64,000 nucleotides of DNA, taken from contig NZ_CP039432.1 of NCBI RefSeq assembly GCF_005484805.1, positions 434,001-498,000 of the forward strand, given 5' to 3'. Numbering within the stretch: the first letter of the stretch is position 1; every line of letters starts with the position of its first letter. This document shows, one piece after another, positions 1 to 64,000 of this stretch. The notes under the pieces were generated by a model, which searched no databases, was not told the DNA's origin, and saw only the letters and a list, made by a program, of their open reading frames with translations. The stretch is from Rhodococcus sp. SGAir0479. Lineage in GTDB: Bacteria > Actinomycetota > Actinomycetes > Mycobacteriales > Mycobacteriaceae. Position numbers and translations under genes: made by a program.

Positions 1-1257
1 GTAGAGCGTGTGGCCGGGGGCGAGGGCGTTGGCGTTGACCAGGCCGACGATGTCGCCCGGGTAGGCGTTCTCCACGGTGTTGCGGTCGCGGCCGAACACC
101 GTCAGCGCGTACTTGGTGGCGAACGGCTTACCGGTCTGCGCGTGCGTGACGACCATGCCGCGCTCGAACACGCCGGAGACCACGCGCATGAACGCCAGCC
201 GGTCCCGGTGGGCGGTGTCCATGCCCGCCTGCACCTTGAAGACCACGGCGCTGAAGGGGTCGGTGACCTCCCGCGGCTTGTCGGTCACGTCCTTGCGGGG
301 TCCCGGCGCGGGCGCGAGGGCGACCAGCGTGTCGAGGATCTGGCGGACGCCGAAGTTGAGCATCGCGGACGCGAAGATCACCGGCGACGTCTGGCCGGCC
401 AGGAACATCTCCTGGTCGTGGTCCTGACCGGTGGCGGAGAGCAGTTCGCTCTCCTCGGCCGCGGTCTCCCACTCGGAGCCCTCGCGGGCGAGGGCGTCGT
501 CCGGTGTCAGCCGCTCCTCGGGCGCGATCTTCGCGCCGCCCGCGGTCCGGGTGAAACGGATGTACTCGCTCGGGGCGCCGTCCTCCCCGCGTCGGAGCAA
601 ACCGCGGAAGTCGCCCGCGATGCCCACGGGCCAGTACAGCGGCGTCGGGGTGAGGCCGATACGTTCGTCGATCTCGTCGAGCAGCTCCAGCGGCTCGCGA
701 CCGGGCCGGTCCCACTTGTTGATCACCGTGATCACCGGGATGCCGCGGTGGCGGCACACCTGGAACAGCTTGAGGGTCTGCGGCTCGAGGCCCTTTGCGG
801 CGTCGATGAGCATTACCGCGGCGTCCACGGCCGTGAGGACGCGGTAGGTGTCCTCCGAGAAGTCCGAGTGACCCGGGGTGTCGACGAGGTTGACGACGTT
901 GATCTGGTCCTCGGGGGTTTCCTCCGAGTGGTAGTTGAACTGCAGCGCCGTCGACGACACCGAGATGCCGCGCGCCTTCTCCATCTCCATCCAGTCCGAG
1001 ACCGTGGACTTGCGGCCGGCCTTGCCGTGCACGGCGCCCGCCTCGGAGATCATCCTCGCGTGCAGCGCGAGGGCCTCGGTGAGCGTCGACTTACCGGCGT
1101 CGGGGTGCGAGATGACCGCGAACGTGCGGCGTCGGCCCGCCTCGGCCGCCAAATTCTTGGGCGCGGCGGCACCGGCGTTTCCGGAGGAGCTGGGGTCACC
1201 GGGGGAGGTCGCCTTCTCGGCGGTGGTGATCTCGGCCGAGTCGGGCGTGCTGGTCAA
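1..1257 (-). CDS. prfC: Peptide chain release factor 3 (RF3), C-terminus cut by window edge
   Basis: This is the N-terminal ~419 residues of release factor 3, a ribosome-bound GTPase that ejects RF1/RF2 after termination. The reverse strand reads a G1 P-loop (SHPDAGKST), a G3 motif (DTPGHSDFSEDT) and a G4 motif (NKWDR), followed by the translation-factor beta-barrel domain. The RF3-type stretch WMEMEKARGISV is also present, which separates it from EF-G. The start is taken as TTG at 1257 because GAGAGG lies 7 bases upstream. An Ala/Ser/Gly-rich N-terminal extension of about 40 residues precedes the GTPase fold. The stop lies beyond position 1. It is divergent from the acyl ligase that follows, and the 159-base gap must hold both promoters. 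Confidence 0.95.
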   Translation of the reverse strand, partial: MTSTPDSAEITTAEKATSPGDPSSSGNAGAAAPKNLAAEAGRRRTFAVISHPDAGKSTLTEALALHARMISEAGAVHGKAGRKSTVSDWMEMEKARGISVSSTALQFNYHSEETPEDQINVVNLVDTPGHSDFSEDTYRVLTAVDAAVMLIDAAKGLEPQTLKLFQVCRHRGIPVITVINKWDRPGREPLELLDEIDERIGLTPTPLYWPVGIAGDFRGLLRRGEDGAPSEYIRFTRTAGGAKIAPEERLTPDDALAREGSEWETAAEESELLSATGQDHDQEMFLAGQTSPVIFASAMLNFGVRQILDTLVALAPAPGPRKDVTDKPREVTDPFSAVVFKVQAGMDTAHRDRLAFMRVVSGVFERGMVVTHAQTGKPFATKYALTVFGRDRNTVENAYPGDIVGLVNANALAPGHTLY

Positions 1258-1416
1258 CGGTGAACCTCTCAGATTCGGAATCGGGGCCGCTACCAGCGTA
1301 CTCGGGCCCTGTACTGGGGTAACAGCTCGGCACCGCTTACGGATATCGGTTCCGGAGATGCACCGCGCAGTCGTAGGGTCCGGACTGGACCCGCAGGAGC
1401 CTGCAGGGAGCTGTCC

Positions 1417-3045
1417 ATGAGCAAGTTCACCGACGAGATGTACGCGACGGCCGCGAGCAGTTCGCAGGCCCTCGTCACGGGTGAACCGGACGCCCCCCGT
1501 CGACAGAGCTGGGGCGAGGTGCACGCGATCGCCCGGCGGATGGCCGGAGCGCTGGCGGCCTCCGGGATCGGCCCCGGTGACGCGATCGGGGTGCTGGCGG
1601 GGATGCCGGCCGACATCGCGCCCGCGTGCCAAGCGGTCTGGATGCGCGGAGGGTCGGTGACGATGCTGCACCAGCCCACCCCACGCAGCGACCTGGTGGT
1701 CTGGGCGCAGGACACCGAGACGATCATCCGGATGATCGCGGCGAAGGCCGTGATCGTCGGGGACCCGTTCGGCGCGGCGGTGCCGCTGCTGCGGGAGCGC
1801 GGCATCGACGTCGTCACGATCGAAGCGATGCACACCGGCGACGACATCGCCCCGGTCGAGACGGCCGAAACCGACATCGCGCTGCAGCAGCTCACGTCCG
1901 GGTCCACCGGCTCGCCCAAAGCCGTGCAGCTCACGCACGGCAACTTCTATGCCAACGCGTACGCGATGATCGACCGGGTCAAGGTCGACGTCGAGCACGA
2001 TGTGATGATCAGCTGGCTGCCGCTGTTCCACGACATGGGGATGATCGGGTTCCTCACGGTCCCCATGCAGGTGGGCGCCACCACCGTCCACATCACGCCG
2101 CTGGACTTCCTGCAATCGCCGCTACTGTGGGTCGAGTTGATGGCCAAATACCATGGAACCATCACCGCGGCACCCAATTTCGCGTACTCGCTGCTCTCGC
2201 GCCGGCTCGCGCAGGCACGGTCGGGGGAGTACGACCTGTCGTCGATGCGCTGTCTGCTCAACGGGGCCGAACCGGTCGACCCCGACACCATGGTCGCGCT
2301 CGCGGACGCGGGCGCCTGGTTCGGGCTCGACCCGCTCGCGCTCGCCCCGACGTACGGCATGGCGGAGGTGACCCTCGCGGTGTCGGTGCCCGAACCGGGA
2401 CAGGGTCTGGTGCTCGACCGGGTCGATCCGGACCTGCTCGAGGCCGGTGGGCTCGCGGTCCGGTCCACCCGGTCCAACGCCCGTGCCCTCGCGACGCTCG
2501 GGCCGCTGGTGCCGGGGATCGAGGGCCGGGTGGTCGCGCGCGACGGACTCGAGTTGCCGCGCCGCGCCGTCGGCGTGATCCAGTTGCGCGGAAAGTCCGT
2601 CACGCCCGGGTATCTCACGGTCGACGGTCCCGTCCCGGCGCAGGACGAGAACGGCTGGCTCGACACCGGCGACATCGGCTACTTCACCGACGACGATCTC
2701 GTCGTGGTGTGCGGCCGCGTCAAGGACGTCATCATCATGGGCGGACGCAACATCTATCCCACCGACATCGAACGCGCCGCCGGATCGGTCGCCGGCGTGC
2801 GCCCCGGCAACGCCGCGGCGATCCGCCTCGACGCGGGCGACAAGCGGGAGAGTTTCGCGGTCGCGGTGGAGACCAACGCAATCGACGACCCCGACGAGGT
2901 CCGGCGGATCGAACACGAGGTGGCGCACGCCGTCGTGGCGGAGGTGGGGGTGCGCCCGCGCACGGTCGCCGTCCTGGGTCCCGGATCGCTGCCCAAGACC
3001 TCCTCCGGCAAGCTGCGGCGGTCGAGTTCTCTCGGGCTGCTGTGA
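1417..3045 (+). CDS. Fatty-acyl-AMP/CoA ligase (ANL superfamily, Pks16-like)
   Basis: A 542-residue adenylate-forming enzyme that activates a fatty acid with ATP. Visible core motifs are the P-loop [10 protein letters not shown] (159-168), the YGMAEVTL motif (from 313), DTGDIGY (from 416), the hinge region [16 protein letters not shown], and the C-terminal catalytic lysine in TSSGK (K532). Length and sequence style match the fatty-acyl-AMP ligase/FadD branch. Its place next to pth and rplY (here interrupted by the selenium island) matches my recollection of M. tuberculosis pks16 (Rv1013), which despite its name is an acyl ligase and not a polyketide synthase. Whether it passes the acyl group to CoA or to a carrier protein cannot be told from sequence by eye. 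The ATG start follows a weak GGAGCTGTCC site. Confidence 0.88.
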
Positions 3046-3101
3046 CATCGGCGCGTCGTCGGTGACGACGCCGCGGACGGTTGTCGCGCGGCGTGTGGCG
3101 T

Positions 3102-3139
3102 TGTCGCAGAACGATTCCGTACGGAGAAGGCCTGCGACA
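3102..3139. terminator. Possible hairpin between convergent genes
   Basis: An 8-bp inverted repeat (TGTCGCAG / CTGCGACA) encloses a 10-base palindrome (TCCGTACGGA). It lies in the 143-base gap between the convergent acyl ligase and selD ends. There is no U-tract. A weak call. Confidence 0.3.
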
Positions 3140-3188
3140 GCGACAGAAGGCTCGCGGCAGCACCGACGACGCCGAGACCCCTCGGACG

Positions 3189-4193
3189 TCACCGCACCAT
3201 CAGCACCGCATCCCCGGCGGGCACGAGCTCGCCGATCACCGGCGCCCCGGGGATCTCGCCGGCGACGAGCAGGCCGCCCGACGTCTGGGCGTCGGCGAGC
3301 AGCAGCAGCTCGTCCTCGCTCACGGAGGCGTCCAAATGCGGGCGGACCCAGTCGAGGTTGCGCCGGGTGCCGCCGCTGACGAAGCCGTCGGCGAGGGCGT
3401 CGCGGGCGCCGTCCAGGTACTCGACCGCGGCGGCATCGACGACGGCGGACACCCCGCTGGCGCGGGCCAGCTTGAACAGGTGCCCCAGCAGACCGAAGCC
3501 GGTCACGTCCGTCGCGCACGTGATCCCGGCCGCGACGGCGTCGCGGGAGGCCCGGTCGTTGAGCGTGGTCATCGCCGAGATCGCCTGCGGGAACACCTCT
3601 CCGGTGTTCTTGTGGCGGCTGTTGAGGACACCGATGCCCAGCGGCTTGGTCAGCGACAGCGGGATGCCGGCGCGTCCGGCGTCGTTGCGCATCAGGCGAG
3701 CGGGGTCGGCGGTTCCGGTCACCGCCATGCCGTACTTGGGTTCGGGGTCGTCGACGCTGTGCCCGCCGGCCACGTGGCAGCCCGCGGCGGCGGCGACGTC
3801 GCGGCCGCCGCGCAGCACCTCCGCGGCCACCTCGTAGGGCAGTCGGTCGATCGGCCACCCCAGCAGGTTGATCGCCACCACCGGAGTGCCGCCCATCGCG
3901 TAGACGTCGGACAGGGCGTTGGCCGCGGCGATGCGCCCCCAGTCGTACGGGTCGTCGACGACGGGCGTGAAGAAGTCCGCCGTGCTGATCACCGCGAGGT
4001 CGCCCCGCACCTGCACGACGGCCGCGTCGTCACCGTTGTCGAGTCCCACGATCAGCGGGGCCGCGGGGTCGGCGACGGGGGCCGCGACCAGACCGGCCAC
4101 CACCGACTCGAGCGCTCCCGGCGGAATCTTGCAGGCGCATCCGCCGCCGTGCGCGTAGGAGGTCAGTCTGTCGGTGTGTTGTGCGGAACCCAT
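3189..4193 (-). CDS. selD: Selenide, water dikinase (selenophosphate synthetase)
   Basis: SelD makes selenophosphate from selenide and ATP, the activated selenium donor for SelA. The 334-residue protein has the N-terminal catalytic segment HGGGCACK, with Cys19 and Cys21 in the place of the GCGCK/GCGUK motif of the family. Both positions are ordinary TGC codons, so this SelD is a cysteine form and not itself a selenoprotein. The glycine-rich ATP-binding loops typical of the PurM/AIRS superfamily follow (FFTPVVDDPYDWGRIAAANA; VTDVTGFGLLGH). It is transcribed away from the tRNA-Sec gene, 24 bases off, so the two likely use back-to-back promoters. It is part of the seld-selC-selA-selB set. Confidence 0.95.
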   Translation of the reverse strand: MGSAQHTDRLTSYAHGGGCACKIPPGALESVVAGLVAAPVADPAAPLIVGLDNGDDAAVVQVRGDLAVISTADFFTPVVDDPYDWGRIAAANALSDVYAMGGTPVVAINLLGWPIDRLPYEVAAEVLRGGRDVAAAAGCHVAGGHSVDDPEPKYGMAVTGTADPARLMRNDAGRAGIPLSLTKPLGIGVLNSRHKNTGEVFPQAISAMTTLNDRASRDAVAAGITCATDVTGFGLLGHLFKLARASGVSAVVDAAAVEYLDGARDALADGFVSGGTRRNLDWVRPHLDASVSEDELLLLADAQTSGGLLVAGEIPGAPVIGELVPAGDAVLMVR

Positions 4194-4217
4194 GGAGGCA
4201 GCCTAAGGTCTTTCAGC

Positions 4218-4313
4218 GGAGGCGTATGGGCACCTGGTGGTCTCCGCGGTCTTCAAAACCGACGTGGCCGAGTATCTCGGTCAGGCGGGTTCGATTCCCG
4301 TCCGCCTCCGCCA
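4218..4313 (+). tRNA. selC: tRNA-Sec (anticodon UCA)
   Basis: A 96-base tRNA with the long form typical of bacterial selenocysteine tRNAs. GGAGGCG at the 5' end pairs with CGCCTCC, followed by discriminator G and an encoded CCA. The anticodon loop CTTCAAA gives anticodon TCA at 4253-4255. There is an extended variable arm (GACGTGGCCGAGTATCTCGGTC) and a T-arm with the loop TTCGATT. The eighth acceptor pair expected in tRNA-Sec appears as a T/C mismatch (4225 with 4302). It lies directly upstream of selA. Confidence 0.95.
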
Positions 4314-4326
4314 AAGCCATGAGAAG

Positions 4327-4341
4327 TGAGGTACCGCGATA
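4327..4341 (+). promoter_or_regulatory. Ribosome binding site and ATA start of selA
   Basis: TGAGGT at 4327-4332 sits 6 bases before an ATA codon at 4339-4341. No ATG, GTG or TTG exists in the selA frame between the stop at 4327 and GTG 4399. Starting at 4399 would cut through the conserved N-terminal segment VPSTDAVLRD. Confidence 0.55.
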
Positions 4342-5652
4342 GCCGAGCAGCAGACCCGCGAGGCCGATCCGCGCCGGCGCGTCCCGTCCACCGACGCGGT
4401 GCTCCGGGACGAGCGGTTGCGCGAGGCGATCGACACGGTGGGCCGCGAGACCGTCAAGGCGGGGGTCCGCGCCGCCCAGCAGCAAGTGCGGCAAGGGCTG
4501 CTGGCACCGGGGGACGTCGTCGACGTCGTGCTCGGCGGCCTGCCCGCCACGCCGGTGACGCTGACTCCCGTGCTCAACGCCACCGGGGTGCTGCTGCACA
4601 CCAACCTCGGCCGGGCGCCGCTGTCGGCGGCCGCGGTCCGAGCACTCGAACTGGCTGCCGGCACCAACGATGTCGAGCTGGACCTGGTGTCCGGGCAGCG
4701 CGGCAAGCGCGGGCGCGGCGCGTTGGACGCCCTGCGGTCGGCGGTGCCCGACGCCGAGGACGTCCACATCGTCAACAACGGCGCGGCGGCGCTGGCGCTG
4801 GCGGCCACGGCTCTCGGCGGCGAGCGCCGCAACATCGTCATCGCGCGCGGCGAGATGGTGGAGATCGGAGACGGGTTCCGGCTCCCGGACCTGCTGGAAT
4901 CGACCGGCGCGCGACTGCGTGAGGTGGGTACCACCAACCGGGTGCACCTCGACGACTACGTGCGCGCGATCGACGCGGAGACGGCGTTCGTCCTGAAGGT
5001 GCATCCCTCGAACTTCCGAATCACCGGCTTCACGTCGAGCGTGGCGGTCCACGACCTCGCGGGCCTCGACTGCCCGCTCGTGGTGGACATCGGCTCGGGA
5101 CTGCTCGCGCGCCACCCGGTGTTGCCCGACGAGCCGGACATGGCCTCGACGCTGCGGGCCGGCGCCGACCTCGTGACCGCGAGCGGTGACAAGCTCCTCG
5201 GTGGACCCCAGGCGGGGGTGATCGGCGGACGCGCGGAACTGGTGCACCGGCTGCGACGCCACCCGCTCGCGCGTGCGATGCGCGTGGACAAGCTGACGCT
5301 GGCCGCGTTCGAGGCGACCCTGCGTGGTCCGCAAACGCCCACCGCCGCAGCTCTTTCCGCGGATGTCGCGGAGCTGCGACGGCGAGCCGAGACGATGGCG
5401 GACCGCCTGCGTACGTCCGGCGTCGACGCGGTGGCGGCCGCCTCGGCGGCCACGGTCGGTGGCGGCGGAGCGCCCGGGGTGGACCTGCCGAGCGCCGCGG
5501 TGAGTCTGCCCGTGGCGTACGCGGATCTGCTGCGCGCGGGCCGTCCGGCCGTGCTCGGCCGGGTGCTCGACGGCCGGTGCCTGCTGGATCTGCGAACCGT
5601 CCGCCCGTCCGCGGACGACGACCTGTATCGGGCGATCCTGGCGGCGCGGTGA
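4339..5652 (+). CDS. selA: L-seryl-tRNA(Sec) selenium transferase
   Basis: SelA converts seryl-tRNA(Sec) to selenocysteinyl-tRNA(Sec) with selenophosphate, using PLP. The PLP-binding lysine is K285 in SGDKLLGGPQAG (numbered from the 4339 start). NATGVLLHTNLGRAPLS and the RGEMVEIGDGFRLPDLL region are characteristic of the family. From ATA 4339 the protein is 437 residues, close to the 463 of E. coli. The N-terminal block RRVPSTDAVLRDERL aligns with LPAIDRLLRD of the E. coli enzyme. The first standard start, GTG 4399, would give 417 residues and lose part of that block. Either AUA is used as a start here or an ATG has mutated or been misread. The stop overlaps the selB start (TGATG). Confidence 0.93.
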   Translation: MAEQQTREADPRRRVPSTDAVLRDERLREAIDTVGRETVKAGVRAAQQQVRQGLLAPGDVVDVVLGGLPATPVTLTPVLNATGVLLHTNLGRAPLSAAAVRALELAAGTNDVELDLVSGQRGKRGRGALDALRSAVPDAEDVHIVNNGAAALALAATALGGERRNIVIARGEMVEIGDGFRLPDLLESTGARLREVGTTNRVHLDDYVRAIDAETAFVLKVHPSNFRITGFTSSVAVHDLAGLDCPLVVDIGSGLLARHPVLPDEPDMASTLRAGADLVTASGDKLLGGPQAGVIGGRAELVHRLRRHPLARAMRVDKLTLAAFEATLRGPQTPTAAALSADVAELRRRAETMADRLRTSGVDAVAAASAATVGGGGAPGVDLPSAAVSLPVAYADLLRAGRPAVLGRVLDGRCLLDLRTVRPSADDDLYRAILAAR

Positions 5653-7403
5653 TGTTCGTCGTCGCGACCGCCGGGCACGTCGATCACGGCAAATCCACGC
5701 TGATCCGTGCGCTCACCGGCGAGGAACCGGACCGCTGGGCCGAGGAACGCCGCCGTGGTCTCACGATCGATCTGGGTTTCGCGTCCACGACGCTCCCGAA
5801 CGGCCGGACCGTCGCCTTCGTCGACGTGCCGGGGCACCGACGGTTCGTGCCGAACATGCTGGCGGGCGTCGGGCCGGTGCCCGCGGTGATGTTCGTGGTC
5901 GCGGCCGACGACGGCTGGATGCCGCAGTCCCAGGAGCACCTGGACGCGCTCGCCGCGTTGGGCGTCCGGCACGGGGTGCTCGTGATCACCCGCAGCGACC
6001 TGCTCGACCCCGAGCCGGCGGCCGAGGAAGCGCGGGCGGCGCTGGCCGGAACGTCGCTCGCGCACATCCCGACGGTCGCGGTCTCCGCCGTCACCGGCTC
6101 CGGGATGGACGAATTGCGTTCGGCGCTGGAACGACTCGGGAACGAGCTCCCCCCGGCGGACGTCGACGCGGACGTACGGCTGTGGGTCGACCGCTCGTTC
6201 ACCATCGGCGGGGCGGGCACCGTGGTGACCGGCACCCTGGGCGCCGGCACCGTGCGGACCGGCGACACGCTGCGCGTGGGCGTGAACGGGCCGCGCGTGG
6301 TGGTGCGGGGCCTGCAGTCGCTCGGTCGGGACCGCGCGGAGGTGCCGGCGCCGGCCCGAGTGGCGGTGAACCTGCGCGGCGTCGCCAACTCCGACATCGC
6401 ACGCGGCGATGCGCTGCTCACCCCCGACCGGTGGTACCAGACCGCCACGGTGGACGTGCGGCTGACGGCACCCGGAACGCTGCGGGAACACGTCGTCGTG
6501 CACTGCGGGTCCGCTGCGGTCGGCGCCCGCGTCCGACCGCTCACCGACGCGTTCGCCCGGTTGTCGCTCGAGCAGCCGCTGCCGCTGCGGATCGGCGACC
6601 GGCTGATCCTGCGCGATCCGGACGCCGGGCTCATCCCGTCGGGTGCGGTGGTCCTCGATCCCGCTCCGCCCGAACTTCGCCGGCGCGGCGATGCCCGTCG
6701 GCGCGCCGAGGTCCTGGCCGCGGCGACCCCCGACGTCGGCTCGGAGTTGCACCGACGCGGTTTTGCGCGGGCCCGCGATCTGCGGGCGTGGGGTGTGACC
6801 GGTGTTCCCGACACGGCGGGCCCCGGCGACTGGCTGCTCGACCCCGACACGGCACGCTCGGCGGCGGAGAGACTGGGGAAGCTGGTCGACGAGCACGCTC
6901 GCACGCATCCGCTCGCGCCCGGACTGCCCGGCGAGGCGGCGCGCCGAGCGCTCGCGCTGCCCGACCCGCAGCTGCTGGCCGCGGTGCTCGAGCACGCCGG
7001 CGCCCTCACGGTGGACGACGGCCGGATCGTGCGACGCGACGCCGAGGCCGGGCTTCCGGAGCCCGTCGCGCAGGCGGCCGCCCGACTGCAGCAGCGGTGG
7101 GAGGACGAGCCCTTCGTCGCCCCCAGCGCGGGCGACCTCGCCGAACTGGGGCTCGGGCACCGCGAACTCGCGGCGTGTGCGCGGGCAGGACTGGTCACTC
7201 CCCTCGGCGGGGGTGTCTGGCTCGGGTCCGGAGCGGTGGACGCCGCCGTCGAGGCGCTCCGGGAGCTACCGGAACCTTTCACGCCCAGCGAAGCCCGGAC
7301 TCGTCTGGGAACCTCGCGTCGGGTGATCATGCCGCTGCTCGAGCTCCTCGCCCGCGAGGGGCGTACCCGCCGGGCGGGCGAGGACGGTCACGTCGTGGCG
7401 TGA
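5652..7403 (+). CDS. selB: Selenocysteine-specific elongation factor SelB
   Basis: SelB is the specialised EF-Tu that carries Sec-tRNA to a UGA marked by a SECIS hairpin. The 583-residue protein opens with the GTP-binding P-loop GHVDHGKST (8-16). It has the switch region RRRGLTIDLGFA and the G3 motif DVPGH (58-62), with ITRSD in the G4 place. EF-Tu-like beta-barrel domains follow. The C-terminal ~230 residues are the region that in the family forms winged helices reading the SECIS. The ATG overlaps the selA stop by one base, so the two are translationally coupled. The formate dehydrogenase operon ends just downstream on the other strand, with the stop at 7388 overlapping selB by 16 bases. Confidence 0.95.
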   Translation: MFVVATAGHVDHGKSTLIRALTGEEPDRWAEERRRGLTIDLGFASTTLPNGRTVAFVDVPGHRRFVPNMLAGVGPVPAVMFVVAADDGWMPQSQEHLDALAALGVRHGVLVITRSDLLDPEPAAEEARAALAGTSLAHIPTVAVSAVTGSGMDELRSALERLGNELPPADVDADVRLWVDRSFTIGGAGTVVTGTLGAGTVRTGDTLRVGVNGPRVVVRGLQSLGRDRAEVPAPARVAVNLRGVANSDIARGDALLTPDRWYQTATVDVRLTAPGTLREHVVVHCGSAAVGARVRPLTDAFARLSLEQPLPLRIGDRLILRDPDAGLIPSGAVVLDPAPPELRRRGDARRRAEVLAAATPDVGSELHRRGFARARDLRAWGVTGVPDTAGPGDWLLDPDTARSAAERLGKLVDEHARTHPLAPGLPGEAARRALALPDPQLLAAVLEHAGALTVDDGRIVRRDAEAGLPEPVAQAAARLQQRWEDEPFVAPSAGDLAELGLGHRELAACARAGLVTPLGGGVWLGSGAVDAAVEALRELPEPFTPSEARTRLGTSRRVIMPLLELLAREGRTRRAGEDGHVVA

Positions 7404-8386
7404 GCGTGAGCGGCGCGCCGTTCGCGCTGCGGCACCACCGTGTACCGAGGATCGCGTGCCGAGGCCTGCCCGGCGTGGAAGACGGCGAAGCGCGTGCACG
7501 CCGATCCCGCTGTCAGCGCCAGTCCCGACAGCGCCGTCACCGCGCGGCTGCGTCGGCCGAGCAACGCTCCCACCGCGCCGCCCGCGGTGAGGGCGGTCGC
7601 CGCGGAGTGCAGACGACCCGCGGTCCCGGTCCGCAGCGGTTCAGCGGTGATGCCCATGCTCCGTTCCATGATCTGCGACGCAGCCAGTTCGAGCGCCGCG
7701 CCCCCGACGGCGAGGCGTCGGGCCGGCCCGGACTCGGCGAGCGGTGCCGTCAGCAGGCCCGCCCCGCCCGCGGCCGCGGCCGCGCTGCCGACGAACACGA
7801 ACGGCAACTCGCGCTTGGCCTCGTGCCAGCTGGGCGTCGCGGTGTCGGTGAGCAACACGGCGGTGTACGACGCCACCGCGGGCGCGGTGACCGCCGCCAG
7901 GATCCCGGCGGGACGGGTCGCGAACGTCAGCAGCCGACCCAGCGGGCCCTGCCGGATGGGGCGGGGGAGCAGGTCCGCGAACTCGCCGACCGCGGCCAGG
8001 CCGTTGAACGGGCCGTACAGCGACAGGATCCACGTGCCGATGCTCATCGGGGACGTCGGCTTGGCGACGCGGAGCATGTGATGGAACCGGGCCGGGCGGC
8101 CCAGGTCGTGAATCAGCGCGTACATGCTCGCCACGATGGCGCCGAGGGCGATCACCCGGGCGGAACGCCGTTGGTGCGGGCGCCCGGTCAGATCCGCCCC
8201 GGCGGCCAGCAGCGACGAACCGCCGGCCAGCCCGCCGAGGAAGAGGTAGGCGGGAATGTCCGCCTGCCACGGCGACGCCTTCACGATGGGGCGGCCGTAG
8301 TAGCTCTCGAACTTGGCGTCGGGCACCATCGCCTGCTCGCCGCGCCCGCGCCGTCCGCGGCGACGTGTCCGGGTACGGTCGGTCAT
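7388..8386 (-). CDS. nrfD: NrfD-family membrane subunit of formate dehydrogenase
   Basis: A 332-residue polytopic membrane protein of the NrfD/PsrC family, which anchors iron-sulfur/molybdenum oxidoreductases and passes electrons to quinone. It has several hydrophobic spans, among them IPAYLFLGGLAGGSSLLAAGAD, VIALGAIVASMYALIHDLG and SIGTWILSLYG. The segment DLGRPARFHHMLRVAKPTSPMS is characteristic of the family. The ATG at 8386 (RBS GGGA) overlaps the stop of the iron-sulfur subunit (ATGA). The first ~40 residues are basic (RTRTRRRGRRGRG). Here NrfD replaces the FdnI-type cytochrome b found in E. coli formate dehydrogenase-N. The C-terminal codons overlap the end of selB on the opposite strand. 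Confidence 0.88.
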   Translation of the reverse strand: MTDRTRTRRRGRRGRGEQAMVPDAKFESYYGRPIVKASPWQADIPAYLFLGGLAGGSSLLAAGADLTGRPHQRRSARVIALGAIVASMYALIHDLGRPARFHHMLRVAKPTSPMSIGTWILSLYGPFNGLAAVGEFADLLPRPIRQGPLGRLLTFATRPAGILAAVTAPAVASYTAVLLTDTATPSWHEAKRELPFVFVGSAAAAAGGAGLLTAPLAESGPARRLAVGGAALELAASQIMERSMGITAEPLRTGTAGRLHSAATALTAGGAVGALLGRRSRAVTALSGLALTAGSACTRFAVFHAGQASARDPRYTVVPQRERRAAHAHATT

Positions 8387-9330
8387 CGGTGTCCCTTTCG
8401 ACGGCCGGCGAACGCGACGACCGCGCCGCCGAGCAGCGTGGCAGCCGCGAGCGCGGCCTGCCGCCACATCCCGGGCAGGTCCCGCGTGGTCACCACCGGG
8501 TCCGGCGGCAACCCGTACACCTCCGGCTCGTCCAGCAGCAGGAAGAACGCGCCGGTGCCGCCGACGCCGTCGCCCTCGTCGCGCCCGTACAGCTGGGCGG
8601 TCGACTCGCCCGCGTCCTGCAGTTGCGCAAGCCGGCGGTCGGCGCGCTCGCGCAACTCGTCCAGATCGCCGAACTGGATCGAATCCGTGGGACACGCCTT
8701 CGCGCACGCCGGTTCCATCCCGCCCGAGAGCCGGTCGTAACAGAGCGTGCACTTCTGTGCCAGGCCCACGGCCGGGTCCCCGGTGGGGCCGTCGCGGCGG
8801 TCGATCACGCCGTACGGGCAGGCGGGGATGCAATAGCCGCAGCCGTTGCAGATGTCGTTCTGCACCACGACGGTGCCGAACTCGGTCCGGAACAGCGCGC
8901 CGGTGGGACACACGTCCAGGCATGCCGCGTGCGTGCAGTGCTTGCACACGTCCGACTCCATGAGCCAGCGGAAGTCCGTGCGTTCGGTGACGTCGGAGTC
9001 GGCGCCGGGCAACGACGTTCCCGGCATTCCCAGATCGACGGTCTCCCGCCGTCGCTCGGGCGGTACCGGCTGTTCCACGAAGGCCACGTGCCGCCAGGTC
9101 GAGGCGCCCAGCGCCCCGGTGTTGTCGTACGACATCCCGGTCAGCTCGAGTCCGTCCTCGGGGACGGCGTTCCACTCCTTGCACGCGACCTCGCAGGCCT
9201 TGCACCCGATGCACACGCTGGTGTCGGTGAAGAAACCCTTGCGGCTCGGCGGGTCGGTGTACCCCGCTTCCCGCGCGGGGTCGCCCGGGCCGAAGAACGC
9301 TCGACCCAGTTTCGACAGATTGTCCGACAC
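8383..9330 (-). CDS. fdnH: Formate dehydrogenase iron-sulfur (beta) subunit
   Basis: A 315-residue ferredoxin-like electron-transfer subunit. It has four cysteine clusters that hold [4Fe-4S] centres: CIGCKACEVAC, CKHCTHAACLDVCP, CNGCGYCIPACP, and CTLCYDRL with CAKACP. A single C-terminal hydrophobic helix (AALAAATLLGGAVVAFAG) followed by RRKGHR should tether it to the membrane, as in FdnH. The start is GTG 9330, with GGAG 8 bases upstream and only two bases after the alpha-subunit stop. It would carry electrons from the alpha subunit to the NrfD protein. The next gene overlaps by 4 bases. Confidence 0.92.
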   Translation of the reverse strand: MSDNLSKLGRAFFGPGDPAREAGYTDPPSRKGFFTDTSVCIGCKACEVACKEWNAVPEDGLELTGMSYDNTGALGASTWRHVAFVEQPVPPERRRETVDLGMPGTSLPGADSDVTERTDFRWLMESDVCKHCTHAACLDVCPTGALFRTEFGTVVVQNDICNGCGYCIPACPYGVIDRRDGPTGDPAVGLAQKCTLCYDRLSGGMEPACAKACPTDSIQFGDLDELRERADRRLAQLQDAGESTAQLYGRDEGDGVGGTGAFFLLLDEPEVYGLPPDPVVTTRDLPGMWRQAALAAATLLGGAVVAFAGRRKGHR

Positions 9331-9332
9331 GG

Positions 9333-12300
9333 TTACAGCTCCGTTCCTGTCTCGGGTGTCACGCCGGCGCGGCGCCGGTATTCGGCCACGTACTCCAGCA
9401 GTGCGGGACCCCGGGGCCGACGGCCCGGCTGGATGTCGCAGCTGGTGGCCTTGGTGGACGGGATGGACACGTTGGGGTCCAGCGCCTGTGGCAGCAACTC
9501 GTTGGCACCGTCGCCGACGCTGATGCCGTTCCGTCCCCAGTGGTACGGCAAACCGATCTGGTGGAGCCGTCGACCGTCGACCACCAGCGGCTGCATCCGC
9601 TGGGTGACCAGGACGCGAGCCTCGATCGCCGTGCGAGCCGTGACGATCGTCGCCCACCCGCCGTTCTCGAGACCGCGCTCGGCCGCCAGCTCGGGGCTCA
9701 CCTCGCAGAAGAACTCCGGCTGCAGTTCCGACAGGTACGGCAGCGTGCGGCTCATCCCGCCCGCCGTGTGGTGCTCGGTGAGGCGGTACGTGGTGAACAT
9801 GTACGGGAACACCTCACTGCCCGCCGCACCGTGAGCAGGGTTGTAGCGGTTGAACTTTCCCGGATGCGGCATCCGAGCAGGATTGGACTGCTGCGGATAG
9901 AGCGGATTCGGCAGCGGCGACTCCGGTGGCTCGTAGTGCGTCGGCATCGGACCGTCCAGCAGGCCCACCGGCGCGTACAACCACGCCCGGCCGTCGTTCT
10001 GCATGATGAACGGCTCGGTGCCGTTGATCGCATCCTCCGCCGTCGCCCCTTCCGGCGCCCGGTACGTCGGCGGCTTGTCGGCCTCGAAGTCCGGGACGTC
10101 GTGGCCCGTCCAGCGGCCGGCGCCGTCGTTCGCGTCCGGATCCCACCACACGAACGCCTTGCGTTCGCTCCACGGCTTACCGTCGGGATCCGCCGAGGCG
10201 CGGTTGTAGAGCACGCGCCGGTTCGCCGGCCATGCCCAACCCCAGTCCGGCGCCACCGGGCCCTGCTCGTGCCGGCTCCGGCGACGATCGGCCTGATTGA
10301 CGCCGTCGCCGTACACCCCGCAGTAGATCCAGCACCCGCAGCGGGTCGATCCGTCGTCGCGCAACTGGGTGTACATCGACAGCGGCTGACCGTCGGGGCC
10401 CGTGCCGTTGATCTCGGCCAGGACCGCGACCGCGTCGGGCTCGTCGGTGCCGGGCTCCATCGGGTAGTCCCACACGAGATCGAGCAGCGGCCGATCACGC
10501 TCGTCGGTCGAGTCCGCGACCTTCTCCTTGAGGATGCGACCGAGGTGGAAGTAGAACCACAGGTCGCTGCGGGCGTCACCCGGCGGATCGAGCGCCTTGC
10601 GGTGCCACTGGAGCAGCCGCTGGGTGTTGGTGAAGCTGCCCTGCTTCTCGGCGTGGTTGGCGGCGGGGAAGAAGAAGATCTCGGTACCGATGTCCTCGGT
10701 CCGCATCTCGCCGGTCTCGATCTCCGGCCCGTCCTTCCAGAACGTCGCGCTCTCGATCATCGCGAGGTCGCGCACCACCAGCCAGTCGAGATTCGCCAGG
10801 CCCGCCCGCTGCATGCGGGCATTGGCCGTACCCACGGCGGGATTCTCGCCGACCAGGAAGTAGCCGCCCCCGCCCTCGTTGATCTGCCGTTCGATGGTGT
10901 CCGTCGAATCGTGCGTGCCGGTCAGGCGCGGCAGGTAGTCGAAGCAGAAGTCGTTCTCTTCCGTGGCCGCGTCGCCCCACCACGACTTGAGCAGGCTCAC
11001 CGTGTACGCGCGCATGTTGCCCCAGAAGCCCTTCGCGCCGGCGTTTTCGCCGACGAAGGAGTCCAGGTCGATGTGCTTGTGCGCGTGCGGCATCGGGATG
11101 TACCCGGGCAGCAGGTTGTACAGCGTCGGGATGTCCGTCGACCCCTGGATGCTCGCGTGCCCGCGCAGCGCCATGATTCCGCCGCCGGGTCGGCCGATGT
11201 TGCCGAGCAGGAGCTGGAGGATCGACGCCGTGCGGATGTACTGCACGCCGACGGTGTGCTGGGTCCAGCCCACCGCGTAGCAGAACGCCGACGTCCGGTC
11301 GCGGCCCGAGTTCTCGGTCAGCGCCCGGGCAACCTCGAGGAAGCTCTCGCGCGGAACACCGCACGCCTGCTCGACCATCTCGGGCGTGTACCGCTCGAAA
11401 TGCCGCTTGAGCACCTGGAACACGCATCGCGGGTCCCGCAGCGAGTCGTCCCGCTGCGGCACCTCGTCCGCGCTTCCGGTGAGCGCTCCGCCGCTGCCCG
11501 ACGCCTCGGTCTCCCCGGACTCGGCATCACGCGCACCGGCCGCGGGGGACTGCGACCCACCGTCCCGGTACTGCCAGCTGCTGGTGTCGTACTCCCGGCC
11601 CTCGACGTCGAACCCGGAGAACAGGCCCGCCAGATCCTCGGTGTCCCGGAAGTCGTCGGAGACGATCATCGGCGCGTTCGTGTACGCCACGACGTAGTCG
11701 TGGAAGTACGCGTCGTGGGCCAACACGTAGTTGATGAGCCCACCCAGGAACGCGATGTCCGAGCCCGCGCGGACCGGGACGTGCAGGTCCGCGACCGCGC
11801 TGGTGCGGGTGAACCGCGGATCCACGTGAATGACCTTGGCGCCCCGCAGCTTCGCTTCCATCACCCACTGGAAACCGACGGGGTGGCACTCCGCCATGTT
11901 GGACCCCTGGATGACGATGCAGTCCGCGTTGACGAGGTCCTGCTGGTAGTTCGTGGCACCACCACGGCCGAACGAGGTTCCCAGACCGGGAACTGTGGAG
12001 GAGTGTCAAATACGGGCCTGGTTCTCCACCTCGATCGCGCCGAGCGCGGTGTAGAGCTTTTTCATGAGGTAGTTCTCTTCGTTGTCCAGCGTCGCGCCGC
12101 CGAGGCTCGCGACACCGGACGTGCGCCGCACCCGTCGGCCCTCGTCGTCTTCCCACTGCCAGAACTGATCTCGCGACTCGAGCACCCGGTCGGCGACCAT
12201 CTCCATGGCCGTGTCCAGGTCGATTTCTTCCCACTCGGTCGCGTACGGGCGACGGTGCAGCACGGTGGTGACCCGGTCGGGGTTCGTCACGAGCTGCTTG

Positions 12301-12575
12301 CTGGCCGAGCCCTTGGGGCACAGGCGCCCGCGCGAGATGGGGCTGTCCGGATCGCCCTCGATCTGCACGACCTTCTCGTCGCGGACGTAGATCTTCTGCC
12401 CGCAGCCGACGGCGCAGTACGGGCACACGCTCTTGACGACCCGATCGGCAGATTCGGTGCGGGGGGTGATCTCGAGCGAGCGGCGGGACTGGGCGGCCGC
12501 ACCACGACCGAGCGGATCGGTCCCGGTGATCTGCTGCCACACCGGCCACCGCTGCGCGAAGTCACGAATACTCAT
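9333..12575 (-). CDS. fdnG: Formate dehydrogenase alpha subunit, selenocysteine-containing (in-frame UGA)
   Basis: The catalytic molybdopterin subunit that oxidises formate to CO2. The frame from ATG 12575 is interrupted by one TGA at 12008-12006 in the context NQARI-U-HSSTV, which matches the Sec site of FdnG/FdhF enzymes. Read through, the protein is 1080 residues with Sec at 190. A [4Fe-4S] motif (C51, C54, C58, C86) precedes it, and molybdopterin-binding regions (QGSNMAECHPVGFQWVMEAK; VIHVDPRFTRTS) follow. There is no true Tat signal: SRRS occurs at 30-33, but no hydrophobic stretch follows, so the enzyme probably faces the cytoplasm. A Ser/Gly/Glu-rich linker of about 40 residues (around 335-375) looks like a lineage-specific insertion. 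An ordinary gene caller would split it into two ORFs. Confidence 0.94.
11978..11993 (-). promoter_or_regulatory. SECIS-like hairpin downstream of the Sec UGA
   Basis: Twelve bases after the UGA, the mRNA can form GTTCCC-GGTCT-GGGAAC, a perfect 6-bp stem with a GGUCU loop. The E. coli fdhF SECIS has the same GGUCU apical loop, at nearly the same distance (11 bases). It would be the binding site of the local SelB. Confidence 0.85.
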
Positions 12576-12665
12576 CGGCTGCTCCCTGTCCGCTCCGTCG
12601 ATCGAGTGGTCTCACCCATGCAACGTCACCCGGCGGGGATTCGCAACCGATGCGCAGGTCGGCCG

Positions 12666-13244
12666 TCAGTGCAGCCGGTTCTGCGCCGCCTCGAGGCCGA
12701 GTTGCAGCACGAGCTCGACGGCGTCGGCCGCCTCCTCGCACACCAGATCCAGTTCCTTGCGTTCGACCGTGGAGAACGGCTTGAGCACGAAGTCGGCGGG
12801 GTCCTGCCGGCCCGGAGGGCGGCCGATACCCACGCGGGTGCGGACGTAGTCCTTGGTGCCGAGCGACTGCGAGATCGAACGCAGGCCGTTGTGACCACCC
12901 TCACCGCCACCCTGCTTGAGCCGGATGGTGCCGAAGTCCAGATCGAGTTCGTCGTGGACGACGACGATGTTCTCCGGCTTCACGGAGAAGAACCGGGCCA
13001 GCCCGGACACCGCGCCGCCCGAGAGGTTCATGTACGACCGCGGCTTCGCCAGGATCACCTGACGGCCGACCAGCCGGGTCTGCACGATCTCGGCGCCGCT
13101 GCGCTTGTGCGCGCTGAACTTTCCGCCCACCCGCCCGGCGAGCACGTCGGCCACCATGAAGCCGATGTTGTGGCGGGTCTTCTCGTACTGCGGCCCCGGG
13201 TTGCCGAGGCCGACGACCACTGCGGTGCCGGTCGCGTCACTCAC
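12666..13244 (-). CDS. pth: Peptidyl-tRNA hydrolase
   Basis: Pth frees tRNA from peptidyl-tRNAs that drop off the ribosome. The 192-residue protein has the family hallmarks: [21 protein letters not shown], with the catalytic His in RHNIG, then [11 protein letters not shown] and [11 protein letters not shown], and [15 protein letters not shown] 13244 is chosen as start because AAAGGA lies 9 bases upstream. A longer in-frame extension to 13376 has no support. It follows rplY on the same strand, as commonly seen in actinobacteria. Confidence 0.96.
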
Positions 13245-13332
13245 TGCCGGTGTGTCCTTTCCATACGACAGCGGCGCGCCGAACCCGAACGGGATCGACG
13301 CGCCGCCGCACGACGTCTCAGCGTGGAGCTGA

Positions 13333-13920
13333 TCAGGCCTCGGCTTCGGCCTCGGTCTCCTCGGCAGAAGGCGCAACCTGGGCCTCGACGACGTTCACGA
13401 GCAGCAGCTCGGCGTCGTCGGCCAGCTTCGCGCCCTTGGGCAGCGCCACCGCGCCGGCCAGGAACTGGGTGCCGACGGCTGCGCCCTCGACCGAGATCTC
13501 GACCGACTCGGGGATGTTGAGAGCCTCGACCTCGAGCTTGATCGTGGTGACCTCTTCGGTGACCAGCGCGCCGGGAGCTGCGGCACCGGTGACGACGATC
13601 GGGACCTCGACGGCGACCGTCTCGCCCTTCTGGACGATGAGCAGGTCGGCGTGCTCGATGTTCCGGCGGATCGGGTGGACGACGACCGACTTGGTCAGCG
13701 CCAGCTGGCCCTTGCCGTCGATGTCCAGGTTGACGACGGCGTTGGTGCCGTGCGCGCGGAGGATGGCGGCGAAGTCGCGAGCCGGGAGGTTCAGGTGCTG
13801 CGGCTCGGTGCCGTGGCCGTACAGGACGGCGGGGACCTGGCCATCGCGACGTGCGCGGCGGGCGGCACCCTTGCCGAACTCGGTGCGGACTGCGGCTACG
13901 AGGCGATTCTCGTCAGACAT
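13333..13920 (-). CDS. rplY: 50S ribosomal protein L25 / general stress protein Ctc
   Basis: A 195-residue long-form L25 (Ctc type) that binds 5S rRNA. The N-terminal domain carries [21 protein letters not shown] and the conserved [13 protein letters not shown]. The C-terminal TL5-like domain and an acidic tail (EETEAEAEA) follow. It is the first gene of a two-gene unit with pth (88 bases apart). The 270 bases upstream hold no other gene and probably its promoter. Confidence 0.96.
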
Positions 13921-14119
13921 GTGAAACGGCTCCTACAACTCACGTGAGATATTCGTTGACAGTCGTTCGTCGCGGCGAGGGGCGGACGGACACGAACGGC
14001 CGGAGCGCATGCTCTATCGAAGCCGTAGTCGCGTCGATCACGGTGACTGCGCGGTGCTCGCAATCGCCCTCGCCGAGACAACTTGATAGACCTTACCGGA
14101 CGCCGACGCGGAAGTGAAT

Positions 14120-14157
14120 CGGGCCCGGTCGACGCGTGGCGGCGTCGACCGGGCCCG
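14120..14157 (-). terminator. GC-rich hairpin after the flavoprotein gene
   Basis: A 16-bp perfect inverted repeat (CGGGCCCGGTCGACGC and its complement) with a 6-base loop. It starts 33 bases past the flavoprotein stop. There is no T-tract. Confidence 0.65.
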
Positions 14158-14189
14158 AAGTCGGAGCGCGCAGCCCCGGCGCGGCGCCG

Positions 14190-15665
14190 TCAGCTCTTGG
14201 CGGCGCTGATGCCGGCACGCCGGCCGAAGAAGCTGCCGTCGCCCAGCGACGTGCCGGACGCGTAGCCACCCGCACACACGCCGGAGGTGCAGCGGCCGGC
14301 CGCGAACAGACCGGGGATCGGCTCGCCCGAGACGTGCAGGACCTCGGAGTCGACGCTGGTGCGCAGTCCGCCGAGCGTGAAGCCGCCGGTCATGCCGCGC
14401 AGGTCGATCGCGGCCACCGGCGAGCCGATCGGCTTGACCCACTCGGTCTTCTTGCCGAACAGCGGATCCTCGCCGTTCTCGGCGTGCCGGTTGTAGACGT
14501 CGACGGTGGCCTGCAGGGCGCCCGCGGGCAGACCCATCTCGGCCTCGAGCTCCTCGACGGTCTCGGCCACCCACTTCGGCTGGTGACGCAGCTGCGGGCT
14601 CGACGTCGGGCGGGTCATGCCCTCCTCGTACGCGGCCTCGTCGATGACGAGGAAGCACTCGTTGTGGTTCTCGTACAGCGTCGCCTGGCCGACCCGGCCC
14701 GGGTACGTGTCCTCGTTGATGTACCGCTGACCGCGGCCGTTGACCAGGATGCCGCGGATGAACAGCTGCGGATCGCAGAAGAACGCGACCTCCGCGGCGT
14801 CCATGTGCGCGAGGTCGGCGCCCAGCGCCTGCGCCATGCGGATCGAGCGGCCGTCGTGCTCCTCGATCGAGGCGGCGGGGCGGTTCACCATCTTGGGTGC
14901 GTACGACTCGAGCATCTGGTTGTTGTAGGCGAAGCTTCCGGTCGCCAGCACCACGCCCGTGCGGGCGCGCACCGTGACGTCCTTGCCGTACTGCTTGGCG
15001 GTCACGCCGACCACGCGGCCGTCGGCGTCGACGATCAGGGCCTGCACCCGCATGTCGTACTCGGCCTTGACGCCCAGTTCGGCGGCCTTGTCGGTGAGCG
15101 GCTTCATGAGCATGTAGCCGCCGCCCTTCTCGGAGCTGACGTGCTTGTCCTCCATCTGCGGGACGTGGCCGCGCGGGGCCGGGGGGATGGTGGCGTTGAA
15201 CGGCGCCGCGTTCTCCCCGCCCGTGTACTGGAGGCCGTCGTCTCCCGGCGGCTCCCAGCCGGGCTCGCCCCAGAAGCTCATCTTGAACGGGACGCCGCAC
15301 TCGTCGACCAGCCAGTGGTAGTGGTCGACGCTGCCCTCGCAGTAGGCGTCGATCTTCGCGTCGTCGGTGCCCGGACCCAGCGCGGCCTTCATGAAGGCCT
15401 TCATGTTGTCGACGGTGTCCTCGAACCCGCACGCCTTCTGCAGCGGGGTCCCGCCGCCCATGTAGATGAAGCCGCCGGCCATCGCGGCGGCCCCGCCCCA
15501 GCCACCCGTACGCTCGAGCACGAGGACGTCGGCACCGGCCTGCGCGGCGCCGACCGCCGCGGCCGCACCGGCGACACCGAAACCGGCGACGACGACGTCG
15601 GCCTCATAGGTCCAATCGGTGATCTGATCGGCAGGAACAGGGCGAATGGGGGTGGCCTCGGCCAT
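14190..15665 (-). CDS. FAD-dependent oxidoreductase (KstD/fumarate-reductase flavoprotein family)
   Basis: A 491-residue flavoprotein. The FAD-binding Rossmann motif VVVAGFGVAGAAAAVGAAQAG begins near residue 25. The C-terminal GLFAAGRCTSGVCAGGYASGTSLGDGSFFGRRAG block completes the FAD site. The architecture is that of the FAD_binding_2 family, which includes 3-ketosteroid dehydrogenases and fumarate reductase/urocanate reductase flavoproteins. The substrate cannot be assigned. No steroid-degradation or fumarate-respiration genes are beside it, and no signal peptide or FMN-binding domain is visible. ATG 15665 has GAGAGGA 8 bases upstream. It appears to be a single-gene unit ending at a strong hairpin. 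Confidence 0.8.
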   Translation of the reverse strand: MAEATPIRPVPADQITDWTYEADVVVAGFGVAGAAAAVGAAQAGADVLVLERTGGWGGAAAMAGGFIYMGGGTPLQKACGFEDTVDNMKAFMKAALGPGTDDAKIDAYCEGSVDHYHWLVDECGVPFKMSFWGEPGWEPPGDDGLQYTGGENAAPFNATIPPAPRGHVPQMEDKHVSSEKGGGYMLMKPLTDKAAELGVKAEYDMRVQALIVDADGRVVGVTAKQYGKDVTVRARTGVVLATGSFAYNNQMLESYAPKMVNRPAASIEEHDGRSIRMAQALGADLAHMDAAEVAFFCDPQLFIRGILVNGRGQRYINEDTYPGRVGQATLYENHNECFLVIDEAAYEEGMTRPTSSPQLRHQPKWVAETVEELEAEMGLPAGALQATVDVYNRHAENGEDPLFGKKTEWVKPIGSPVAAIDLRGMTGGFTLGGLRTSVDSEVLHVSGEPIPGLFAAGRCTSGVCAGGYASGTSLGDGSFFGRRAGISAAKS

Positions 15666-15831
15666 ATGGTCGTCCTCTCACGATTACGCGAACAAGTGTG
15701 TGACACAGATCATCTACACGCGCTGTGAGAGTCGGGGCACACAGTTCCCGCCCAGCGGGAACCGAGATCGTGAATCGCGGGTGGGCCGTGCGGTGCGCCG
15801 GGGCGCACCGCACGGTCGGACCGGTGGTCGG

Positions 15832-16380
15832 CTACCCCGTCGTGTCGCCGCCATCGTCGTTGCCGCCGTCGTCGTCCCCGCCGGCATCCGTCCCGCCGTC
15901 GCCGTCGCCGTCGGTTCCGCCGGTGTCGGTTCCATCGTCCGTCCCGTCGTCACCGCCGTTCTCGTCCGGGTTCCCCTCGTTGGCTGTCCCGTCGTCCTCG
16001 GGCTTCTCCTCCGCCGGCGGCGGAGGTGCCTGCTCCTCGCCGCCCGGGGCCGGTGCGGGAGCGGGGGCAGGAGCCGCGGGCGCCTGGCCGCCGCCTCCGG
16101 TGCCACCGCCGCCACCGCCGGTGCCCGAGGAGGCGCCGAAGTTCGCGCCGCCTCCCGTCCCGCCGCCGGACGGCGCCGAATCGTCTCCCGCGTCGGCGGG
16201 GGTGCTGGGCGGTGCGGTGGTCGTGGAGCTCGGCGCGGTCGTCGTCGCCGACGGTGTGGTGCTGGTGGTCTCGGAGACCGTGTCGTCGTCATTGCATCCG
16301 GCCAGCAGGAGCCCTGCCGCGAGGATGCCCGCCCCCATGACGGCAGCCTTGGTACGTCGCATTGCTCGATTCCTCCCCAT
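15832..16380 (-). CDS. Putative lipoprotein with a disordered Gly/Pro/Asp-rich body
   Basis: A 182-residue secreted lipoprotein. The N-terminus is basic (RRTK). A hydrophobic segment (AAVMGAGILAAGLLLAGC) ends in a clear lipobox, with the modified Cys near residue 29 (counting from ATG 16380; a start at the second Met, residue 7, is also plausible). Beyond it everything is low complexity: Thr/Ser/Ala, then Gly-rich, then Pro/Ala repeats, and an acidic Asp/Gly/Thr tail. No domain is recognisable. A cell-wall spanning spacer or surface polymer-like role is only a guess. It lies on the same strand as egtE, downstream of it. Confidence 0.75.
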   Translation of the reverse strand: MGRNRAMRRTKAAVMGAGILAAGLLLAGCNDDDTVSETTSTTPSATTTAPSSTTTAPPSTPADAGDDSAPSGGGTGGGANFGASSGTGGGGGGTGGGGQAPAAPAPAPAPAPGGEEQAPPPPAEEKPEDDGTANEGNPDENGGDDGTDDGTDTGGTDGDGDGGTDAGGDDDGGNDDGGDTTG

Positions 16381-16499
16381 TCATGACATGCCGGTTGGTC
16401 GGTACATGCCGGACAAATGGGTACCAGTGGCGTCGAAGGTGATATGTGAGCTTTGCGAAAGAGTTGTCCGAATCGTTACCGGAGGGGCGGGTGGTGCAT

Positions 16500-17672
16500 T
16501 CAGTGCAGTTTCGCCACGGCATCGAGGAATCGGTCGATGTCGGTGTCGGAGACGAAGTAGTGCGGTGACGCCCGCACCACCGCGTCGAGTCCGCGCCCGG
16601 TCATGTCCAGCAGGGTGGACGAGCGACCGCTCACCGTCACCGTGATCTGCTTGTCCGCCAAGGCTTCTCGGACGTCGGCGGCGTCGATGCCGTCGACCGT
16701 GAAGGTGACGATGCCGCACCTCTGCTTGCCGAGGTCGTGGACGCCGACCCCCGGCAGGGTGCTCAGTCCGGCGCGGACGACTTCCGCCCGAGTCGCGACA
16801 GCGTTTGCCGCGTAATCGATTCCGATGCCCAATAGGTAGTCGACGGCGGCGCCCAGGCCGAGCCGGGCTGCCACGTCGCACTCCCACAGTTCGAACCGGG
16901 TCGCATCCGGTGCGGCCCGATACGCGTCCGGGGCGGTCCACTCGGCACCGTGCAGATCCAGGGCCGACGGCTCCAGGGAGCTCGCGAGTTCCGAACGCAC
17001 GTAGAGAAATCCGGTTCCGCGCGGACCGCGCAGCCACTTCCGGCCCGTCGCCGACAGGGCGTCGACGCCGAGCGCCGCGACGTCGATCGGCACCTGGCCC
17101 GTCGACTGGCACGCGTCCAGCAGGACCAGGGCGCCGTGCCGGTGCGCGGCGTCGACCACCTCCCGCACGGGATTCACCAGGCCGCCGTTGGTGGGGACGT
17201 GGACGAGCGAGACGAGTCGTACGCGGTCGTCGAGCATCCGGTCGAGGGCCTCGAGATCGATGGACCCGCTCGGGTCGCTGGGGACGGCCTCGACGGTCGC
17301 ACCCGTCGCCGCGGCGCGGCGCAGCGCGGTGATCGCGTTGCTGGCGTACTCCACCTGGGAGATGAGGATCCGATCGCCGGGCTCGAAGCGGAGTGCGGTG
17401 ACGAATTCGCTCCAGGCCCGGGTGGCGCTGTCGAGGAGCGCGATCTCCGACGGCGTGGCGCCGATCAGCCGCGCGAGCGATTCCCGGACGGCGGCCAGGT
17501 CGTCGGCACGCTCGGCCGCGGCGACGTATCCGCCCACTTCCGCCTCGCGTCGCAGATGTCCGATCACGGTGGCGAGCACGGGTTGTGGTGGCAGAGAAGA
17601 CCCCGCACTGTCGAGAAACACCCGTTCGAGGCAGCCCGGGGTGTCGTGGCGGAGCCGTTCCAGATCGAGCAT
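16500..17672 (-). CDS. egtE: Ergothioneine biosynthesis PLP-dependent C-S lyase EgtE
   Basis: A 390-residue class V aminotransferase-fold enzyme of the NifS/isopenicillin-epimerase type. The Schiff-base lysine is K212 in SATGRKWLRGPRGTGF, and LLDACQSTGQVPID precedes it. In ergothioneine synthesis EgtE cleaves the hercynylcysteine sulfoxide to ergothioneine. The assignment rests on its position, divergent from and 87 bases away from egtA. ATG 17672 is preferred over the in-frame TTG 17678 because AGGAGG lies 8 bases before the ATG. The gap to egtA must hold both promoters, so joint control is likely. Confidence 0.87.
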   Translation of the reverse strand: MLDLERLRHDTPGCLERVFLDSAGSSLPPQPVLATVIGHLRREAEVGGYVAAAERADDLAAVRESLARLIGATPSEIALLDSATRAWSEFVTALRFEPGDRILISQVEYASNAITALRRAAATGATVEAVPSDPSGSIDLEALDRMLDDRVRLVSLVHVPTNGGLVNPVREVVDAAHRHGALVLLDACQSTGQVPIDVAALGVDALSATGRKWLRGPRGTGFLYVRSELASSLEPSALDLHGAEWTAPDAYRAAPDATRFELWECDVAARLGLGAAVDYLLGIGIDYAANAVATRAEVVRAGLSTLPGVGVHDLGKQRCGIVTFTVDGIDAADVREALADKQITVTVSGRSSTLLDMTGRGLDAVVRASPHYFVSDTDIDRFLDAVAKLH

Positions 17673-17759
17673 CGACAAATCCTCCTGAGCGGTAGCCAGG
17701 GCGGGGACTGGGCCTTAGTCTCGACAACGACACTCGACCGCCCCCGAGGGGAGGATGGC

Positions 17760-18977
17760 ATGGTTGTCGCAGTCGAGTCCACCTGCTTCAGCTCGCGTCC
17801 CGCAGCCGAGTCGTACGTAGGTGGCGTGTGCTTCAAGCTGGGTCCGCCCCAGCTGATCGGTGCCGAGCTCGAATGGCTCACCGCGGGCGCCGGTCCCGTA
17901 CCCGCTCGTCCCGAGCTGGCCGCCGTCGCCGCAGCTCTCGGCCCCCATGCTCCGCGATCGATCGTCCCGGATTCTCCCGCCCGCCCGTTGCCGGCGGGCG
18001 GTCTCGTCACCGTCGAGCCCGGCGGCCAGATCGAGATCTCGAGTGCGCCGCACGCCGATGCCGCCGCACTGTGCGAGGCCCTCGCGTCCGACGAACGCAC
18101 CCTTCGCACCCTTCTCGCAGCCCAGTCGATCACCACCCACGCGCACGCGGCCGACACCCGCCGCGACCCGCGCCGCCTGCTCGAGCTGCCCCGCTACCGA
18201 GCCATGGAAGAGCGGTTCGACGGCATCGGCCCGTACGGCAGACTCATGATGTGCAACACCGCTGCCGTGCAGGTCAGCGTCGATGCGGGGGCCGACACCG
18301 CAGACGTCGCTCGGCGGTGGAACACGCTGCACGCGATCGGTCCCGCACTCGTCGCCGCCTTCGCGTGCTCACCCCGGCTGTACGGGATTCCGGCGGGGGA
18401 GTGGGCGTCGCAGCGGATGCGGACCTGGCTCGAGCTGGACCCGCCCCGAACCGCGGGCCCCGGTGACGAACTCGCCGATCCGGTGGCGGACTACGCCCGC
18501 TGGGTGCTCGACGTTCCGCTGCTGTGCGTCCGGCGGGACGGGCCGTGCTGGACGGCACCCCCGGACGCGACGTTCGCGGACTGGATCGACGGCGCGCTCG
18601 ACGACGAACTCGGCCGGCGCCCCACCGAGGCGGACCTCGACTATCACCTCACGACGGTCTTCCCGCCGGTGCGGGCCGTCGGGCACCTCGAGGTGCGCTA
18701 CCTGGACGCGCAGCCGGGCGACGGCTGGCGACTGCCGGTGGCAGCACTCGACGCGTTGTCGAGAGCGCCCGGGACCATCGACGTCGCCGCACCGACACGG
18801 GGCCGGTGGCACGAGGCGGCGCGTGACGGACTCGCGAACGACGACCTGCGCGACGGGGCAGTGGCACTGCTCGAACTCGCGGCCGAGTACACGCCGGACC
18901 CCGGCTTCGCGCAGCAACTCGGTGCGGCGGCACGGCGATGTCGTAGCCGCCTGCAGCCGGCGGAGGGGTGCTGGTGA
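17760..18977 (+). CDS. egtA: Glutamate-cysteine ligase EgtA
   Basis: EgtA makes gamma-glutamylcysteine, the sulfur donor for EgtB. The 405-residue protein carries GCS2-family features: the early ELEWLT segment, PGGQIEISS, and a later MMCNTAAVQVSVDAG block. The start is ATG 17760 because GGGGAGG ends 5 bases upstream and the longer open frame overlaps egtE on the other strand. The stop overlaps egtB (GTGA). First gene of the egtABCD operon. Confidence 0.92.
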   Translation: MVVAVESTCFSSRPAAESYVGGVCFKLGPPQLIGAELEWLTAGAGPVPARPELAAVAAALGPHAPRSIVPDSPARPLPAGGLVTVEPGGQIEISSAPHADAAALCEALASDERTLRTLLAAQSITTHAHAADTRRDPRRLLELPRYRAMEERFDGIGPYGRLMMCNTAAVQVSVDAGADTADVARRWNTLHAIGPALVAAFACSPRLYGIPAGEWASQRMRTWLELDPPRTAGPGDELADPVADYARWVLDVPLLCVRRDGPCWTAPPDATFADWIDGALDDELGRRPTEADLDYHLTTVFPPVRAVGHLEVRYLDAQPGDGWRLPVAALDALSRAPGTIDVAAPTRGRWHEAARDGLANDDLRDGAVALLELAAEYTPDPGFAQQLGAAARRCRSRLQPAEGCW

Positions 18978-20266
18978 CCGGCCTTCGCGAACAGCTCGAG
19001 ACCGTGCTGGCGCGCGCCCGGCGGCGCAGCGACGCGCTCACCGACTGCGTCGACGAGCGCGACCTGGTGGCTCAGCACTCGCCGCTGATGAGTCCGCTGG
19101 TGTGGGACCTCGCCCACATCGGGAACCAGGAGGAACTGTGGCTCGTCCGGGACGTCGGGGGGCGTGACCCGGTTCGCGCCGACATCGACGAACTGTACGA
19201 CGCGTTCAAACACGCGCGGTCGACCCGTCCGACACTTCCGTTGCTGGGCCCCGCGGAGGCCCGGCGGTACGTCGCGCAGGTCCGGGACAAGTCGTGGGAC
19301 GTGCTGGACGCGAGCACGTTCCGCGGTAGCCCGCTCGAGCGGAACGGTTTCGCGTTCGCCATGATCGCGCAGCACGAACAGCAACACGACGAGACGATGC
19401 TCGCGACGCACCAGCTGCGGACCGGGCCGGCGGTGCTGAGCGCGCCGCCGGTGCCCGTCGCCGTCAGCCCCGTGCGCGATCGTGAAGTCGTCATCGCCGC
19501 GGGCGAGTTCACGATGGGGGTGTCCGACGACCCGTGGGCCCTCGACAACGAGCGGCCCGCGCACACCGTGTTCGTCGACGCCTTCGCGATCGACACCGTC
19601 CCGGTGAGCAACGCCGACTACGCCGAGTTCATCGACGACGGTGGCTACCGGCGCCGCGAGCTGTGGGACGAGCGCGGCTGGCGGCATCGCACGGAGGCCG
19701 GACTCGAGGCACCTCAGTTCTGGACCGGTGACGGGTCCGGGAACTGGTGGCGGCGCCGATTCGGGGTGCTCGAGCCCGTGCCGCCGGACGAGCCGGTGAT
19801 GCACGTGTGCTGGTTCGAGGCACAGGCGTACGCGCGGTGGGCGGGCAAACGGCTTCCCACCGAGGCGGAGTGGGAGAAGGCGGCCCGCTGGCATCCCGCC
19901 AGCGGCAGGTCGCGCCGGTACCCGTGGGGCGAGGACGAACCGGACCACACCCGCGCCAATCTGGGACAGCGGCACCTGGGGCCGGCGCCGGTCGGCTCCT
20001 ACCCGGCCGGTACGTCGCCGTCCGGCGTGCGGCAGCTGATCGGGGACGTGTGGGAGTGGACGTCGTCGCCGTTCAGCGGCTACCCGGGATTCCGGGCGTT
20101 TCCCTACCGTGAGTACTCCGAGGTGTTCTTCGGCGGCGACTACCGCGTGCTGCGCGGCGGCTCGTTCGGCACCGACCCGGTTGCGTGCCGAGGGACGTTC
20201 CGGAACTGGGACCACCCCGTCCGGCGGCAGATCTTCGCAGGATTCCGCTGCGCGAGGGACCTCTGA
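18974..20266 (+). CDS. egtB: Ergothioneine synthase EgtB (iron-dependent sulfoxide synthase)
   Basis: EgtB joins gamma-glutamylcysteine to trimethylhistidine (hercynine) with O2. It has 430 residues. The N-terminal DinB-like domain supplies the iron ligands (DLAHIGNQEELW; QHEQQHDETML). The C-terminal FGE/sulfatase-modifying domain shows CWFEAQAYARWAGKRLPTEAEWE, WEWTSSPF and VLRGGSFGT. GTG 18974 overlaps the egtA stop and has GGAGGGG upstream. The stop overlaps egtC (TGATG). Together these overlaps imply tight translational coupling. Confidence 0.95.
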   Translation: MTGLREQLETVLARARRRSDALTDCVDERDLVAQHSPLMSPLVWDLAHIGNQEELWLVRDVGGRDPVRADIDELYDAFKHARSTRPTLPLLGPAEARRYVAQVRDKSWDVLDASTFRGSPLERNGFAFAMIAQHEQQHDETMLATHQLRTGPAVLSAPPVPVAVSPVRDREVVIAAGEFTMGVSDDPWALDNERPAHTVFVDAFAIDTVPVSNADYAEFIDDGGYRRRELWDERGWRHRTEAGLEAPQFWTGDGSGNWWRRRFGVLEPVPPDEPVMHVCWFEAQAYARWAGKRLPTEAEWEKAARWHPASGRSRRYPWGEDEPDHTRANLGQRHLGPAPVGSYPAGTSPSGVRQLIGDVWEWTSSPFSGYPGFRAFPYREYSEVFFGGDYRVLRGGSFGTDPVACRGTFRNWDHPVRRQIFAGFRCARDL

Positions 20267-20994
20267 TGTGCCGACACCTCGGCTACATCGGCCCCACCCG
20301 GTCGGTGCGGGAGGTGATCACGGCGGGGGAGTTCTCGCTGCTGCGGCAGTCCTGGGATCCGCGGGACATGCGCGGCGGCGGCACCGTCAACGCCGACGGG
20401 TTCGGTGCCGCGTGGTGGGGGCCGACGATCTCCCGGTACCGGAGCGCCATGCCGGTCTGGTCCGACCCCGCACTGCCCGAGATGCTGTCGAAGGTTCGTT
20501 CGCACGCGATCCTCGCCGCGGTGCGATCGGCGACAGTCGGGATGCCCGTCGAGCGCAGCGCCTGTGCGCCGTTCGTCTCCGGGCACTGGGCGTTCAGCCA
20601 CAACGGACGGATCGTCGGTTGGCCCGAATCCGTGGCCGAGGCGGCGCGGACGCTCCCGGTGGTCGATCTGCTGGGCCTCGAGGCACCCACCGACTCGGCG
20701 TTCCTGTGGCTGGCCGTGCGCCACGCTCTGCGGGACAACAGTCCCGAGGTGGCGCTGATGCAGGTGACGGCGCAGATCGACGCCCTCGCACCCGGCTCGC
20801 GGCTCAACCTGCTGCTCGGCGACGGCCGGCAGTTGTGGGCCACCACGTGGGACCACGCACTGTCGACGCTCGTCGACGACGACCGCGCCGTCGTGAGCTC
20901 CGAACCCTACGACCGCAACCATCAGTGGAAGGAGATCCCGGACGGGCACATCGTCACGGCGCGGCCCGGCCACCTGATCGTCACCCCGATGTGA
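20266..20994 (+). CDS. egtC: Ergothioneine biosynthesis amidohydrolase EgtC
   Basis: A 242-residue class II (Ntn) glutamine-amidotransferase-fold enzyme that removes glutamate from the gamma-glutamyl-hercynylcysteine sulfoxide. The catalytic cysteine is residue 2 (MCRHLGYIG), exposed after Met removal. NADGFGAAWWG and GHWAFSHNGRI are the usual supporting motifs. The ATG lies within the egtB stop codon overlap. Confidence 0.93.
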   Translation: MCRHLGYIGPTRSVREVITAGEFSLLRQSWDPRDMRGGGTVNADGFGAAWWGPTISRYRSAMPVWSDPALPEMLSKVRSHAILAAVRSATVGMPVERSACAPFVSGHWAFSHNGRIVGWPESVAEAARTLPVVDLLGLEAPTDSAFLWLAVRHALRDNSPEVALMQVTAQIDALAPGSRLNLLLGDGRQLWATTWDHALSTLVDDDRAVVSSEPYDRNHQWKEIPDGHIVTARPGHLIVTPM

Positions 20995-21046
20995 CGACGT
21001 GATCGTGAGCAAGTACCCCCGGAACGATCCTCGAGATGGGAGTGGA

Positions 21047-22018
21047 ATGAGCGCACCGACCCTGGAGATCCACATCGCGCCCGAGCAGTTGACCGCGGCG
21101 CTGCGGGAGGACGTCGCCACCGGACTGACGTCGAGCCCCAAGCGGCTACCGCCCAAGTGGTTCTACGACGCCCGCGGCAGCGAACTGTTCGAGCGGATCA
21201 CCCAGCTGCCCGAGTACTACCCGACCCGCACCGAGCGGTCCCTCCTCGAGGAGCACGCCCGCGAGATCGCGGTCATTGCCGAGCCCCAGGTGCTGGTGGA
21301 GCTCGGCTCCGGGTCGTCGGAGAAGACCCGGCTGCTACTCGAGGAACTCGGCGCCCGGGGCACGCTGGAACGCTACGTACCCCAGGACGTGTCCGAGAGC
21401 GCGCTGCGGGACGCCACGAACCGCATCGCCCGCGAGTTCCCGGAAATCGAGGTGCACGGCGTGGTGGGTGACTTCACGGAGTCGCTGCACCACTTGCCGA
21501 GCGGCGGACGCCGGATGATCGCCTTCCTGGGTGGCACGCTGGGCAACCTGGTGCCCGACGAGCGGCGGGAGTTTCTCGCGAGCATCGCCGACGTCCTCGA
21601 CCCCGGCGAGCACCTGCTGCTGGGCGTCGCGCTCGTCACCGACCCGGCGGTGCTGGTGCCGGCGTACGACGACGCCGAGGGCGTCACCGCGCAGTTCAAC
21701 CTCAACGTGCTGTCGGTGTTGAACAAACAGTTGGGAGCGGATTTCGACCTCGACCGCTTCCGGCACGTCGCCCTGTGGGATCCGATCAACGAGTGGATCG
21801 AGATGCGGCTCGAGGCGACCACCGAGATGTCCGTCCGGATAGCGGATCTGGGGATGGTCGTCCCGTTCGGGAAGGGCGAACAGCTCCGGACCGAGATCTC
21901 CGCGAAGTTCCGACAGTCCGGGATCCGGGCCGAACTCGCGGCCGCGGGGTTCGACGGCGTGCAGACCTGGAGCGATCCGGACGAGCGATTCGCCCTCGTG
22001 TGCGCGTGCCGGTCCTGA
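21047..22018 (+). CDS. egtD: L-histidine N-alpha-methyltransferase EgtD
   Basis: EgtD trimethylates histidine to hercynine with S-adenosylmethionine, the first step of the pathway. It has 323 residues. The N-terminal LPPKWFYDARGSELFERITQLPEYY is diagnostic of the family. The SAM motif VLVELGSGSSEKTRLLL follows, then FLGGTLGNL. ATG 21047 follows GGGAGTGG; an upstream GTG 20999 gives an unlikely extension. Its stop (22016-22018) directly abuts the stop of the convergent acetyltransferase gene. Confidence 0.95.
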   Translation: MSAPTLEIHIAPEQLTAALREDVATGLTSSPKRLPPKWFYDARGSELFERITQLPEYYPTRTERSLLEEHAREIAVIAEPQVLVELGSGSSEKTRLLLEELGARGTLERYVPQDVSESALRDATNRIAREFPEIEVHGVVGDFTESLHHLPSGGRRMIAFLGGTLGNLVPDERREFLASIADVLDPGEHLLLGVALVTDPAVLVPAYDDAEGVTAQFNLNVLSVLNKQLGADFDLDRFRHVALWDPINEWIEMRLEATTEMSVRIADLGMVVPFGKGEQLRTEISAKFRQSGIRAELAAAGFDGVQTWSDPDERFALVCACRS

Positions 22019-22525
22019 CTAGGACGCGTACGGATCGGGCAGCGTGAGCTGCAGGAACGACATGTCCATCCAACGGCCGAACTTGCGACCCACCTCGGGC
22101 ATCTGCGCCACGAGACGGAAGCCGAACCGCTCGTGCAGCGCGATCGAGGTGGTGTTGGTGGACTCGATGCTCGCGACGATCACGTGCACGCCGGCGACGC
22201 GCGCCCGGTCGATCAGTGCCGTCATCAGTGCCGTCGCGACACCGCGGCGGTGGAAGTCGGCGTGCACGTAGACGGAGTTCTCGACGGTGTGCCGGTAGCC
22301 GCTCTTGGCGCGCCACACCCCGTACGAGGCGTACCCGGCGACGCGGCCGTCGATGTCGGCCACGAGGATCGGGAAGCCCTGCGCATGGCGGTCGTCGAAC
22401 CAGCGCCGCCTCTCGTCGAGGTCGGCGAGGGTCTCGTCCCAGATCGCCGTCGAATGGGCGATCGCCTCGTTGTGGATCTCGAGGATCCCGGGGAGATCGC
22501 CCAGGACGGCGTCACGGACGTGCAT
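22019..22525 (-). CDS. GNAT N-acetyltransferase, phosphinothricin-acetyltransferase-like
   Basis: A 168-residue GCN5-related acetyltransferase of the PAT/MddA type, whose members acetylate phosphinothricin, methionine sulfoximine or related amino acids. Visible features are the start RDAVLGDLPGILEIHNEAI, the strand AGYASYGVWRAK, and the acetyl-CoA pyrophosphate-binding loop HRRGVATALM. NTTSIALHERFGF follows near the end. The true substrate is unknown. It ends base-to-base against egtD with no intergenic space. The next gene upstream, on the same strand, starts a separate unit 12 bases away. Confidence 0.85.
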   Translation of the reverse strand: MHVRDAVLGDLPGILEIHNEAIAHSTAIWDETLADLDERRRWFDDRHAQGFPILVADIDGRVAGYASYGVWRAKSGYRHTVENSVYVHADFHRRGVATALMTALIDRARVAGVHVIVASIESTNTTSIALHERFGFRLVAQMPEVGRKFGRWMDMSFLQLTLPDPYAS

Positions 22526-22537
22526 GGTGCGCTGGTC

Positions 22538-23218
22538 CTACGCGCCGGCGCTGCGGCGGGCCTTCTCGAGCGCCGCCAGGGTGCGCAGGATGGTCGCCTT
22601 CTGGCTGCCCAGGTCGTTGAGGCGCGCGCGGGCGGCCAGGCCCTGGCCGGCCTCGGCGAGCTGGATCTGGGCGTCGACCTTGGTGAGCTGGTCGAGCAGC
22701 CCGGTGACCCGCTCCTCGAGCGCGGCGACGTCGATCTTCTTGGCCGGTGCGACGGCCGCGGTCGGCGTCGGCGTCGGCGCGGACGTGGCGCTCCGGGGAC
22801 GCGCCGGCGCCTTGCGGGCCGGAGCCGACTCGGCCTCGATCGCGGTCACGATGCGAGCAGCCTTGGGGCGCAGCGACTTGCGGACGACTGCCGGGTCCGG
22901 CGGCTCGGCCAGCCGGATCTGGTTGAGCGCGGCGCGGGCGTCGCGCGCGGCCACTCGCCACTCACGCTCTTCCTCGTCGTCGGACTGCAGGGTTCCGCCG
23001 ATCGGACGCAGGCCGTACATGCCCATGAACTTGCGGGCCTCGTCGATGACGCTCTCGTGCTCGCGGCACGTGCCGCATCGCGGCTCGTTGCGGAACTCTT
23101 CGATCGAATCGTCGCTACCGCACCACACACACGACCCGGGAGTCCATCGGCGGACCGTTCGGGGGTTGGAGATTTCAGGGCCAGCGGCTGGGGTTTCCAG
23201 GGTCTGCGCGTCGATCAC
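22538..23218 (-). CDS. Conserved hypothetical protein with a zinc-ribbon-like CxxC pair
   Basis: About 226 residues from GTG 23218. The start is uncertain: no clear ribosome binding site is visible and the frame is open to ATG 23296. Near the N-terminus there are two CxxC pairs (CVWC and CGTC), spaced like a small zinc ribbon. A middle section is rich in Ala/Pro/Thr/Lys. The C-terminal ~70 residues (DVAALEERVTGLLDQLTKVD and onward) look like a coiled coil. I do not recognise a functional family. A nucleic-acid or protein-interaction role is only suggested by the zinc ribbon. Confidence 0.65.
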   Translation of the reverse strand: MIDAQTLETPAAGPEISNPRTVRRWTPGSCVWCGSDDSIEEFRNEPRCGTCREHESVIDEARKFMGMYGLRPIGGTLQSDDEEEREWRVAARDARAALNQIRLAEPPDPAVVRKSLRPKAARIVTAIEAESAPARKAPARPRSATSAPTPTPTAAVAPAKKIDVAALEERVTGLLDQLTKVDAQIQLAEAGQGLAARARLNDLGSQKATILRTLAALEKARRSAGA

Positions 23219-23368
23219 GACGAGCCAGAGTAGGGCACTGCCGAGCGTCCGGCTACACCGAGGTCCAATTTTTCTGCCGGGGGTGACCAAGCTCATGCCC
23301 GTGCGGGACCGGTCCCGGCAAAGTCTTGTGCCACACGCGTTCTCCGCTCCCCGGAGTGTCGGCGACCG

Positions 23369-23995
23369 TCACGCGAGAACGTCGGTGAACCACTCGACGA
23401 GGGGACGCATCGCGCGCCAGGACTGCTGCACGTGATCCACCGCATCGTGTGTCCCCAGCCACTCGGGGCAGCCCAGGTTCACACCGGCCGTGAGCGATCG
23501 GTGCCGGAGCAGTTCGATGCGCGGATGATCGGCCGCCACGCCCCGCGGCCGGGTCGCCAGACGGTCGCCGCCGATCTCGAATCCCGACGATTCGAGCTTT
23601 CTCACGACCCGCTGCAGGGCCCGGCCGCGGCGTTCGTCGTCGACCGCGGCGCGATAGCGCGCCAGTTGCTCGGGGGTGTGGGAGTAGTAGCCGCCGGCGA
23701 GGAACAGGCCGGAGGCGTCCACCTGTACGTAGAAGCCGACACCCGGGCACGACTCGACGAATCCGCCCTGATGAGTCTTGTACGGGGACTTGTCCTTCGA
23801 GAACCGGACGTCGCGATAGGGGCGAAAGACCTTGCCGGGGCCGAACTCGGACTCCAGTTCGGCCAGCAACTCCACCATCGGGGCCCGCACGTCGGTGTCG
23901 TAGACCGACCGGTGGGACGTCCAGAACGTCTTGCTGTTGTCGACCTCGAGGTCCTCGTAGAAGTCCAGCGCTGTGGTCGGGAAGCCGGAGAACAC
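23369..23995 (-). CDS. DUF2461 family protein
   Basis: A 208-residue protein with the DUF2461/TIGR02453 pattern: FSGFPTTALDFYEDLEVDNSKTFW at the start, then RPYRDVRFSKDKSPYKTHQGG, and GFYVQVDASGLFLAGGYY. No biochemical role is known for the family. The start is GTG 23995. Its upstream region contains the prs terminator hairpin, so it probably has its own promoter between the hairpin and the start or is expressed by readthrough. Confidence 0.85.
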   Translation of the reverse strand: MFSGFPTTALDFYEDLEVDNSKTFWTSHRSVYDTDVRAPMVELLAELESEFGPGKVFRPYRDVRFSKDKSPYKTHQGGFVESCPGVGFYVQVDASGLFLAGGYYSHTPEQLARYRAAVDDERRGRALQRVVRKLESSGFEIGGDRLATRPRGVAADHPRIELLRHRSLTAGVNLGCPEWLGTHDAVDHVQQSWRAMRPLVEWFTDVLA

Positions 23996-24008
23996 ACCGG
24001 AGACACTA

Positions 24009-24049
24009 CGCCCGTGCCCGGTCCACCAGGAACGGACCGGGCACGGGCG
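24009..24049 (-). terminator. Hairpin downstream of prs
   Basis: A 16-bp perfect stem (CGCCCGTGCCCGGTCC and its complement) with a 9-base loop, about 10 bases past the prs stop. No T-tract follows. Confidence 0.7.
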
Positions 24050-24058
24050 GGAGAGCGA

Positions 24059-25039
24059 TCAGGCGATGCCGTTGAAGAGCGACGTCACCGAGCCGTTCTC
24101 GAAGACTTCCTGGATGGTGCGGGCCAGCAGCGGCGCGATCGACAGCACCGTCAGCGTCGGGAAGCGCTTCTCCTCGGGGATCGGCAGCGTGTTGGTCGCG
24201 ATGACCTCCCGCGCGCCGCAACTCGCGAGGCGCTGGGCGGCCGGATCGGAGAACACGCCGTGCGTGGTGGCGATGATGACGTCGCCGGCGCCGGCGTTCT
24301 TGAGGACGTCGACCGCACCGGCGATCGTGCCGCCGGTGTCGATCATGTCGTCGATCAGCACGCAGGTGCGGCCGCTCACGTCACCGACCACGCGGTTGGA
24401 CTTGACCTGGTTCGGGACCAGCGGGTCACGGGTCTTGTGGACGAACGCCAGCGGGGCGCCGTCGAGCGCGTCGGCCCACTTCTCGGCGACCTTCACGCGA
24501 CCGGCGTCGGGGGAGACGACGCAGATGTTCTCGGTGCCGTAGTTGTCGCGCACGTAGTCGGCGAGCTGACCGAGGGCGTGCATGTGGTCGACCGGTCCGT
24601 CGAAGAAGCCCTGGATCTGGTCGGTGTGCAGGTCGACCGTGATGATGCGGTCGGCGCCGGCGGTCTTGAGCAGGTCGGCGATGAGGCGAGCGGAGATGGG
24701 CTCGCGGCCGCGGTGCTTCTTGTCCTGGCGCGCGTACGGGTAGAACGGCAGGATCGCCGTGATGCGCTTGGCCGAGCCGCGCTTGAGCGCGTCGATCATG
24801 ATCAGCTGTTCCATGAGCCACTGGTTGAGCGGCGCCGGGAAGCTCTGCAGTACGAACGCGTCCGAGCCACGCACTGATTCCTCGAAGCGGACGAAGATCT
24901 CGCCGTTGGCGAAGTCACGAGCGGTCTGCGGCGTGATCTTGATGTCCAGTTCCTTGGCCACCTGCTCCGCGAGTTCGGGGTGTGCGCGGCCGGAGAAGAG
25001 CATCAAGTTCTTCTGCACGTCGCTGGATATCGCGCTCAC
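24059..25039 (-). CDS. prs: Ribose-phosphate pyrophosphokinase
   Basis: This enzyme makes PRPP from ribose 5-phosphate and ATP, for nucleotides, histidine, tryptophan and, in mycolata, arabinan precursors. It has 326 residues. Diagnostic segments are [38 protein letters not shown], the [12 protein letters not shown] pair, and the PRPP-binding loop [13 protein letters not shown] (around residue 228). GTG 25039 overlaps the glmU stop (GTGA). The glmU-prs pair is conserved in mycobacteria. Confidence 0.96.
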
Positions 25040-26514
25040 TGGTCTTCGCCATCCTTCGGTTCTTGCCGGTCGGTTTCTTGCTGGAGTGCTCGTTCCGCTG
25101 CGTCGGCAGCGGGAGTGCCGGGCCTGTTGCGCTGGACCCAACCCTCGATGTTGCGTTGCTTGCCACCCGAGACGGCGAGCGCCCCCGGAGGAACGTCGCC
25201 CCGCAGGACGGTACCTGCGCCCGTGTAGGCGCCGTCCCCGACCCGCACCGGGGCGACGAACATCGTGTCGGATCCGGTGCGCACATGCGAACCGACGACG
25301 GTTCGGCTCTTGTTCACGCCGTCGTAGTTGACGAAGACACTGGATGCCCCGATGTTGCTGTGTTCGCCGACCGTGGCGTCTCCGACGTAGGTCAGGTGCG
25401 GCACCTTGGAGTGCGCGCCGATGTCGGCGTTCTTGGTCTCGACGAATGCGCCGAGCTTGCCGCAGGCGCCCAGCGCGGTGCCGGGCCGCAGGTACGTGAA
25501 AGGGCCGACGTTCGCGTCGGGGCCGATGACGGCGTCGTCGCCGTGCGTGCGGATCACCGACGCCCCGGTGCCGACGGAGACGTCGGTGAGCGTGGTGTCG
25601 GGGCCGATCACGGCGTCCTCGCCGATGCTCGTCGAACCGCGCAATTGCACTCCCGGCCGGAGGACGACGTCGCGCTCGATCGTGACGTCGACGTCGATCC
25701 ACGTGCTCGACGGGTCCTCGACGGTGACGCCGGCGCGCATGTGGCGCTCGAGGATGCGGCGGTTCAGTTCACCCGCCAGCGCGGCCAGCTGGACGCGGTC
25801 GTTCGCGCCCGCCACCAGATGGGTGTCGGCGATGTGCTGCGCCCGAACGACTTTCCCCGCCTGCCGCGCGATCGCGATGACATCGGTCAGATACAGCTCG
25901 CCCTGCGCGTTGTCGGCGCTCAGCGACGTCAGGGCGCCGCGGAGCGTGGCGGCGTCGAAGGCGTACACCCCGGAGTTGACCTCGGTGATCGCGCGCTGCG
26001 ACTCGGTGGCGTCGGCCTGCTCGACGATGGCGGCGACCTCCCCGTCCGTCGTGCGCAGGATTCGTCCGTATCCCGTGGGGTCGGGCGCGGTCGAGGTCAG
26101 GACCGTGACGGCTGCGGCCGGGGCGGTGGTGTGGGCGTCGATCAGCGCGCGCAGCGTGTCGGCGTCGAGGAGCGGCACGTCGGCGGCGGTGACCAGCACG
26201 GTGCCGTCGAAGTCGACGGGCAGGGCGGTCAGCCCGCAGCTCACCGCGTGCCCGGTGCCGTTCTGCTCGTGCTGGACAGCGGTGACGACGGCGCGTCCGA
26301 GCTCCTTGGCGACCTCGTCGACCGCGGCACCGACCGCCTCCCGGTCGTGGCCGATGACGGTCACGAGTTCGGTGGGCTCGACGGCCGCGGCGGCGTGCAG
26401 GGAGTGGGAGAGCATCGAGCGGCCTGCCAGGGTGTGCAGAACCTTCGGAGTCTTGGACCGCATTCGCGTCCCGGCACCGGCTGCGAGGACGATGACGGCG
26501 GTCTGCGGTGGCAT
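25036..26514 (-). CDS. glmU: Bifunctional UDP-N-acetylglucosamine pyrophosphorylase / glucosamine-1-phosphate acetyltransferase
   Basis: GlmU makes UDP-GlcNAc for the cell wall in two steps. The 492-residue protein starts with the nucleotidyltransferase motif [21 protein letters not shown]. From about residue 260 the left-handed beta-helix hexapeptide repeats of the acetyltransferase half are visible. [24 protein letters not shown] is the usual active-site region. ATG 26514 has GGGAG upstream. The C-terminal Ala/Glu/Arg-rich tail resembles that of actinobacterial GlmU. Confidence 0.96.
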
Positions 26515-26821
26515 GAAGCTCCCTCGAAGTCGATCCAGAATTGCCGCTGGGGCGTCGGACTCGTCGCGCACGTTCCGGAAAAGAATATCGCGACTCGCTG
26601 CCGTGAAGACAACGCGCCCGAGACTAGCGGTGTGCGCGGCGGCTCGCCGCCACCCCGGGGCATCACGGTTCCGCCGCCCGGGACTCGGGTTAACGGAGAG
26701 ATAACGGGAATCGACCACGCCGGAGAGGTTCCGTGGCTGGAATCACAGCTTGCCGGGACCGTGCCTCGGGCTGGCCGGGGCCGGCGCATCGGGCTCGCCG
26801 GGACGGCGCATCGGGGAGGTG

Positions 26822-26892
26822 CTCCGCCGCCAGGACTCGAACCTGAACTATCTGAACCAAAATCAGAGGTGCTGCCATTACACTACGGCGGA
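26822..26892 (-). tRNA. tRNA-Gln (anticodon UUG)
   Basis: Reverse strand reads TCCGCCG at the 5' end pairing with CGGCGGA at the 3' end. The anticodon stem TCTGA/TCAGA encloses the loop TTTTGGT, giving anticodon TTG. The T-arm loop TTCGAGT is canonical. CCA is not encoded. It lies in the otherwise empty 26515-27012 gap between glmU and the TetR gene. Confidence 0.95.
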
Positions 26893-27012
26893 TTGCCGCG
26901 CCGACGAACCGTCGGTCGCGGGCGCGGGAACGATCCTCGCACGCCGACGCGCCGCGCGTCGAACTGCTCGAGAAATTCGCCTGCGGCGTGTCGGAAAGGA
27001 CGGTTACCTCGA

Positions 27013-27657
27013 GTGTCGCGACCATCACGGGAGTCCTCGGCCCCCGAACGGGCCCCCCGTACCCGCATGACGGGGACGCAGCGGCGGGAGCAGTTGATCG
27101 AGATCGGGCGGACGGTGTTCGCCGAGCGCGGATACGAGGCCGCGTCGATCGAGGAGATCGCCGCGCGCGCCCAGGTCTCCAAGCCGGTCGTGTACGAGCA
27201 CTTCGGCGGCAAGGAAGGGCTCTACGCCGTCGTCGTCGACCGCGAGATGTCCAAGCTGCTGGAGATGATCACGTCGTCTCTCACGCAGAACCGCTCCCGG
27301 ATCCGCGTCGAACGAGTGGCGCTGGCACTGCTCACGTACGTCGAGGAGCGCACCGACGGATTCCGCATCCTGGTGCGCGACTCGCCGGTGGCCGCGGCCG
27401 AGGGCACGTACTCGAGTCTGCTCAACGAGGCGGTCCGTCAGGTCGGCCACATCCTCGCGGGCGACTTCGCGCGGCGCGGCCTCGATCCCGAGCTCGCTCC
27501 TCTCTATGCGCAGGCCCTCGTGGGGATGGTGGCCACCACCGCCACGTGGTGGCTCGACGAGCGCACGCCCTCGAAGGAGGTCGTCGCCGCGCACCTGGTG
27601 AACCTGTGCTGGAACGGTCTGACCAACCTCGAGGCGGATCCGCAGTTCGGGGGCTGA
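27013..27657 (+). CDS. TetR/AcrR family transcriptional regulator
   Basis: A regulator with an N-terminal TetR helix-turn-helix: [53 protein letters not shown]. The C-terminal ligand domain is not informative by eye. GTG 27013 gives 214 residues and has AAAGGA 12 bases upstream; ATG 27067 gives 196 residues without any clear ribosome binding site. It sits directly before mfd, the place of M. tuberculosis Rv1019, and 76 bases separate them. It may regulate itself or the mfd operon. Confidence 0.88.
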
Positions 27658-27733
27658 CCGGTCGCGCCGCCCGTGTCGGCGCGCGCGCCTAGAATCGAAC
27701 GGTCTGCATTTCACGACATCAGGAGCGCTCTCG

Positions 27734-30700
27734 TTGTCTTCCGTGTCCTCTTCCGCTCCGTCCGAGGCGCCCGCCGGAGCGGCCACCCCGCTCGCCGGGC
27801 TCGTCCGGACGGCCCTCACCGACGACGCGATCGGCCGGGTGGCCGCCGAGGTCGGGCGGGCCGAGCTCGACATCGTGGCACCGAACCCGGCGCGGTCGTT
27901 CGTCGCGGCCGCGGTCGCGGAGCGGACGCAGTTGCTGCTGGTGACCGCGACCGGCCGCGAGGCGGACGACCTCACCGCGGAGTTGCGCGAGACGATCGGT
28001 GATGCGGTCGCACAGTTCCCGTCGTGGGAGACGCTCCCGCACGAGCGGCTGTCGCCGAGCGCCGACACGGTGGGCCGGCGCCTGCAGGTCCTGCGCCGTC
28101 TCGCCCGGCCCGACGATCCCGACTACGGGCCGCCGTTGCGTGTGGTGGTGACGACGGTGCGTTCGCTCGTGCAGCCGATGGCGCCGGGGCTCGGCGAGAT
28201 CGAGCCGGTCATCCTCCGCGTCGGATCCGAACACGACTTCGACTCGCTGATCTCGCGGTTGGTGGAGCTCGCGTACACGCGCGTCGACATGGTCGGCAAG
28301 CGCGGCGAATTCGCGGTCCGCGGCGGCATCCTCGACATCTTCCCGCCCACCGCGGACCACCCGGTGCGCGTCGAGTTCTGGGGCGACGAGGTGACCGAGC
28401 TGCGCGCATTCTCGGTGGCCGACCAGCGGTCGATTCCGGAACTGGAACTCGCCACCGTCATCGCTCCGCCGTGCCGGGAGCTCCTGCTCACCGAGTCGGT
28501 GCGCGACCGGGCGGCGCAGCTCGCGGGCGACAACGTGGCCGACGCGGCGCTGGTCGAGATGCTCGACAAGCTCTCGGCCGGCATTCCCGTCGAGGGGATG
28601 GAGGCGCTGCTGCCGCTGCTGCAGCCCGGCGAGCTGCAGCTCCTCACCGAGGTGCTGCCGCGCGACGCCCATGTGCTGCTGTGCGATCCGGAGAAGATCC
28701 GCACCCGCGCAACCGATCTCGTTCGGACCGGGCAGGAATTCCTCGAGGCCTCGTGGACGGCGGCGTCGATCGGCGGCGCCGCCCCGATCGACACGTCGGC
28801 GCTGGGCGGCGGCGGCCTCGACCTCGGTGCGTCGGCCTACCGGTCGCTGCGCCAGGTCCGGGAGACCGCGGAGGCGCAGGGCCGACCGTGGTGGACGATC
28901 AGCCCGCTCGCGTCCGGTCGCGAGGAGGAGATGGTGCTGCCGGTGCAGTCCGCGCCGGAGGTCCGGGGGTCGGACGAGCTGCTGTCGATGCTGTTCGTCA
29001 ACCTGCGGGCGCACGTCACCACGGGCGGACGCGCCGTGGTCGTCGTCGCGGGCTCCGGCACCGCGCAGCGCGTACTCGAGCGGCTGCGCGAGGCCGACGT
29101 CCCGGCCGCCGAACTCGCCCCCGGCGCACAGCCGGGACGCGGGTTGGTCGGGGTGCTGTGCGGATCGCTGCACGAGGGTCTGGTGCTGCCCGGCGACGGT
29201 GCCGCCGGGATTCCGGGATTGGTGATCGTCACCGAGGCCGACCTGACCGGTAACCGGGTCGCGGCCGCCGGTGACGGCAAGAAGATGCCGGCCAAGCGGC
29301 GCAACCAGGTCGATCCACTGGCGCTCACCGCGGGCGACATGGTCGTCCACGACCAGCACGGCATCGGCCGGTTCGTGGAGATGGTCGAGCGCACCGTGGG
29401 CGGGGCGCGGCGTGAGTACCTGGTCATCGAGTACGCCGCCAGCAAGCGCGGTCACCCGGGCGATCGGCTGTTCGTCCCGATGGAGTCCCTCGATCAGCTC
29501 TCCCGCTACGTCGGCGGTGAGATGCCGGCGCTGTCCAAGCTCGGCGGCTCGGACTGGCAGAACACCAAGCGCAAGGCGCGCAAGGCCGTTCGGGAGATCG
29601 CCGGCGAGCTCGTGCAGCTGTACGCGGCGCGGCAGGCGGCGCCCGGACACGCCTTCGGCCCGGACACACCGTGGCAGAAGGAGATGGAGGACGCGTTCGC
29701 GTTCACCGAGACGCACGACCAGCTCACCGTCATCGACGAGGTCAAGGCCGACATGGAGAAGCCCGTCCCGATGGACCGGGTCGTCATCGGTGACGTGGGC
29801 TACGGCAAGACCGAGGTCGCGGTCCGGGCCGCGTTCAAGGCGGTCCAGGACGGCAAGCAGGTCGCGGTGTTGGTGCCCACGACGCTGCTGGCACAGCAGC
29901 ACCTGCAGACGTTCGCCGAGCGGATGGCGTCGTTCCCGGTCAAGGTGCGCGGGTTGTCCCGCTTCACCGACGCGGCCGAGTCCAAGGAGATCATCGCGCA
30001 GCTGGCCGAGGGCGAGATCGACATCGTCGTCGGCACCCACCGGCTGCTGCAGACCGGGGTCCGGTGGAAGGACCTGGGTCTGGTGATCGTCGACGAGGAG
30101 CAGCGCTTCGGTGTCGAGCACAAGGAGCACATCAAGGCGCTGCGCACCCACGTCGACGTGCTCACCATGTCGGCCACACCCATCCCGCGCACGCTCGAGA
30201 TGAGCATGGCGGGCATTCGCGAGATGTCGACCATCCTGACCCCGCCCGAGGAGCGGCACCCGATCCTCACGTACGTGGGTGCGTACGACGACAAGCAGGT
30301 GGCCGCCGCCATCCGGCGCGAGCTCCTGCGCGACGGGCAGGTCTTCTACGTCCACAATCGGGTCAGCTCGATCGACAAGGCGGCCAAACGAATCCGGGAC
30401 CTCGTGCCCGAGGCGCGCGTCGTCGTCGCGCACGGGCAGATGAACGAGGAGACGCTCGAGAAGACCGTGCAGGGGTTCTGGCAGCGCGAGTTCGACGTGC
30501 TGGTGTGCACCACGATCATCGAGACCGGCCTCGACATCTCCAACGCCAACACCCTGATCGTCGAGCGAGCCGATTCGCTCGGCCTGTCGCAGCTGCACCA
30601 GCTGCGTGGTCGCGTGGGGCGCAGCCGTGAGCGGGGCTACGCGTACTTCCTGTACCCGGCCGAGAAGCCGCTCACCGAGACCGCGTACGACCGGCTGGCG

Positions 30701-31423
30701 ACCATCTCGCAGAATTCCGACCTGGGCGCCGGCATGGCGGTGGCGATGAAGGACCTCGAGATCCGCGGCGCGGGCAACGTGCTGGGTGCGGAGCAGTCGG
30801 GCCACGTCGCGGGCGTCGGCTTCGATCTGTACGTGCGCCTGGTGGGCGAGGCCGTGGAGGCGTACCGGGCGGTCGCCGACGGGCGTCCGGTCACGACCGA
30901 ACCGGAGACCAAGGAGGTGCGGATCGACCTGCCGGTCGACGCGCACATCCCGCCCGACTACGTCACCAGCGACCGGCTGCGTCTCGAGGGCTACCGCAAG
31001 CTGGCGGCGGCCACCGACACCGACGCGATCGCGGGCGTGGTCGAGGAACTCGTGGACCGGTACGGCCCGCTGCCGGAGGAGGTGGGCCGGCTGGTGTCGG
31101 TCGCCAAGCTCCGCCTGCTGTGTCGCGAGTACGGGATCGAGGAGGTCGCGGTCGCCGGCACCCAGTTGAAGATCTCGCCCATGCAGCTGCCGGACTCCAA
31201 GCAGTTGCGGCTCAAGCGGATCTACCCGAGCGCGCAGTACCGGGCGACCACCGGCATGGTGCAGATGCCGTTGCCGCGCACCGGTTCCGGGGGGGTCGGC
31301 GCCGAACGGGTGCGCGACGTGGAACTGCTGCAGTACATCGCGGACTTCCTGCTCGCGATGGACGGCAAGGCCGCCGGTTCGGTCGACGTCCGCACCGGGA
31401 CCGGTGTGCAGGCCGGGGTCTGA
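27734..31423 (+). CDS. mfd: Transcription-repair coupling factor
   Basis: Mfd removes RNA polymerase stalled at DNA lesions and recruits UvrA. The protein has 1229 residues, close to the usual length. In order: a UvrB-like N-terminal module, the RNA-polymerase interaction domain ([14 protein letters not shown] onward), and the RecG-like helicase motor with Walker [10 protein letters not shown] (from 686), DEEQ (787) and [16 protein letters not shown]-terminal TRCF domain follows. The start is TTG 27734, with AGGAG 9 bases upstream. The stop overlaps mazG (TGATG). Confidence 0.97.
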
Positions 31424-32109
31424 TGGGTCGGGAGGATGCGCGCGCCGACGAGTGGCGCGCCGGGGACGCGCTGATCGAGGCGGCCCTGGTCATGGACAGG
31501 TTGTGGAGCTTCGGCGGCTGGGAGGTGACGCAGACTCACGATTCGCTGCGTCCGTACCTGCTCGAGGAGACGTACGAGCTGCTCGACGCGATCCAGAGCG
31601 GCGACCCGGTCTCGATTCGGGAGGAACTCGGCGACCTGTTGCTGCAGGTCCTCTTCCACTCGCGGATCGCGCAGGCGGCGGGCGAGTTCACCGTCGACGA
31701 CGTCGCGGCCACGCTGGTGACCAAGCTGGCGCACCGCAGCCCGCACCTGGCCGACGACATCGTCGGTCCGGTGGACATCGCCGAACAGGAGCGGGCGTGG
31801 GAGATCCGGAAGGCGGCCGAGAAGGCGCGCGAATCCTGCATCGACGGCATCGCACTGCAGCAGCCCGCCCTGGCGCTCGCCGAGAAGGTGATCTCGCGGG
31901 CACGCAAGGCGGGACTGCCCGACGAGTTGGTGCCCGACGAACTGCGGGTGGTGCGGCTGGGCGGCGCCACCAGCGCCGAGGACGAACTACGCAAGGCGAC
32001 ACTGCGATTCGTCGCCCGGATCCGCGCAGCCGAGTCCGCCGCGCACGCGGACGGGGTCCCGTGGGGCGGACTCGGGGCGGAGTGCTGGCGGGCCTACTGG
32101 CGGCCGTGA
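31423..32109 (+). CDS. mazG: Nucleoside triphosphate pyrophosphohydrolase MazG
   Basis: MazG hydrolyses (d)NTPs to monophosphates, including damaged ones. The 228-residue protein has the EExxE metal-binding motifs in LLEETYELLDAI and REELGDLLLQV, and the partner helix KLAHRSPHLADD. It is shorter than M. tuberculosis MazG (about 325 residues), lacking the N-terminal extension. The C-terminal DUF-like tail ends GLGAECWRAYWRP. The ATG overlaps the mfd stop by one base, so the damage-response pair is coupled. Confidence 0.93.
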   Translation: MGREDARADEWRAGDALIEAALVMDRLWSFGGWEVTQTHDSLRPYLLEETYELLDAIQSGDPVSIREELGDLLLQVLFHSRIAQAAGEFTVDDVAATLVTKLAHRSPHLADDIVGPVDIAEQERAWEIRKAAEKARESCIDGIALQQPALALAEKVISRARKAGLPDELVPDELRVVRLGGATSAEDELRKATLRFVARIRAAESAAHADGVPWGGLGAECWRAYWRP

Positions 32110-32116
32110 CCGGGCG

Positions 32117-33727
32117 TCAGCTCGGGGAGCCGTCGCCGTGCTTCGCGATCCGCCCCGCGTCGTCGAGTTCCACGGTGACGTCGATCCCGACCTTGCTGAG
32201 GAACTCGTAGTCGTGACTGACGATCAGCAGCGCGCCGCGGTAGCCGTCGAGCGCCTCGGCGAGCTGCTCGACGCTGGTGACGTCGAGGTTGTTGGTCGGC
32301 TCGTCGAGGATCAGCAGTTGCGCCGGGGGATCGGCCAGCAGCAGCTTGGCGAGTGAGACGCGAAAACGTTCGCCCCCGGACAGGGTGGCCACGGGCCGGT
32401 CGGCGGCGTTGCCCCGGATCAGCAGGCGCGCCAACTGGTTTCGGATCCCGGCGGCGGGTGTACCGGACGCGACCGCCTGCACGTTCGCGAGAGCACTCGC
32501 CGCGTCGTCGAGGTTGTCGAGCCGCTGCGGCAGGTAGCCGACGCGGTCGGTGAGCAGGACCCCGCCGACGCGGTCCGGGTCGCCGGTGGTGCCGTGGACG
32601 AGGTGCTCGACGAGGGTCGACTTGCCGGCGCCGTTGGGGCCGACGAGCGCGACACGTTCGGGGCCCTGCACCACCACGGTGCGTTCGCCGTCCCGGAGTT
32701 CGGCGAGACGCCGGCTGCGCGGCACGTCCGGGTCCGGGAGCACCAGGTGGATGTGTTCCTCGTCGCGTATCCGCCGGGTCGCGGCGTCGACGGCGGCCCG
32801 GGCGGTGTCGACCTTGTCGTCGAGCGTCGAGCGCATCGTCCCCGCGGACGCCTGGGCGCGGCTGGCCCGGTTTCCCGCGAGGATCTTCGGGATACCGCCG
32901 TCCTTCTGGGTCTTCTTCGCGGTGCGTTCGCGGCGGGCCAGTTTGGTCTCGGCCTCGATGCGCTGGCGCTGTTCCACTTTGAGCGCCTGCTGGGCCGACC
33001 GCGCCGCCTGGGTAGCCGCCGCCTGCTCCTGCTCGAGGTGCTGCTTCCACTCGCTGTACGGGCCGCCGAAGACCTCGAGTCGGCTGTCGTGCAGCTCCGC
33101 GGTGTGTTCCATGTGCTCGAGCAGTTCCAGGTCGTGGCTGACGACGACGAGCGTGCCGGACCACGCGTCGACCATCTCGGCCAGGCGCGCGCGGGTGGGG
33201 CGATCGAGGTTGTTCGTGGGCTCGTCGAGCAACGTGACGGGGGTGCGGCGGACCTGCAGACCGGTGATCGCGACGAGCATCGCCTCGCCGCCGGAGAGCG
33301 TGTCGACCCGGCGGTCGAGGTCGGCGGCGGAGAACCCGATGTCGTGCAGCGCCTCGTCGGCACGGGCCTCGATGTCCCAGTCGTCGCCGACCGTGTCGAA
33401 GTGCTGCGGGGCGACGTCACCGGATTCGATCGCCCGGAGGGCGCGCATGACGGCGTCGATACCGAGCAGCTCTGCCACCGTCGAGTGCTTTCCCAGCGTC
33501 AGGGTCTGGGGGAGGTAGCCGACCTCGCCGACGGTGTCGATCCGGCCCGCCGTCGGCTGTAGCAGCCCGGCGACCAGTCGCAGTAGCGTGGACTTTCCGG
33601 CGCCGTTGCGCCCGACCAGTCCGGTGCGTCCGGTCGTGAACGTGCCGCTCACCCGGTCGAGCGCGACGGTGCCGTCGGGCCATTCGAAAGTGAGGTCTCG
33701 GAGGGTGATCGCGGAAGTGTTGGACAT
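32117..33727 (-). CDS. ABC-F family ATP-binding protein
   Basis: A 536-residue soluble protein with two ABC ATPase domains and no membrane segment, the ABC-F layout. Domain 1: Walker A GRNGAGKST, signature LSGGEAM, Walker B with TLLDEPTNNLD. A charged, coiled linker (EQEQAAATQAARSAQQALK, KLARRERTAKKTQKD) follows. Domain 2: GPNGAGKST, LSGGERFR, LILDEPTNNLD. ABC-F proteins act on the ribosome, either protecting it from antibiotics or in general translation. Which applies here is not clear from sequence. ATG 33727 has AAGGAG upstream, directly preceded by a palindromic hairpin. It follows efeB on the same strand with a 240-base leader. Confidence 0.9.
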   Translation of the reverse strand: MSNTSAITLRDLTFEWPDGTVALDRVSGTFTTGRTGLVGRNGAGKSTLLRLVAGLLQPTAGRIDTVGEVGYLPQTLTLGKHSTVAELLGIDAVMRALRAIESGDVAPQHFDTVGDDWDIEARADEALHDIGFSAADLDRRVDTLSGGEAMLVAITGLQVRRTPVTLLDEPTNNLDRPTRARLAEMVDAWSGTLVVVSHDLELLEHMEHTAELHDSRLEVFGGPYSEWKQHLEQEQAAATQAARSAQQALKVEQRQRIEAETKLARRERTAKKTQKDGGIPKILAGNRASRAQASAGTMRSTLDDKVDTARAAVDAATRRIRDEEHIHLVLPDPDVPRSRRLAELRDGERTVVVQGPERVALVGPNGAGKSTLVEHLVHGTTGDPDRVGGVLLTDRVGYLPQRLDNLDDAASALANVQAVASGTPAAGIRNQLARLLIRGNAADRPVATLSGGERFRVSLAKLLLADPPAQLLILDEPTNNLDVTSVEQLAEALDGYRGALLIVSHDYEFLSKVGIDVTVELDDAGRIAKHGDGSPS

Positions 33728-33742
33728 GCTGAGGTTCTCCTT

Positions 33743-33762
33743 CGCGCGCTCGGGAGCGCGCG
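33743..33762 (-). promoter_or_regulatory. Palindromic hairpin abutting the ABC-F ribosome binding site
   Basis: CGCGCGCTC-GG-GAGCGCGCG, a 9-bp inverted repeat (8 pairs practical), ends immediately before the GAAGGAG of the ABC-F gene. It could hide or expose the ribosome binding site, or act as an attenuator. Confidence 0.5.
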
Positions 33763-33911
33763 GCCGGTCTGGCGACAGTGGGGGAACCGATCACGAGCGC
33801 GGTCGAGCAGACGCGGAGCCGGTACTGCGAACACGGAACGAGATCGGTGCGACGCGGACTGGCGAAGGGCAGGGTCGATCGCCGAGGCACGCGGGGCGCG
33901 GATTCGGCGAG

Positions 33912-33933
33912 AGCCACCGGCAGTCCGGTGGCT
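33912..33933 (-). terminator. Hairpin between efeB and the ABC-F gene
   Basis: AGCCACCGG-ACTG-CCGGTGGCT forms a perfect 9-bp stem with a 4-base loop, 38 bases past the efeB stop. No U-tract follows. Either the efe operon terminator or part of an ABC-F leader. Confidence 0.6.
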
Positions 33934-33958
33934 AGATTCTGTCGACCTCGATATCCAT
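33932..33958 (-). other. Possible 8-codon leader peptide (MDIEVDRI)
   Basis: A mini-ORF ATG...TAG of eight codons in the ABC-F leader. Its stop codon overlaps the base of the 33912-33933 hairpin. No good ribosome binding site precedes it. Chance is possible; recorded because leader peptides control several ABC-F genes. Confidence 0.25.
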
Positions 33959-33971
33959 GGCGGGCACTCTA

Positions 33972-35279
33972 TCAGGCACCGAACAGCGTCGAACCCCAGA
34001 AGTCGCCGTCGCCGAGGCCCGGCGGCACGGCGAACACCGCGGACCCGACGTGCTTGATGTACTCGTTCAACGCGTCGTTGCGGGCGAGGTTCTGCTGCAT
34101 CGGCACGAACTGCTTCTGCGGGTCGCGGCAGTACGCGATGAAGAACAGCCCGGCGTCGAGGTGGCCGAAACCGTCCGTGCCGTCGGTGAAGTTGTAGCCA
34201 CGTCGCAGAATCTGGATTCCGCCGAGCTCCTCCGCGGACGCGAGCCGCACGTGCGCGTCCCTGTCGATCACCGGCCTGCCGCCGGCGCCCTTGGCGTCGA
34301 GCTGGAGGTCGTCGAACTCGTCCTTGCGGCCCAGTGGCGCACCGCTGCCCTTGCTGCGCCCGAACACCCGCTCCTGCTCGTGGAGGGTGGTGCGATCCCA
34401 GGGTTCGATGAGCATCCGGATCCGTCGGGCGACGAGGTAGGAGCCGCCGGCCATCCACGCCTGGTCGTCCTGCGGGTCCACCCACACGTGCTCCGCCAGC
34501 GTGGCCGGGTCCTCGGCCTTGATGTTGCGGGTTCCGTCCTTGAACCCGAACAGGTTCCGGGGCGTCTTCTGGCTCGTCGAGGTGGAGGAGGTGCGTCCGA
34601 ACCCGAGCTGCGACCACCGCACCGCCACCACACCGAATCCCACCCGGGCGAGGTTGCGCACCGCGTGGACGGCCACCTGCGGGTCGTCGGCGCACGCCTG
34701 GATCGCGATGTCGCCGCCCGAGCGCGCCGGTTCGAGTGCGTCGCCGGTGAACTTGGGCAGATCCGCCAACGCGGCGGGGCGTTTGTCCGCGATCCCGAAC
34801 CGGTCCTCGCCGTTGGTGTCGAACAGCGACGGACCGAAGCCGATGGTCAGCGTCAGCTTCGACGCGTGCAGGTCGAGAGCCTCGCCGGTGTCCGTCGGCG
34901 GGCTGTACTCGCCGGCACCGATCGCGCCGTCCTCGGCGGCCTCCTCGCCGGCGGTCATCCGCGCCGCCATCTCGGTCCACTTCTTCAGCATCGCCACCAG
35001 CTCGTCTCGCGAGTCGGTGACGACGTCGAACGCGACGAAATGCATTCGGTCCTGCGCGGGCGTGACGATGCCGGCCTGGTGCGCGCCGCGGAACGGCACG
35101 ACTTCGGCGGCCGACCCCGCGCCCGACGTCTCGGGCGCCGTCAGCCTTCCGGCCGCGACACCCGCTCCCGCGAGCACGGCCCCCGCCCCGACGGCGCCGA
35201 ACAGGCGACGTCGGGACAGGCCCGGCCGCGATTGCGTCCGGTCCGTGGGGGGCTGCTGGTCACTGTCCGGCGACGACAC
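33972..35279 (-). CDS. efeB: Deferrochelatase/peroxidase EfeB (DyP-type)
   Basis: A secreted heme peroxidase of the dye-decolourising (DyP) family, part of the EfeUOB ferrous-iron/heme-iron uptake system. It has 435 residues. The N-terminus has a Tat signal: LSRRRLFGAVGAGAVLAGAG. The catalytic GFKDGTRN motif (GxxDG) and the C-terminal LDAGLFFIAYCRDPQKQFVPMQ are typical of the family. GTG 35279 overlaps the end of efeO by 20 bases. Export in folded form with heme via Tat is expected. Confidence 0.93.
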   Translation of the reverse strand: MSSPDSDQQPPTDRTQSRPGLSRRRLFGAVGAGAVLAGAGVAAGRLTAPETSGAGSAAEVVPFRGAHQAGIVTPAQDRMHFVAFDVVTDSRDELVAMLKKWTEMAARMTAGEEAAEDGAIGAGEYSPPTDTGEALDLHASKLTLTIGFGPSLFDTNGEDRFGIADKRPAALADLPKFTGDALEPARSGGDIAIQACADDPQVAVHAVRNLARVGFGVVAVRWSQLGFGRTSSTSTSQKTPRNLFGFKDGTRNIKAEDPATLAEHVWVDPQDDQAWMAGGSYLVARRIRMLIEPWDRTTLHEQERVFGRSKGSGAPLGRKDEFDDLQLDAKGAGGRPVIDRDAHVRLASAEELGGIQILRRGYNFTDGTDGFGHLDAGLFFIAYCRDPQKQFVPMQQNLARNDALNEYIKHVGSAVFAVPPGLGDGDFWGSTLFGA

Positions 35280-36393
35280 CCTGCACCTGGCTCACTTCCG
35301 CGGACAACGCGTCGATCTTCTGCGACAGGGCCTGTCGCTGCGGCTCGGTGACGGTCTCGTAGGAGACGAAGCCGTCGCCCTGGCGGTACTGCGCGAGCTC
35401 GCTGTCCAGGTCGGCGAACCGCTGGTCGATCCGGGCGCCCAGCTCGGGGCTGCGCTCGTCGAGGATCGGGCGCAACGACGCGATCGCGGCCTGCGAGCCG
35501 TCCGCGTTGGCCTGGAAGTCGTACAGGTCGGTGTGCGAGAAGATGTCCTCCTCACCGGTGATCTTGGTGCGCGCGATCTCGTCGAGCAGCGTCTGCGCGC
35601 CGCCGGCGACCTGGATGGGGTCGACCGCGAAGTCGGGCGCCGCGATGCCGTCGGCGAGCTCCTGGATGTCGGTGAGGAGCTGGTCGGCGATCGCGGCGGT
35701 GTCGGGCTGCGGTCCCTGCACCCACAGATCCTTCTCGAGGCGGTGGAAGCCGGTCCAGTGCCAGCCCGGCTCGACGTCCACCTCGCGCAGGTCGATGCGC
35801 GGGTCGAGGTCGTCGGGGAAGCTCTCGGCGATCGGCTCGATGCGCTCGTAGTACGTCCGGGTGAGCGGGTACTGCGCCTTCGCCGCCGCGAGATCGCCGG
35901 ACTTGACCGCGGCCACGAACGCAGCCGCGGTCTCCTGCAGCGCGGACAGCTGGCTGTCGACGTACCGCTTGTAGCCGTCGGCGGCCTCGGCGAGCCGGCC
36001 GTCGTCGTCGGTGGCGGCCACCGAGTCGCCCGTGACGACGAAGTCGGTGCGGAGACCGTCGCCGACCATGCCGGGCTTGCACGCGGTGTGGTAAGTCCCG
36101 GCCTCGGCGAGGTTGACGATCAGCTGACGGGTCAGCCCCGGTCCCACGTTCTCGACCTCGCCCATCACCCGGTCGCCGTCGCCGTACACGTAGAACTCGG
36201 TGACCTTGGAGCCGTTGTTGGTGATCGAGAACGTGGTGTTGCCCGTCGCGCCGCTGTCCGCCGACACCTCGCACGTGCTGTCGGTGGCGGTCACCGTGAT
36301 CGCCTCGTCGTCGGCGGCCGACTTCGACGTGCAGGCCGCGAGGGCGAGGGGAGCGATCGCGAGCAGGGCGAGCGCGGAGGTCGTACGACGCAC
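35260..36393 (-). CDS. efeO: Iron uptake lipoprotein EfeO
   Basis: A 377-residue periplasmic-side iron-binding component. A lipoprotein signal (RRTTSALALLAIAPLALAAC) places the lipid Cys near residue 23. An N-terminal cupredoxin-like domain (TFSITNNGSKVTEFYVYGDG) is followed by the M75 peptidase-like domain with the HxxE motif GFHRLEKDLW. GTG 36393 is chosen over the longer frame because AAAGG lies 8 bases upstream and the signal peptide then starts correctly. It follows efeU with a gap of 26 bases. Confidence 0.93.
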   Translation of the reverse strand: MRRTTSALALLAIAPLALAACTSKSAADDEAITVTATDSTCEVSADSGATGNTTFSITNNGSKVTEFYVYGDGDRVMGEVENVGPGLTRQLIVNLAEAGTYHTACKPGMVGDGLRTDFVVTGDSVAATDDDGRLAEAADGYKRYVDSQLSALQETAAAFVAAVKSGDLAAAKAQYPLTRTYYERIEPIAESFPDDLDPRIDLREVDVEPGWHWTGFHRLEKDLWVQGPQPDTAAIADQLLTDIQELADGIAAPDFAVDPIQVAGGAQTLLDEIARTKITGEEDIFSHTDLYDFQANADGSQAAIASLRPILDERSPELGARIDQRFADLDSELAQYRQGDGFVSYETVTEPQRQALSQKIDALSAEVSQVQGVVAGQ

Positions 36394-36419
36394 GGGCGGA
36401 ACCTTTCGGGAAACGGTGC

Positions 36420-37325
36420 TCAGGACGGGACGACGGACGTGTCGGTGGGGTCCGACGCGGACCGTGCCGCGGCGGACCGGGGCCGGACCGGACGGAGGAA
36501 CAGCGGCAGCACGACCACCAGGTACGCCACCCAGGCGACCACCTGGAGGACGGTGGGGTCGGGGCGGAAGTTGAAGATGCCCTGCAGCACCGTGCCGTAC
36601 CAGCTGGAGGTGTCGAAGACGGACGAGATGTCGAACGCCATCGTCGATCCGCCCGGTAACCACCCGGCGATCTGCAGGGCGCGCACGCCGTACGCCAGGA
36701 TGCCCGCCGCGACGACGACGAGGAAGACGCCGGTGTAGCGGAAGAAGCGCGCGAAATCGATCCGCACCGCACCCACGTACAGCAGCACGGTGACGACGGC
36801 GGCGACGACGATGCCCAGGAGCAGCCCGACGAGCGGCCACGCGCTGCCGGCCGCGTTCTCGGCGTAGCCCACCAGCAGCAGTGCGGTCTCGACACCCTCG
36901 CGGCCCACCGCGAAGAAGGCCATTGCGGCGACGGCGGCGGGGCCGACGGCCAGCGCTCGGTCCAGCCCGGCCCGCAGTTGCCCGGAGATGGAGGAGGCGG
37001 CGGTACGCATCCACAGCACCATGGCGGTGACGATCGCGACGGCGACGAGGGACGCCAGTCCGCTGATCAGCTCGGCCGCCATCCCCGTCACCGTCGAGGT
37101 GCCGAAGTGGATGACGCCGAAGATCACCGCGACCATCGCCACCGCGGCGCCGACGCCGGTCCAGACCCACTTGAGCGCGTCGCGACGGCCCGCCTTCACG
37201 AGGAACGCCACGAGGATCATCACGACGATGCCCGTCTCGAGGCCCTCGCGGACACCGATCAGCCCGCTGCCGAACAGCTGTGTCGCGATGGACGGCGCGG
37301 TCGCGCCGGCGGCGAGGACTGACAC
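36420..37325 (-). CDS. efeU: Iron permease EfeU (FTR1 family)
   Basis: A 301-residue membrane permease with about seven helices. The two REGxE iron-binding motifs are REGLET (near the start, after GSGLIGV) and REGVET in the middle. The start is GTG 37325, with AGGAG 8 bases upstream; the open frame to 37613 has no support. It is the first gene of efeUOB. A candidate iron box lies about 51 bases upstream, so repression by IdeR/DtxR under iron sufficiency is likely. Confidence 0.93.
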   Translation of the reverse strand: MSVLAAGATAPSIATQLFGSGLIGVREGLETGIVVMILVAFLVKAGRRDALKWVWTGVGAAVAMVAVIFGVIHFGTSTVTGMAAELISGLASLVAVAIVTAMVLWMRTAASSISGQLRAGLDRALAVGPAAVAAMAFFAVGREGVETALLLVGYAENAAGSAWPLVGLLLGIVVAAVVTVLLYVGAVRIDFARFFRYTGVFLVVVAAGILAYGVRALQIAGWLPGGSTMAFDISSVFDTSSWYGTVLQGIFNFRPDPTVLQVVAWVAYLVVVLPLFLRPVRPRSAAARSASDPTDTSVVPS

Positions 37326-37375
37326 TGCATGTGCTCCTGAAGCGAGTCGGATGGCCCGGCGGCCTCGGCCCGAAC

Positions 37376-37394
37376 GTAGGCAAGGCAAACCTGG
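37376..37394 (-). promoter_or_regulatory. Candidate IdeR/DtxR iron box upstream of efeU
   Basis: Reverse strand CCAGGTTTGCCTTGCCTAC matches the DtxR/IdeR consensus TTAGGTTAGCCTAACCTAA at 13 of 19 positions, with AGGTT and CCTxxCCTA preserved. It lies where a promoter for efeU is expected. Confidence 0.55.
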
Positions 37395-37516
37395 AATAGC
37401 CGCGCTGAAAGTAGCACCCCCCGAAGTCCCGCGGAAACCACCCCCGACCTGGGGCTTTTTGTCCAGAATGGGGCTTTGGTCCTGATTCCGGTGAGCGTCA
37501 CGACCACGCGGTCTGG

Positions 37517-38365
37517 ATGATGGACGCCGTGACGAGACGATCCGCGACCACCGACGAGGCGCCCCCGGGCTACCGCCCGGCGCCGCTGCCGACCCCGCGA
37601 CCGCCCCGCCCACGACGCCGGTTCCGGACGTTCCTGGTCGCGACCTCCTCGGTGCTGGTGGGCATCGCGGTCGTCACCGTCGCGTCGCGGCTCGACGAGT
37701 TCGACCAGCGCGCGCCGCGGATCGAGATCCCCGACGGGATCCCGCCCGGGCCGGGCGCCCCGCTGCCGCCGATCGACGTGAACGCACCCGGCCGCAGCGC
37801 GACCCAGCTGCGGGACTGGGCAGCGCCGCTGTCGGAAGCGGTGGCCGTCTCGCCCACCGCGCTCGAGGCGTACGGGTACGCCGCCGCCGTGATGGCGCAG
37901 TCCCGGCCGGAGTGCGGCATCGGCTGGACGACCCTCGCCGGCATCGCCTCGGTCGAGAGCAAGCACGGCACCTACCGCGGCGCGAGCGTGGCCGACGACG
38001 GTCTCGTCAGCCCGCCGATCCGGGGCATTCCGCTCGACGGCGCGCCGGGTGTGGAGGAGATCCCGGACACCGACGGCGGAACGATGGACGGCGACGCCAC
38101 CCACGACCGGGCCATGGGCCCGCTGCAGTTCATTCCCGAGACGTGGAAACGGTGGGGCGTGGACGCGAACGGTGACGGGATCGCCGATCCCGACAACATC
38201 GACGACGCGGCGCTCACCGCCGCGCGGTACCTCTGCGCACGGGGTGGCGATCTGACCACCGAGGACGGCTGGCGTACGGCGCTGATGGCCTACAACCTGT
38301 CCGGGGAGTATCTGCTCGACGTCCGCGAGCGGGCGGCGGCATACTCGGTGGGAGTCCGAAGGTGA
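37517..38365 (+). CDS. Membrane-anchored lytic murein transglycosylase (LpqU-like)
   Basis: A 282-residue cell-wall enzyme. One N-terminal transmembrane helix (FLVATSSVLVGIAVVTVA) follows a Pro/Arg-rich cytoplasmic segment. The SLT/MltB-like domain shows the catalytic Glu in IASVESKHG (E147), then MGPLQFIPETWKRWG with the calcium-like DANGDGIADPDN, and MAYNLSGEYL. No lipobox is present, unlike LpqU of mycobacteria, whose position before eno it shares. ATG 37517 and 37520 are both possible starts. Confidence 0.85.
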   Translation: MMDAVTRRSATTDEAPPGYRPAPLPTPRPPRPRRRFRTFLVATSSVLVGIAVVTVASRLDEFDQRAPRIEIPDGIPPGPGAPLPPIDVNAPGRSATQLRDWAAPLSEAVAVSPTALEAYGYAAAVMAQSRPECGIGWTTLAGIASVESKHGTYRGASVADDGLVSPPIRGIPLDGAPGVEEIPDTDGGTMDGDATHDRAMGPLQFIPETWKRWGVDANGDGIADPDNIDDAALTAARYLCARGGDLTTEDGWRTALMAYNLSGEYLLDVRERAAAYSVGVRR

Positions 38366-38467
38366 CCTGTACGGCGGGCGTGCCTCGGGGGCGGGAGTCG
38401 GTTACTCCGGTTAGGCTCAGACCTGGCATTATGCATCCGGCGACCGACCGTGGTCGCCTGCCCGTAG

Positions 38468-39843
<1,376 letters not shown>

Positions 39844-39844
<1 letters not shown>

Positions 39845-40551
39845 TGACTCAGCGCGGCAGGTCGCGGTCGGGTCGCCCCTCTCCGGGTGGGCGCCCCGCA
39901 CGCCGCGGTGCCGGTGCGGACCAGGGGCCCAGCCGGTCCCGCCGGATCCGCACCGCGTCTTCTGCCGCGCCGGTGGATCATCACTCCGCGGCCGGATCGG
40001 GTTCCGCCGATCCGGCCGCCGGGGCAGCGCCGCCGCGTGCCCGGACCGCCCGCCGGACGGGGCGATCGGCGCCCTCGGCGAGATCCGAGCGCACCTTCTT
40101 CGGGCTCTCCACCGGCCGCGCCGTCGTGCTCGCCGTGGTCGTCTGCGCGTTGGCGCTGACGCTCGCGGTGCCGCTGCGGACATACCTCTCGCAGCGGTCC
40201 GAGGCCGACCGGCTGGCGACCGAACAGGTGGAGCTCGAGCAGCAGCTCGACGAGCTGCAGCGACAGAAGGAACAGATCGACGATCCCGCGTGGATCGAGT
40301 CGCAGGGCCGTGAACGGCTGGGACTGGTGCGGCCGGGGGAGACGCCGTACAAGGTCCAGTTGCCGGGCGACTACAAACCGCCGGTCAAGGACGCGCCGCC
40401 TCCGCCGCCGTCCACCGGGGCATGGCACAGCGACCTGTGGCAGAAGCTCACCGGGCCGCTGCCCACCGTCGAACCAGAAGCAGACAATGCGCCGGTGGCC
40501 CCCGCGGTGCCGGCCCCCGCACCAGAAGAACCAGGAGTACCCACCGGGTGA
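39844..40551 (+). CDS. FtsB/DivIC-type septum formation initiator
   Basis: A 235-residue bitopic division protein. The first ~95 residues are a basic, disordered Arg/Ser/Pro region. Then comes one transmembrane helix (AVVLAVVVCALALTLAVPL) and a coiled coil (RSEADRLATEQVELEQQLDELQRQKEQI). The family signature DPAWIESQGRERLGLVRPGETPY follows. The Pro/Ala tail is extracytoplasmic. The position after eno matches Rv1024 of M. tuberculosis. Confidence 0.9.
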
Positions 40552-41084
40552 GCCAACCGTCCGTCCCCCAGGAAGACCTCGACGCGGTGGAGGCCCAGCT
40601 GGGCCGGGCCCCGCGCGGAGTGCTCGCGATCGCCTACCGGTGCCCGGACGGGCAGCCCGGCGTCGTCAAGACCGCCCCGCGTCTGCCCGACGGCACCCCC
40701 TTCCCGACCCTCTACTACCTCACCGATCCCCGGCTGACGGCGGAGGCGAGTCGCCTCGAGTCCGCCGGCGTGATGCGGGAGATGACCGAACGGCTCGGCT
40801 CCGACGCCGAGCTCGCCGCCGCGTACCGGCGGGCCCACGAGTCCTACCTGGCGGAGCGTGACGAGATCGATTCCCTGGGAACGGATTTCACGGGTGGCGG
40901 GATGCCGGAGCGGGTGAAGTGCCTGCACGTGCTCATCGCCCACTCGCTCGCGAAGGGACCGGGAGTCAACCCGCTCGGCGACGAAGCGGTGTCGCTGGCC
41001 GCGCACGGACGCCTGCGCGGCACCGCGATTCCCGCGGACTGGCCCGAGTACACGGGCCCGTTCAGCGAGGAGGCCTCCGAGTGA
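40548..41084 (+). CDS. DUF501 family protein
   Basis: A 178-residue protein of the DUF501 family, found between FtsB-like and Ppx genes in many actinobacteria. Visible features are GRAPRGVLAIAYRCPDG, PTLYYLTDPRL, the MPERVKCLHVLIAHSLAKGPG block and NPLGDEAV. Function is unknown. GTG 40548 overlaps the preceding stop (GTGA) and its own stop overlaps the next GTG. Confidence 0.9.
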   Translation: MSQPSVPQEDLDAVEAQLGRAPRGVLAIAYRCPDGQPGVVKTAPRLPDGTPFPTLYYLTDPRLTAEASRLESAGVMREMTERLGSDAELAAAYRRAHESYLAERDEIDSLGTDFTGGGMPERVKCLHVLIAHSLAKGPGVNPLGDEAVSLAAHGRLRGTAIPADWPEYTGPFSEEASE

Positions 41085-42037
41085 CCCGGGTCGCGGCGAT
41101 CGACTGCGGTACCAACTCGATCCGTCTCCTCGTCGCGGACGCCGACAGCAGTGGCCGGCTCACCGACGTGACCCGACTGATGCGGATCGTGCGGCTGGGC
41201 CAGGGTGTGGACGCCAACGGCGCGTTCGCTCCCGAGGCCATCGAGCGGACGCGAGTGGCGCTCACCGAGTACGCCGACATCATTCGCGACACCGGGGCCA
41301 CGGCGGTGCGGATGGTCGCGACGTCGGCCACCCGGGACGCGGCCAACCGCGAGGACTTCTTCGCGATGACCCGCGAGGTGCTCGGTGCCGTGGTGCCCGG
41401 CGCCGAGGCCGAGGTCATCACCGGCGACGAGGAGGCCCGCCTGTCGTTCGCGGGCGCGGTCGGCGAGCTCGACGCCGCCGAGGGCCCGTTCGTCGTGGTC
41501 GACCTCGGCGGTGGATCCACCGAGGTGGTGCTCGGCGACAGCGCCGGCGTCCACGCCGCGTTCTCCGCCGACATCGGCTGCGTCCGAATCACCGAGCGTT
41601 GCCTGCACGACGACCCGCCGACCGGCGAACAGGTTTCTGCGGCACGCGAATTCGCGTCCGAGCGTCTTGCCGAGGCGTTTGCGCGGGTGCCGGTCGAGCA
41701 GGCGCGCACCTGGGTCGGCGTCGCCGGCACGATGACGACGCTCTCCGCGGTGGCGCAGGACCTGCCCGAGTACGACGCCGAGCGCGTCCACCTGTCGAGG
41801 CTGAGCCTCGACCAGGTGCACGAGGTGGCGCACCGCCTGGTCGACATGACCCACGACCAGCGCGCCGCCCTCGGCCCCATGCACCCGGGTCGGGTGGACG
41901 TCATCGGCGGCGGCGCCATCGTCACCGCTGTACTGGCGGACGAGCTCGCGCGCCGGGCCGGAATCGGTGAACTGGTCGTGAGCGAGCACGACATCCTGGA
42001 CGGGATTGCAATGTCGATCCCGGTGGATGGGTCGTGA
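41081..42037 (+). CDS. ppx2: Ppx/GppA family exopolyphosphatase / pppGpp phosphohydrolase
   Basis: A 318-residue enzyme of the ASKHA fold that acts on polyphosphate or pppGpp. Motifs: AAIDCGTNSIRLLVAD, TSATRDAANREDFF, ITGDEEARLSFAGAVG and VVDLGGGSTEVV. GVAGTMTTLSAV and VIGGGAIV follow. It is shorter than E. coli Ppx (513), lacking the C-terminal HD-like domain, as in mycobacterial Ppx1/Ppx2. GTG 41081 overlaps the DUF501 stop. Last gene of the eno-ftsB-DUF501-ppx run. Confidence 0.92.
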   Translation: MTRVAAIDCGTNSIRLLVADADSSGRLTDVTRLMRIVRLGQGVDANGAFAPEAIERTRVALTEYADIIRDTGATAVRMVATSATRDAANREDFFAMTREVLGAVVPGAEAEVITGDEEARLSFAGAVGELDAAEGPFVVVDLGGGSTEVVLGDSAGVHAAFSADIGCVRITERCLHDDPPTGEQVSAAREFASERLAEAFARVPVEQARTWVGVAGTMTTLSAVAQDLPEYDAERVHLSRLSLDQVHEVAHRLVDMTHDQRAALGPMHPGRVDVIGGGAIVTAVLADELARRAGIGELVVSEHDILDGIAMSIPVDGS

Positions 42038-42114
42038 ATTAGCTCACTGTTTGAGCCGCTTACACTGTTCAGAGTTCCCACTGTGGTGGGCCACCGGAGT
42101 CGGGCCGGTGGTGG

Positions 42115-42191
42115 GCCCCCATAGCCCAATTGGCAGAGGCAGCGGACTTAAAATCCGCCGAGTCTGGGTTCGAGTCCCAGTGGGGGCACCA
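42115..42191 (+). tRNA. tRNA-Leu-like, anticodon UAA, short variable loop
   Basis: GCCCCCA pairs with TGGGGGC in the acceptor. Discriminator A and CCA are encoded. The anticodon stem GCGGA/TCCGC encloses CTTAAAA, giving anticodon TAA. The T-arm CTGGG-TTCGAGT-CCCAG is perfect. The variable loop is only about 5 bases (CGAGT), giving a 77-base class I tRNA, while bacterial tRNA-Leu is normally class II with a long arm. The D-stem is only 3 pairs (GCC/GGC). Confidence 0.85.
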
Positions 42192-42209
42192 CGTCCCGTC
42201 CACCGACGG

Positions 42210-42268
42210 CTCACGGCTTCACAGGTCCCGTCCACCGCCTTTCCGGTGGGCGGGACCTGTGCCGTGAG
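42210..42268 (+). terminator. Long hairpin after the tRNA gene
   Basis: CTCACGGC and ACAGGTCCCGTCCACCG pair with CGGTGGGCGGGACCTGT and GCCGTGAG. This gives a 17-bp stem (one G-U) plus 8 more pairs, with a 3-base bulge and a 6-base loop. No T-run. Confidence 0.65.
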
Positions 42269-42394
42269 AGACGCGGTCGACGCGCCCCGGCGGTGGTGCC
42301 GGCCGCAGTTGCCCACGCGGACTGTCCCTTTCGTCGCGTTGAGTCGTTATGTGCACCGCCGAACGGACGAATACGGCCGATTCCCGTTCGAAGT

Positions 42395-42886
42395 GTGCCG
42401 ACACATCCGGGAAGTACCGGCCGCCAGGACGGACCGACGCAGCCGAACTACGAGCAGACGCCGCCCGGTTACGCGCAGATGCCCCCCGGCTACGCGCCGG
42501 CGTCACCGGGCTATGCCCCGATGCCCGGTCCGGAGCGCAACGGGCTGGGCTTGGCGGCGCTCATTCTCGGCATTGTCGGCCTGCTGTTCTGCCTCGTCCC
42601 GTTGACCGGTTTCATCGGGCTGATCCTCGGGGTGACGGGTCTGGCGCTCGGTCTTGCCGGCCTGAGTCGGGTACGAAAGGGGCAGGCCAGCAACAAGAAG
42701 ACTGCGGTGTCGGGCGTCGTGCTCAGTGTGCTCGCCGTCGTCGGTGGGATCATCGGCATCGTCATCGTCTTCACTGCCGTCGATCAGTTGGGGGACGACC
42801 TCAACGACATCTCCAACGACCTCGACAGCTACACCGAGTGCATCGACCGGGCCGACACCCCGGCGGAGATGAGCGCCTGCAACTGA
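42395..42886 (+). CDS. DUF4190-type small membrane protein
   Basis: About 163 residues from GTG 42395 (start uncertain, no clear ribosome binding site; the frame is open to 42293). A Pro/Gly/Tyr/Gln-rich cytoplasmic N-terminus contains repeats of PPGYAQM/PPGYAPA/SPGYAPM type. The two-helix DUF4190-like core follows (LGLAALILGIVGLLFCLVP, FIGLILGVTGLALGLAGL), a basic loop and a third helix (VVLSVLAVVGGIIGIVIVF). The C-terminal tail holds two cysteines (YTECID; SACN). Function unknown. Confidence 0.75.
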   Translation: MPTHPGSTGRQDGPTQPNYEQTPPGYAQMPPGYAPASPGYAPMPGPERNGLGLAALILGIVGLLFCLVPLTGFIGLILGVTGLALGLAGLSRVRKGQASNKKTAVSGVVLSVLAVVGGIIGIVIVFTAVDQLGDDLNDISNDLDSYTECIDRADTPAEMSACN

Positions 42887-42953
42887 GGCCGGACGGGGCA
42901 CCGCGCGTCAGGCCCACCGATGCGCGGTACCCCGCGCTCGCGGAGTGTCGCGA

Positions 42954-43289
42954 TCAGCTCCGGGACTCGCGCACCGTCTGCTGTGCCTCCGGGGTCACCG
43001 GGTCGAGGGAGTCGTCGAAGTCGTGGTGCTTCTCGACGAACCCGGCCACGAACGGGCAGATCGGCACGATCCGCTTCGCGTGGGCGACGGTGTCCTCGAG
43101 GGCCGCGCGGATCAGCGTGCTGGCGAGTCCGCGGCCGGAGAAGCGCTCGTCGATCTCGGTGTGGAAGAAGATCCGCTGGTCGCCGCTGTCGACGAATTCG
43201 GTGAAACCGGCCCGTGTGTCGCCGACACGGATTTCGTAGCGCCGGGTGTCGGCGTGGACCTCGGGTTGTGCGTCGAGTTCGTCGGTCAT
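42954..43289 (-). CDS. GNAT family N-acetyltransferase (NATD1/YjdJ type)
   Basis: A 111-residue minimal acetyltransferase. The CoA-binding region is RFSGRGLASTLIRAALED. HTEIDERFSG and the IVPICPFVAGFVEKH block are typical of the small YjdJ/NATD1 family. Substrate unknown. It lies immediately upstream of the AidB-like gene's end and is transcribed in the same direction as it. Confidence 0.87.
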   Translation of the reverse strand: MTDELDAQPEVHADTRRYEIRVGDTRAGFTEFVDSGDQRIFFHTEIDERFSGRGLASTLIRAALEDTVAHAKRIVPICPFVAGFVEKHHDFDDSLDPVTPEAQQTVRESRS

Positions 43290-43338
43290 GTTTCCACTAT
43301 GACGCCGCCGGCCGGACGGGGCGAGTCCGCCCCCGGCG

Positions 43339-44976
43339 TCAGGACCCCACCTTGGGGGTGGCGCGGTCGATGATCGGAGCCAGATCGAGTCCCGCGGGCA
43401 GCGTGCCGAACACGCTGCCCCAGTCGCCGTCCAGACGCGTCGCGCAGAAGGCGTCGGACACCGCGGGGTGACCGTGCCGGACCAGGAGTGCGCCCTGCAG
43501 CGCCAGCGCCATGTCGCCCACCACCCGGCGGGCCCGCAGCTGCAGGGTGTCGAAGTCGGTGAACGAGGCCTTCAGCCGTTCGACGGCGGCGTCGAGGCGC
43601 GCGTCGGCGCCCGCGCTGTCGTCGAGCTCGTCGAAGAAGGCCTCGACCGTCTCGGGCTGGCGGGCCATCGCGCGCAGGACGTCGAGCGCCGCGACGTTGC
43701 CCGATCCCTCCCACACCGACAGCAACGGTGCCTCCCGGTACAGCCGCGGCATCCGCGACTCCTCGACATAGCCGTTGCCGCCCAAGCACTCCAGGGCCTC
43801 GGCCGCGTGCACGGGGCCGCGTTTGCACACGTAGTACTTGCTCACCGCGAGCGCGACGCGGCGCAGGATCGACGCCTGCGGGTCACCGTTGTCGGCGCGG
43901 TCGTTGAGCCCGGCCAGCCACAGCGCGACCGTGGTCGCGGCCTCCGACTCGACGGCCAGGTCGGCGAGGACGTTGCGCATCAGCGGCTGGTCGATCAGGT
44001 GTGCACCGAATGCGCTGCGGTGCATCGCGTGGTGCGCGGCCTGCGTCACGCCGACGCGCATGCCGGTCGCGGTCCCGATCGTGCAGTCGAGCCGCGTCAT
44101 GTTCACCATCTCGATGATGGTCCGGACGCCGCGGCCCCCGGGCCCGACGCGCCACGCGACGGCCTCGTCGTACTCCACCTCGCTGCTCGCGTTGGAGTGA
44201 TTGCCGAGCTTGTCCTTGAGCCGCTGCAGGTGCATCGCGTTGCGGGTGCCGTCCGGCAGCACCCGCGGCAGCAGGAAGCACGTCAGGCCCTCGGGCGCCT
44301 GCGCCAGCACCAGGAAGATGTCCGACATCGGGGCGGAGGTGAACCACTTGTGCCCGGTGAGCAGATAGGAGCCGTCGGACTGGGGGACCGCGCGGGTGGT
44401 TCCCGCCCGGACGTCCGAACCGCCCTGCTTCTCGGTCATCGACATGCCCGCGATCAACCCGGGCTTGGTGAGTGGCGCGCGCAGTTCCGGGTCGTAGACG
44501 CGGGCCGTGAGTAGCGGTTCGTACTGCAGCGCCAGTTCGGGCTCGTGGCGCAGCGCCGGAACCGCGGCGTAGGTCATCGAGATCGGGCACCCGTGGCCGG
44601 CATCGACCTGACCCCACACCGCCATCTTGGCGGCGCGGACGAGGTGCGCGTGCGGGCTCGGATCCGCCCACGGGGCGCCGTGCAGGCCCAGTTCGACCGC
44701 GGTGTCCATCAGCTGGTGATAGGCCGGGTCGTAGTCCACCTCGTCGATGCGGTGGCCGTAGCGATCGTGCGTGCGCAGCGCCGGCGGGTGGGCTTCCGCG
44801 AGGTCGCCCAGGGTCTGCGCGTCGGCGCTGCCGGCCAGCCGCCCCACCCGGTGCACCTCGTCGAGCGCATCGTGGGCACCCTCGCGCTGCAGCGCCTCGA
44901 GGATCGGCGGGTAGGCGGCCGCGTCGTGGTCGATCAGCGGCGGAACCTGGTTGGTGACCTCGTGCGTGACCCTCAT
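43339..44976 (-). CDS. aidB: AidB-like acyl-CoA dehydrogenase family protein
   Basis: A 545-residue flavoprotein of the AidB branch of acyl-CoA dehydrogenases, which in E. coli is induced by alkylation stress and binds DNA. Features: an extra N-terminal domain (about 170 residues, beginning HEVTNQVPPLIDHDAAAY), AGMSMTEKQGGSDVRAGTTRA, LTGHKWFTSAPMSD, and ALECLGGNGYVEESRMPRLYREAPLLSVWEGSGNV. This last block is typical of AidB. An acyl-CoA substrate is not known for the family. It is divergent from the LLM oxidoreductase gene. Confidence 0.87.
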   Translation of the reverse strand: MRVTHEVTNQVPPLIDHDAAAYPPILEALQREGAHDALDEVHRVGRLAGSADAQTLGDLAEAHPPALRTHDRYGHRIDEVDYDPAYHQLMDTAVELGLHGAPWADPSPHAHLVRAAKMAVWGQVDAGHGCPISMTYAAVPALRHEPELALQYEPLLTARVYDPELRAPLTKPGLIAGMSMTEKQGGSDVRAGTTRAVPQSDGSYLLTGHKWFTSAPMSDIFLVLAQAPEGLTCFLLPRVLPDGTRNAMHLQRLKDKLGNHSNASSEVEYDEAVAWRVGPGGRGVRTIIEMVNMTRLDCTIGTATGMRVGVTQAAHHAMHRSAFGAHLIDQPLMRNVLADLAVESEAATTVALWLAGLNDRADNGDPQASILRRVALAVSKYYVCKRGPVHAAEALECLGGNGYVEESRMPRLYREAPLLSVWEGSGNVAALDVLRAMARQPETVEAFFDELDDSAGADARLDAAVERLKASFTDFDTLQLRARRVVGDMALALQGALLVRHGHPAVSDAFCATRLDGDWGSVFGTLPAGLDLAPIIDRATPKVGS

Positions 44977-45091
44977 GCGACCCCCTGGTGCCGGTGACCC
45001 TCGAGTGCAGTCAATGCCGGATGGGGTGGCTCGTCAAGCACCCGCGACGCGCGGCGACGGAATAACCGCGGTCCGGACGGGGTTCGTCGCA

Positions 45092-45120
45092 TATAGTTGA
45101 AACTTGAAATACTTGGGAGG
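45092..45120 (+). promoter_or_regulatory. Possible promoter/operator and ribosome binding site of the LLM oxidoreductase
   Basis: An AT-rich patch contains TATAGT (-10-like, 45092-45097) overlapping the imperfect palindrome AGTTGAAACT (45095-45104). GGGAGG at 45115-45120 precedes the ATG at 45126. This patch stands out against the 70% GC background. Confidence 0.35.
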
Positions 45121-45125
45121 CAGGT

Positions 45126-46214
45126 ATGCAGTTCGGAATCTTCACGGTCGGTGACGTGACCACGGACCCCACCACCGGGCGGACCCCGACCGAGGCGGAG
45201 CGCATCAAGGCCATGGTCGCGATCGCGCAGAAGGCCGAGGAGGTGGGGCTCGACGTCTTCGCGACCGGCGAGCACCACAACCCGCCGTTCGTGCCGTCCT
45301 CGCCGACCACCATGCTGGGCTACATCGCGGCGCGCACCGAGCGGATCGTGCTGTCGACCTCGACCACGCTCATCACCACCAACGACCCGGTGAAGATCGC
45401 CGAGGACTTCGCCATGCTCCAGCACCTGGCCGACGGTCGCGTCGACCTCATGCTCGGCCGCGGCAACACCGGTCCGGTGTACCCGTGGTTCGGCAAGGAC
45501 ATTCGCGAGGGCATCCCGCTGGCGATCGAGAACTACGCGCTGCTGCACAAGCTGTGGCGCGAGGACGTCGTGAACTGGCAGGGCCGGTTCCGGACGCCGC
45601 TGCAGTCGTTCACCTCGACGCCGCGTCCGCTCGACGACGTCCCGCCGTTCGTGTGGCACGGCTCGATCCGCAGCCCCGAGATCGCGGAACAGGCCGCCTA
45701 CTACGGCGACGGCTTCTTCGCGAACAACATCTTCTGGCCCAAGGAGCACTTCATCCAGCTGATCAACCTCTACCGGCGGCGCTACGAGCACTACGGCCAC
45801 GGCTCGGCGGACCAGGCGATCGTCGGGCTGGGCGGCCAGGTGTTCATGCGCAAGAACTCCCAGGACGCCGTCCGCGAGTTCCGGCCGTACTTCGACAACG
45901 CCCCCGTCTACGGGCACGGCCCGTCGCTCGAGGAGTTCACCGAGGAGACCCCGCTCACGGTCGGCAGCCCGCAGGAGGTCATCGACAAGACCCTGACTTT
46001 CCGCGAGAGCTTCGGGGACTACCAGCGCCAGCTGTTCCTCATGGACCACGCCGGCTTGCCCCTGAAGACCGTGCTCGAGCAGCTGGATCTGCTGGGCGAG
46101 GAGGTCGTGCCGGTGCTCCGACGCGAGATGGCCGCGCGGCGTCCCGCCCACGTGCCGGACGCGCCGACCCACGCGTCGCTGCTGGCCCGTCGCAACGAGG
46201 AGGTGCTGTCGTGA
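45126..46214 (+). CDS. LLM class flavin-dependent oxidoreductase
   Basis: A 362-residue luciferase-like monooxygenase/reductase that uses reduced FMN or F420. Visible are FGIFTVGDVTTDP, ATGEHHNPPFVPSSP and TTLITTNDPVKIAEDFAMLQHLADGRVDLMLGRG, which is the usual family block. It is paired with an FMN-reductase gene whose GTG overlaps its stop, like the CE1758/CE1759 pairs of other actinobacteria. The substrate is unknown. Confidence 0.9.
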   Translation: MQFGIFTVGDVTTDPTTGRTPTEAERIKAMVAIAQKAEEVGLDVFATGEHHNPPFVPSSPTTMLGYIAARTERIVLSTSTTLITTNDPVKIAEDFAMLQHLADGRVDLMLGRGNTGPVYPWFGKDIREGIPLAIENYALLHKLWREDVVNWQGRFRTPLQSFTSTPRPLDDVPPFVWHGSIRSPEIAEQAAYYGDGFFANNIFWPKEHFIQLINLYRRRYEHYGHGSADQAIVGLGGQVFMRKNSQDAVREFRPYFDNAPVYGHGPSLEEFTEETPLTVGSPQEVIDKTLTFRESFGDYQRQLFLMDHAGLPLKTVLEQLDLLGEEVVPVLRREMAARRPAHVPDAPTHASLLARRNEEVLS

Positions 46215-46843
46215 GCGAGACGAACACCCGGACCCTGACGGTGGTCTCGGCGGGGCTGACGCAGCCGTCGTCGAGCCGCCTGCTGGCCGACCGGCTCTCG
46301 GCCGCGACCACCGACGCGCTCGCCGATCGGGGGCTGGTCGCCGACGTCGAGATCGTCGAACTGCGCGACCACGCCCACGCGATCACCGACAACCTGCTCA
46401 CCGGGTTTCCCGGTGGCGCACTGCGGACGGTGACGGAGCGGGTCGCCGCGTCCGACGGCCTGATCGCGGTGACCCCGATCTTCAACGCCTCCTACAGCGG
46501 GCTGTTCAAGGAGTTCTTCGACGTCCTCGAGCCGGGCACGCTCGACGGCGCGCCGGTGCTGCTGGGCGCGACCGGCGGTACCGCGCGGCACTCGCTCGCG
46601 CTCGAGCACGCCGTCCGTCCGATGTTCGCGTACCTGCGTGCGGCGCCGGTGCCGACCGCCGTCTACGCGGCGTCGGAGGACTGGGCCGGCGCGGACGATC
46701 GGGATGGAGGACTCGCGCAGCGGATCGCCCGGGCCGGAGACGAGCTGGCCGCCGCGGTGGCGGGGCGCGAGCGGACCGAGCGCGCGGACCCGTTCGAGAA
46801 CTCGGTGCCGTTCGAGGAATTGCTGGCCCGGCAGACACCGTAA
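46211..46843 (+). CDS. NAD(P)H-dependent FMN reductase (CE1759 family)
   Basis: A 210-residue flavodoxin-fold reductase, probably supplying reduced FMN to the LLM enzyme upstream. VVSAGLTQPSSSRLLADRL is the phosphate-binding start of the fold, and VTPIFNASYSGLFKEFFD is the second conserved region. LLGATGGTARHSL lies around residue 118. GTG 46211 overlaps the preceding stop by 4 bases (GTGA). Confidence 0.87.
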   Translation: MSETNTRTLTVVSAGLTQPSSSRLLADRLSAATTDALADRGLVADVEIVELRDHAHAITDNLLTGFPGGALRTVTERVAASDGLIAVTPIFNASYSGLFKEFFDVLEPGTLDGAPVLLGATGGTARHSLALEHAVRPMFAYLRAAPVPTAVYAASEDWAGADDRDGGLAQRIARAGDELAAAVAGRERTERADPFENSVPFEELLARQTP

Positions 46844-46897
46844 CTGACTCGCCAGTAAGATCCCCGCTGGAGAGGCATCGTCGACAGGGGAGTGGTC

Positions 46898-47949
46898 GTG
46901 CTGCAAGCGAACTGGTGGGCGCGGGCGAACGTGTCGCTGCGCAACGCGTGGGGACTGACCTTCGGGGACGGGGTCGCACCCGACCGGCGAACCCCGTCGA
47001 CGTCGGTTCATCGCGAACACCACCGGGATCTGTACCGGTACGGTCCCGGCGGCCGGCGCCCCGTGCTGCTCGTCCCGCCGCTCGCGGTGCCGATGCACTG
47101 CTACGACCTGCGGCCCGGGCAGAGTCTCGTGGCGCACCTGCTCGGGAGCGGGCGGACACCGTACGTCGTCGACTACGGGACGATGGGCTACGGCGACCGC
47201 GGCCTCGGCTTCGAGGAGTGGATCGACGACATCGTCCCGGGTGCCCTGCGCCGGGTCAGCGGGTTGCACGGCGGCGCCCCCGTCGACGTCGTCGGCTGGA
47301 GTCTCGGCGGAACGCTGTCACTGCTCACCGCGTCCGCGCATCCGGACCTGCCGATCGCGTCGATCACCGCGCTCGGTACCCCGATCGACTACTCCGCGAT
47401 CCCCACCATGGCGGCGGCCCGCGCCGTCGCGCGCGTCACCGGTCACCGGCCCGTCACCGAGGTGACCCGGCTGCTGGGAGGCGTGCCCGCGCCGCTGGTC
47501 CAGCTCGCCTACCGGGCGACCGCGCCGCAGCGCGAGCTGCTCAAACCGTGGTTCGTCGTACGCCACCTCGACGACACCGAGACGCTCGCCCGGATGGAGG
47601 CCATCGACCGCTTCATGGGGCGGATGCCCGGCTACCGGCGCGGGTGTTCTACCAGATGGCCGAGGAACTGGTCCTGGGCAACGGGTTGTTCGAGGGTCGG
47701 GTCACGTTGGGCGGCAAGACGATCAAACTCGCCGAACTCCGGGTTCCGGTGCTCGCGGTCGGTGGTGCGGACGACGTCATCGCCACCGCGGACTCCGTCG
47801 GCGCGATCGTCGACGTGCTCACCGGGTCCCCGGAGGTGCGATTCGAGACCGTCCCGGGCAGTCACCTGGGGCTGCTGGCCGGGCCGGGCGCGAAGGACAC
47901 CACGTGGCGCCGGATCGATGCGTTCCTGAGCGAGCGCGCGGGGGACTGA
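46898..47949 (+). pseudogene. Alpha/beta hydrolase (PHA-synthase-like), frameshifted
   Basis: One protein of about 350 residues is split over two frames. The first frame (from GTG 46898, GGGGAG upstream; GTG 46892 is also in frame) reads through the nucleophile motif GWSLGG to RFMGRMPGY. The second frame then reads ARVFYQMAEELVLGNGLF to the end with a proper domain (VPVLAVGGADD; SHLGLLAGP). The switch needs one extra C after 47635, where the sequence shows GGCTACCGGCGCGGG. This may be a true deletion or an assembly error. The family resembles poly(3-hydroxyalkanoate) synthase-like hydrolases. Confidence 0.8.
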
Positions 47950-47952
47950 CGG

Positions 47953-48750
47953 TCAGTCCTCGAGCAGCACCCGGCGGCTGGCGGCGATCGCGCTCTGCGC
48001 GGTCAACCCGCCGTCGAGCACCAGCGTCTGGCCGCTCATGTACCGCGACTCCTCGGACGCCAGATACACCATCGCCCAACCGATGTCGTCCGGATCGCCG
48101 ATCATGTCGAGCGCGTTGTGCCGCTGGATGTCGGCGATGACGTCCCCGGGCACGTTGTCGCGCAGCGCCGGGGTCATGATCGCGCCCGGGGCGATCGCGT
48201 TGCAGCGCACGTTGTGCCGGCCGTACTGGGTGGCCACGTACTGGGTCAGCCGGATCACCGCGGCCTTGGACGCGCCGTACGCACACTGCAGTACGTCGCC
48301 GACCAGGCCGGCCACCGACACCGTGTTCACGATCGAGCCGCCGCCCGCCGAGATCATGTGCGGCAGTGCCAGCCGCGAGGCGACGACGGTGCTGCGCGCG
48401 TTGAGTGCCATCGCCCGATCCCATTCGGCCAGGTCCATGCGCAGCAGGTCGAGGTCGGTGCGCGGATTGCTGCCGCCGACGTGATTGCACAGCACGTCGA
48501 TGCCGTCGAACTCCTCGACCGCCCGTTCGATCATCGCCGCCACCGACGACTCGTCCATCACGTCCACGCCGATCCCGACGGCCCGGCCGCCCTCGAGTCC
48601 GATCTGTTCGGCCGCCTCACCGGCGGCGTCGGCGTCCAGGTCCGCGATCAGCACGCGGGCGCCCTCGCCGGCCATCAGGCCCGCCGCCGCCCGCCCGATT
48701 CCGCTCGCGGCGCCGGTGATGACGACCCTCTTGCCGTCCAGTCGGTTCAT
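47953..48750 (-). CDS. SDR family oxidoreductase
   Basis: A 265-residue classical short-chain dehydrogenase. The NAD(P) motif is VVITGAASGIGRAAA (TGxxxGxG). A DLD in the second strand (LIADLDAD) suggests NAD preference. The active-site YxxxK is YGASK, after the conserved Ser in IVNTVSVAG. It ends with the PGAIMTPA stretch and the C-terminal SGQTLVLDGG. ATG 48750 has AGGA upstream; the longer frame to 48972 overlaps the divergent gene and is unsupported. The substrate is unknown. Confidence 0.9.
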   Translation of the reverse strand: MNRLDGKRVVITGAASGIGRAAAGLMAGEGARVLIADLDADAAGEAAEQIGLEGGRAVGIGVDVMDESSVAAMIERAVEEFDGIDVLCNHVGGSNPRTDLDLLRMDLAEWDRAMALNARSTVVASRLALPHMISAGGGSIVNTVSVAGLVGDVLQCAYGASKAAVIRLTQYVATQYGRHNVRCNAIAPGAIMTPALRDNVPGDVIADIQRHNALDMIGDPDDIGWAMVYLASEESRYMSGQTLVLDGGLTAQSAIAASRRVLLED

Positions 48751-48838
48751 GGTGGTCCTCTCTCGTCGGACGCCCCCGCACCGTCCAGTGTGACGCCCGC
48801 CGGACGCGCCCGTCCGGGCTTCGAGGACACTTGTCGTC

Positions 48839-49972
48839 ATGCTCTCCGTCGACGACCTCTTCAGCCGCCTGCGGCGCCATCCCGACGTCGAGGCGCCCAA
48901 TCTGTTCGCCGTCGACGCGGCGGATCGGCTGATCCTCGACGAGGCGGCGGACGCGCTCGCGGCCGCGCCCACCGGGTCGCTCGTCGTGATCGGCGACCAC
49001 TACGGCGCCCTCACCCTGGGCGCCGCAGTCCGCTTCGGCGCCAACGACATCCGGGTGCACCAGGATCCTTTGACCGGGGAGCTCGCGCTGGCGAACAACG
49101 CGGACGCGGCCGGGTTGTCCGACGTCTACCGGGCGTACGCGCTGGATGCGGAGCTGCTCGGGGGAGCGCGGGTGGTGCTGTTGCAGTTGCCGCGCAGCCT
49201 CGACGAACTGGACGAGATCGCCGACGCGATCGCCCGGTACGCCCACCCCGACGTCGTCGTCTACGCGGGCGGACGGAACAAACACATCACCTCCGCCATG
49301 AACGACGTGCTGCGGCGCTCGTTCGTGAACGTCCGGGCCACGCTCGGCCGGCAGAAGTCGCGGGTGCTCGTCGCCGACACCCCGCGGGAGGTTCCGGCGA
49401 CGCCGCCGTTCCCGGTGGTCGACCATCTCGGGGAACTCGGACTCGACGTCGTCGCCCACGGCGCGGTGTTCGCCGGCCCCCGGCTCGACATCGGCACACG
49501 GTTCCTGCTGGAGTTCCTGCCCCGGATGCGCGATGCCGACACCGCCGTCGACCTCGGCTGCGGGACCGGCATCCTGGCGGTCGGTCTCGCGCAGGCACAG
49601 CCCTCGGTGCACGTGACGGCGAGCGACCAGTCGGCCGCTGCCGTCGCGTCCGCCGCGGCTACCGCGGAAGCCAACGGCGTCGGGGACCGCGTCCGGGTGC
49701 TGCGCGACGACGCCGTCGCCTCACTGCCGGAGGCCGGTGTCGACCTGATCGTGTGCAACCCGCCGTTCCACGTCGGGGCCGCCGTGCACACGGGCGGCGC
49801 CGGCAAGATGTTCGCCGCAGCCGGCCGCGTCCTGCGGTCGGGCGGGGAACTGTGGACCGTCTACAACACCCACCTCGGCTACCGGGACGCGTTGCGGCGC
49901 GCGGTCGGGCCGACCGAGGTGATCGGCCGGAACGCGAAGTTCACCGTCACCCGATCCGTGCGCGCACGCTAG
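48839..49972 (+). CDS. RlmG/RsmC-like methyltransferase
   Basis: A 377-residue methyltransferase with two related halves, as in the RsmC/RlmG rRNA guanine-N2 methyltransferases. The first half is degenerate (LVVIGDHYGALTLGAA). The active C-terminal half has the SAM motif AVDLGCGTGILAVGLAQ and the catalytic NPPFHVG (from IVCNPPF), used by N-methyltransferases. The rRNA target cannot be read from sequence. It is divergent from the SDR gene. Confidence 0.85.
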   Translation: MLSVDDLFSRLRRHPDVEAPNLFAVDAADRLILDEAADALAAAPTGSLVVIGDHYGALTLGAAVRFGANDIRVHQDPLTGELALANNADAAGLSDVYRAYALDAELLGGARVVLLQLPRSLDELDEIADAIARYAHPDVVVYAGGRNKHITSAMNDVLRRSFVNVRATLGRQKSRVLVADTPREVPATPPFPVVDHLGELGLDVVAHGAVFAGPRLDIGTRFLLEFLPRMRDADTAVDLGCGTGILAVGLAQAQPSVHVTASDQSAAAVASAAATAEANGVGDRVRVLRDDAVASLPEAGVDLIVCNPPFHVGAAVHTGGAGKMFAAAGRVLRSGGELWTVYNTHLGYRDALRRAVGPTEVIGRNAKFTVTRSVRAR

Positions 49973-49979
49973 ACGTCCG

Positions 49980-50318
49980 TCACTCCACCGGACCGCCGCC
50001 GGACGCGTCGCCGTCGACCTGGCCGCGGTGCAGGCCGACGTCCTCGACGATGACGCCGTCGATGATCTCGGCGCCCTGCAGCTCGTCGTCGTCCTCGCTC
50101 TCCTCGCCGGTCGGGGGAACGTCCGGTTCCTCCTCGGCGAGGCGCTGGTCGAGGCTCTCGCCCTCCTCGGCCTCACGCAGCGTGGTGCCGAAACGGTTCG
50201 CCTCGCTCCAGTGGTCCGGCGGGTCGACGACGTCGTCGCCGTCCTCGTTGCGGACCTCGTCGGAGTCGAGGCTCTCGCTGACGTCCAGGGTGTCGTCCGG
50301 TCCCTCTTCGATGCCCAT
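49980..50318 (-). CDS. DUF5709 family acidic protein
   Basis: A 112-residue very acidic protein, rich in Glu and Asp. The pattern DDTLDVSESLDSDEVRNEDGDDVVDPPDHW and EANRFGTTLREAEEGESLDQRLAEEEPD is that of the DUF5709 family, common in actinobacteria and of unknown function. ATG 50318 follows a run of G. It is convergent with the methyltransferase gene 7 bases away. Confidence 0.8.
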   Translation of the reverse strand: MGIEEGPDDTLDVSESLDSDEVRNEDGDDVVDPPDHWSEANRFGTTLREAEEGESLDQRLAEEEPDVPPTGEESEDDDELQGAEIIDGVIVEDVGLHRGQVDGDASGGGPVE

Positions 50319-50578
50319 GCCCCCATTGTCGGCCGGACGGCGTCGACCGGACAGCGTTTTCGCGTTGGCGAGACGCCCCAGGCGATACGGTTCCTGTGGG
50401 TCCTCGTATGGCATTCGCGAGGGACCGACCGGTAGAGTCCGAATTGTCCAACTCGATCGCGTGCTGTGGGAACTTTCCCCTCCGTGCGGGACGTTGTACG
50501 GACAGCGATGCCGGATTGCCCCGGCCGACTCGGGCCCCGCGAGGGCGCGACCGACGACCACGAGAAGGGATGTGCACG

Positions 50579-51421
50579 GTGCGCACCACCAGCAACCCGG
50601 TGTTCCGCAACCTGCCCAAGCAGGAGGGCGGATACGCCACTTTCGGATCTGCGCAGGCAGGTGCCGCGCAGGTGGCACAGGAATACGGCTACGGCCAGCG
50701 TCCGGCGCCCGAGCAGTACCAGACGCCGCAGCGCTCCATGACGATCGACGACGTCGTCACCAAGACCGCGATCACGCTCGGTGTGCTCACCGTGGCCGCC
50801 GTCATCTCGTACTTCCTCGTCGACAGCAACGAGGCGCTGGCCGCCCCGTTCGTCATCGGCGGCGGCCTCATCGGCTTCGTGCTGGTGATGATCGCCTCGT
50901 TCGGCCGCAAGATGGACAACCCGGCGATCGTCCTCGCCTACGCGGCATGTGAGGGCGTCTTCCTCGGTGCTTTCTCGTTTCTCTTCACGAACCGAATCAT
51001 CCAGGGCGCTGAAGCGTCGGTGCTGATCGGCCAGGCCGTGCTCGGCACGTTCGGCGTGTTCTTCGGCATGCTGGTCGTCTACAAGACCGGCGCCATCCGC
51101 GTCACCCCGCGCCTGACCCGCATGATCATCGGTGGCCTCATCGGCGTCGTCGTGCTCATGATCGGCAACCTGATCGCCAGCTTCTTCACCGACGGCGGCT
51201 TCGGCCTGCGTGACGGCGGCACCGTCGCGATCATCTTCAGCCTGGTGTGCATCGCGCTCGCCGCGTTCAGCTTCCTGCTGGACTTCGACGCCGCCGACGA
51301 GCTGATCCGTGCGCAGGCGCCCGAGAAGGCCGCCTGGGGCGTCGCCCTCGGCCTCACGGTCACGCTGGTGTGGCTGTACGTCGAGATCCTGCGCCTGCTG
51401 AGCTACTTCAACAACGACTAG
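50579..51421 (+). CDS. Bax inhibitor-1 / YccA family membrane protein
   Basis: A 280-residue membrane protein of the BI-1/YccA family with seven predicted helices (for example ITLGVLTVAAVISYFLV, FVIGGGLIGFVLVMIASF, IIGGLIGVVVLMIGNLIASFF). The N-terminus has FRNLPKQEGGYATFG, a Tyr/Gln-rich patch. The C-terminus has the family feature of a helix followed by DFDAADELIRAQAPEKAAW. GTG 50579 is preferred over the in-frame ATG 50570 because AAGGGA lies 8 bases upstream of the GTG. Transport or stress role unclear. Confidence 0.88.
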   Translation: MRTTSNPVFRNLPKQEGGYATFGSAQAGAAQVAQEYGYGQRPAPEQYQTPQRSMTIDDVVTKTAITLGVLTVAAVISYFLVDSNEALAAPFVIGGGLIGFVLVMIASFGRKMDNPAIVLAYAACEGVFLGAFSFLFTNRIIQGAEASVLIGQAVLGTFGVFFGMLVVYKTGAIRVTPRLTRMIIGGLIGVVVLMIGNLIASFFTDGGFGLRDGGTVAIIFSLVCIALAAFSFLLDFDAADELIRAQAPEKAAWGVALGLTVTLVWLYVEILRLLSYFNND

Positions 51422-51437
51422 TCCCACAGCGCCACAC

Positions 51438-51473
51438 GAAGGGCGGCCGTCGCACACGCGACGGCCGCCCTTC
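51438..51473. terminator. Strong hairpin after the BI-1 gene
   Basis: GAAGGGCGGCCGTCGC and its complement form a perfect 16-bp stem with an ACAC loop, 16 bases past the BI-1 stop and followed by GTTTCGT. Between convergent genes, so it may work both ways. Confidence 0.8.
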
Positions 51474-51513
51474 GTTTCGTCCGACGCCCCCGCCACACCC
51501 GTCCCGGAACCGC

Positions 51514-51570
51514 TGAACGGGAGTTCACGGCACACTTTCGACCGCAAAGTGTGCCGTGAACTCCCGTTCA
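51514..51570. repeat. 25-bp perfect inverted repeat with 7-base loop
   Basis: TGAACGGGAGTTCACGGCAC (51514-51533) continues for 5 more bases and is repeated in perfect complement at 51546-51570. The loop is CGACCGC. It contains an internal GTGAAC/GTTCAC palindromic feel and lies in the convergent gap. It may be a dispersed element or a bidirectional terminator. Confidence 0.75.
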
Positions 51571-51623
51571 GGCCTCGGCGCCGGGGCGAGGACCGTTCAG
51601 GGCTCGGGCCGGGGCGAGGACGA

Positions 51624-51679
51624 CGAAGGGGCGGTTACTGCGACAGCGGCCGAAGCCGTGCGCGGTAACCGCCCCTTCG
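51624..51679 (-). terminator. Hairpin just past the thiolase stop
   Basis: CGAAGGGGCGGTTAC and its complement GTAACCGCCCCTTCG form a 15-bp perfect stem with a 26-base loop. On the reverse strand it begins 16 bases after the thiolase gene ends. Confidence 0.6.
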
Positions 51680-51694
51680 CGGATCAGCAGAGGA

Positions 51695-52912
51695 CTAGCT
51701 CAGGCGCTCGAGCACCATCGCCATGCCCTGGCCGCCGCCGACACACATGGTCTCGACGCCGAACTGCTTGTCCTGCGTCTGCAGGTTGTTGAGCAGCGTC
51801 GCGGTGATGCGGGCGCCGGTCATACCGAACGGGTGGCCGACGGCGATCGAGCCGCCGGAGACGTTCAGCTTGTCCTCGTCGATGCCCAGTTCGCGAGCCG
51901 AACCCAGCACCTGCACCGCGAAGGCCTCGTTGATCTCGAACAGGTCGATGTCGCTGATCGACTTGCCGGCGAGCTTGAGAGCCTTCTTGGTGGCCTCGAT
52001 CGGACCGAGGCCCATGATCTCGGGGGACAGGCCGGAGACCGCGGTGGACACGACGCGCGCGAGCGGGGTCAGGCCCAGCTCCTTGGCCTTCGTGTCGCTC
52101 ATGATGACGAGCGCGGCGGCGCCGTCGTTGAGCGGGCAGCAGTTGCCGGCGGTGATGGTGCCGTCCGGACGGAAGACCGGCTTGAGCTGGCTGACGGCGT
52201 CGTAGGTGACGCCGGCGCGCGGGCCGTCGTCCTTGGTGACGACGGTGCCGTCGGCCAGGGTGACCGGCGTGATCTCCCGCTCGAAGAAGCCGGACTTGAT
52301 GGCTTCCTCGGCGCGGTTCTGCGAACGGACGCCCCAGTGGTCCTGGTCCTCGCGGCTGATGCCGGTCAGCTGTGCGACGTTCTCGGCGGTCTGGCCCATC
52401 GCGATGTACGCGTCGGGGACGATGCCGTTCTCGCGCGGGTCGCTCCACTGCACGCCACCCTGGGCGGCGATGGCGGTGCGCTCCATGGCCTCGGCGAAGA
52501 ACGGGTTCTTCGTGTCCGGCAGCGAGTCCGAGTTGCCGGCCGCGAAGCTCGACACCGACTCGACACCGGCGGAGATGAACACGTCACCCTCGCCGGCCTT
52601 GATCGCGTGCAGCGCCATGCGGGTGGTCTGCAGCGACGACGAGCAGTAGCGGGTGATCGTGGTGCCGGGCAGGGTGTCGTACCCGAGCTTGATGGCGACG
52701 ATGCGGCCCATGTTGAAACCGGCCTTGCCGCCGGGCAGACCACAGCCGAGCATCAGATCGTCGATGTCGGTGGGATCGAGCTCCGGAACCTTGGCGATCG
52801 CGGCGGCGATCATCTGCGCGGCCAGATCGTCCGGACGCATGCTTGCCAGCGAGCCCTTGACGGCACGGCCGATGGGCGAACGAGCAACGGAGACAATGAC
52901 TGCCTCAGGCAT
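51695..52912 (-). CDS. Acetyl-CoA C-acyltransferase (thiolase, FadA3-like)
   Basis: A 405-residue thiolase for the last step of beta-oxidation or for acetoacetyl-CoA formation. The acylated Cys is in TITRYCSSSLQT (about residue 90). The C-terminal active-site blocks are INEAFAVQVLGSA, VSGGSIAVGHPFGMTGAR (catalytic His) and MCVGGGQGMAMVLE (catalytic Cys). The location next to cbs and metB matches fadA3 of M. tuberculosis (Rv1074c) as I remember it. A 281-base gap separates it from the divergent cbs gene. Confidence 0.92.
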   Translation of the reverse strand: MPEAVIVSVARSPIGRAVKGSLASMRPDDLAAQMIAAAIAKVPELDPTDIDDLMLGCGLPGGKAGFNMGRIVAIKLGYDTLPGTTITRYCSSSLQTTRMALHAIKAGEGDVFISAGVESVSSFAAGNSDSLPDTKNPFFAEAMERTAIAAQGGVQWSDPRENGIVPDAYIAMGQTAENVAQLTGISREDQDHWGVRSQNRAEEAIKSGFFEREITPVTLADGTVVTKDDGPRAGVTYDAVSQLKPVFRPDGTITAGNCCPLNDGAAALVIMSDTKAKELGLTPLARVVSTAVSGLSPEIMGLGPIEATKKALKLAGKSISDIDLFEINEAFAVQVLGSARELGIDEDKLNVSGGSIAVGHPFGMTGARITATLLNNLQTQDKQFGVETMCVGGGQGMAMVLERLS

Positions 52913-53193
52913 GGAAACTCCTTCTAGGGTTGGTCTCTTCGACCATGAACTTACGTTGCCGTCCCACTATCTCCATCCCGCTGCCTCCCCTGCGGGGCGA
53001 AAAGCGGGACGTCGGCCCTTCCGGGGCGGCTCGTATGGCCTCCTACCTCTATGAACACCCGCGAGCCTGCAACGTGTTCCACGGCGAACAGTGACGTATC
53101 CCCGTCCCACTGAGCGAGAGGAGCCGCCGGTGTGGTGACGGACTCGTGGCGTGTGGGTGGCCGTGTCCGTTTCCGATCTGGAAACATGGGGTC

Positions 53194-54579
53194 ATGCGCA
53201 TCGCGGATCACGTCGTCGACCTCATCGGCAACACCCCTCTCGTCAAGCTGTCCTCTGTGGTGGGCGAGGGCTCCGGGCTGGTGGCCGCGAAGGTCGAGTA
53301 CCTCAATCCGGGCGGCAGCTCCAAGGACCGCATCGCGGTCAAGATGATCGACGCCGCCGAGGCGTCGGGGGAGCTTCAGCCGGGTGGCACCATCGTCGAG
53401 CCCACGTCCGGCAACACCGGCGTCGGCCTGGCCCTGGTCGCGCAGAAGCGCGGCTACAAGTGTGTGTTCGTGTGCCCGGACAAGGTCAGCGAGGACAAGC
53501 GCAACGTCCTGCGCGCGTACGGCGCCGAGGTCGTGGTGTGCCCCACCGCGGTGGCCCCCGATCATCCGGACAGCTACTACAGCGTCTCGGATCGGCTCGT
53601 GCGGGAGATCCCCGGTGCGTGGAAGCCCAATCAGTACTCCAATCCGGGTGGCCCCGAGAGCCACTACGAGACCACCGGCCCGGAGATCTGGCGGGACACC
53701 GAGGGCAAGGTGACGCACTTCGTCGCCGGCGTCGGCACCGGCGGCACCATCACCGGCACCGGTCGTTACCTCAAGGAGGTCTCGGGCGGCAAGGTCAAGG
53801 TCATCGGCGCCGACCCCGAGGGCTCGGTGTACTCCGGCGGCACCGGCCGTCCGTACCTCGTCGAGGGTGTCGGGGAGGACTTCTGGCCCAGCGCCTACGA
53901 CCCCGCCGTGCCCGACGAGATCATCGCGGTCTCCGACGCCGACTCGTTCGAGATGACCCGCCGCCTCGCCCGCGAGGAGGGCCTGCTCGTCGGTGGTTCG
54001 TGCGGCATGGCCGTCGTCGCCGCGCTGCAGGTGGCCGAGCGTGAGGGCCCCGACGCCGTCGTCGTCGTCCTGCTGCCCGACGGTGGCCGCGGTTACCTGT
54101 CGAAGATCTTCAACGACGAGTGGATGGCGTCCTACGGCTTCCTGCGCACGCGCCTCGACGGTGACGCCAGCGAGCGGACCGTCGGCGACGTGCTGCGCGG
54201 CAAGTCGGGGGAGCTGCCCGATCTGGTCCACACGCATCCCAGCGAGACGCTGCGCGACGCGATCGAGATCCTGCGCGAGTACGGCGTCTCCCAGATGCCG
54301 GTCGTCGGCGCCGAGCCCCCCGTCATGGCCGGCGAGGTCGCGGGCAGCGTGTCCGAGCGCGACCTGCTGAGCGCGGTGTTCGAGGGCCGGGCCGCGCTGG
54401 CGGATTCGGTGGAGAAGCACATGAGCGAGCCGTTCCCGCTGATCGGTGCGCACGAGCCCGTCTCGGCCGCCACCAAGGCGCTGGGCGACACCGACGCGCT
54501 CATGGTGGTGGACGACGGCAAGCCGGTCGGCGTCATCACCCGCCACGACCTGCTCGGCTTCCTCAGCGCCGGATCCTGA
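53194..54579 (+). CDS. cbs: Cystathionine beta-synthase
   Basis: A PLP enzyme joining serine and homocysteine to cystathionine in reverse transsulfuration. It has 461 residues. The Schiff-base lysine is K44 in NPGGSSKDRIAVKM. TSGNTGVGLA and the phosphate-binding GVGTGGTITGTG follow. The C-terminal ~130 residues form two CBS domains (DLVHTHPSETLRDAIEIL; VDDGKPVGVITRHDLL) that regulate activity. It is N-terminal heme-less, unlike human CBS. ATG 53194 is the start; the frame to 53146 is not needed. The downstream metB is separated by 39 bases. Confidence 0.95.
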   Translation: MRIADHVVDLIGNTPLVKLSSVVGEGSGLVAAKVEYLNPGGSSKDRIAVKMIDAAEASGELQPGGTIVEPTSGNTGVGLALVAQKRGYKCVFVCPDKVSEDKRNVLRAYGAEVVVCPTAVAPDHPDSYYSVSDRLVREIPGAWKPNQYSNPGGPESHYETTGPEIWRDTEGKVTHFVAGVGTGGTITGTGRYLKEVSGGKVKVIGADPEGSVYSGGTGRPYLVEGVGEDFWPSAYDPAVPDEIIAVSDADSFEMTRRLAREEGLLVGGSCGMAVVAALQVAEREGPDAVVVVLLPDGGRGYLSKIFNDEWMASYGFLRTRLDGDASERTVGDVLRGKSGELPDLVHTHPSETLRDAIEILREYGVSQMPVVGAEPPVMAGEVAGSVSERDLLSAVFEGRAALADSVEKHMSEPFPLIGAHEPVSAATKALGDTDALMVVDDGKPVGVITRHDLLGFLSAGS

Positions 54580-54618
54580 ATCGCGACCACCTGGTTCGCG
54601 GTCGCTAGGCTGGTCGCC

Positions 54619-55761
54619 ATGAGTGAGCAGGGATTTTCCACGAGGGCCATCCACGCCGGTTACGAGCCGGACCCGCAGACCGGTGCGGTCAACGTGCCGA
54701 TCTACGCGAGTTCGACGTTCGCGCAGGACGGCGTCGGCGGGATGCGGAACGGATTCGAGTACGCCCGCACCGGCAACCCGACGCGTCGCCCGCTCGAAGC
54801 GAACCTGGCGGCGCTCGAGTCCGGCACGTTCGGGCGGGCGTTCGGGTCGGGCATGGCGGCGACGGACTGCGTGCTGCGGTCGGTGCTGCGGCCCGGCGAC
54901 CACCTGGTGATCCCCAACGACGCCTACGGCGGCACGTTCCGGCTCATCGACAAGGTGTTCTCGCACTGGGGCATCGAGTACACGCCTGCCGCGGTGTCGG
55001 ACGTCGACGCGGTCCGTGAGGCCATCCGGCCGAACACCAAGCTGGTGTGGGTCGAGACGCCCACCAACCCGCTGCTGAACGTCGGCGACATCGCCGCGAT
55101 CTCCGAGGTGGCCCACGCCGCCGACGCGAAGCTGGTGGTGGACAACACCTTTGCCTCGCCGTACCTGCAGCAGCCGCTGACGTTGGGGGCCGACATCGCG
55201 CTGCACTCCACCACCAAGTACATCGGGGGACACTCCGACGTCGTGGGCGGCGCGCTGGTGACCAACGAGGAGGAGCTCGACGCGAAGTTCGCGTTCCTGC
55301 AGAACGGCGCCGGTGCCGTGCCGGGTCCGTTCGACGCGTTCCTCACGATGCGCGGCATCAAGACGCTCGCGCTGCGGATGGAGCGGCACAGCGACAACGC
55401 GGAGAAGATCGTCGAACTGCTCACCGGGCACTCGGCGGTCGCGCAGGTCATCTACCCGGGCCTCGAGTCGCATCCGGGGCACGCGGTGGCGGCCAAGCAG
55501 ATGCGCCGCTTCGGCGGCATGGTGTCGGTGCGGCTGAAGGGCGGGCGGCAGGCGGCGCTCGACTTCTGTGCTCGCACACGGATCTTCACGCTCGCCGAGT
55601 CGCTCGGCGGTGTCGAGTCGCTCATCGAGCATCCCGGGGCCATGACGCACGCCTCCACCGCCGGTTCCGCGCTCGAGGTCCCGGAGGATCTGGTGCGTTT
55701 GTCCGTCGGCATCGAGGACGCAGCCGACCTGCTCGCCGACGTCGAGCAGGCACTCGGCTGA
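54619..55761 (+). CDS. metB: Cystathionine gamma-synthase/lyase
   Basis: A 380-residue PLP enzyme of the Cys/Met metabolism family. In actinobacteria it either makes cystathionine from O-acylhomoserine and cysteine or, as gamma-lyase, cleaves it; the sequence does not decide by eye. The PLP-binding lysine is K200 in HSTTKYIGGHSD. TFAQDGVGGMRNGFEYARTGNPTR and the GIEDAADLLADV end are typical. It lies just after cbs, which would supply its substrate. Confidence 0.93.
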   Translation: MSEQGFSTRAIHAGYEPDPQTGAVNVPIYASSTFAQDGVGGMRNGFEYARTGNPTRRPLEANLAALESGTFGRAFGSGMAATDCVLRSVLRPGDHLVIPNDAYGGTFRLIDKVFSHWGIEYTPAAVSDVDAVREAIRPNTKLVWVETPTNPLLNVGDIAAISEVAHAADAKLVVDNTFASPYLQQPLTLGADIALHSTTKYIGGHSDVVGGALVTNEEELDAKFAFLQNGAGAVPGPFDAFLTMRGIKTLALRMERHSDNAEKIVELLTGHSAVAQVIYPGLESHPGHAVAAKQMRRFGGMVSVRLKGGRQAALDFCARTRIFTLAESLGGVESLIEHPGAMTHASTAGSALEVPEDLVRLSVGIEDAADLLADVEQALG

Positions 55762-55776
55762 TCGCGTCCTGAACTC

Positions 55777-55847
55777 GCGTTTCGTGCACTTGTCGTCGCG
55801 TCGGGTGCTTCCCGCCGACGACAAGTGCGCGAAACGCTGAGCGTTTC
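55777..55847 (+). repeat. Inverted repeats with alternative hairpins
   Basis: GCGTTTCGTGCACTTGTCGTCG (22 bases, 55777-55798) pairs with 55816-55837, with one G-U. The outer GAAACGC of the right arm (55831-55837) can instead pair with GCGTTTC at 55841-55847 around a TGA loop. The two hairpins exclude each other. Located between metB and the SLT-NlpC gene. Confidence 0.6.
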
Positions 55848-55923
55848 CTGAAAGCCACCCGCCGCCGTCGGTTTGCCCGTTACCGTGAGTCCTCGGAAGC
55901 AAGCACGACCCCAGGAGCGGTGT

Positions 55924-57321
55924 ATGACATGGGAGCCGGCAGCCGCAATCGTGGCTGTAGCAGCAATTACAGGTGTGGCCTTCCCCGCGGTAGCGCAAGC
56001 AGCACCCGACCCGGCTCCCGGAGCGCCGCAACCACCCGTCACGGGACCACCCGCTGCACCGGAGGCGCCCGCACCCCAACTCGTCGAGCCGGTCAGCAGC
56101 ATCGTCGCCCTGTTGCCGCCCGAGATGCGGGAGCAGGCGACGGCCGATCTCGTGCGGGCCATCCCGGCGCTCGAGGCCCCGAGGCCCGCCGACGCGCTGC
56201 CACCGACCGCCCCGGCGCCGGAGACGCCCGCGCCGGCCCCGCCCGCCGCCCCGCTGCCCGCCGCTCCGGCTCCGCTCGCGGCCGCTCCGACCGTCGGGGC
56301 CGCCGCAGCTCCCGCGGTCACGCTCCCCGGCGTGGGGAGCCTGACGTTGCCGGCCCTGCCGGCCGTGCTGCCGCCCGACACCATGCTGGGACAGGTCGGT
56401 TCGGTGGCCGTCTTCGCGCCGTGGTTGCGCAAAGCCGGGGAGCTCTGCGACGGCGTCAAGGCGCCCACGCTCGCGGCGCTGTTCTCGGTGGAGAACGACT
56501 TCCGGTACGGCCCCACGGCTCCGGTGTCGCTGGCCGGTGGCCGCGGCCCGGCCAAGTTCATGGCCAGCGAATGGGCCAAGTACGGCAAGGATGCGGACGG
56601 CGACGGCACCGCAGACATCCTCGGAGTGGCCGACTCGGTCATGGCGGCCGGGCACATGCTGTGCGACAACTACGCGCAGATGGACGCCTGGAAGCAGGAG
56701 GGCCTGGTCCAGGGGGACACTCTCGATCTCGCTCTCGCCGCGTTCAACGCCGGTACGCGCGCGGTGCGCAAGGCCGGTGGGGTGCCCTCCGGGATCGACG
56801 ACGCTGCCGGTCAGAGCGGGCCGTACGTGCAGAAGATCCGCGGGTCGGAGGCCCAGTTCGACCAGCTGCTCTCGCCGTTCGCGGGCGCCGCCCCCGGAAA
56901 TGTCGCCCCCGGAAACGTCGATTTCGACATCCGCGTGCCCACCACCGGTCTGGGCGGTGCGGCCGTGCAGCTGGCAATGCGGTTCCTGGGTCTGCCGTAC
57001 GTGTGGGGCGGCGGCGACATCAGCGGACCGACGATGGGCGGCTTCGACTGCTCGGGTCTGACGTCGGCCGCAGTGTTCGCGGCCAGCGGCGGCAGGGTCG
57101 TGCTGCCGCGCACGTCGGAGACGCAGTGGGGGGTCGGCACCGAGATTCCGATGGCCGCGGCGCAGCCCGGCGATCTGGTCTTCGGCAACTGGCAGGCCGG
57201 CGGACCCGGCCACGTGGGCATCTACATGGGCAACGGGCTGATGGTGCACGCGCCGACGTTCGGTGACGTCGTCAAGATCGGGCCCGTCTTCGCGGACATG
57301 AAGGCGCGCCGCGTGCTCTGA
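55924..57321 (+). CDS. Secreted wall hydrolase: lytic transglycosylase plus NlpC/P60
   Basis: A 465-residue exported protein combining two peptidoglycan-cleaving domains. The signal peptide (AAAIVAVAAITGVAFPAVAQA) precedes a Pro/Ala linker (about 25-140). The transglycosylase-like domain has the candidate catalytic Glu at E190 (FSVENDFRYGP) and a DADGDGTADILG motif. The NlpC/P60 domain has Cys376 (GGFDCSG), His430 (GHVGIY) and a third polar residue, probably His442. ATG 55924 has CAGGAG upstream. Bifunctional wall remodelling in division or growth is the expected role. Confidence 0.9.
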   Translation: MTWEPAAAIVAVAAITGVAFPAVAQAAPDPAPGAPQPPVTGPPAAPEAPAPQLVEPVSSIVALLPPEMREQATADLVRAIPALEAPRPADALPPTAPAPETPAPAPPAAPLPAAPAPLAAAPTVGAAAAPAVTLPGVGSLTLPALPAVLPPDTMLGQVGSVAVFAPWLRKAGELCDGVKAPTLAALFSVENDFRYGPTAPVSLAGGRGPAKFMASEWAKYGKDADGDGTADILGVADSVMAAGHMLCDNYAQMDAWKQEGLVQGDTLDLALAAFNAGTRAVRKAGGVPSGIDDAAGQSGPYVQKIRGSEAQFDQLLSPFAGAAPGNVAPGNVDFDIRVPTTGLGGAAVQLAMRFLGLPYVWGGGDISGPTMGGFDCSGLTSAAVFAASGGRVVLPRTSETQWGVGTEIPMAAAQPGDLVFGNWQAGGPGHVGIYMGNGLMVHAPTFGDVVKIGPVFADMKARRVL

Positions 57322-57340
57322 GCACGGTCGCTACAAGCCG

Positions 57341-57376
57341 GAACCCCGGCCCGGGCAGATGCCCGGGCCGGGGTTC
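57341..57376. terminator. Strong hairpin between convergent NlpC and greA
   Basis: GAACCCCGGCCCGGGC and its complement form a 16-bp perfect stem with an AGAT loop. It is followed by GGTCGTTT on the plus strand. Confidence 0.8.
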
Positions 57377-57396
57377 GGTCGTTTCGGAGGCCGGTG

Positions 57397-57891
57397 TCAG
57401 CCGTGGTACGGCTCGGCGCTGACGAGGGTGACCTTCATCAGGCTGCCGTTGGGAAGGGTGTACTCGCGGGTCTCGCCGACCTTTGCGTCGATGAGCGCGC
57501 CGCCCAGCGGCGAGCCGGGCGAGTAGACCTCGAGCTTGTCGTTGCGGGCGCCCTCCTCGCGGGTGGCGATGAGGAACGTCTCGGTGTCGGACTCGTCACC
57601 GTCGTAGTAGACCTTGACGACCGAACCGGGCAGCGCGACGCCGGACTGCGTGGGCGCCTCGCCGACCTTGGCGCTGTTCAGCAGGTCCTGCAGCTGGCGG
57701 ATACGCGCCTCCTGCTGGCCCTGCTCCTCGCGCGCAGCGTGGTAGCCGCCGTTCTCCTTGAGGTCGCCCTCTTCGCGACGCTCGTTGATCTCGGCGGCAA
57801 TGACCGGACGATTGGCGATGAGCTGGTCGAGCTCAGCCTTGAGCCTGTCGTGAGACTCCTGAGTAAGCCAGGTCACCTGGGTCTCGGTCAT
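57397..57891 (-). CDS. greA: Transcription elongation factor GreA
   Basis: A 164-residue factor that restarts backtracked RNA polymerase by stimulating RNA cleavage. The N-terminal coiled coil carries the catalytic acidic tip ([26 protein letters not shown]). The C-terminal FKBP-like domain includes [22 protein letters not shown] 57891 has GGGAG 6 bases upstream. An upstream gap of 263 bases holds the promoter and no other gene. Confidence 0.96.
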
Positions 57892-58154
57892 TGTCGATCA
57901 CTCCCTTGTAGTCGAAGTCCGTAGGACTCCCTCGGCAAATCGTTGCGAACAGCAACGATCGACGGGCAGGTTGCTTCGCGGTGGCTGTTCCCCCGGTAAG
58001 CCCACGTCGTGAGCGCACTCGTCCTGCCGTCAATGCAGCAATACACGGCTCCGGAGTGGAACCGTGTATCAACTCATTTTAGCACGGTGGCGGCCTGCGA
58101 CCCCGAGATCGCGACCCGGCGGCAGGCCGCCGGACCGGCGGAGGGGAGGGGCGC

Positions 58155-58580
58155 TCAGCCCGCGCGAAGATAGTCCGGAACGTCGAGGCTGCATCCGTAC
58201 AGATCGCCCATCGCGGGCGGCATGGAGGCGCGGACGGGGGCGGTGATCTCCACCGTCTGCGACGACGACGGCGCGACGTAGACCTCGCGGCGGCCGGTCT
58301 CGGAGCCGTCCCGCGACCGGGTCCGGATGATGCACACCGCTGCCTGCGAGGGGTCGTCGCGCGTCACGGTGAACCGGATGTCCATGGTGTGGTTGTCGAC
58401 GATGTCGAACGCGACCTGCTTGCCTTCGACGTCCTTGACCGAGAATTTGGTGTAGCCGAGGTAGGCGATCCCGATGCCGGCCACCACCACGAGCCCCGTG
58501 AGCACCAGCTTGGCCCAGTTCTTCGGGCGGTTCGTCCGGGGTGCGGACCCGTATCGGTCGGCCGGTGGTGTAGTGCTCAT
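58155..58580 (-). CDS. DUF4307 family membrane protein
   Basis: A 141-residue protein with one transmembrane helix (LVLTGLVVVAGIGIAYLGY) after a short N-terminal tail containing NRPKNWAK. The extracytoplasmic part (FDIVDNHTMDIRFTVTRDDPSQAAVCIIRTRSRDG) is the DUF4307 domain. It corresponds to Rv1081c next to greA and mca in mycobacteria. Function unknown. ATG 58580 is preferred; the frame is open to 58637. Confidence 0.88.
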   Translation of the reverse strand: MSTTPPADRYGSAPRTNRPKNWAKLVLTGLVVVAGIGIAYLGYTKFSVKDVEGKQVAFDIVDNHTMDIRFTVTRDDPSQAAVCIIRTRSRDGSETGRREVYVAPSSSQTVEITAPVRASMPPAMGDLYGCSLDVPDYLRAG

Positions 58581-58782
58581 CACTTCGCTCTCGAGCCGGT
58601 TCGTGTGGTCTCCGTGCGCCGTCGGGCGATCGAACACCGCGCGTAGCGGGGGTACGACAGACGGTCGTATGTGTCAGGTGGAACTATAGGGGAAGGACGA
58701 CTGCGCACCGTGCGCGGTAGCGGTCGACCACTGCAGGTGACACGCCACGACGGTGACACGCGAAGCTGAGGTGAAGACACAC

Positions 58783-59658
58783 GTGAGCGGATTCCGACTC
58801 ATGGCCGTTCATGCCCATCCCGACGACGAGTCGAGCAAGGGCGCCGCGACGATGGCTCGTTACGCCGCGGAGGGCAACGAGGTGCTCGTGGTGACTCTCA
58901 CCGGTGGTGAGCGTGGCGACATCCTGAACCCCGCGATGGACGTACCGGGCATCCGGGAGCGGATGCCCGAGGTGCGCCGCGAGGAGATGGCCGAGGCGGC
59001 CCGCATCCTCGGGGTGCAGCAGACGTGGCTGGGGTTCGTCGACTCCGGCCTGCCCGAAGGCGACCCCAAGCCGCCGCTGCCGGAGGGGTGCTTCGCGCTC
59101 GAGCCGCTCGAGGTGCCGACCGAGGCGCTGGTGAAGGTGATCCGGGAGTTCCGGCCGCACGTGATGACCACGTACGACGAGAACGGCGGCTACCCGCATC
59201 CCGATCACATCAAGTGCCACGAGGTGTCGGTGGCGGCCTACGAGGCTGCCGCGGACCCGGAACAGTTCCCGGACGCGGGAGAGCCCTGGGCGGTGCGCAA
59301 GCTCTACTACTCGCACGGATTCATCCGCAAGCGCCTGGTGCAGTTCCAGGACGAGTACGAGCGCCGCGGCGAGGAATTTCCCATGGCCGAGTGGTTGGCC
59401 AAGTGGAAGACTGAACAGGGCGATCTGATGGCGCGGGTGACGACGCAGATCCAGTGCGGGGACTACTTCCCGCAGCGGGACGACGCGCTGCGTGCCCACG
59501 CGACGCAGATCGACCCGAACGGCTCGTTCTTCGCGGTTCCGCTGGACATCCAGCAGAAGATCTGGCCGACCGAGGAGTACGAGCTGGCCAAGACCCGTGT
59601 GCACACGGCCATCCCGGAGGACGACCTCTTCGCGGGTATTTCGGAGGATGAGAAGTAG
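58783..59658 (+). CDS. mca: Mycothiol S-conjugate amidase
   Basis: Mca cleaves mycothiol S-conjugates, so the mercapturic acid can be exported and the sugar moiety recycled. The 291-residue protein is a LmbE-type zinc amidase: [21 protein letters not shown] at the start (zinc ligands H12, D15), and [13 protein letters not shown] later. The GTG 58783 start ([10 protein letters not shown]) aligns with the mycobacterial N-terminus and has GAGGTGAAG upstream; the frame opens at 58753. It shows the organism makes mycothiol. Confidence 0.95.
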
Positions 59659-59660
59659 TG

Positions 59661-59981
59661 ATGACGACGTTGGCGTGGGAGCTCCTCGCTCAGGGGACCA
59701 GCACCCCCAGCAGCCCACAGGGCCCCGAGTTCGGCAAGGCATCGCCGCTCGGTCTCGTGCTCATCGTGGCCCTGCTCGCCGGCACGGTCCTGCTGATCCG
59801 GTCGATGAACAAGCAGCTGCGCAAGCTGCCCGACACCTTCCAGCCGGAGCATCCGGAGCCCGATCAGGCGGCCGACGAGGGCACCGACCGCGGCGCTGCC
59901 GTGGTGGAGGTCGTCGAACCGGAACGGAAGACCGCGGGCTCGCCGGCCCCGCACGACCCGCCGGCCGCACCCACGAACTGA
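59661..59981 (+). CDS. Small membrane protein following mca
   Basis: A 106-residue protein with one hydrophobic helix (ASPLGLVLIVALLAGTVLLI), then a basic stretch (RSMNKQLRKLP). A Pro/Glu-rich acidic tail completes it. It is the position of Rv1083 in M. tuberculosis. ATG 59661 is 2 bases past the mca stop; GTG 59658 overlaps that stop. Function unknown. Confidence 0.8.
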   Translation: MTTLAWELLAQGTSTPSSPQGPEFGKASPLGLVLIVALLAGTVLLIRSMNKQLRKLPDTFQPEHPEPDQAADEGTDRGAAVVEVVEPERKTAGSPAPHDPPAAPTN

Positions 59982-60003
59982 CACCACGAACCGGGGGAGG
60001 ACC

Positions 60004-62019
<2,016 letters not shown>

Positions 62020-62043
62020 CCGGCCGGGCGGACCGTTTCCCGC

Positions 62044-63087
62044 TCAGGCGAGCGCGGCCTCCACGGTCGGCCACGACCGGGCCACCTCGTCACGCCAGTA
62101 CGTCCAGGCGTGGACGCCCACCGGTTGCGCGCTGCGGGTGACGTCCGCGCCCGCGTCGCGCAGGGCTCCGGCCAGTTGCTCGGTGCACATGTTGGAACCG
62201 GCCTCGAGCGCGCCCCCGACGACGAGCAGATTGGCCAGATCCGGGCGGTCGAGAGTCTCGTGCGGCCCCGCCGATCCGGTCCCGGACGAGAGGTAGATCT
62301 TCTTCCCGGCGAGGCGGTGGGCATTGGCGAACAGGTCGTGGTCGGTCCATGCCGCACCGCCCTGCGGACCCCACATCAGCTCGGCGTTCCCGTTGCCGTT
62401 CAGCACGATCAGGTCGGTGAGCGCCTTGCCCACCGGTCCATCGGTGAGATAGCAACCGCTGTAGCCGACGGCACCGTCGTACAGCTCGGGATAGCGGGCC
62501 GCGAGCATCAACGCGCCCTGCGCACCCGACGAGATTCCACCGATCACGTTGCGGCCGTTGGTGCGGAAGTGGTCGTCGACGAGCGGCGGAAGTTCCTCCG
62601 CCAGGAACGTCTCCCAGCGGACGCGGCCGAACTTCGGGTTGTCCTGCTGCCAGTCCTGGTAGAGGCTGCCGGTGCCACCGACGGGCATCACGACGTTGAC
62701 GTTCTTGTCGGCGTAGAACCCCTGCGCGTTGCCCTTGGCCGGATCGAGCCAGTTGGTGCGCTCGGGGGTGCCCGAGTTGCCGTCGAGCAGATACAGGACA
62801 CCCCGGGCGGCGCCGGGATCGGCGGGGGTGAGCACGTACACGGGCACCTCGCGGCCCATCGCCGGTGACGCGACACTGAGTAGGACCAGACGATCGGTGA
62901 CGGCAGTGGCCTTGACGATGGCGGCCGTACCGGCCTGCGATGCCGGCGGGGCGTCGGGGACCGCGGCGGGCACCGACGGGGCGGCGGCGAGCGTGAGTGC
63001 CGTGAGCGTCGCGGCGATCGCGACCACGGGCCAGGTGCGGGACGCAGGCGCGCGCCTGACGAAACGAGGAATTCTGCCGCGGTTCAT
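62044..63087 (-). CDS. Mycoloyltransferase / antigen-85-type esterase
   Basis: A 347-residue exported alpha/beta hydrolase that in this family transfers mycolic acids to trehalose, arabinogalactan or proteins. The signal peptide lies around 14-42 (TWPVVAIAATLTALTLAAAPSVPA). Family motifs are PVYVLTPAD, YLLDGNSG, NVVMPVGGTGSLYQDW, and the nucleophile region GGISSGAQGAL (S186 the likely nucleophile). The C-terminal HAWTYWRDE has the catalytic His. Upstream on the same strand are two tiny genes and an intervening hairpin. Confidence 0.87.
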   Translation of the reverse strand: MNRGRIPRFVRRAPASRTWPVVAIAATLTALTLAAAPSVPAAVPDAPPASQAGTAAIVKATAVTDRLVLLSVASPAMGREVPVYVLTPADPGAARGVLYLLDGNSGTPERTNWLDPAKGNAQGFYADKNVNVVMPVGGTGSLYQDWQQDNPKFGRVRWETFLAEELPPLVDDHFRTNGRNVIGGISSGAQGALMLAARYPELYDGAVGYSGCYLTDGPVGKALTDLIVLNGNGNAELMWGPQGGAAWTDHDLFANAHRLAGKKIYLSSGTGSAGPHETLDRPDLANLLVVGGALEAGSNMCTEQLAGALRDAGADVTRSAQPVGVHAWTYWRDEVARSWPTVEAALA

Positions 63088-63142
63088 GATTCTCGATATC
63101 TCTTCTGGGCCGGCGGAATACGTGATTCCGCTATCGAACTGC

Positions 63143-63179
63143 CAATTGGGGCACGCGCGGAAATCGCGTGCCCCAATTG
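63143..63179 (-). terminator. 15-bp hairpin between the 36-aa gene and the mycoloyltransferase gene
   Basis: CAATTGGGGCACGCG and its complement with a 7-base loop. It lies 31 bases past the 36-residue ORF and 56 bases before the mycoloyltransferase start. No clear T-tract. It may stop most transcripts or stabilise the short upstream mRNA. Confidence 0.65.
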
Positions 63180-63209
63180 CGTGCCGGAGATGGCCGGCGC
63201 CGGTCGCTC

Positions 63210-63320
63210 CTACTTGGGCGGGGTGCCACCGCTCAGCGTGAAGAGTGAGTTGACGACCCGGGTGATCAGCGGGCCGGCGCTGCCGGTGACGACTCCGATG
63301 GCGTCGTAGACGGATCCCAT
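63210..63320 (-). CDS. 36-residue peptide, candidate small mycomembrane peptide
   Basis: ATG 63320 to TAG 63210 encodes 36 residues (MGSVYDAIGVVTGSAGPLIT and 16 more, ending SGGTPPK). AGAGGAG 5 bases upstream of the ATG is one of the best ribosome binding sites in the window. There is no signal peptide. The peptide is amphipathic with Ser and Thr residues. It shares the MGS start and T-P-P ending with the 64-residue peptide encoded upstream. Size, lack of signal and neighbouring mycoloyltransferase recall PorA/PorH-type peptides, but no sequence match can be claimed. Confidence 0.7.
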   Translation of the reverse strand: MGSVYDAIGVVTGSAGPLITRVVNSLFTLSGGTPPK

Positions 63321-63427
63321 GATTCTCCTCTGGTGTGTCGGTCGAGGCGGTCCGCGAACTGTCTAGGCGTGCAATGCTGTCCGTCGCCGCCCGGCGGTCG
63401 CGGTTGTCGCTCGGTCGGTGGGTGTGC

Positions 63428-63622
63428 TTACGCCGGCGGGGTGGTGGCCGAGAAGCTGTCGATCGAGCCGAACGCGATGTCGATCAGATCGCCGGCATTG
63501 TCGAGCGCGCCCTGGAGGATGCCCTGGGCCGAGCCGAGGAACGCGTCGAGCAGTCCGTCGGCGCCCAGAGAGCCGATTCCGCCCTCGAGCAGTGCGCCCA
63601 GAATTCCTTCGAGAGAACCCAT
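63428..63622 (-). CDS. 64-residue Gly/Leu-rich acidic peptide
   Basis: ATG 63622 to TAA 63428 encodes 64 residues beginning MGSLEGILGALLEGGIGSLG and ending DSFSATTPPA. The ribosome binding site AGGAGG lies 6 bases upstream of the ATG. The open frame continues to 63679 without support. It has no basic residues and no signal peptide. Helical periodicity of Leu/Ile/Phe with Gly and Asp suggests an amphipathic helix. The end resembles the 36-residue peptide. Probably co-transcribed with it (107 bases between stop and start). Confidence 0.75.
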   Translation of the reverse strand: MGSLEGILGALLEGGIGSLGADGLLDAFLGSAQGILQGALDNAGDLIDIAFGSIDSFSATTPPA

Positions 63623-63813
63623 ACTTGCCTCCTGCAGACCTCGTGTAGTTGTCCGGTGAGAGTCCGGAAACGCTGCCACGCGGTGCGTTACCGGGCGTTC
63701 GTGTCACGGACTGGGCGTCCGGCACGTACCGAAAGGTAACAATCGAACGAACAGCCAGGGGTCGGTTTCGCGAAAAAACCTCGAATCGGAGAAAACGCGG
63801 AGAAAGCGTTGCC

Positions 63814-64000
63814 CTACTGCCGATTCGCGCGCTCGACCAACGCGCGGAACGCGCCGCGGAGCAACTCGCCGTAACGTTCGGTGTCCGGCATCATCGCGGT
63901 ATCGGCGCAGAACGATATCTCTATCTCGTCGCCGTGGTGTGACACGACGAGGTGCCGCAGCCCGACGCCGTCGACGATTCCGAGCAGGCCGAAACTTCGG
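63814..64000 (-). CDS. C-terminal end of a WS/DGAT-type acyltransferase (5' end beyond window)
   Basis: The last 61 codons of a gene entering from the right edge. The reverse strand reads LLGIVDGVGLRHLVVSHHGD, then EIEISFCADTAMMPDTERYGELL and a helical end (RGAFRALVERANRQ). This resembles the C-terminus of wax ester synthase/diacylglycerol acyltransferases, where a conserved strand and a PD dipeptide precede the last helix. The catalytic HHxxxDG would lie outside the window, so the assignment is tentative. Confidence 0.5.
   Translation of the reverse strand, partial: RSFGLLGIVDGVGLRHLVVSHHGDEIEISFCADTAMMPDTERYGELLRGAFRALVERANRQ

What the first reader, a model, noticed from the sequence alone, without database searches (positions are those of the whole stretch)
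62044..63622. Two tiny signal-less peptides beside a mycoloyltransferase: candidate peptide-porin system
A 64-aa and a 36-aa ORF have excellent ribosome binding sites, both begin MGS and both end in Thr-Pro-Pro-X. They precede an antigen-85-type mycoloyltransferase on the same strand. In Corynebacterium, PorA and PorH are short signal-less peptides O-mycoloylated by a mycoloyltransferase and form outer-membrane channels. A similar module may exist here with unrelated sequence.
Basis: inference. Interest (0 to 1): 0.72.

Follow-up and report, generated by a model that had tools for sequence, protein, structure and literature searches.

The report
Paired mini-peptides with a mycolate-transfer enzyme
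Two tiny protein genes of no known family, beside a lipid-transfer enzyme in a Rhodococcus-type bacterium, are real and conserved in related bacteria, and they look like a counterpart of the lipid-tagged mini-porins known from Corynebacterium.

Summary
A 64-aa and a 36-aa ORF (both MGS..., both ending TPPX, both with strong ribosome sites) precede an Ag85-type mycoloyltransferase on the minus strand. They are genes: homologous pairs, in the same order, occur in Prescottella, Rhodococcus, Nocardia and Speluncibacter genomes. The pair is tied to mycoloyltransferases: 20 of 20 regions fetched for the pair have one or two downstream. Among 80 named loci (a capped list), 13 of 14 with the close enzyme carry the pair, against 0 of 66 with other mycoloyltransferases. 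In 12 of 20 regions the enzyme next to the pair belongs to the clade of Cmt1/MytC, which O-mycoloylates the PorA/PorH mini-porins of C. glutamicum; at the window locus that gene is absent and an enzyme of a separate clade remains. Homology to PorA/PorH was tested and not found. Most likely this is a PorH/PorA-like pair of lipidated mycomembrane peptides of unrelated sequence. Conservation and linkage are shown; helicity, modification, export and pore are inferred. Also seen: arrays of further MGS peptides, a recurrent WS/DGAT neighbour, and a peptide class resembling ProtX, a known mycoloylated peptide.

The parts
63428..63622 (-). pep1: 64-aa signal-less peptide gene, MGSLEGILGALLEGGIGSLGADGLLDAFLGSAQGILQGALDNAGDLIDIAFGSIDSFSATTPPA
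   Evidence: (15 of 201 family genomes at E<=0.001, own genome included); pN/pS median 0.455 over 28 pairs of 8 Prescottella-group loci
63628..63633 (-). Shine-Dalgarno AGGAGG of pep1
   Evidence: Sequence; similar sites in relatives
63210..63320 (-). pep2: 36-aa signal-less peptide gene, MGSVYDAIGVVTGSAGPLITRVVNSLFTLSGGTPPK
   Evidence: (profile A2: 51 of 401 family genomes at E<=0.001 by my count of the table; the profile's 14 rows come from some of them)
63325..63329 (-). Shine-Dalgarno AGGAG of pep2
   Evidence: Sequence; similar sites in relatives
63143..63179 (-). 15-bp perfect hairpin between pep2 and the enzyme gene; probable terminator or processing site (inference)
   Evidence: 85-nt stretch, z -2.77; perfect stems of 13-18 bp within 100 nt after pep2 in 10 of 20 regions, shuffle maxima 7-11 in those ten
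62044..63087 (-). Mycoloyltransferase (Ag85/Cmt1 type, 347 aa, 'ADJ2' clade) with an apparent N-terminal signal sequence (inspection only); catalytic S186, E295, H326
   Evidence: (best PDB match Cmt1, 188 bits; PS1 157; Ag85C 82)
63814..64000 (-). 3' end of a WS/DGAT acyltransferase gene (PF03007/PF06974, 483 aa, HHSAGDG motif) upstream of pep1 on the same strand; runs past the window end
   Evidence: (a WS/DGAT at 43.7% identity or more in 18 of 20 regions)

Best explanation
The locus is a small-peptide mycomembrane module. pep1 and pep2 are translated as short, Gly/Ser-rich, probably helical peptides without a Sec signal. They leave the cytoplasm by the still unknown route used by PorA/PorH. 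A mycoloyltransferase in the cell envelope esterifies mycolate from trehalose monomycolate onto one or more of their serines (best candidates: the LSGG serine of pep2; the GS serines and the near-terminal FS serine of pep1). The lipidated pair then inserts into the mycomembrane as a hetero-oligomer, most likely a pore in the manner of PorH/PorA. Shown here: genes real and conserved; pair order and enzyme linkage conserved and specific within the loci examined; enzyme triad intact; a hairpin in the window between peptides and enzyme. Inferred: abundance, helicity, export, mycoloylation, site, pore. My estimates: real translated genes 0.97; functional tie to mycoloyltransferases 0.9; O-mycoloylated 0.55; channel-forming 0.35. 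In the window strain the modifying enzyme may be the adjacent one or a Cmt1-clade enzyme encoded elsewhere (at least three such in this genome, L093, L098, L102).
For: pep2 lies downstream in 14 of 14 uninterrupted pep1 loci of the first search (the 15th, L008, is interrupted and was left out). 13 of 14 named loci with the close enzyme hold both peptides; the 14th, L140, has only 1.1 kb of upstream sequence. An enzyme is downstream on the same strand in 20 of 20 regions fetched for the pair, including Nocardia-type regions where the Mca/DUF255 neighbours are absent. Controls: 0 of 20 other mycoloyltransferase loci in three genomes within 1.5 kb, and 0 of 66 other named loci (best 80 loci only, searched with models of the class I peptides), have the pair. 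Tree: the enzyme nearest pep2 (ADJ1, 12 rows) lies in a 26-row clade with Cmt1 (100/99), and 6 of 6 ADJ1 rows shown share a loop with it. MytC/Cmt1 is needed for mycoloylation of PorA, PorH and ProtX (PMC5310785 passages and two sections) and does it to PorA in vitro (PMC11927696 abstract and passages). Corynebacterium PorH-PorA has the same longer-then-shorter order, strong ribosome sites and no signal. Mapped mycoloylation sites sit among Ser, Gly and Ala (PMC11066868 passages); pep1 is enriched in Gly-Ser beyond composition (110 of 152 Ser in 31 sequences, 29 expected). A further peptide class of the same loci resembles ProtX, whose Ser37 is mycoloylated. Purifying selection.
Against: No sequence homology to PorA/PorH (no PorA/PorH model hit in the 80 named loci). 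The window's enzyme is in a separate clade without the Cmt1-type loop. Gly-Ser enrichment is absent in PorA/PorH and absent from pep2 once MGS is removed, so it is no proof of a modification site; rows are related, so the z values overstate independence. pN/pS for pep2 ranges up to 1.04. Class II pairs sit by a WS/DGAT gene with the nearest mycoloyltransferase found about 4-5 kb away, and one pair (L219) has none in the 10 kb fetched. The genome also has an MspA-type porin, so these peptides need not be the main channel. 4 of 14 genomes of the genus lack the pair and 12 of 23 named genomes lack a pep2 homologue. No structure prediction could be run.
Confidence: 0.5

Rival explanations
1. Lipidated structural peptides, not pores: the pair is mycoloylated and anchors or organises the mycomembrane (ProtX-like, linked to the wall), without forming a channel.
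For: ProtX is a 38-aa mycoloylated peptide of unknown function (PMC5310785 passages) and is linked to the wall (PMC12632848 abstract and three sections). E-class peptides of the same loci resemble ProtX (six members, best shuffle z 6.0, mean 3.9; BLASTP E 7e-6 for one pair). Up to five extra MGS-type peptides per locus (L063) fit a coat better than one pore. An MspA porin is already present.
Against: Strict pairing and fixed order of pep1-pep2 across genera look like a hetero-oligomer.
Confidence: 0.3
2. WS/DGAT-linked lipid peptides: the primary partner is the WS/DGAT acyltransferase, and the peptides coat lipid bodies, move neutral lipid to the mycomembrane, or are acylated inside the cell by the WS/DGAT enzyme; the mycoloyltransferase is a second lipid-envelope gene in the cluster.
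For: A WS/DGAT gene at 43.7% identity or more lies in 18 of 20 regions, upstream of the pair in 11 and beyond the enzyme in 7. It is also next to the peptides in six of six class II loci, in L219 (pair) and in L217 (a single pep2-like peptide). Seven WS/DGAT matches in the whole genome.
Against: R. erythropolis-type and R. maanshanensis class I pairs have the mycoloyltransferase but no close WS/DGAT beside them (L064, L065; L223, L227). C. glutamicum mini-porins need no such enzyme as far as known (recalled).
Confidence: 0.12
3. Secreted amphipathic peptides with another role (antibacterial, surfactant or signalling) that happen to share an operon with an envelope enzyme.
For: Small, hydrophobic, signal-less, variable in sequence and copy number. 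I made no search for immunity or export genes nearby.
Against: Pair linked to one enzyme family in several genera and absent from 66 of 66 named and 20 of 20 unnamed other loci of that family examined.
Confidence: 0.06
4. Chance ORFs.
For: Short; no family for either window peptide in Pfam or NCBIfam at E<=1; over relatives only a weak NACHT_sigma match, E 0.06, in 2 of 14 pep1 members.
Against: Cross-genus homology, synteny, ribosome sites, purifying selection.
Confidence: 0.01

Closest known systems
PorH-PorA mini-porin operon of Corynebacterium (NCBIfam NF033938, NF033925; TCDB 1.B.59, 1.B.34)
   Same: Two short signal-less ORFs, longer first, each with a strong ribosome site; acceptors of Cmt1/MytC in C. 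glutamicum; Ser in a LS-G context in PorA (LDVLS15GSG, read from the S15V primer in PMC5310785).
   Different: No detectable sequence homology; different genomic place (groEL2/ppk2 there, PMC3792995 passages; WS/DGAT and mycoloyltransferase here); in the Corynebacterium genome G312 the nearest mycoloyltransferase found is about 199 kb from porHA, here it is in the same gene cluster; MGS starts and Gly-Ser enrichment only here.
ProtX (cg2875) of C. glutamicum
   Same: 38-aa signal-less O-mycoloylated peptide, MTS start, modified Ser near the C-terminus; E-class peptides of Prescottella-group loci resemble it.
   Different: The window's own peptide classes resemble it only weakly (12 rows each: pep1 mean z 1.4, pep2 1.8), and in G312 no mycoloyltransferase was found within 300 kb of the ProtX gene.
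Cmt1/MytC protein mycoloyltransferase (PDB 4h18, 8qhf)
   Same: Best solved match of the window enzyme over 326 residues; triad conserved; ADJ1 enzymes of relatives are in its clade.
   Different: Window enzyme (ADJ2) is in a separate clade and lacks the loop before the catalytic Glu.
MspA-type porins of Rhodococcus (PF09203; PorARr, PorBRr, PorARc)
   Same: Cell-wall channels of the same group of bacteria (PMC9233653 abstract, two sections and passages).
   Different: Genes of 540-702 bp with a signal peptide, MspA-like; no Pfam match for the 36- and 64-aa peptides. One MspA gene lies elsewhere in this genome.

Membership tests
PorH/PorA porin families | Match to the curated family models NF033938 / NF033925 | tested here: not met
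   Window peptides: no NCBIfam family at E<=1, nor any of the 14 members of A6 (window pep2 and 13 homologues) at E<=0.1. Control: Corynebacterium PorH hits NF033938 at 34.6 bits over a cut-off of 30; PorA hits NF033925 at 48.1 bits, just under its cut-off of 50.
PorH/PorA porin families | Detectable homology by profile comparison | tested here: not met
   hhalign of 31 pep1 v 26 PorH E 0.074, 31 pep2 v 26 PorA E 0.081, no meaningful alignment. The pep2 profile's five matches in the Corynebacterium genus g3 are E 0.01-0.05 inside frames of 135-791 aa.
PorH/PorA-like module (works like) | Two short ORFs in tandem, longer first, own strong ribosome sites | tested here: met
   In the Nocardia-type loci the two are nearly equal in length (37-40 and 37-38 aa), so 'longer first' is weak there.
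PorH/PorA-like module (works like) | No Sec/Tat signal peptide | tested here: met
   By inspection only: pep1 has no Lys/Arg at all, pep2 has its first at residue 21; no predictor was run.
PorH/PorA-like module (works like) | Ser O-mycoloylation | not testable with these tools
   Needs mass spectrometry
PorH/PorA-like module (works like) | Hetero-oligomeric channel | not testable with these tools
   Needs bilayer recordings; the structure prediction queue was full at all ten tries
Mycoloyltransferase (Ag85/Cmt1) family | Esterase-type fold match and Ser-Glu-His triad | tested here: met
   PF00756 113 bits over a cut-off of 22; aligned to Cmt1 S189/E310/H341 as S186/E295/H326, invariant in 11 ADJ2 rows
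Cmt1/MytC (protein mycoloyltransferase) orthologue | Placement in the Cmt1 clade | tested here: not met
   Window enzyme in a separate 14-row clade (100/100); ADJ1 enzymes of relatives are in the Cmt1 clade
Cmt1/MytC (protein mycoloyltransferase) orthologue | Loop said to set MytC apart (PMC5310785; its position was not read) | tested here: inconclusive
   An extra loop before the catalytic Glu is present in Cmt1 and, shorter by five residues, in 6 of 6 ADJ1 rows, and absent in 6 of 6 ADJ2 rows shown, the window included; that this is the published loop is inference.
MspA porins | PF09203 match | tested here: not met
   No Pfam family for either peptide at E<=1

The most novel reading that the evidence does not exclude
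Protein mycoloylation is not a Corynebacterium speciality. Rhodococcus, Prescottella and Nocardia carry a large, unclassified, fast-changing family of MGS mini-peptides, from one pair up to arrays of six or seven, packed with dedicated mycoloyltransferases and often a WS/DGAT acyltransferase, that build lipid-anchored alpha-helical pores or coats in their thicker mycomembrane. They would be the unassigned small channel proteins reported biochemically from R. erythropolis and R. equi (those reports are recalled, not read).
Probability: 0.35. Interest if true: 0.85.

Novelty: new variant of a known kind. Interest (0 to 1): 0.66.

Why it matters
Whether protein mycoloylation exists outside Corynebacterium is stated as open in PMC5310785 (2017; abstract, introduction passage and one discussion section), which also notes MytC orthologues in Nocardia, Gordonia and Rhodococcus. 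This locus supplies candidate substrates next to such enzymes, in species that can be grown in the laboratory such as R. erythropolis, so the question can be approached with one extraction and one mass spectrum. If a pore follows, alpha-helical mini-porins would not be limited to the thin corynebacterial mycomembrane. No Pfam or NCBIfam family covers the two peptides in the searches made; how genome records annotate them I did not see.

Tried and rejected
Homology of pep1/pep2 to PorH/PorA: by eye PorA 'IYEVLGEV' and pep2 'IYEVLGNV', and PorH 'LDNFSS' and pep1 'IDSFSA', look alike, but profile comparison gave nothing and pairwise shuffles gave inconsistent z values (PorA of one species mean 2.26 with 12 pep2 rows, of another 0.81; PorH 1.48 and 0.29 with 12 pep1 rows). 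Treated as unproven.

A terminator or promoter by consensus scan: none found; the hairpin after pep2 has no T-run. Plasmid homologues of pep2: none at E<=0.1. A search of named genomes with the pep2 alignment A2 failed for lack of a conserved stretch and was replaced by the enzyme alignment A4. Papers on the R. erythropolis and R. equi channel proteins are cited in papers I read in part but are not held; the masses I give (8.4 and 11 kDa) are recalled.

Structure prediction of both peptides was asked for ten times and never started, because the queue was full.
Full report
WHAT IS THERE. On the minus strand, in order of transcription: the end of a WS/DGAT acyltransferase gene (stop at 63814), a gap of 191 nt, pep1 (64 aa, 63428-63622), a 107-nt spacer, pep2 (36 aa, 63210-63320), a 15-bp perfect hairpin (63143-63179), and a 347-aa mycoloyltransferase (62044-63087). 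A large gene at 60004-62019 is convergent; I call it DUF255 and the gene before it Mca from recall, no family search was run on them. The window is G000:C1:434001-498000 of a 4.97-Mb genome.

THE PEPTIDES ARE GENES. A search with pep1 alone found 15 of 201 genomes of the family at E<=0.001, 10 of the 14 listed for the genus. All 14 uninterrupted pep1 loci had a pep2 homologue downstream; over 20 regions the spacer is 47-119 nt. A pep2 profile reached 70 of 401 genomes at E<=0.05. By my count 51 of them are at E<=0.001, in six of 31 genera, and many of the weaker ones lie inside long unrelated frames. The 14 rows of that profile come from some of the same genomes. Ribosome sites of five or more bases occur in 40 of 40 pair members, against 6.75% of 8149 ATG/GTG codons; the starts had been listed with a ribosome-site filter, so this is partly circular. 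The filter-free search of named loci shows AGGAG or GGAGG for 24 of 26 members (exceptions L163 pep2, with AAAGGA, and L137 pep1, whose best-scoring start lies upstream of its MGS start). Among eight loci of the genus the median pN/pS is 0.455 for pep1 (0.14-0.68) and 0.584 for pep2 (0.15-1.04) over 28 pairs each.

LINK TO MYCOLOYLTRANSFERASES. I fetched 20 regions because they had peptide hits; all 20 hold the pair and have one or two mycoloyltransferase genes downstream on the same strand, in L058 and L063 with a second peptide pair in between and in L064 with one of two enzyme genes broken. This holds in Nocardia-type regions where the Mca/DUF255 neighbours are absent. Control one: 20 other mycoloyltransferase loci of three genomes contain none of these peptides within 1.5 kb (by reading a listing filtered for ribosome site, hydropathy and Arg content; not every enzyme gene of the three genomes was returned as a locus). 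A class II pair does lie about 4.5 kb from one of these tandem enzyme loci (L225). Control two: a scan of named genomes with the window-type enzyme kept the best 80 of 565 loci. 14 of these have an enzyme at >=55% identity; 13 carry both peptides and the 14th (L140) has only 1.1 kb of upstream sequence. The other 66 (<=49%) have no pair (one weak antisense pep1 hit in L150; class I models only). In 23 named genomes, 11 have a pep2 homologue (five Nocardia records, P. equi, P. agglutinans, R. hoagii, R. erythropolis, R. qingshengii, Speluncibacter) and 12 do not (N. brasiliensis, N. otitidiscaviarum, N. vulneris, R. ruber, R. fascians, R. triatomae, R. xishaensis, Williamsia, Gordonia, Skermania, Antrihabitans, Lolliginicoccus) (one further requested genome was not held).

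WHICH ENZYME. The window enzyme matches Cmt1/MytC best among solved structures (188 bits; PS1 157; Ag85C 82) with the triad S186/E295/H326 (Cmt1 residues from PMC11927696, section 11 read). A 52-row tree separates two peptide-adjacent clades. ADJ1, the gene closest to pep2 in 12 of 20 regions, sits in the 26-row clade of Cmt1 (100/99). ADJ2, the window type, is a clade of its own (14 rows, 100/100). Both occur in tandem in six regions (L057, L059, L065, L066, L070, L071); the window locus and six others have only ADJ2. An extra loop before the catalytic Glu is shared by Cmt1 and the six ADJ1 rows shown and missing in the six ADJ2 rows. [quoted passage not shown] glutamicum; the loop's position is not given in what I read. 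So in relatives with ADJ1 the likely modifying enzyme is ADJ1; in the window strain it is ADJ2 or one of the Cmt1-clade genes elsewhere (L093, L098, L102).

WHAT THE PAIR WORKS LIKE. In Corynebacterium, PorH (56-84 aa in the 26 genomes used here) and PorA (34-69 aa) form the same kind of tandem with strong ribosome sites and no signal. There PorA Ser15 and PorH Ser56 are mycoloylated, MytC is needed, pore activity depends on PorA mycoloylation, and a 5:5 pore is predicted (PMC5310785 passages; PMC12632848 sections 3, 9 and 10). Sequence homology with pep1/pep2 was tested and not found; pep1 and pep2 are weakly alike to each other (hhalign E 0.001). This is therefore a resemblance of design, not family membership. 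Mycoloylation sites have no strict consensus but lie among Ser, Gly and Ala (PMC11066868 passages). pep1 has Gly before 110 of 152 serines where 29 are expected, and 20 further peptides 49 of 97 (14.5 expected), while PorA and PorH show no such bias and pep2 shows it only through its MGS start. In pep2 the invariant feature is L..LSG (one row reads VSGG).

ARRAYS, CLASS II, PROTX. Two loci (L058, L063) hold a second pair before the enzyme; L057 and L059 have four more MGS peptides after it, L063 three; one Nocardia-type locus (L075) has three tandem pairs. In genus g23, which includes R. erythropolis, a class II pair (61-63 aa plus 47-48 aa, the latter with LSGG near a C-terminal Lys) follows a WS/DGAT gene in six loci. 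One array class (E) resembles ProtX: mean shuffle z 3.9 for six members, best 6.0, BLASTP E 7e-6 for the best pair taken alone; other classes and the window peptides score lower. This was one of 30 query-class comparisons, so it is suggestive.

WS/DGAT. A WS/DGAT gene at 43.7% identity or more lies in 18 of 20 regions, upstream of the pair in 11 and beyond the enzyme in 7. The genome has seven WS/DGAT matches, so this is unlikely to be chance, and it is the main alternative partner.

VERDICT AND NOVELTY. I searched the held library with seven queries and read sections or passages of PMC9233653, PMC12632848, PMC11927696 and PMC5310785, and passages only of PMC11066868, PMC3792995, PMC4827864 and PMC7775120. 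None of what I saw describes these peptides; the Rhodococcus channels with known genes described there are MspA-type. Recalled and not checked: an 8.4-kDa channel protein of R. erythropolis and an 11-kDa one of R. equi without assigned genes; both species have a pep2 homologue, while the R. ruber genome searched (MspA-type channels known) has none. I rate this a new variant of a known kind, with the chemistry and the pore still to be shown.

Noticed in passing
window 63814-64000 (-), continuing outside; L056 7815-9266: WS/DGAT acyltransferase gene directly upstream of the peptides; a WS/DGAT lies in the locus in 18 of 20 regions but on different sides in different genera. A possible cytosolic acyltransferase partner of signal-less peptides.
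   Followed up: partly
L057, L058, L059, L060, L061, L062, L063 (Prescottella group), L075 (Nocardia-type): Arrays of further MGS/MSS/MAS peptides (34-52 aa, ribosome sites) around the same enzymes, and three tandem pep1-pep2 pairs in L075.
   Followed up: partly
L220, L221, L222, L224, L225, L229: Class II pairs: 61-63 aa MGS peptide plus 47-48 aa M(I/L)EGS peptide with LSGG near the end, next to WS/DGAT genes; L224 and L225 also hold a set of three other small ORFs by a second WS/DGAT.
   Followed up: partly
window 63143-63179 and the same place in 9 other regions: Perfect 13-18 bp hairpins within 100 nt after pep2 in 10 of 20 regions, alike only between close relatives; the one in the window has no T-run.
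   Followed up: partly
L057, L059, L060-L063, L137, L139 (E-class peptides); L243 (ProtX of G312): E-class array peptides resemble ProtX, a mycoloylated peptide described as without homology to proteins of known function.
   Followed up: partly
G000:C1:388393-388962 (L216): One MspA-type porin gene in the genome.
   Followed up: no
G000:C1:2217773-2219005: A WS/DGAT paralogue with one in-frame TAG, in tandem with another copy.
   Followed up: no
L064 7127-7473; L008: A broken ADJ1 enzyme copy beside an intact pair and a pep1 copy with an interrupted frame in a low-completeness genome; left as they are.
   Followed up: no
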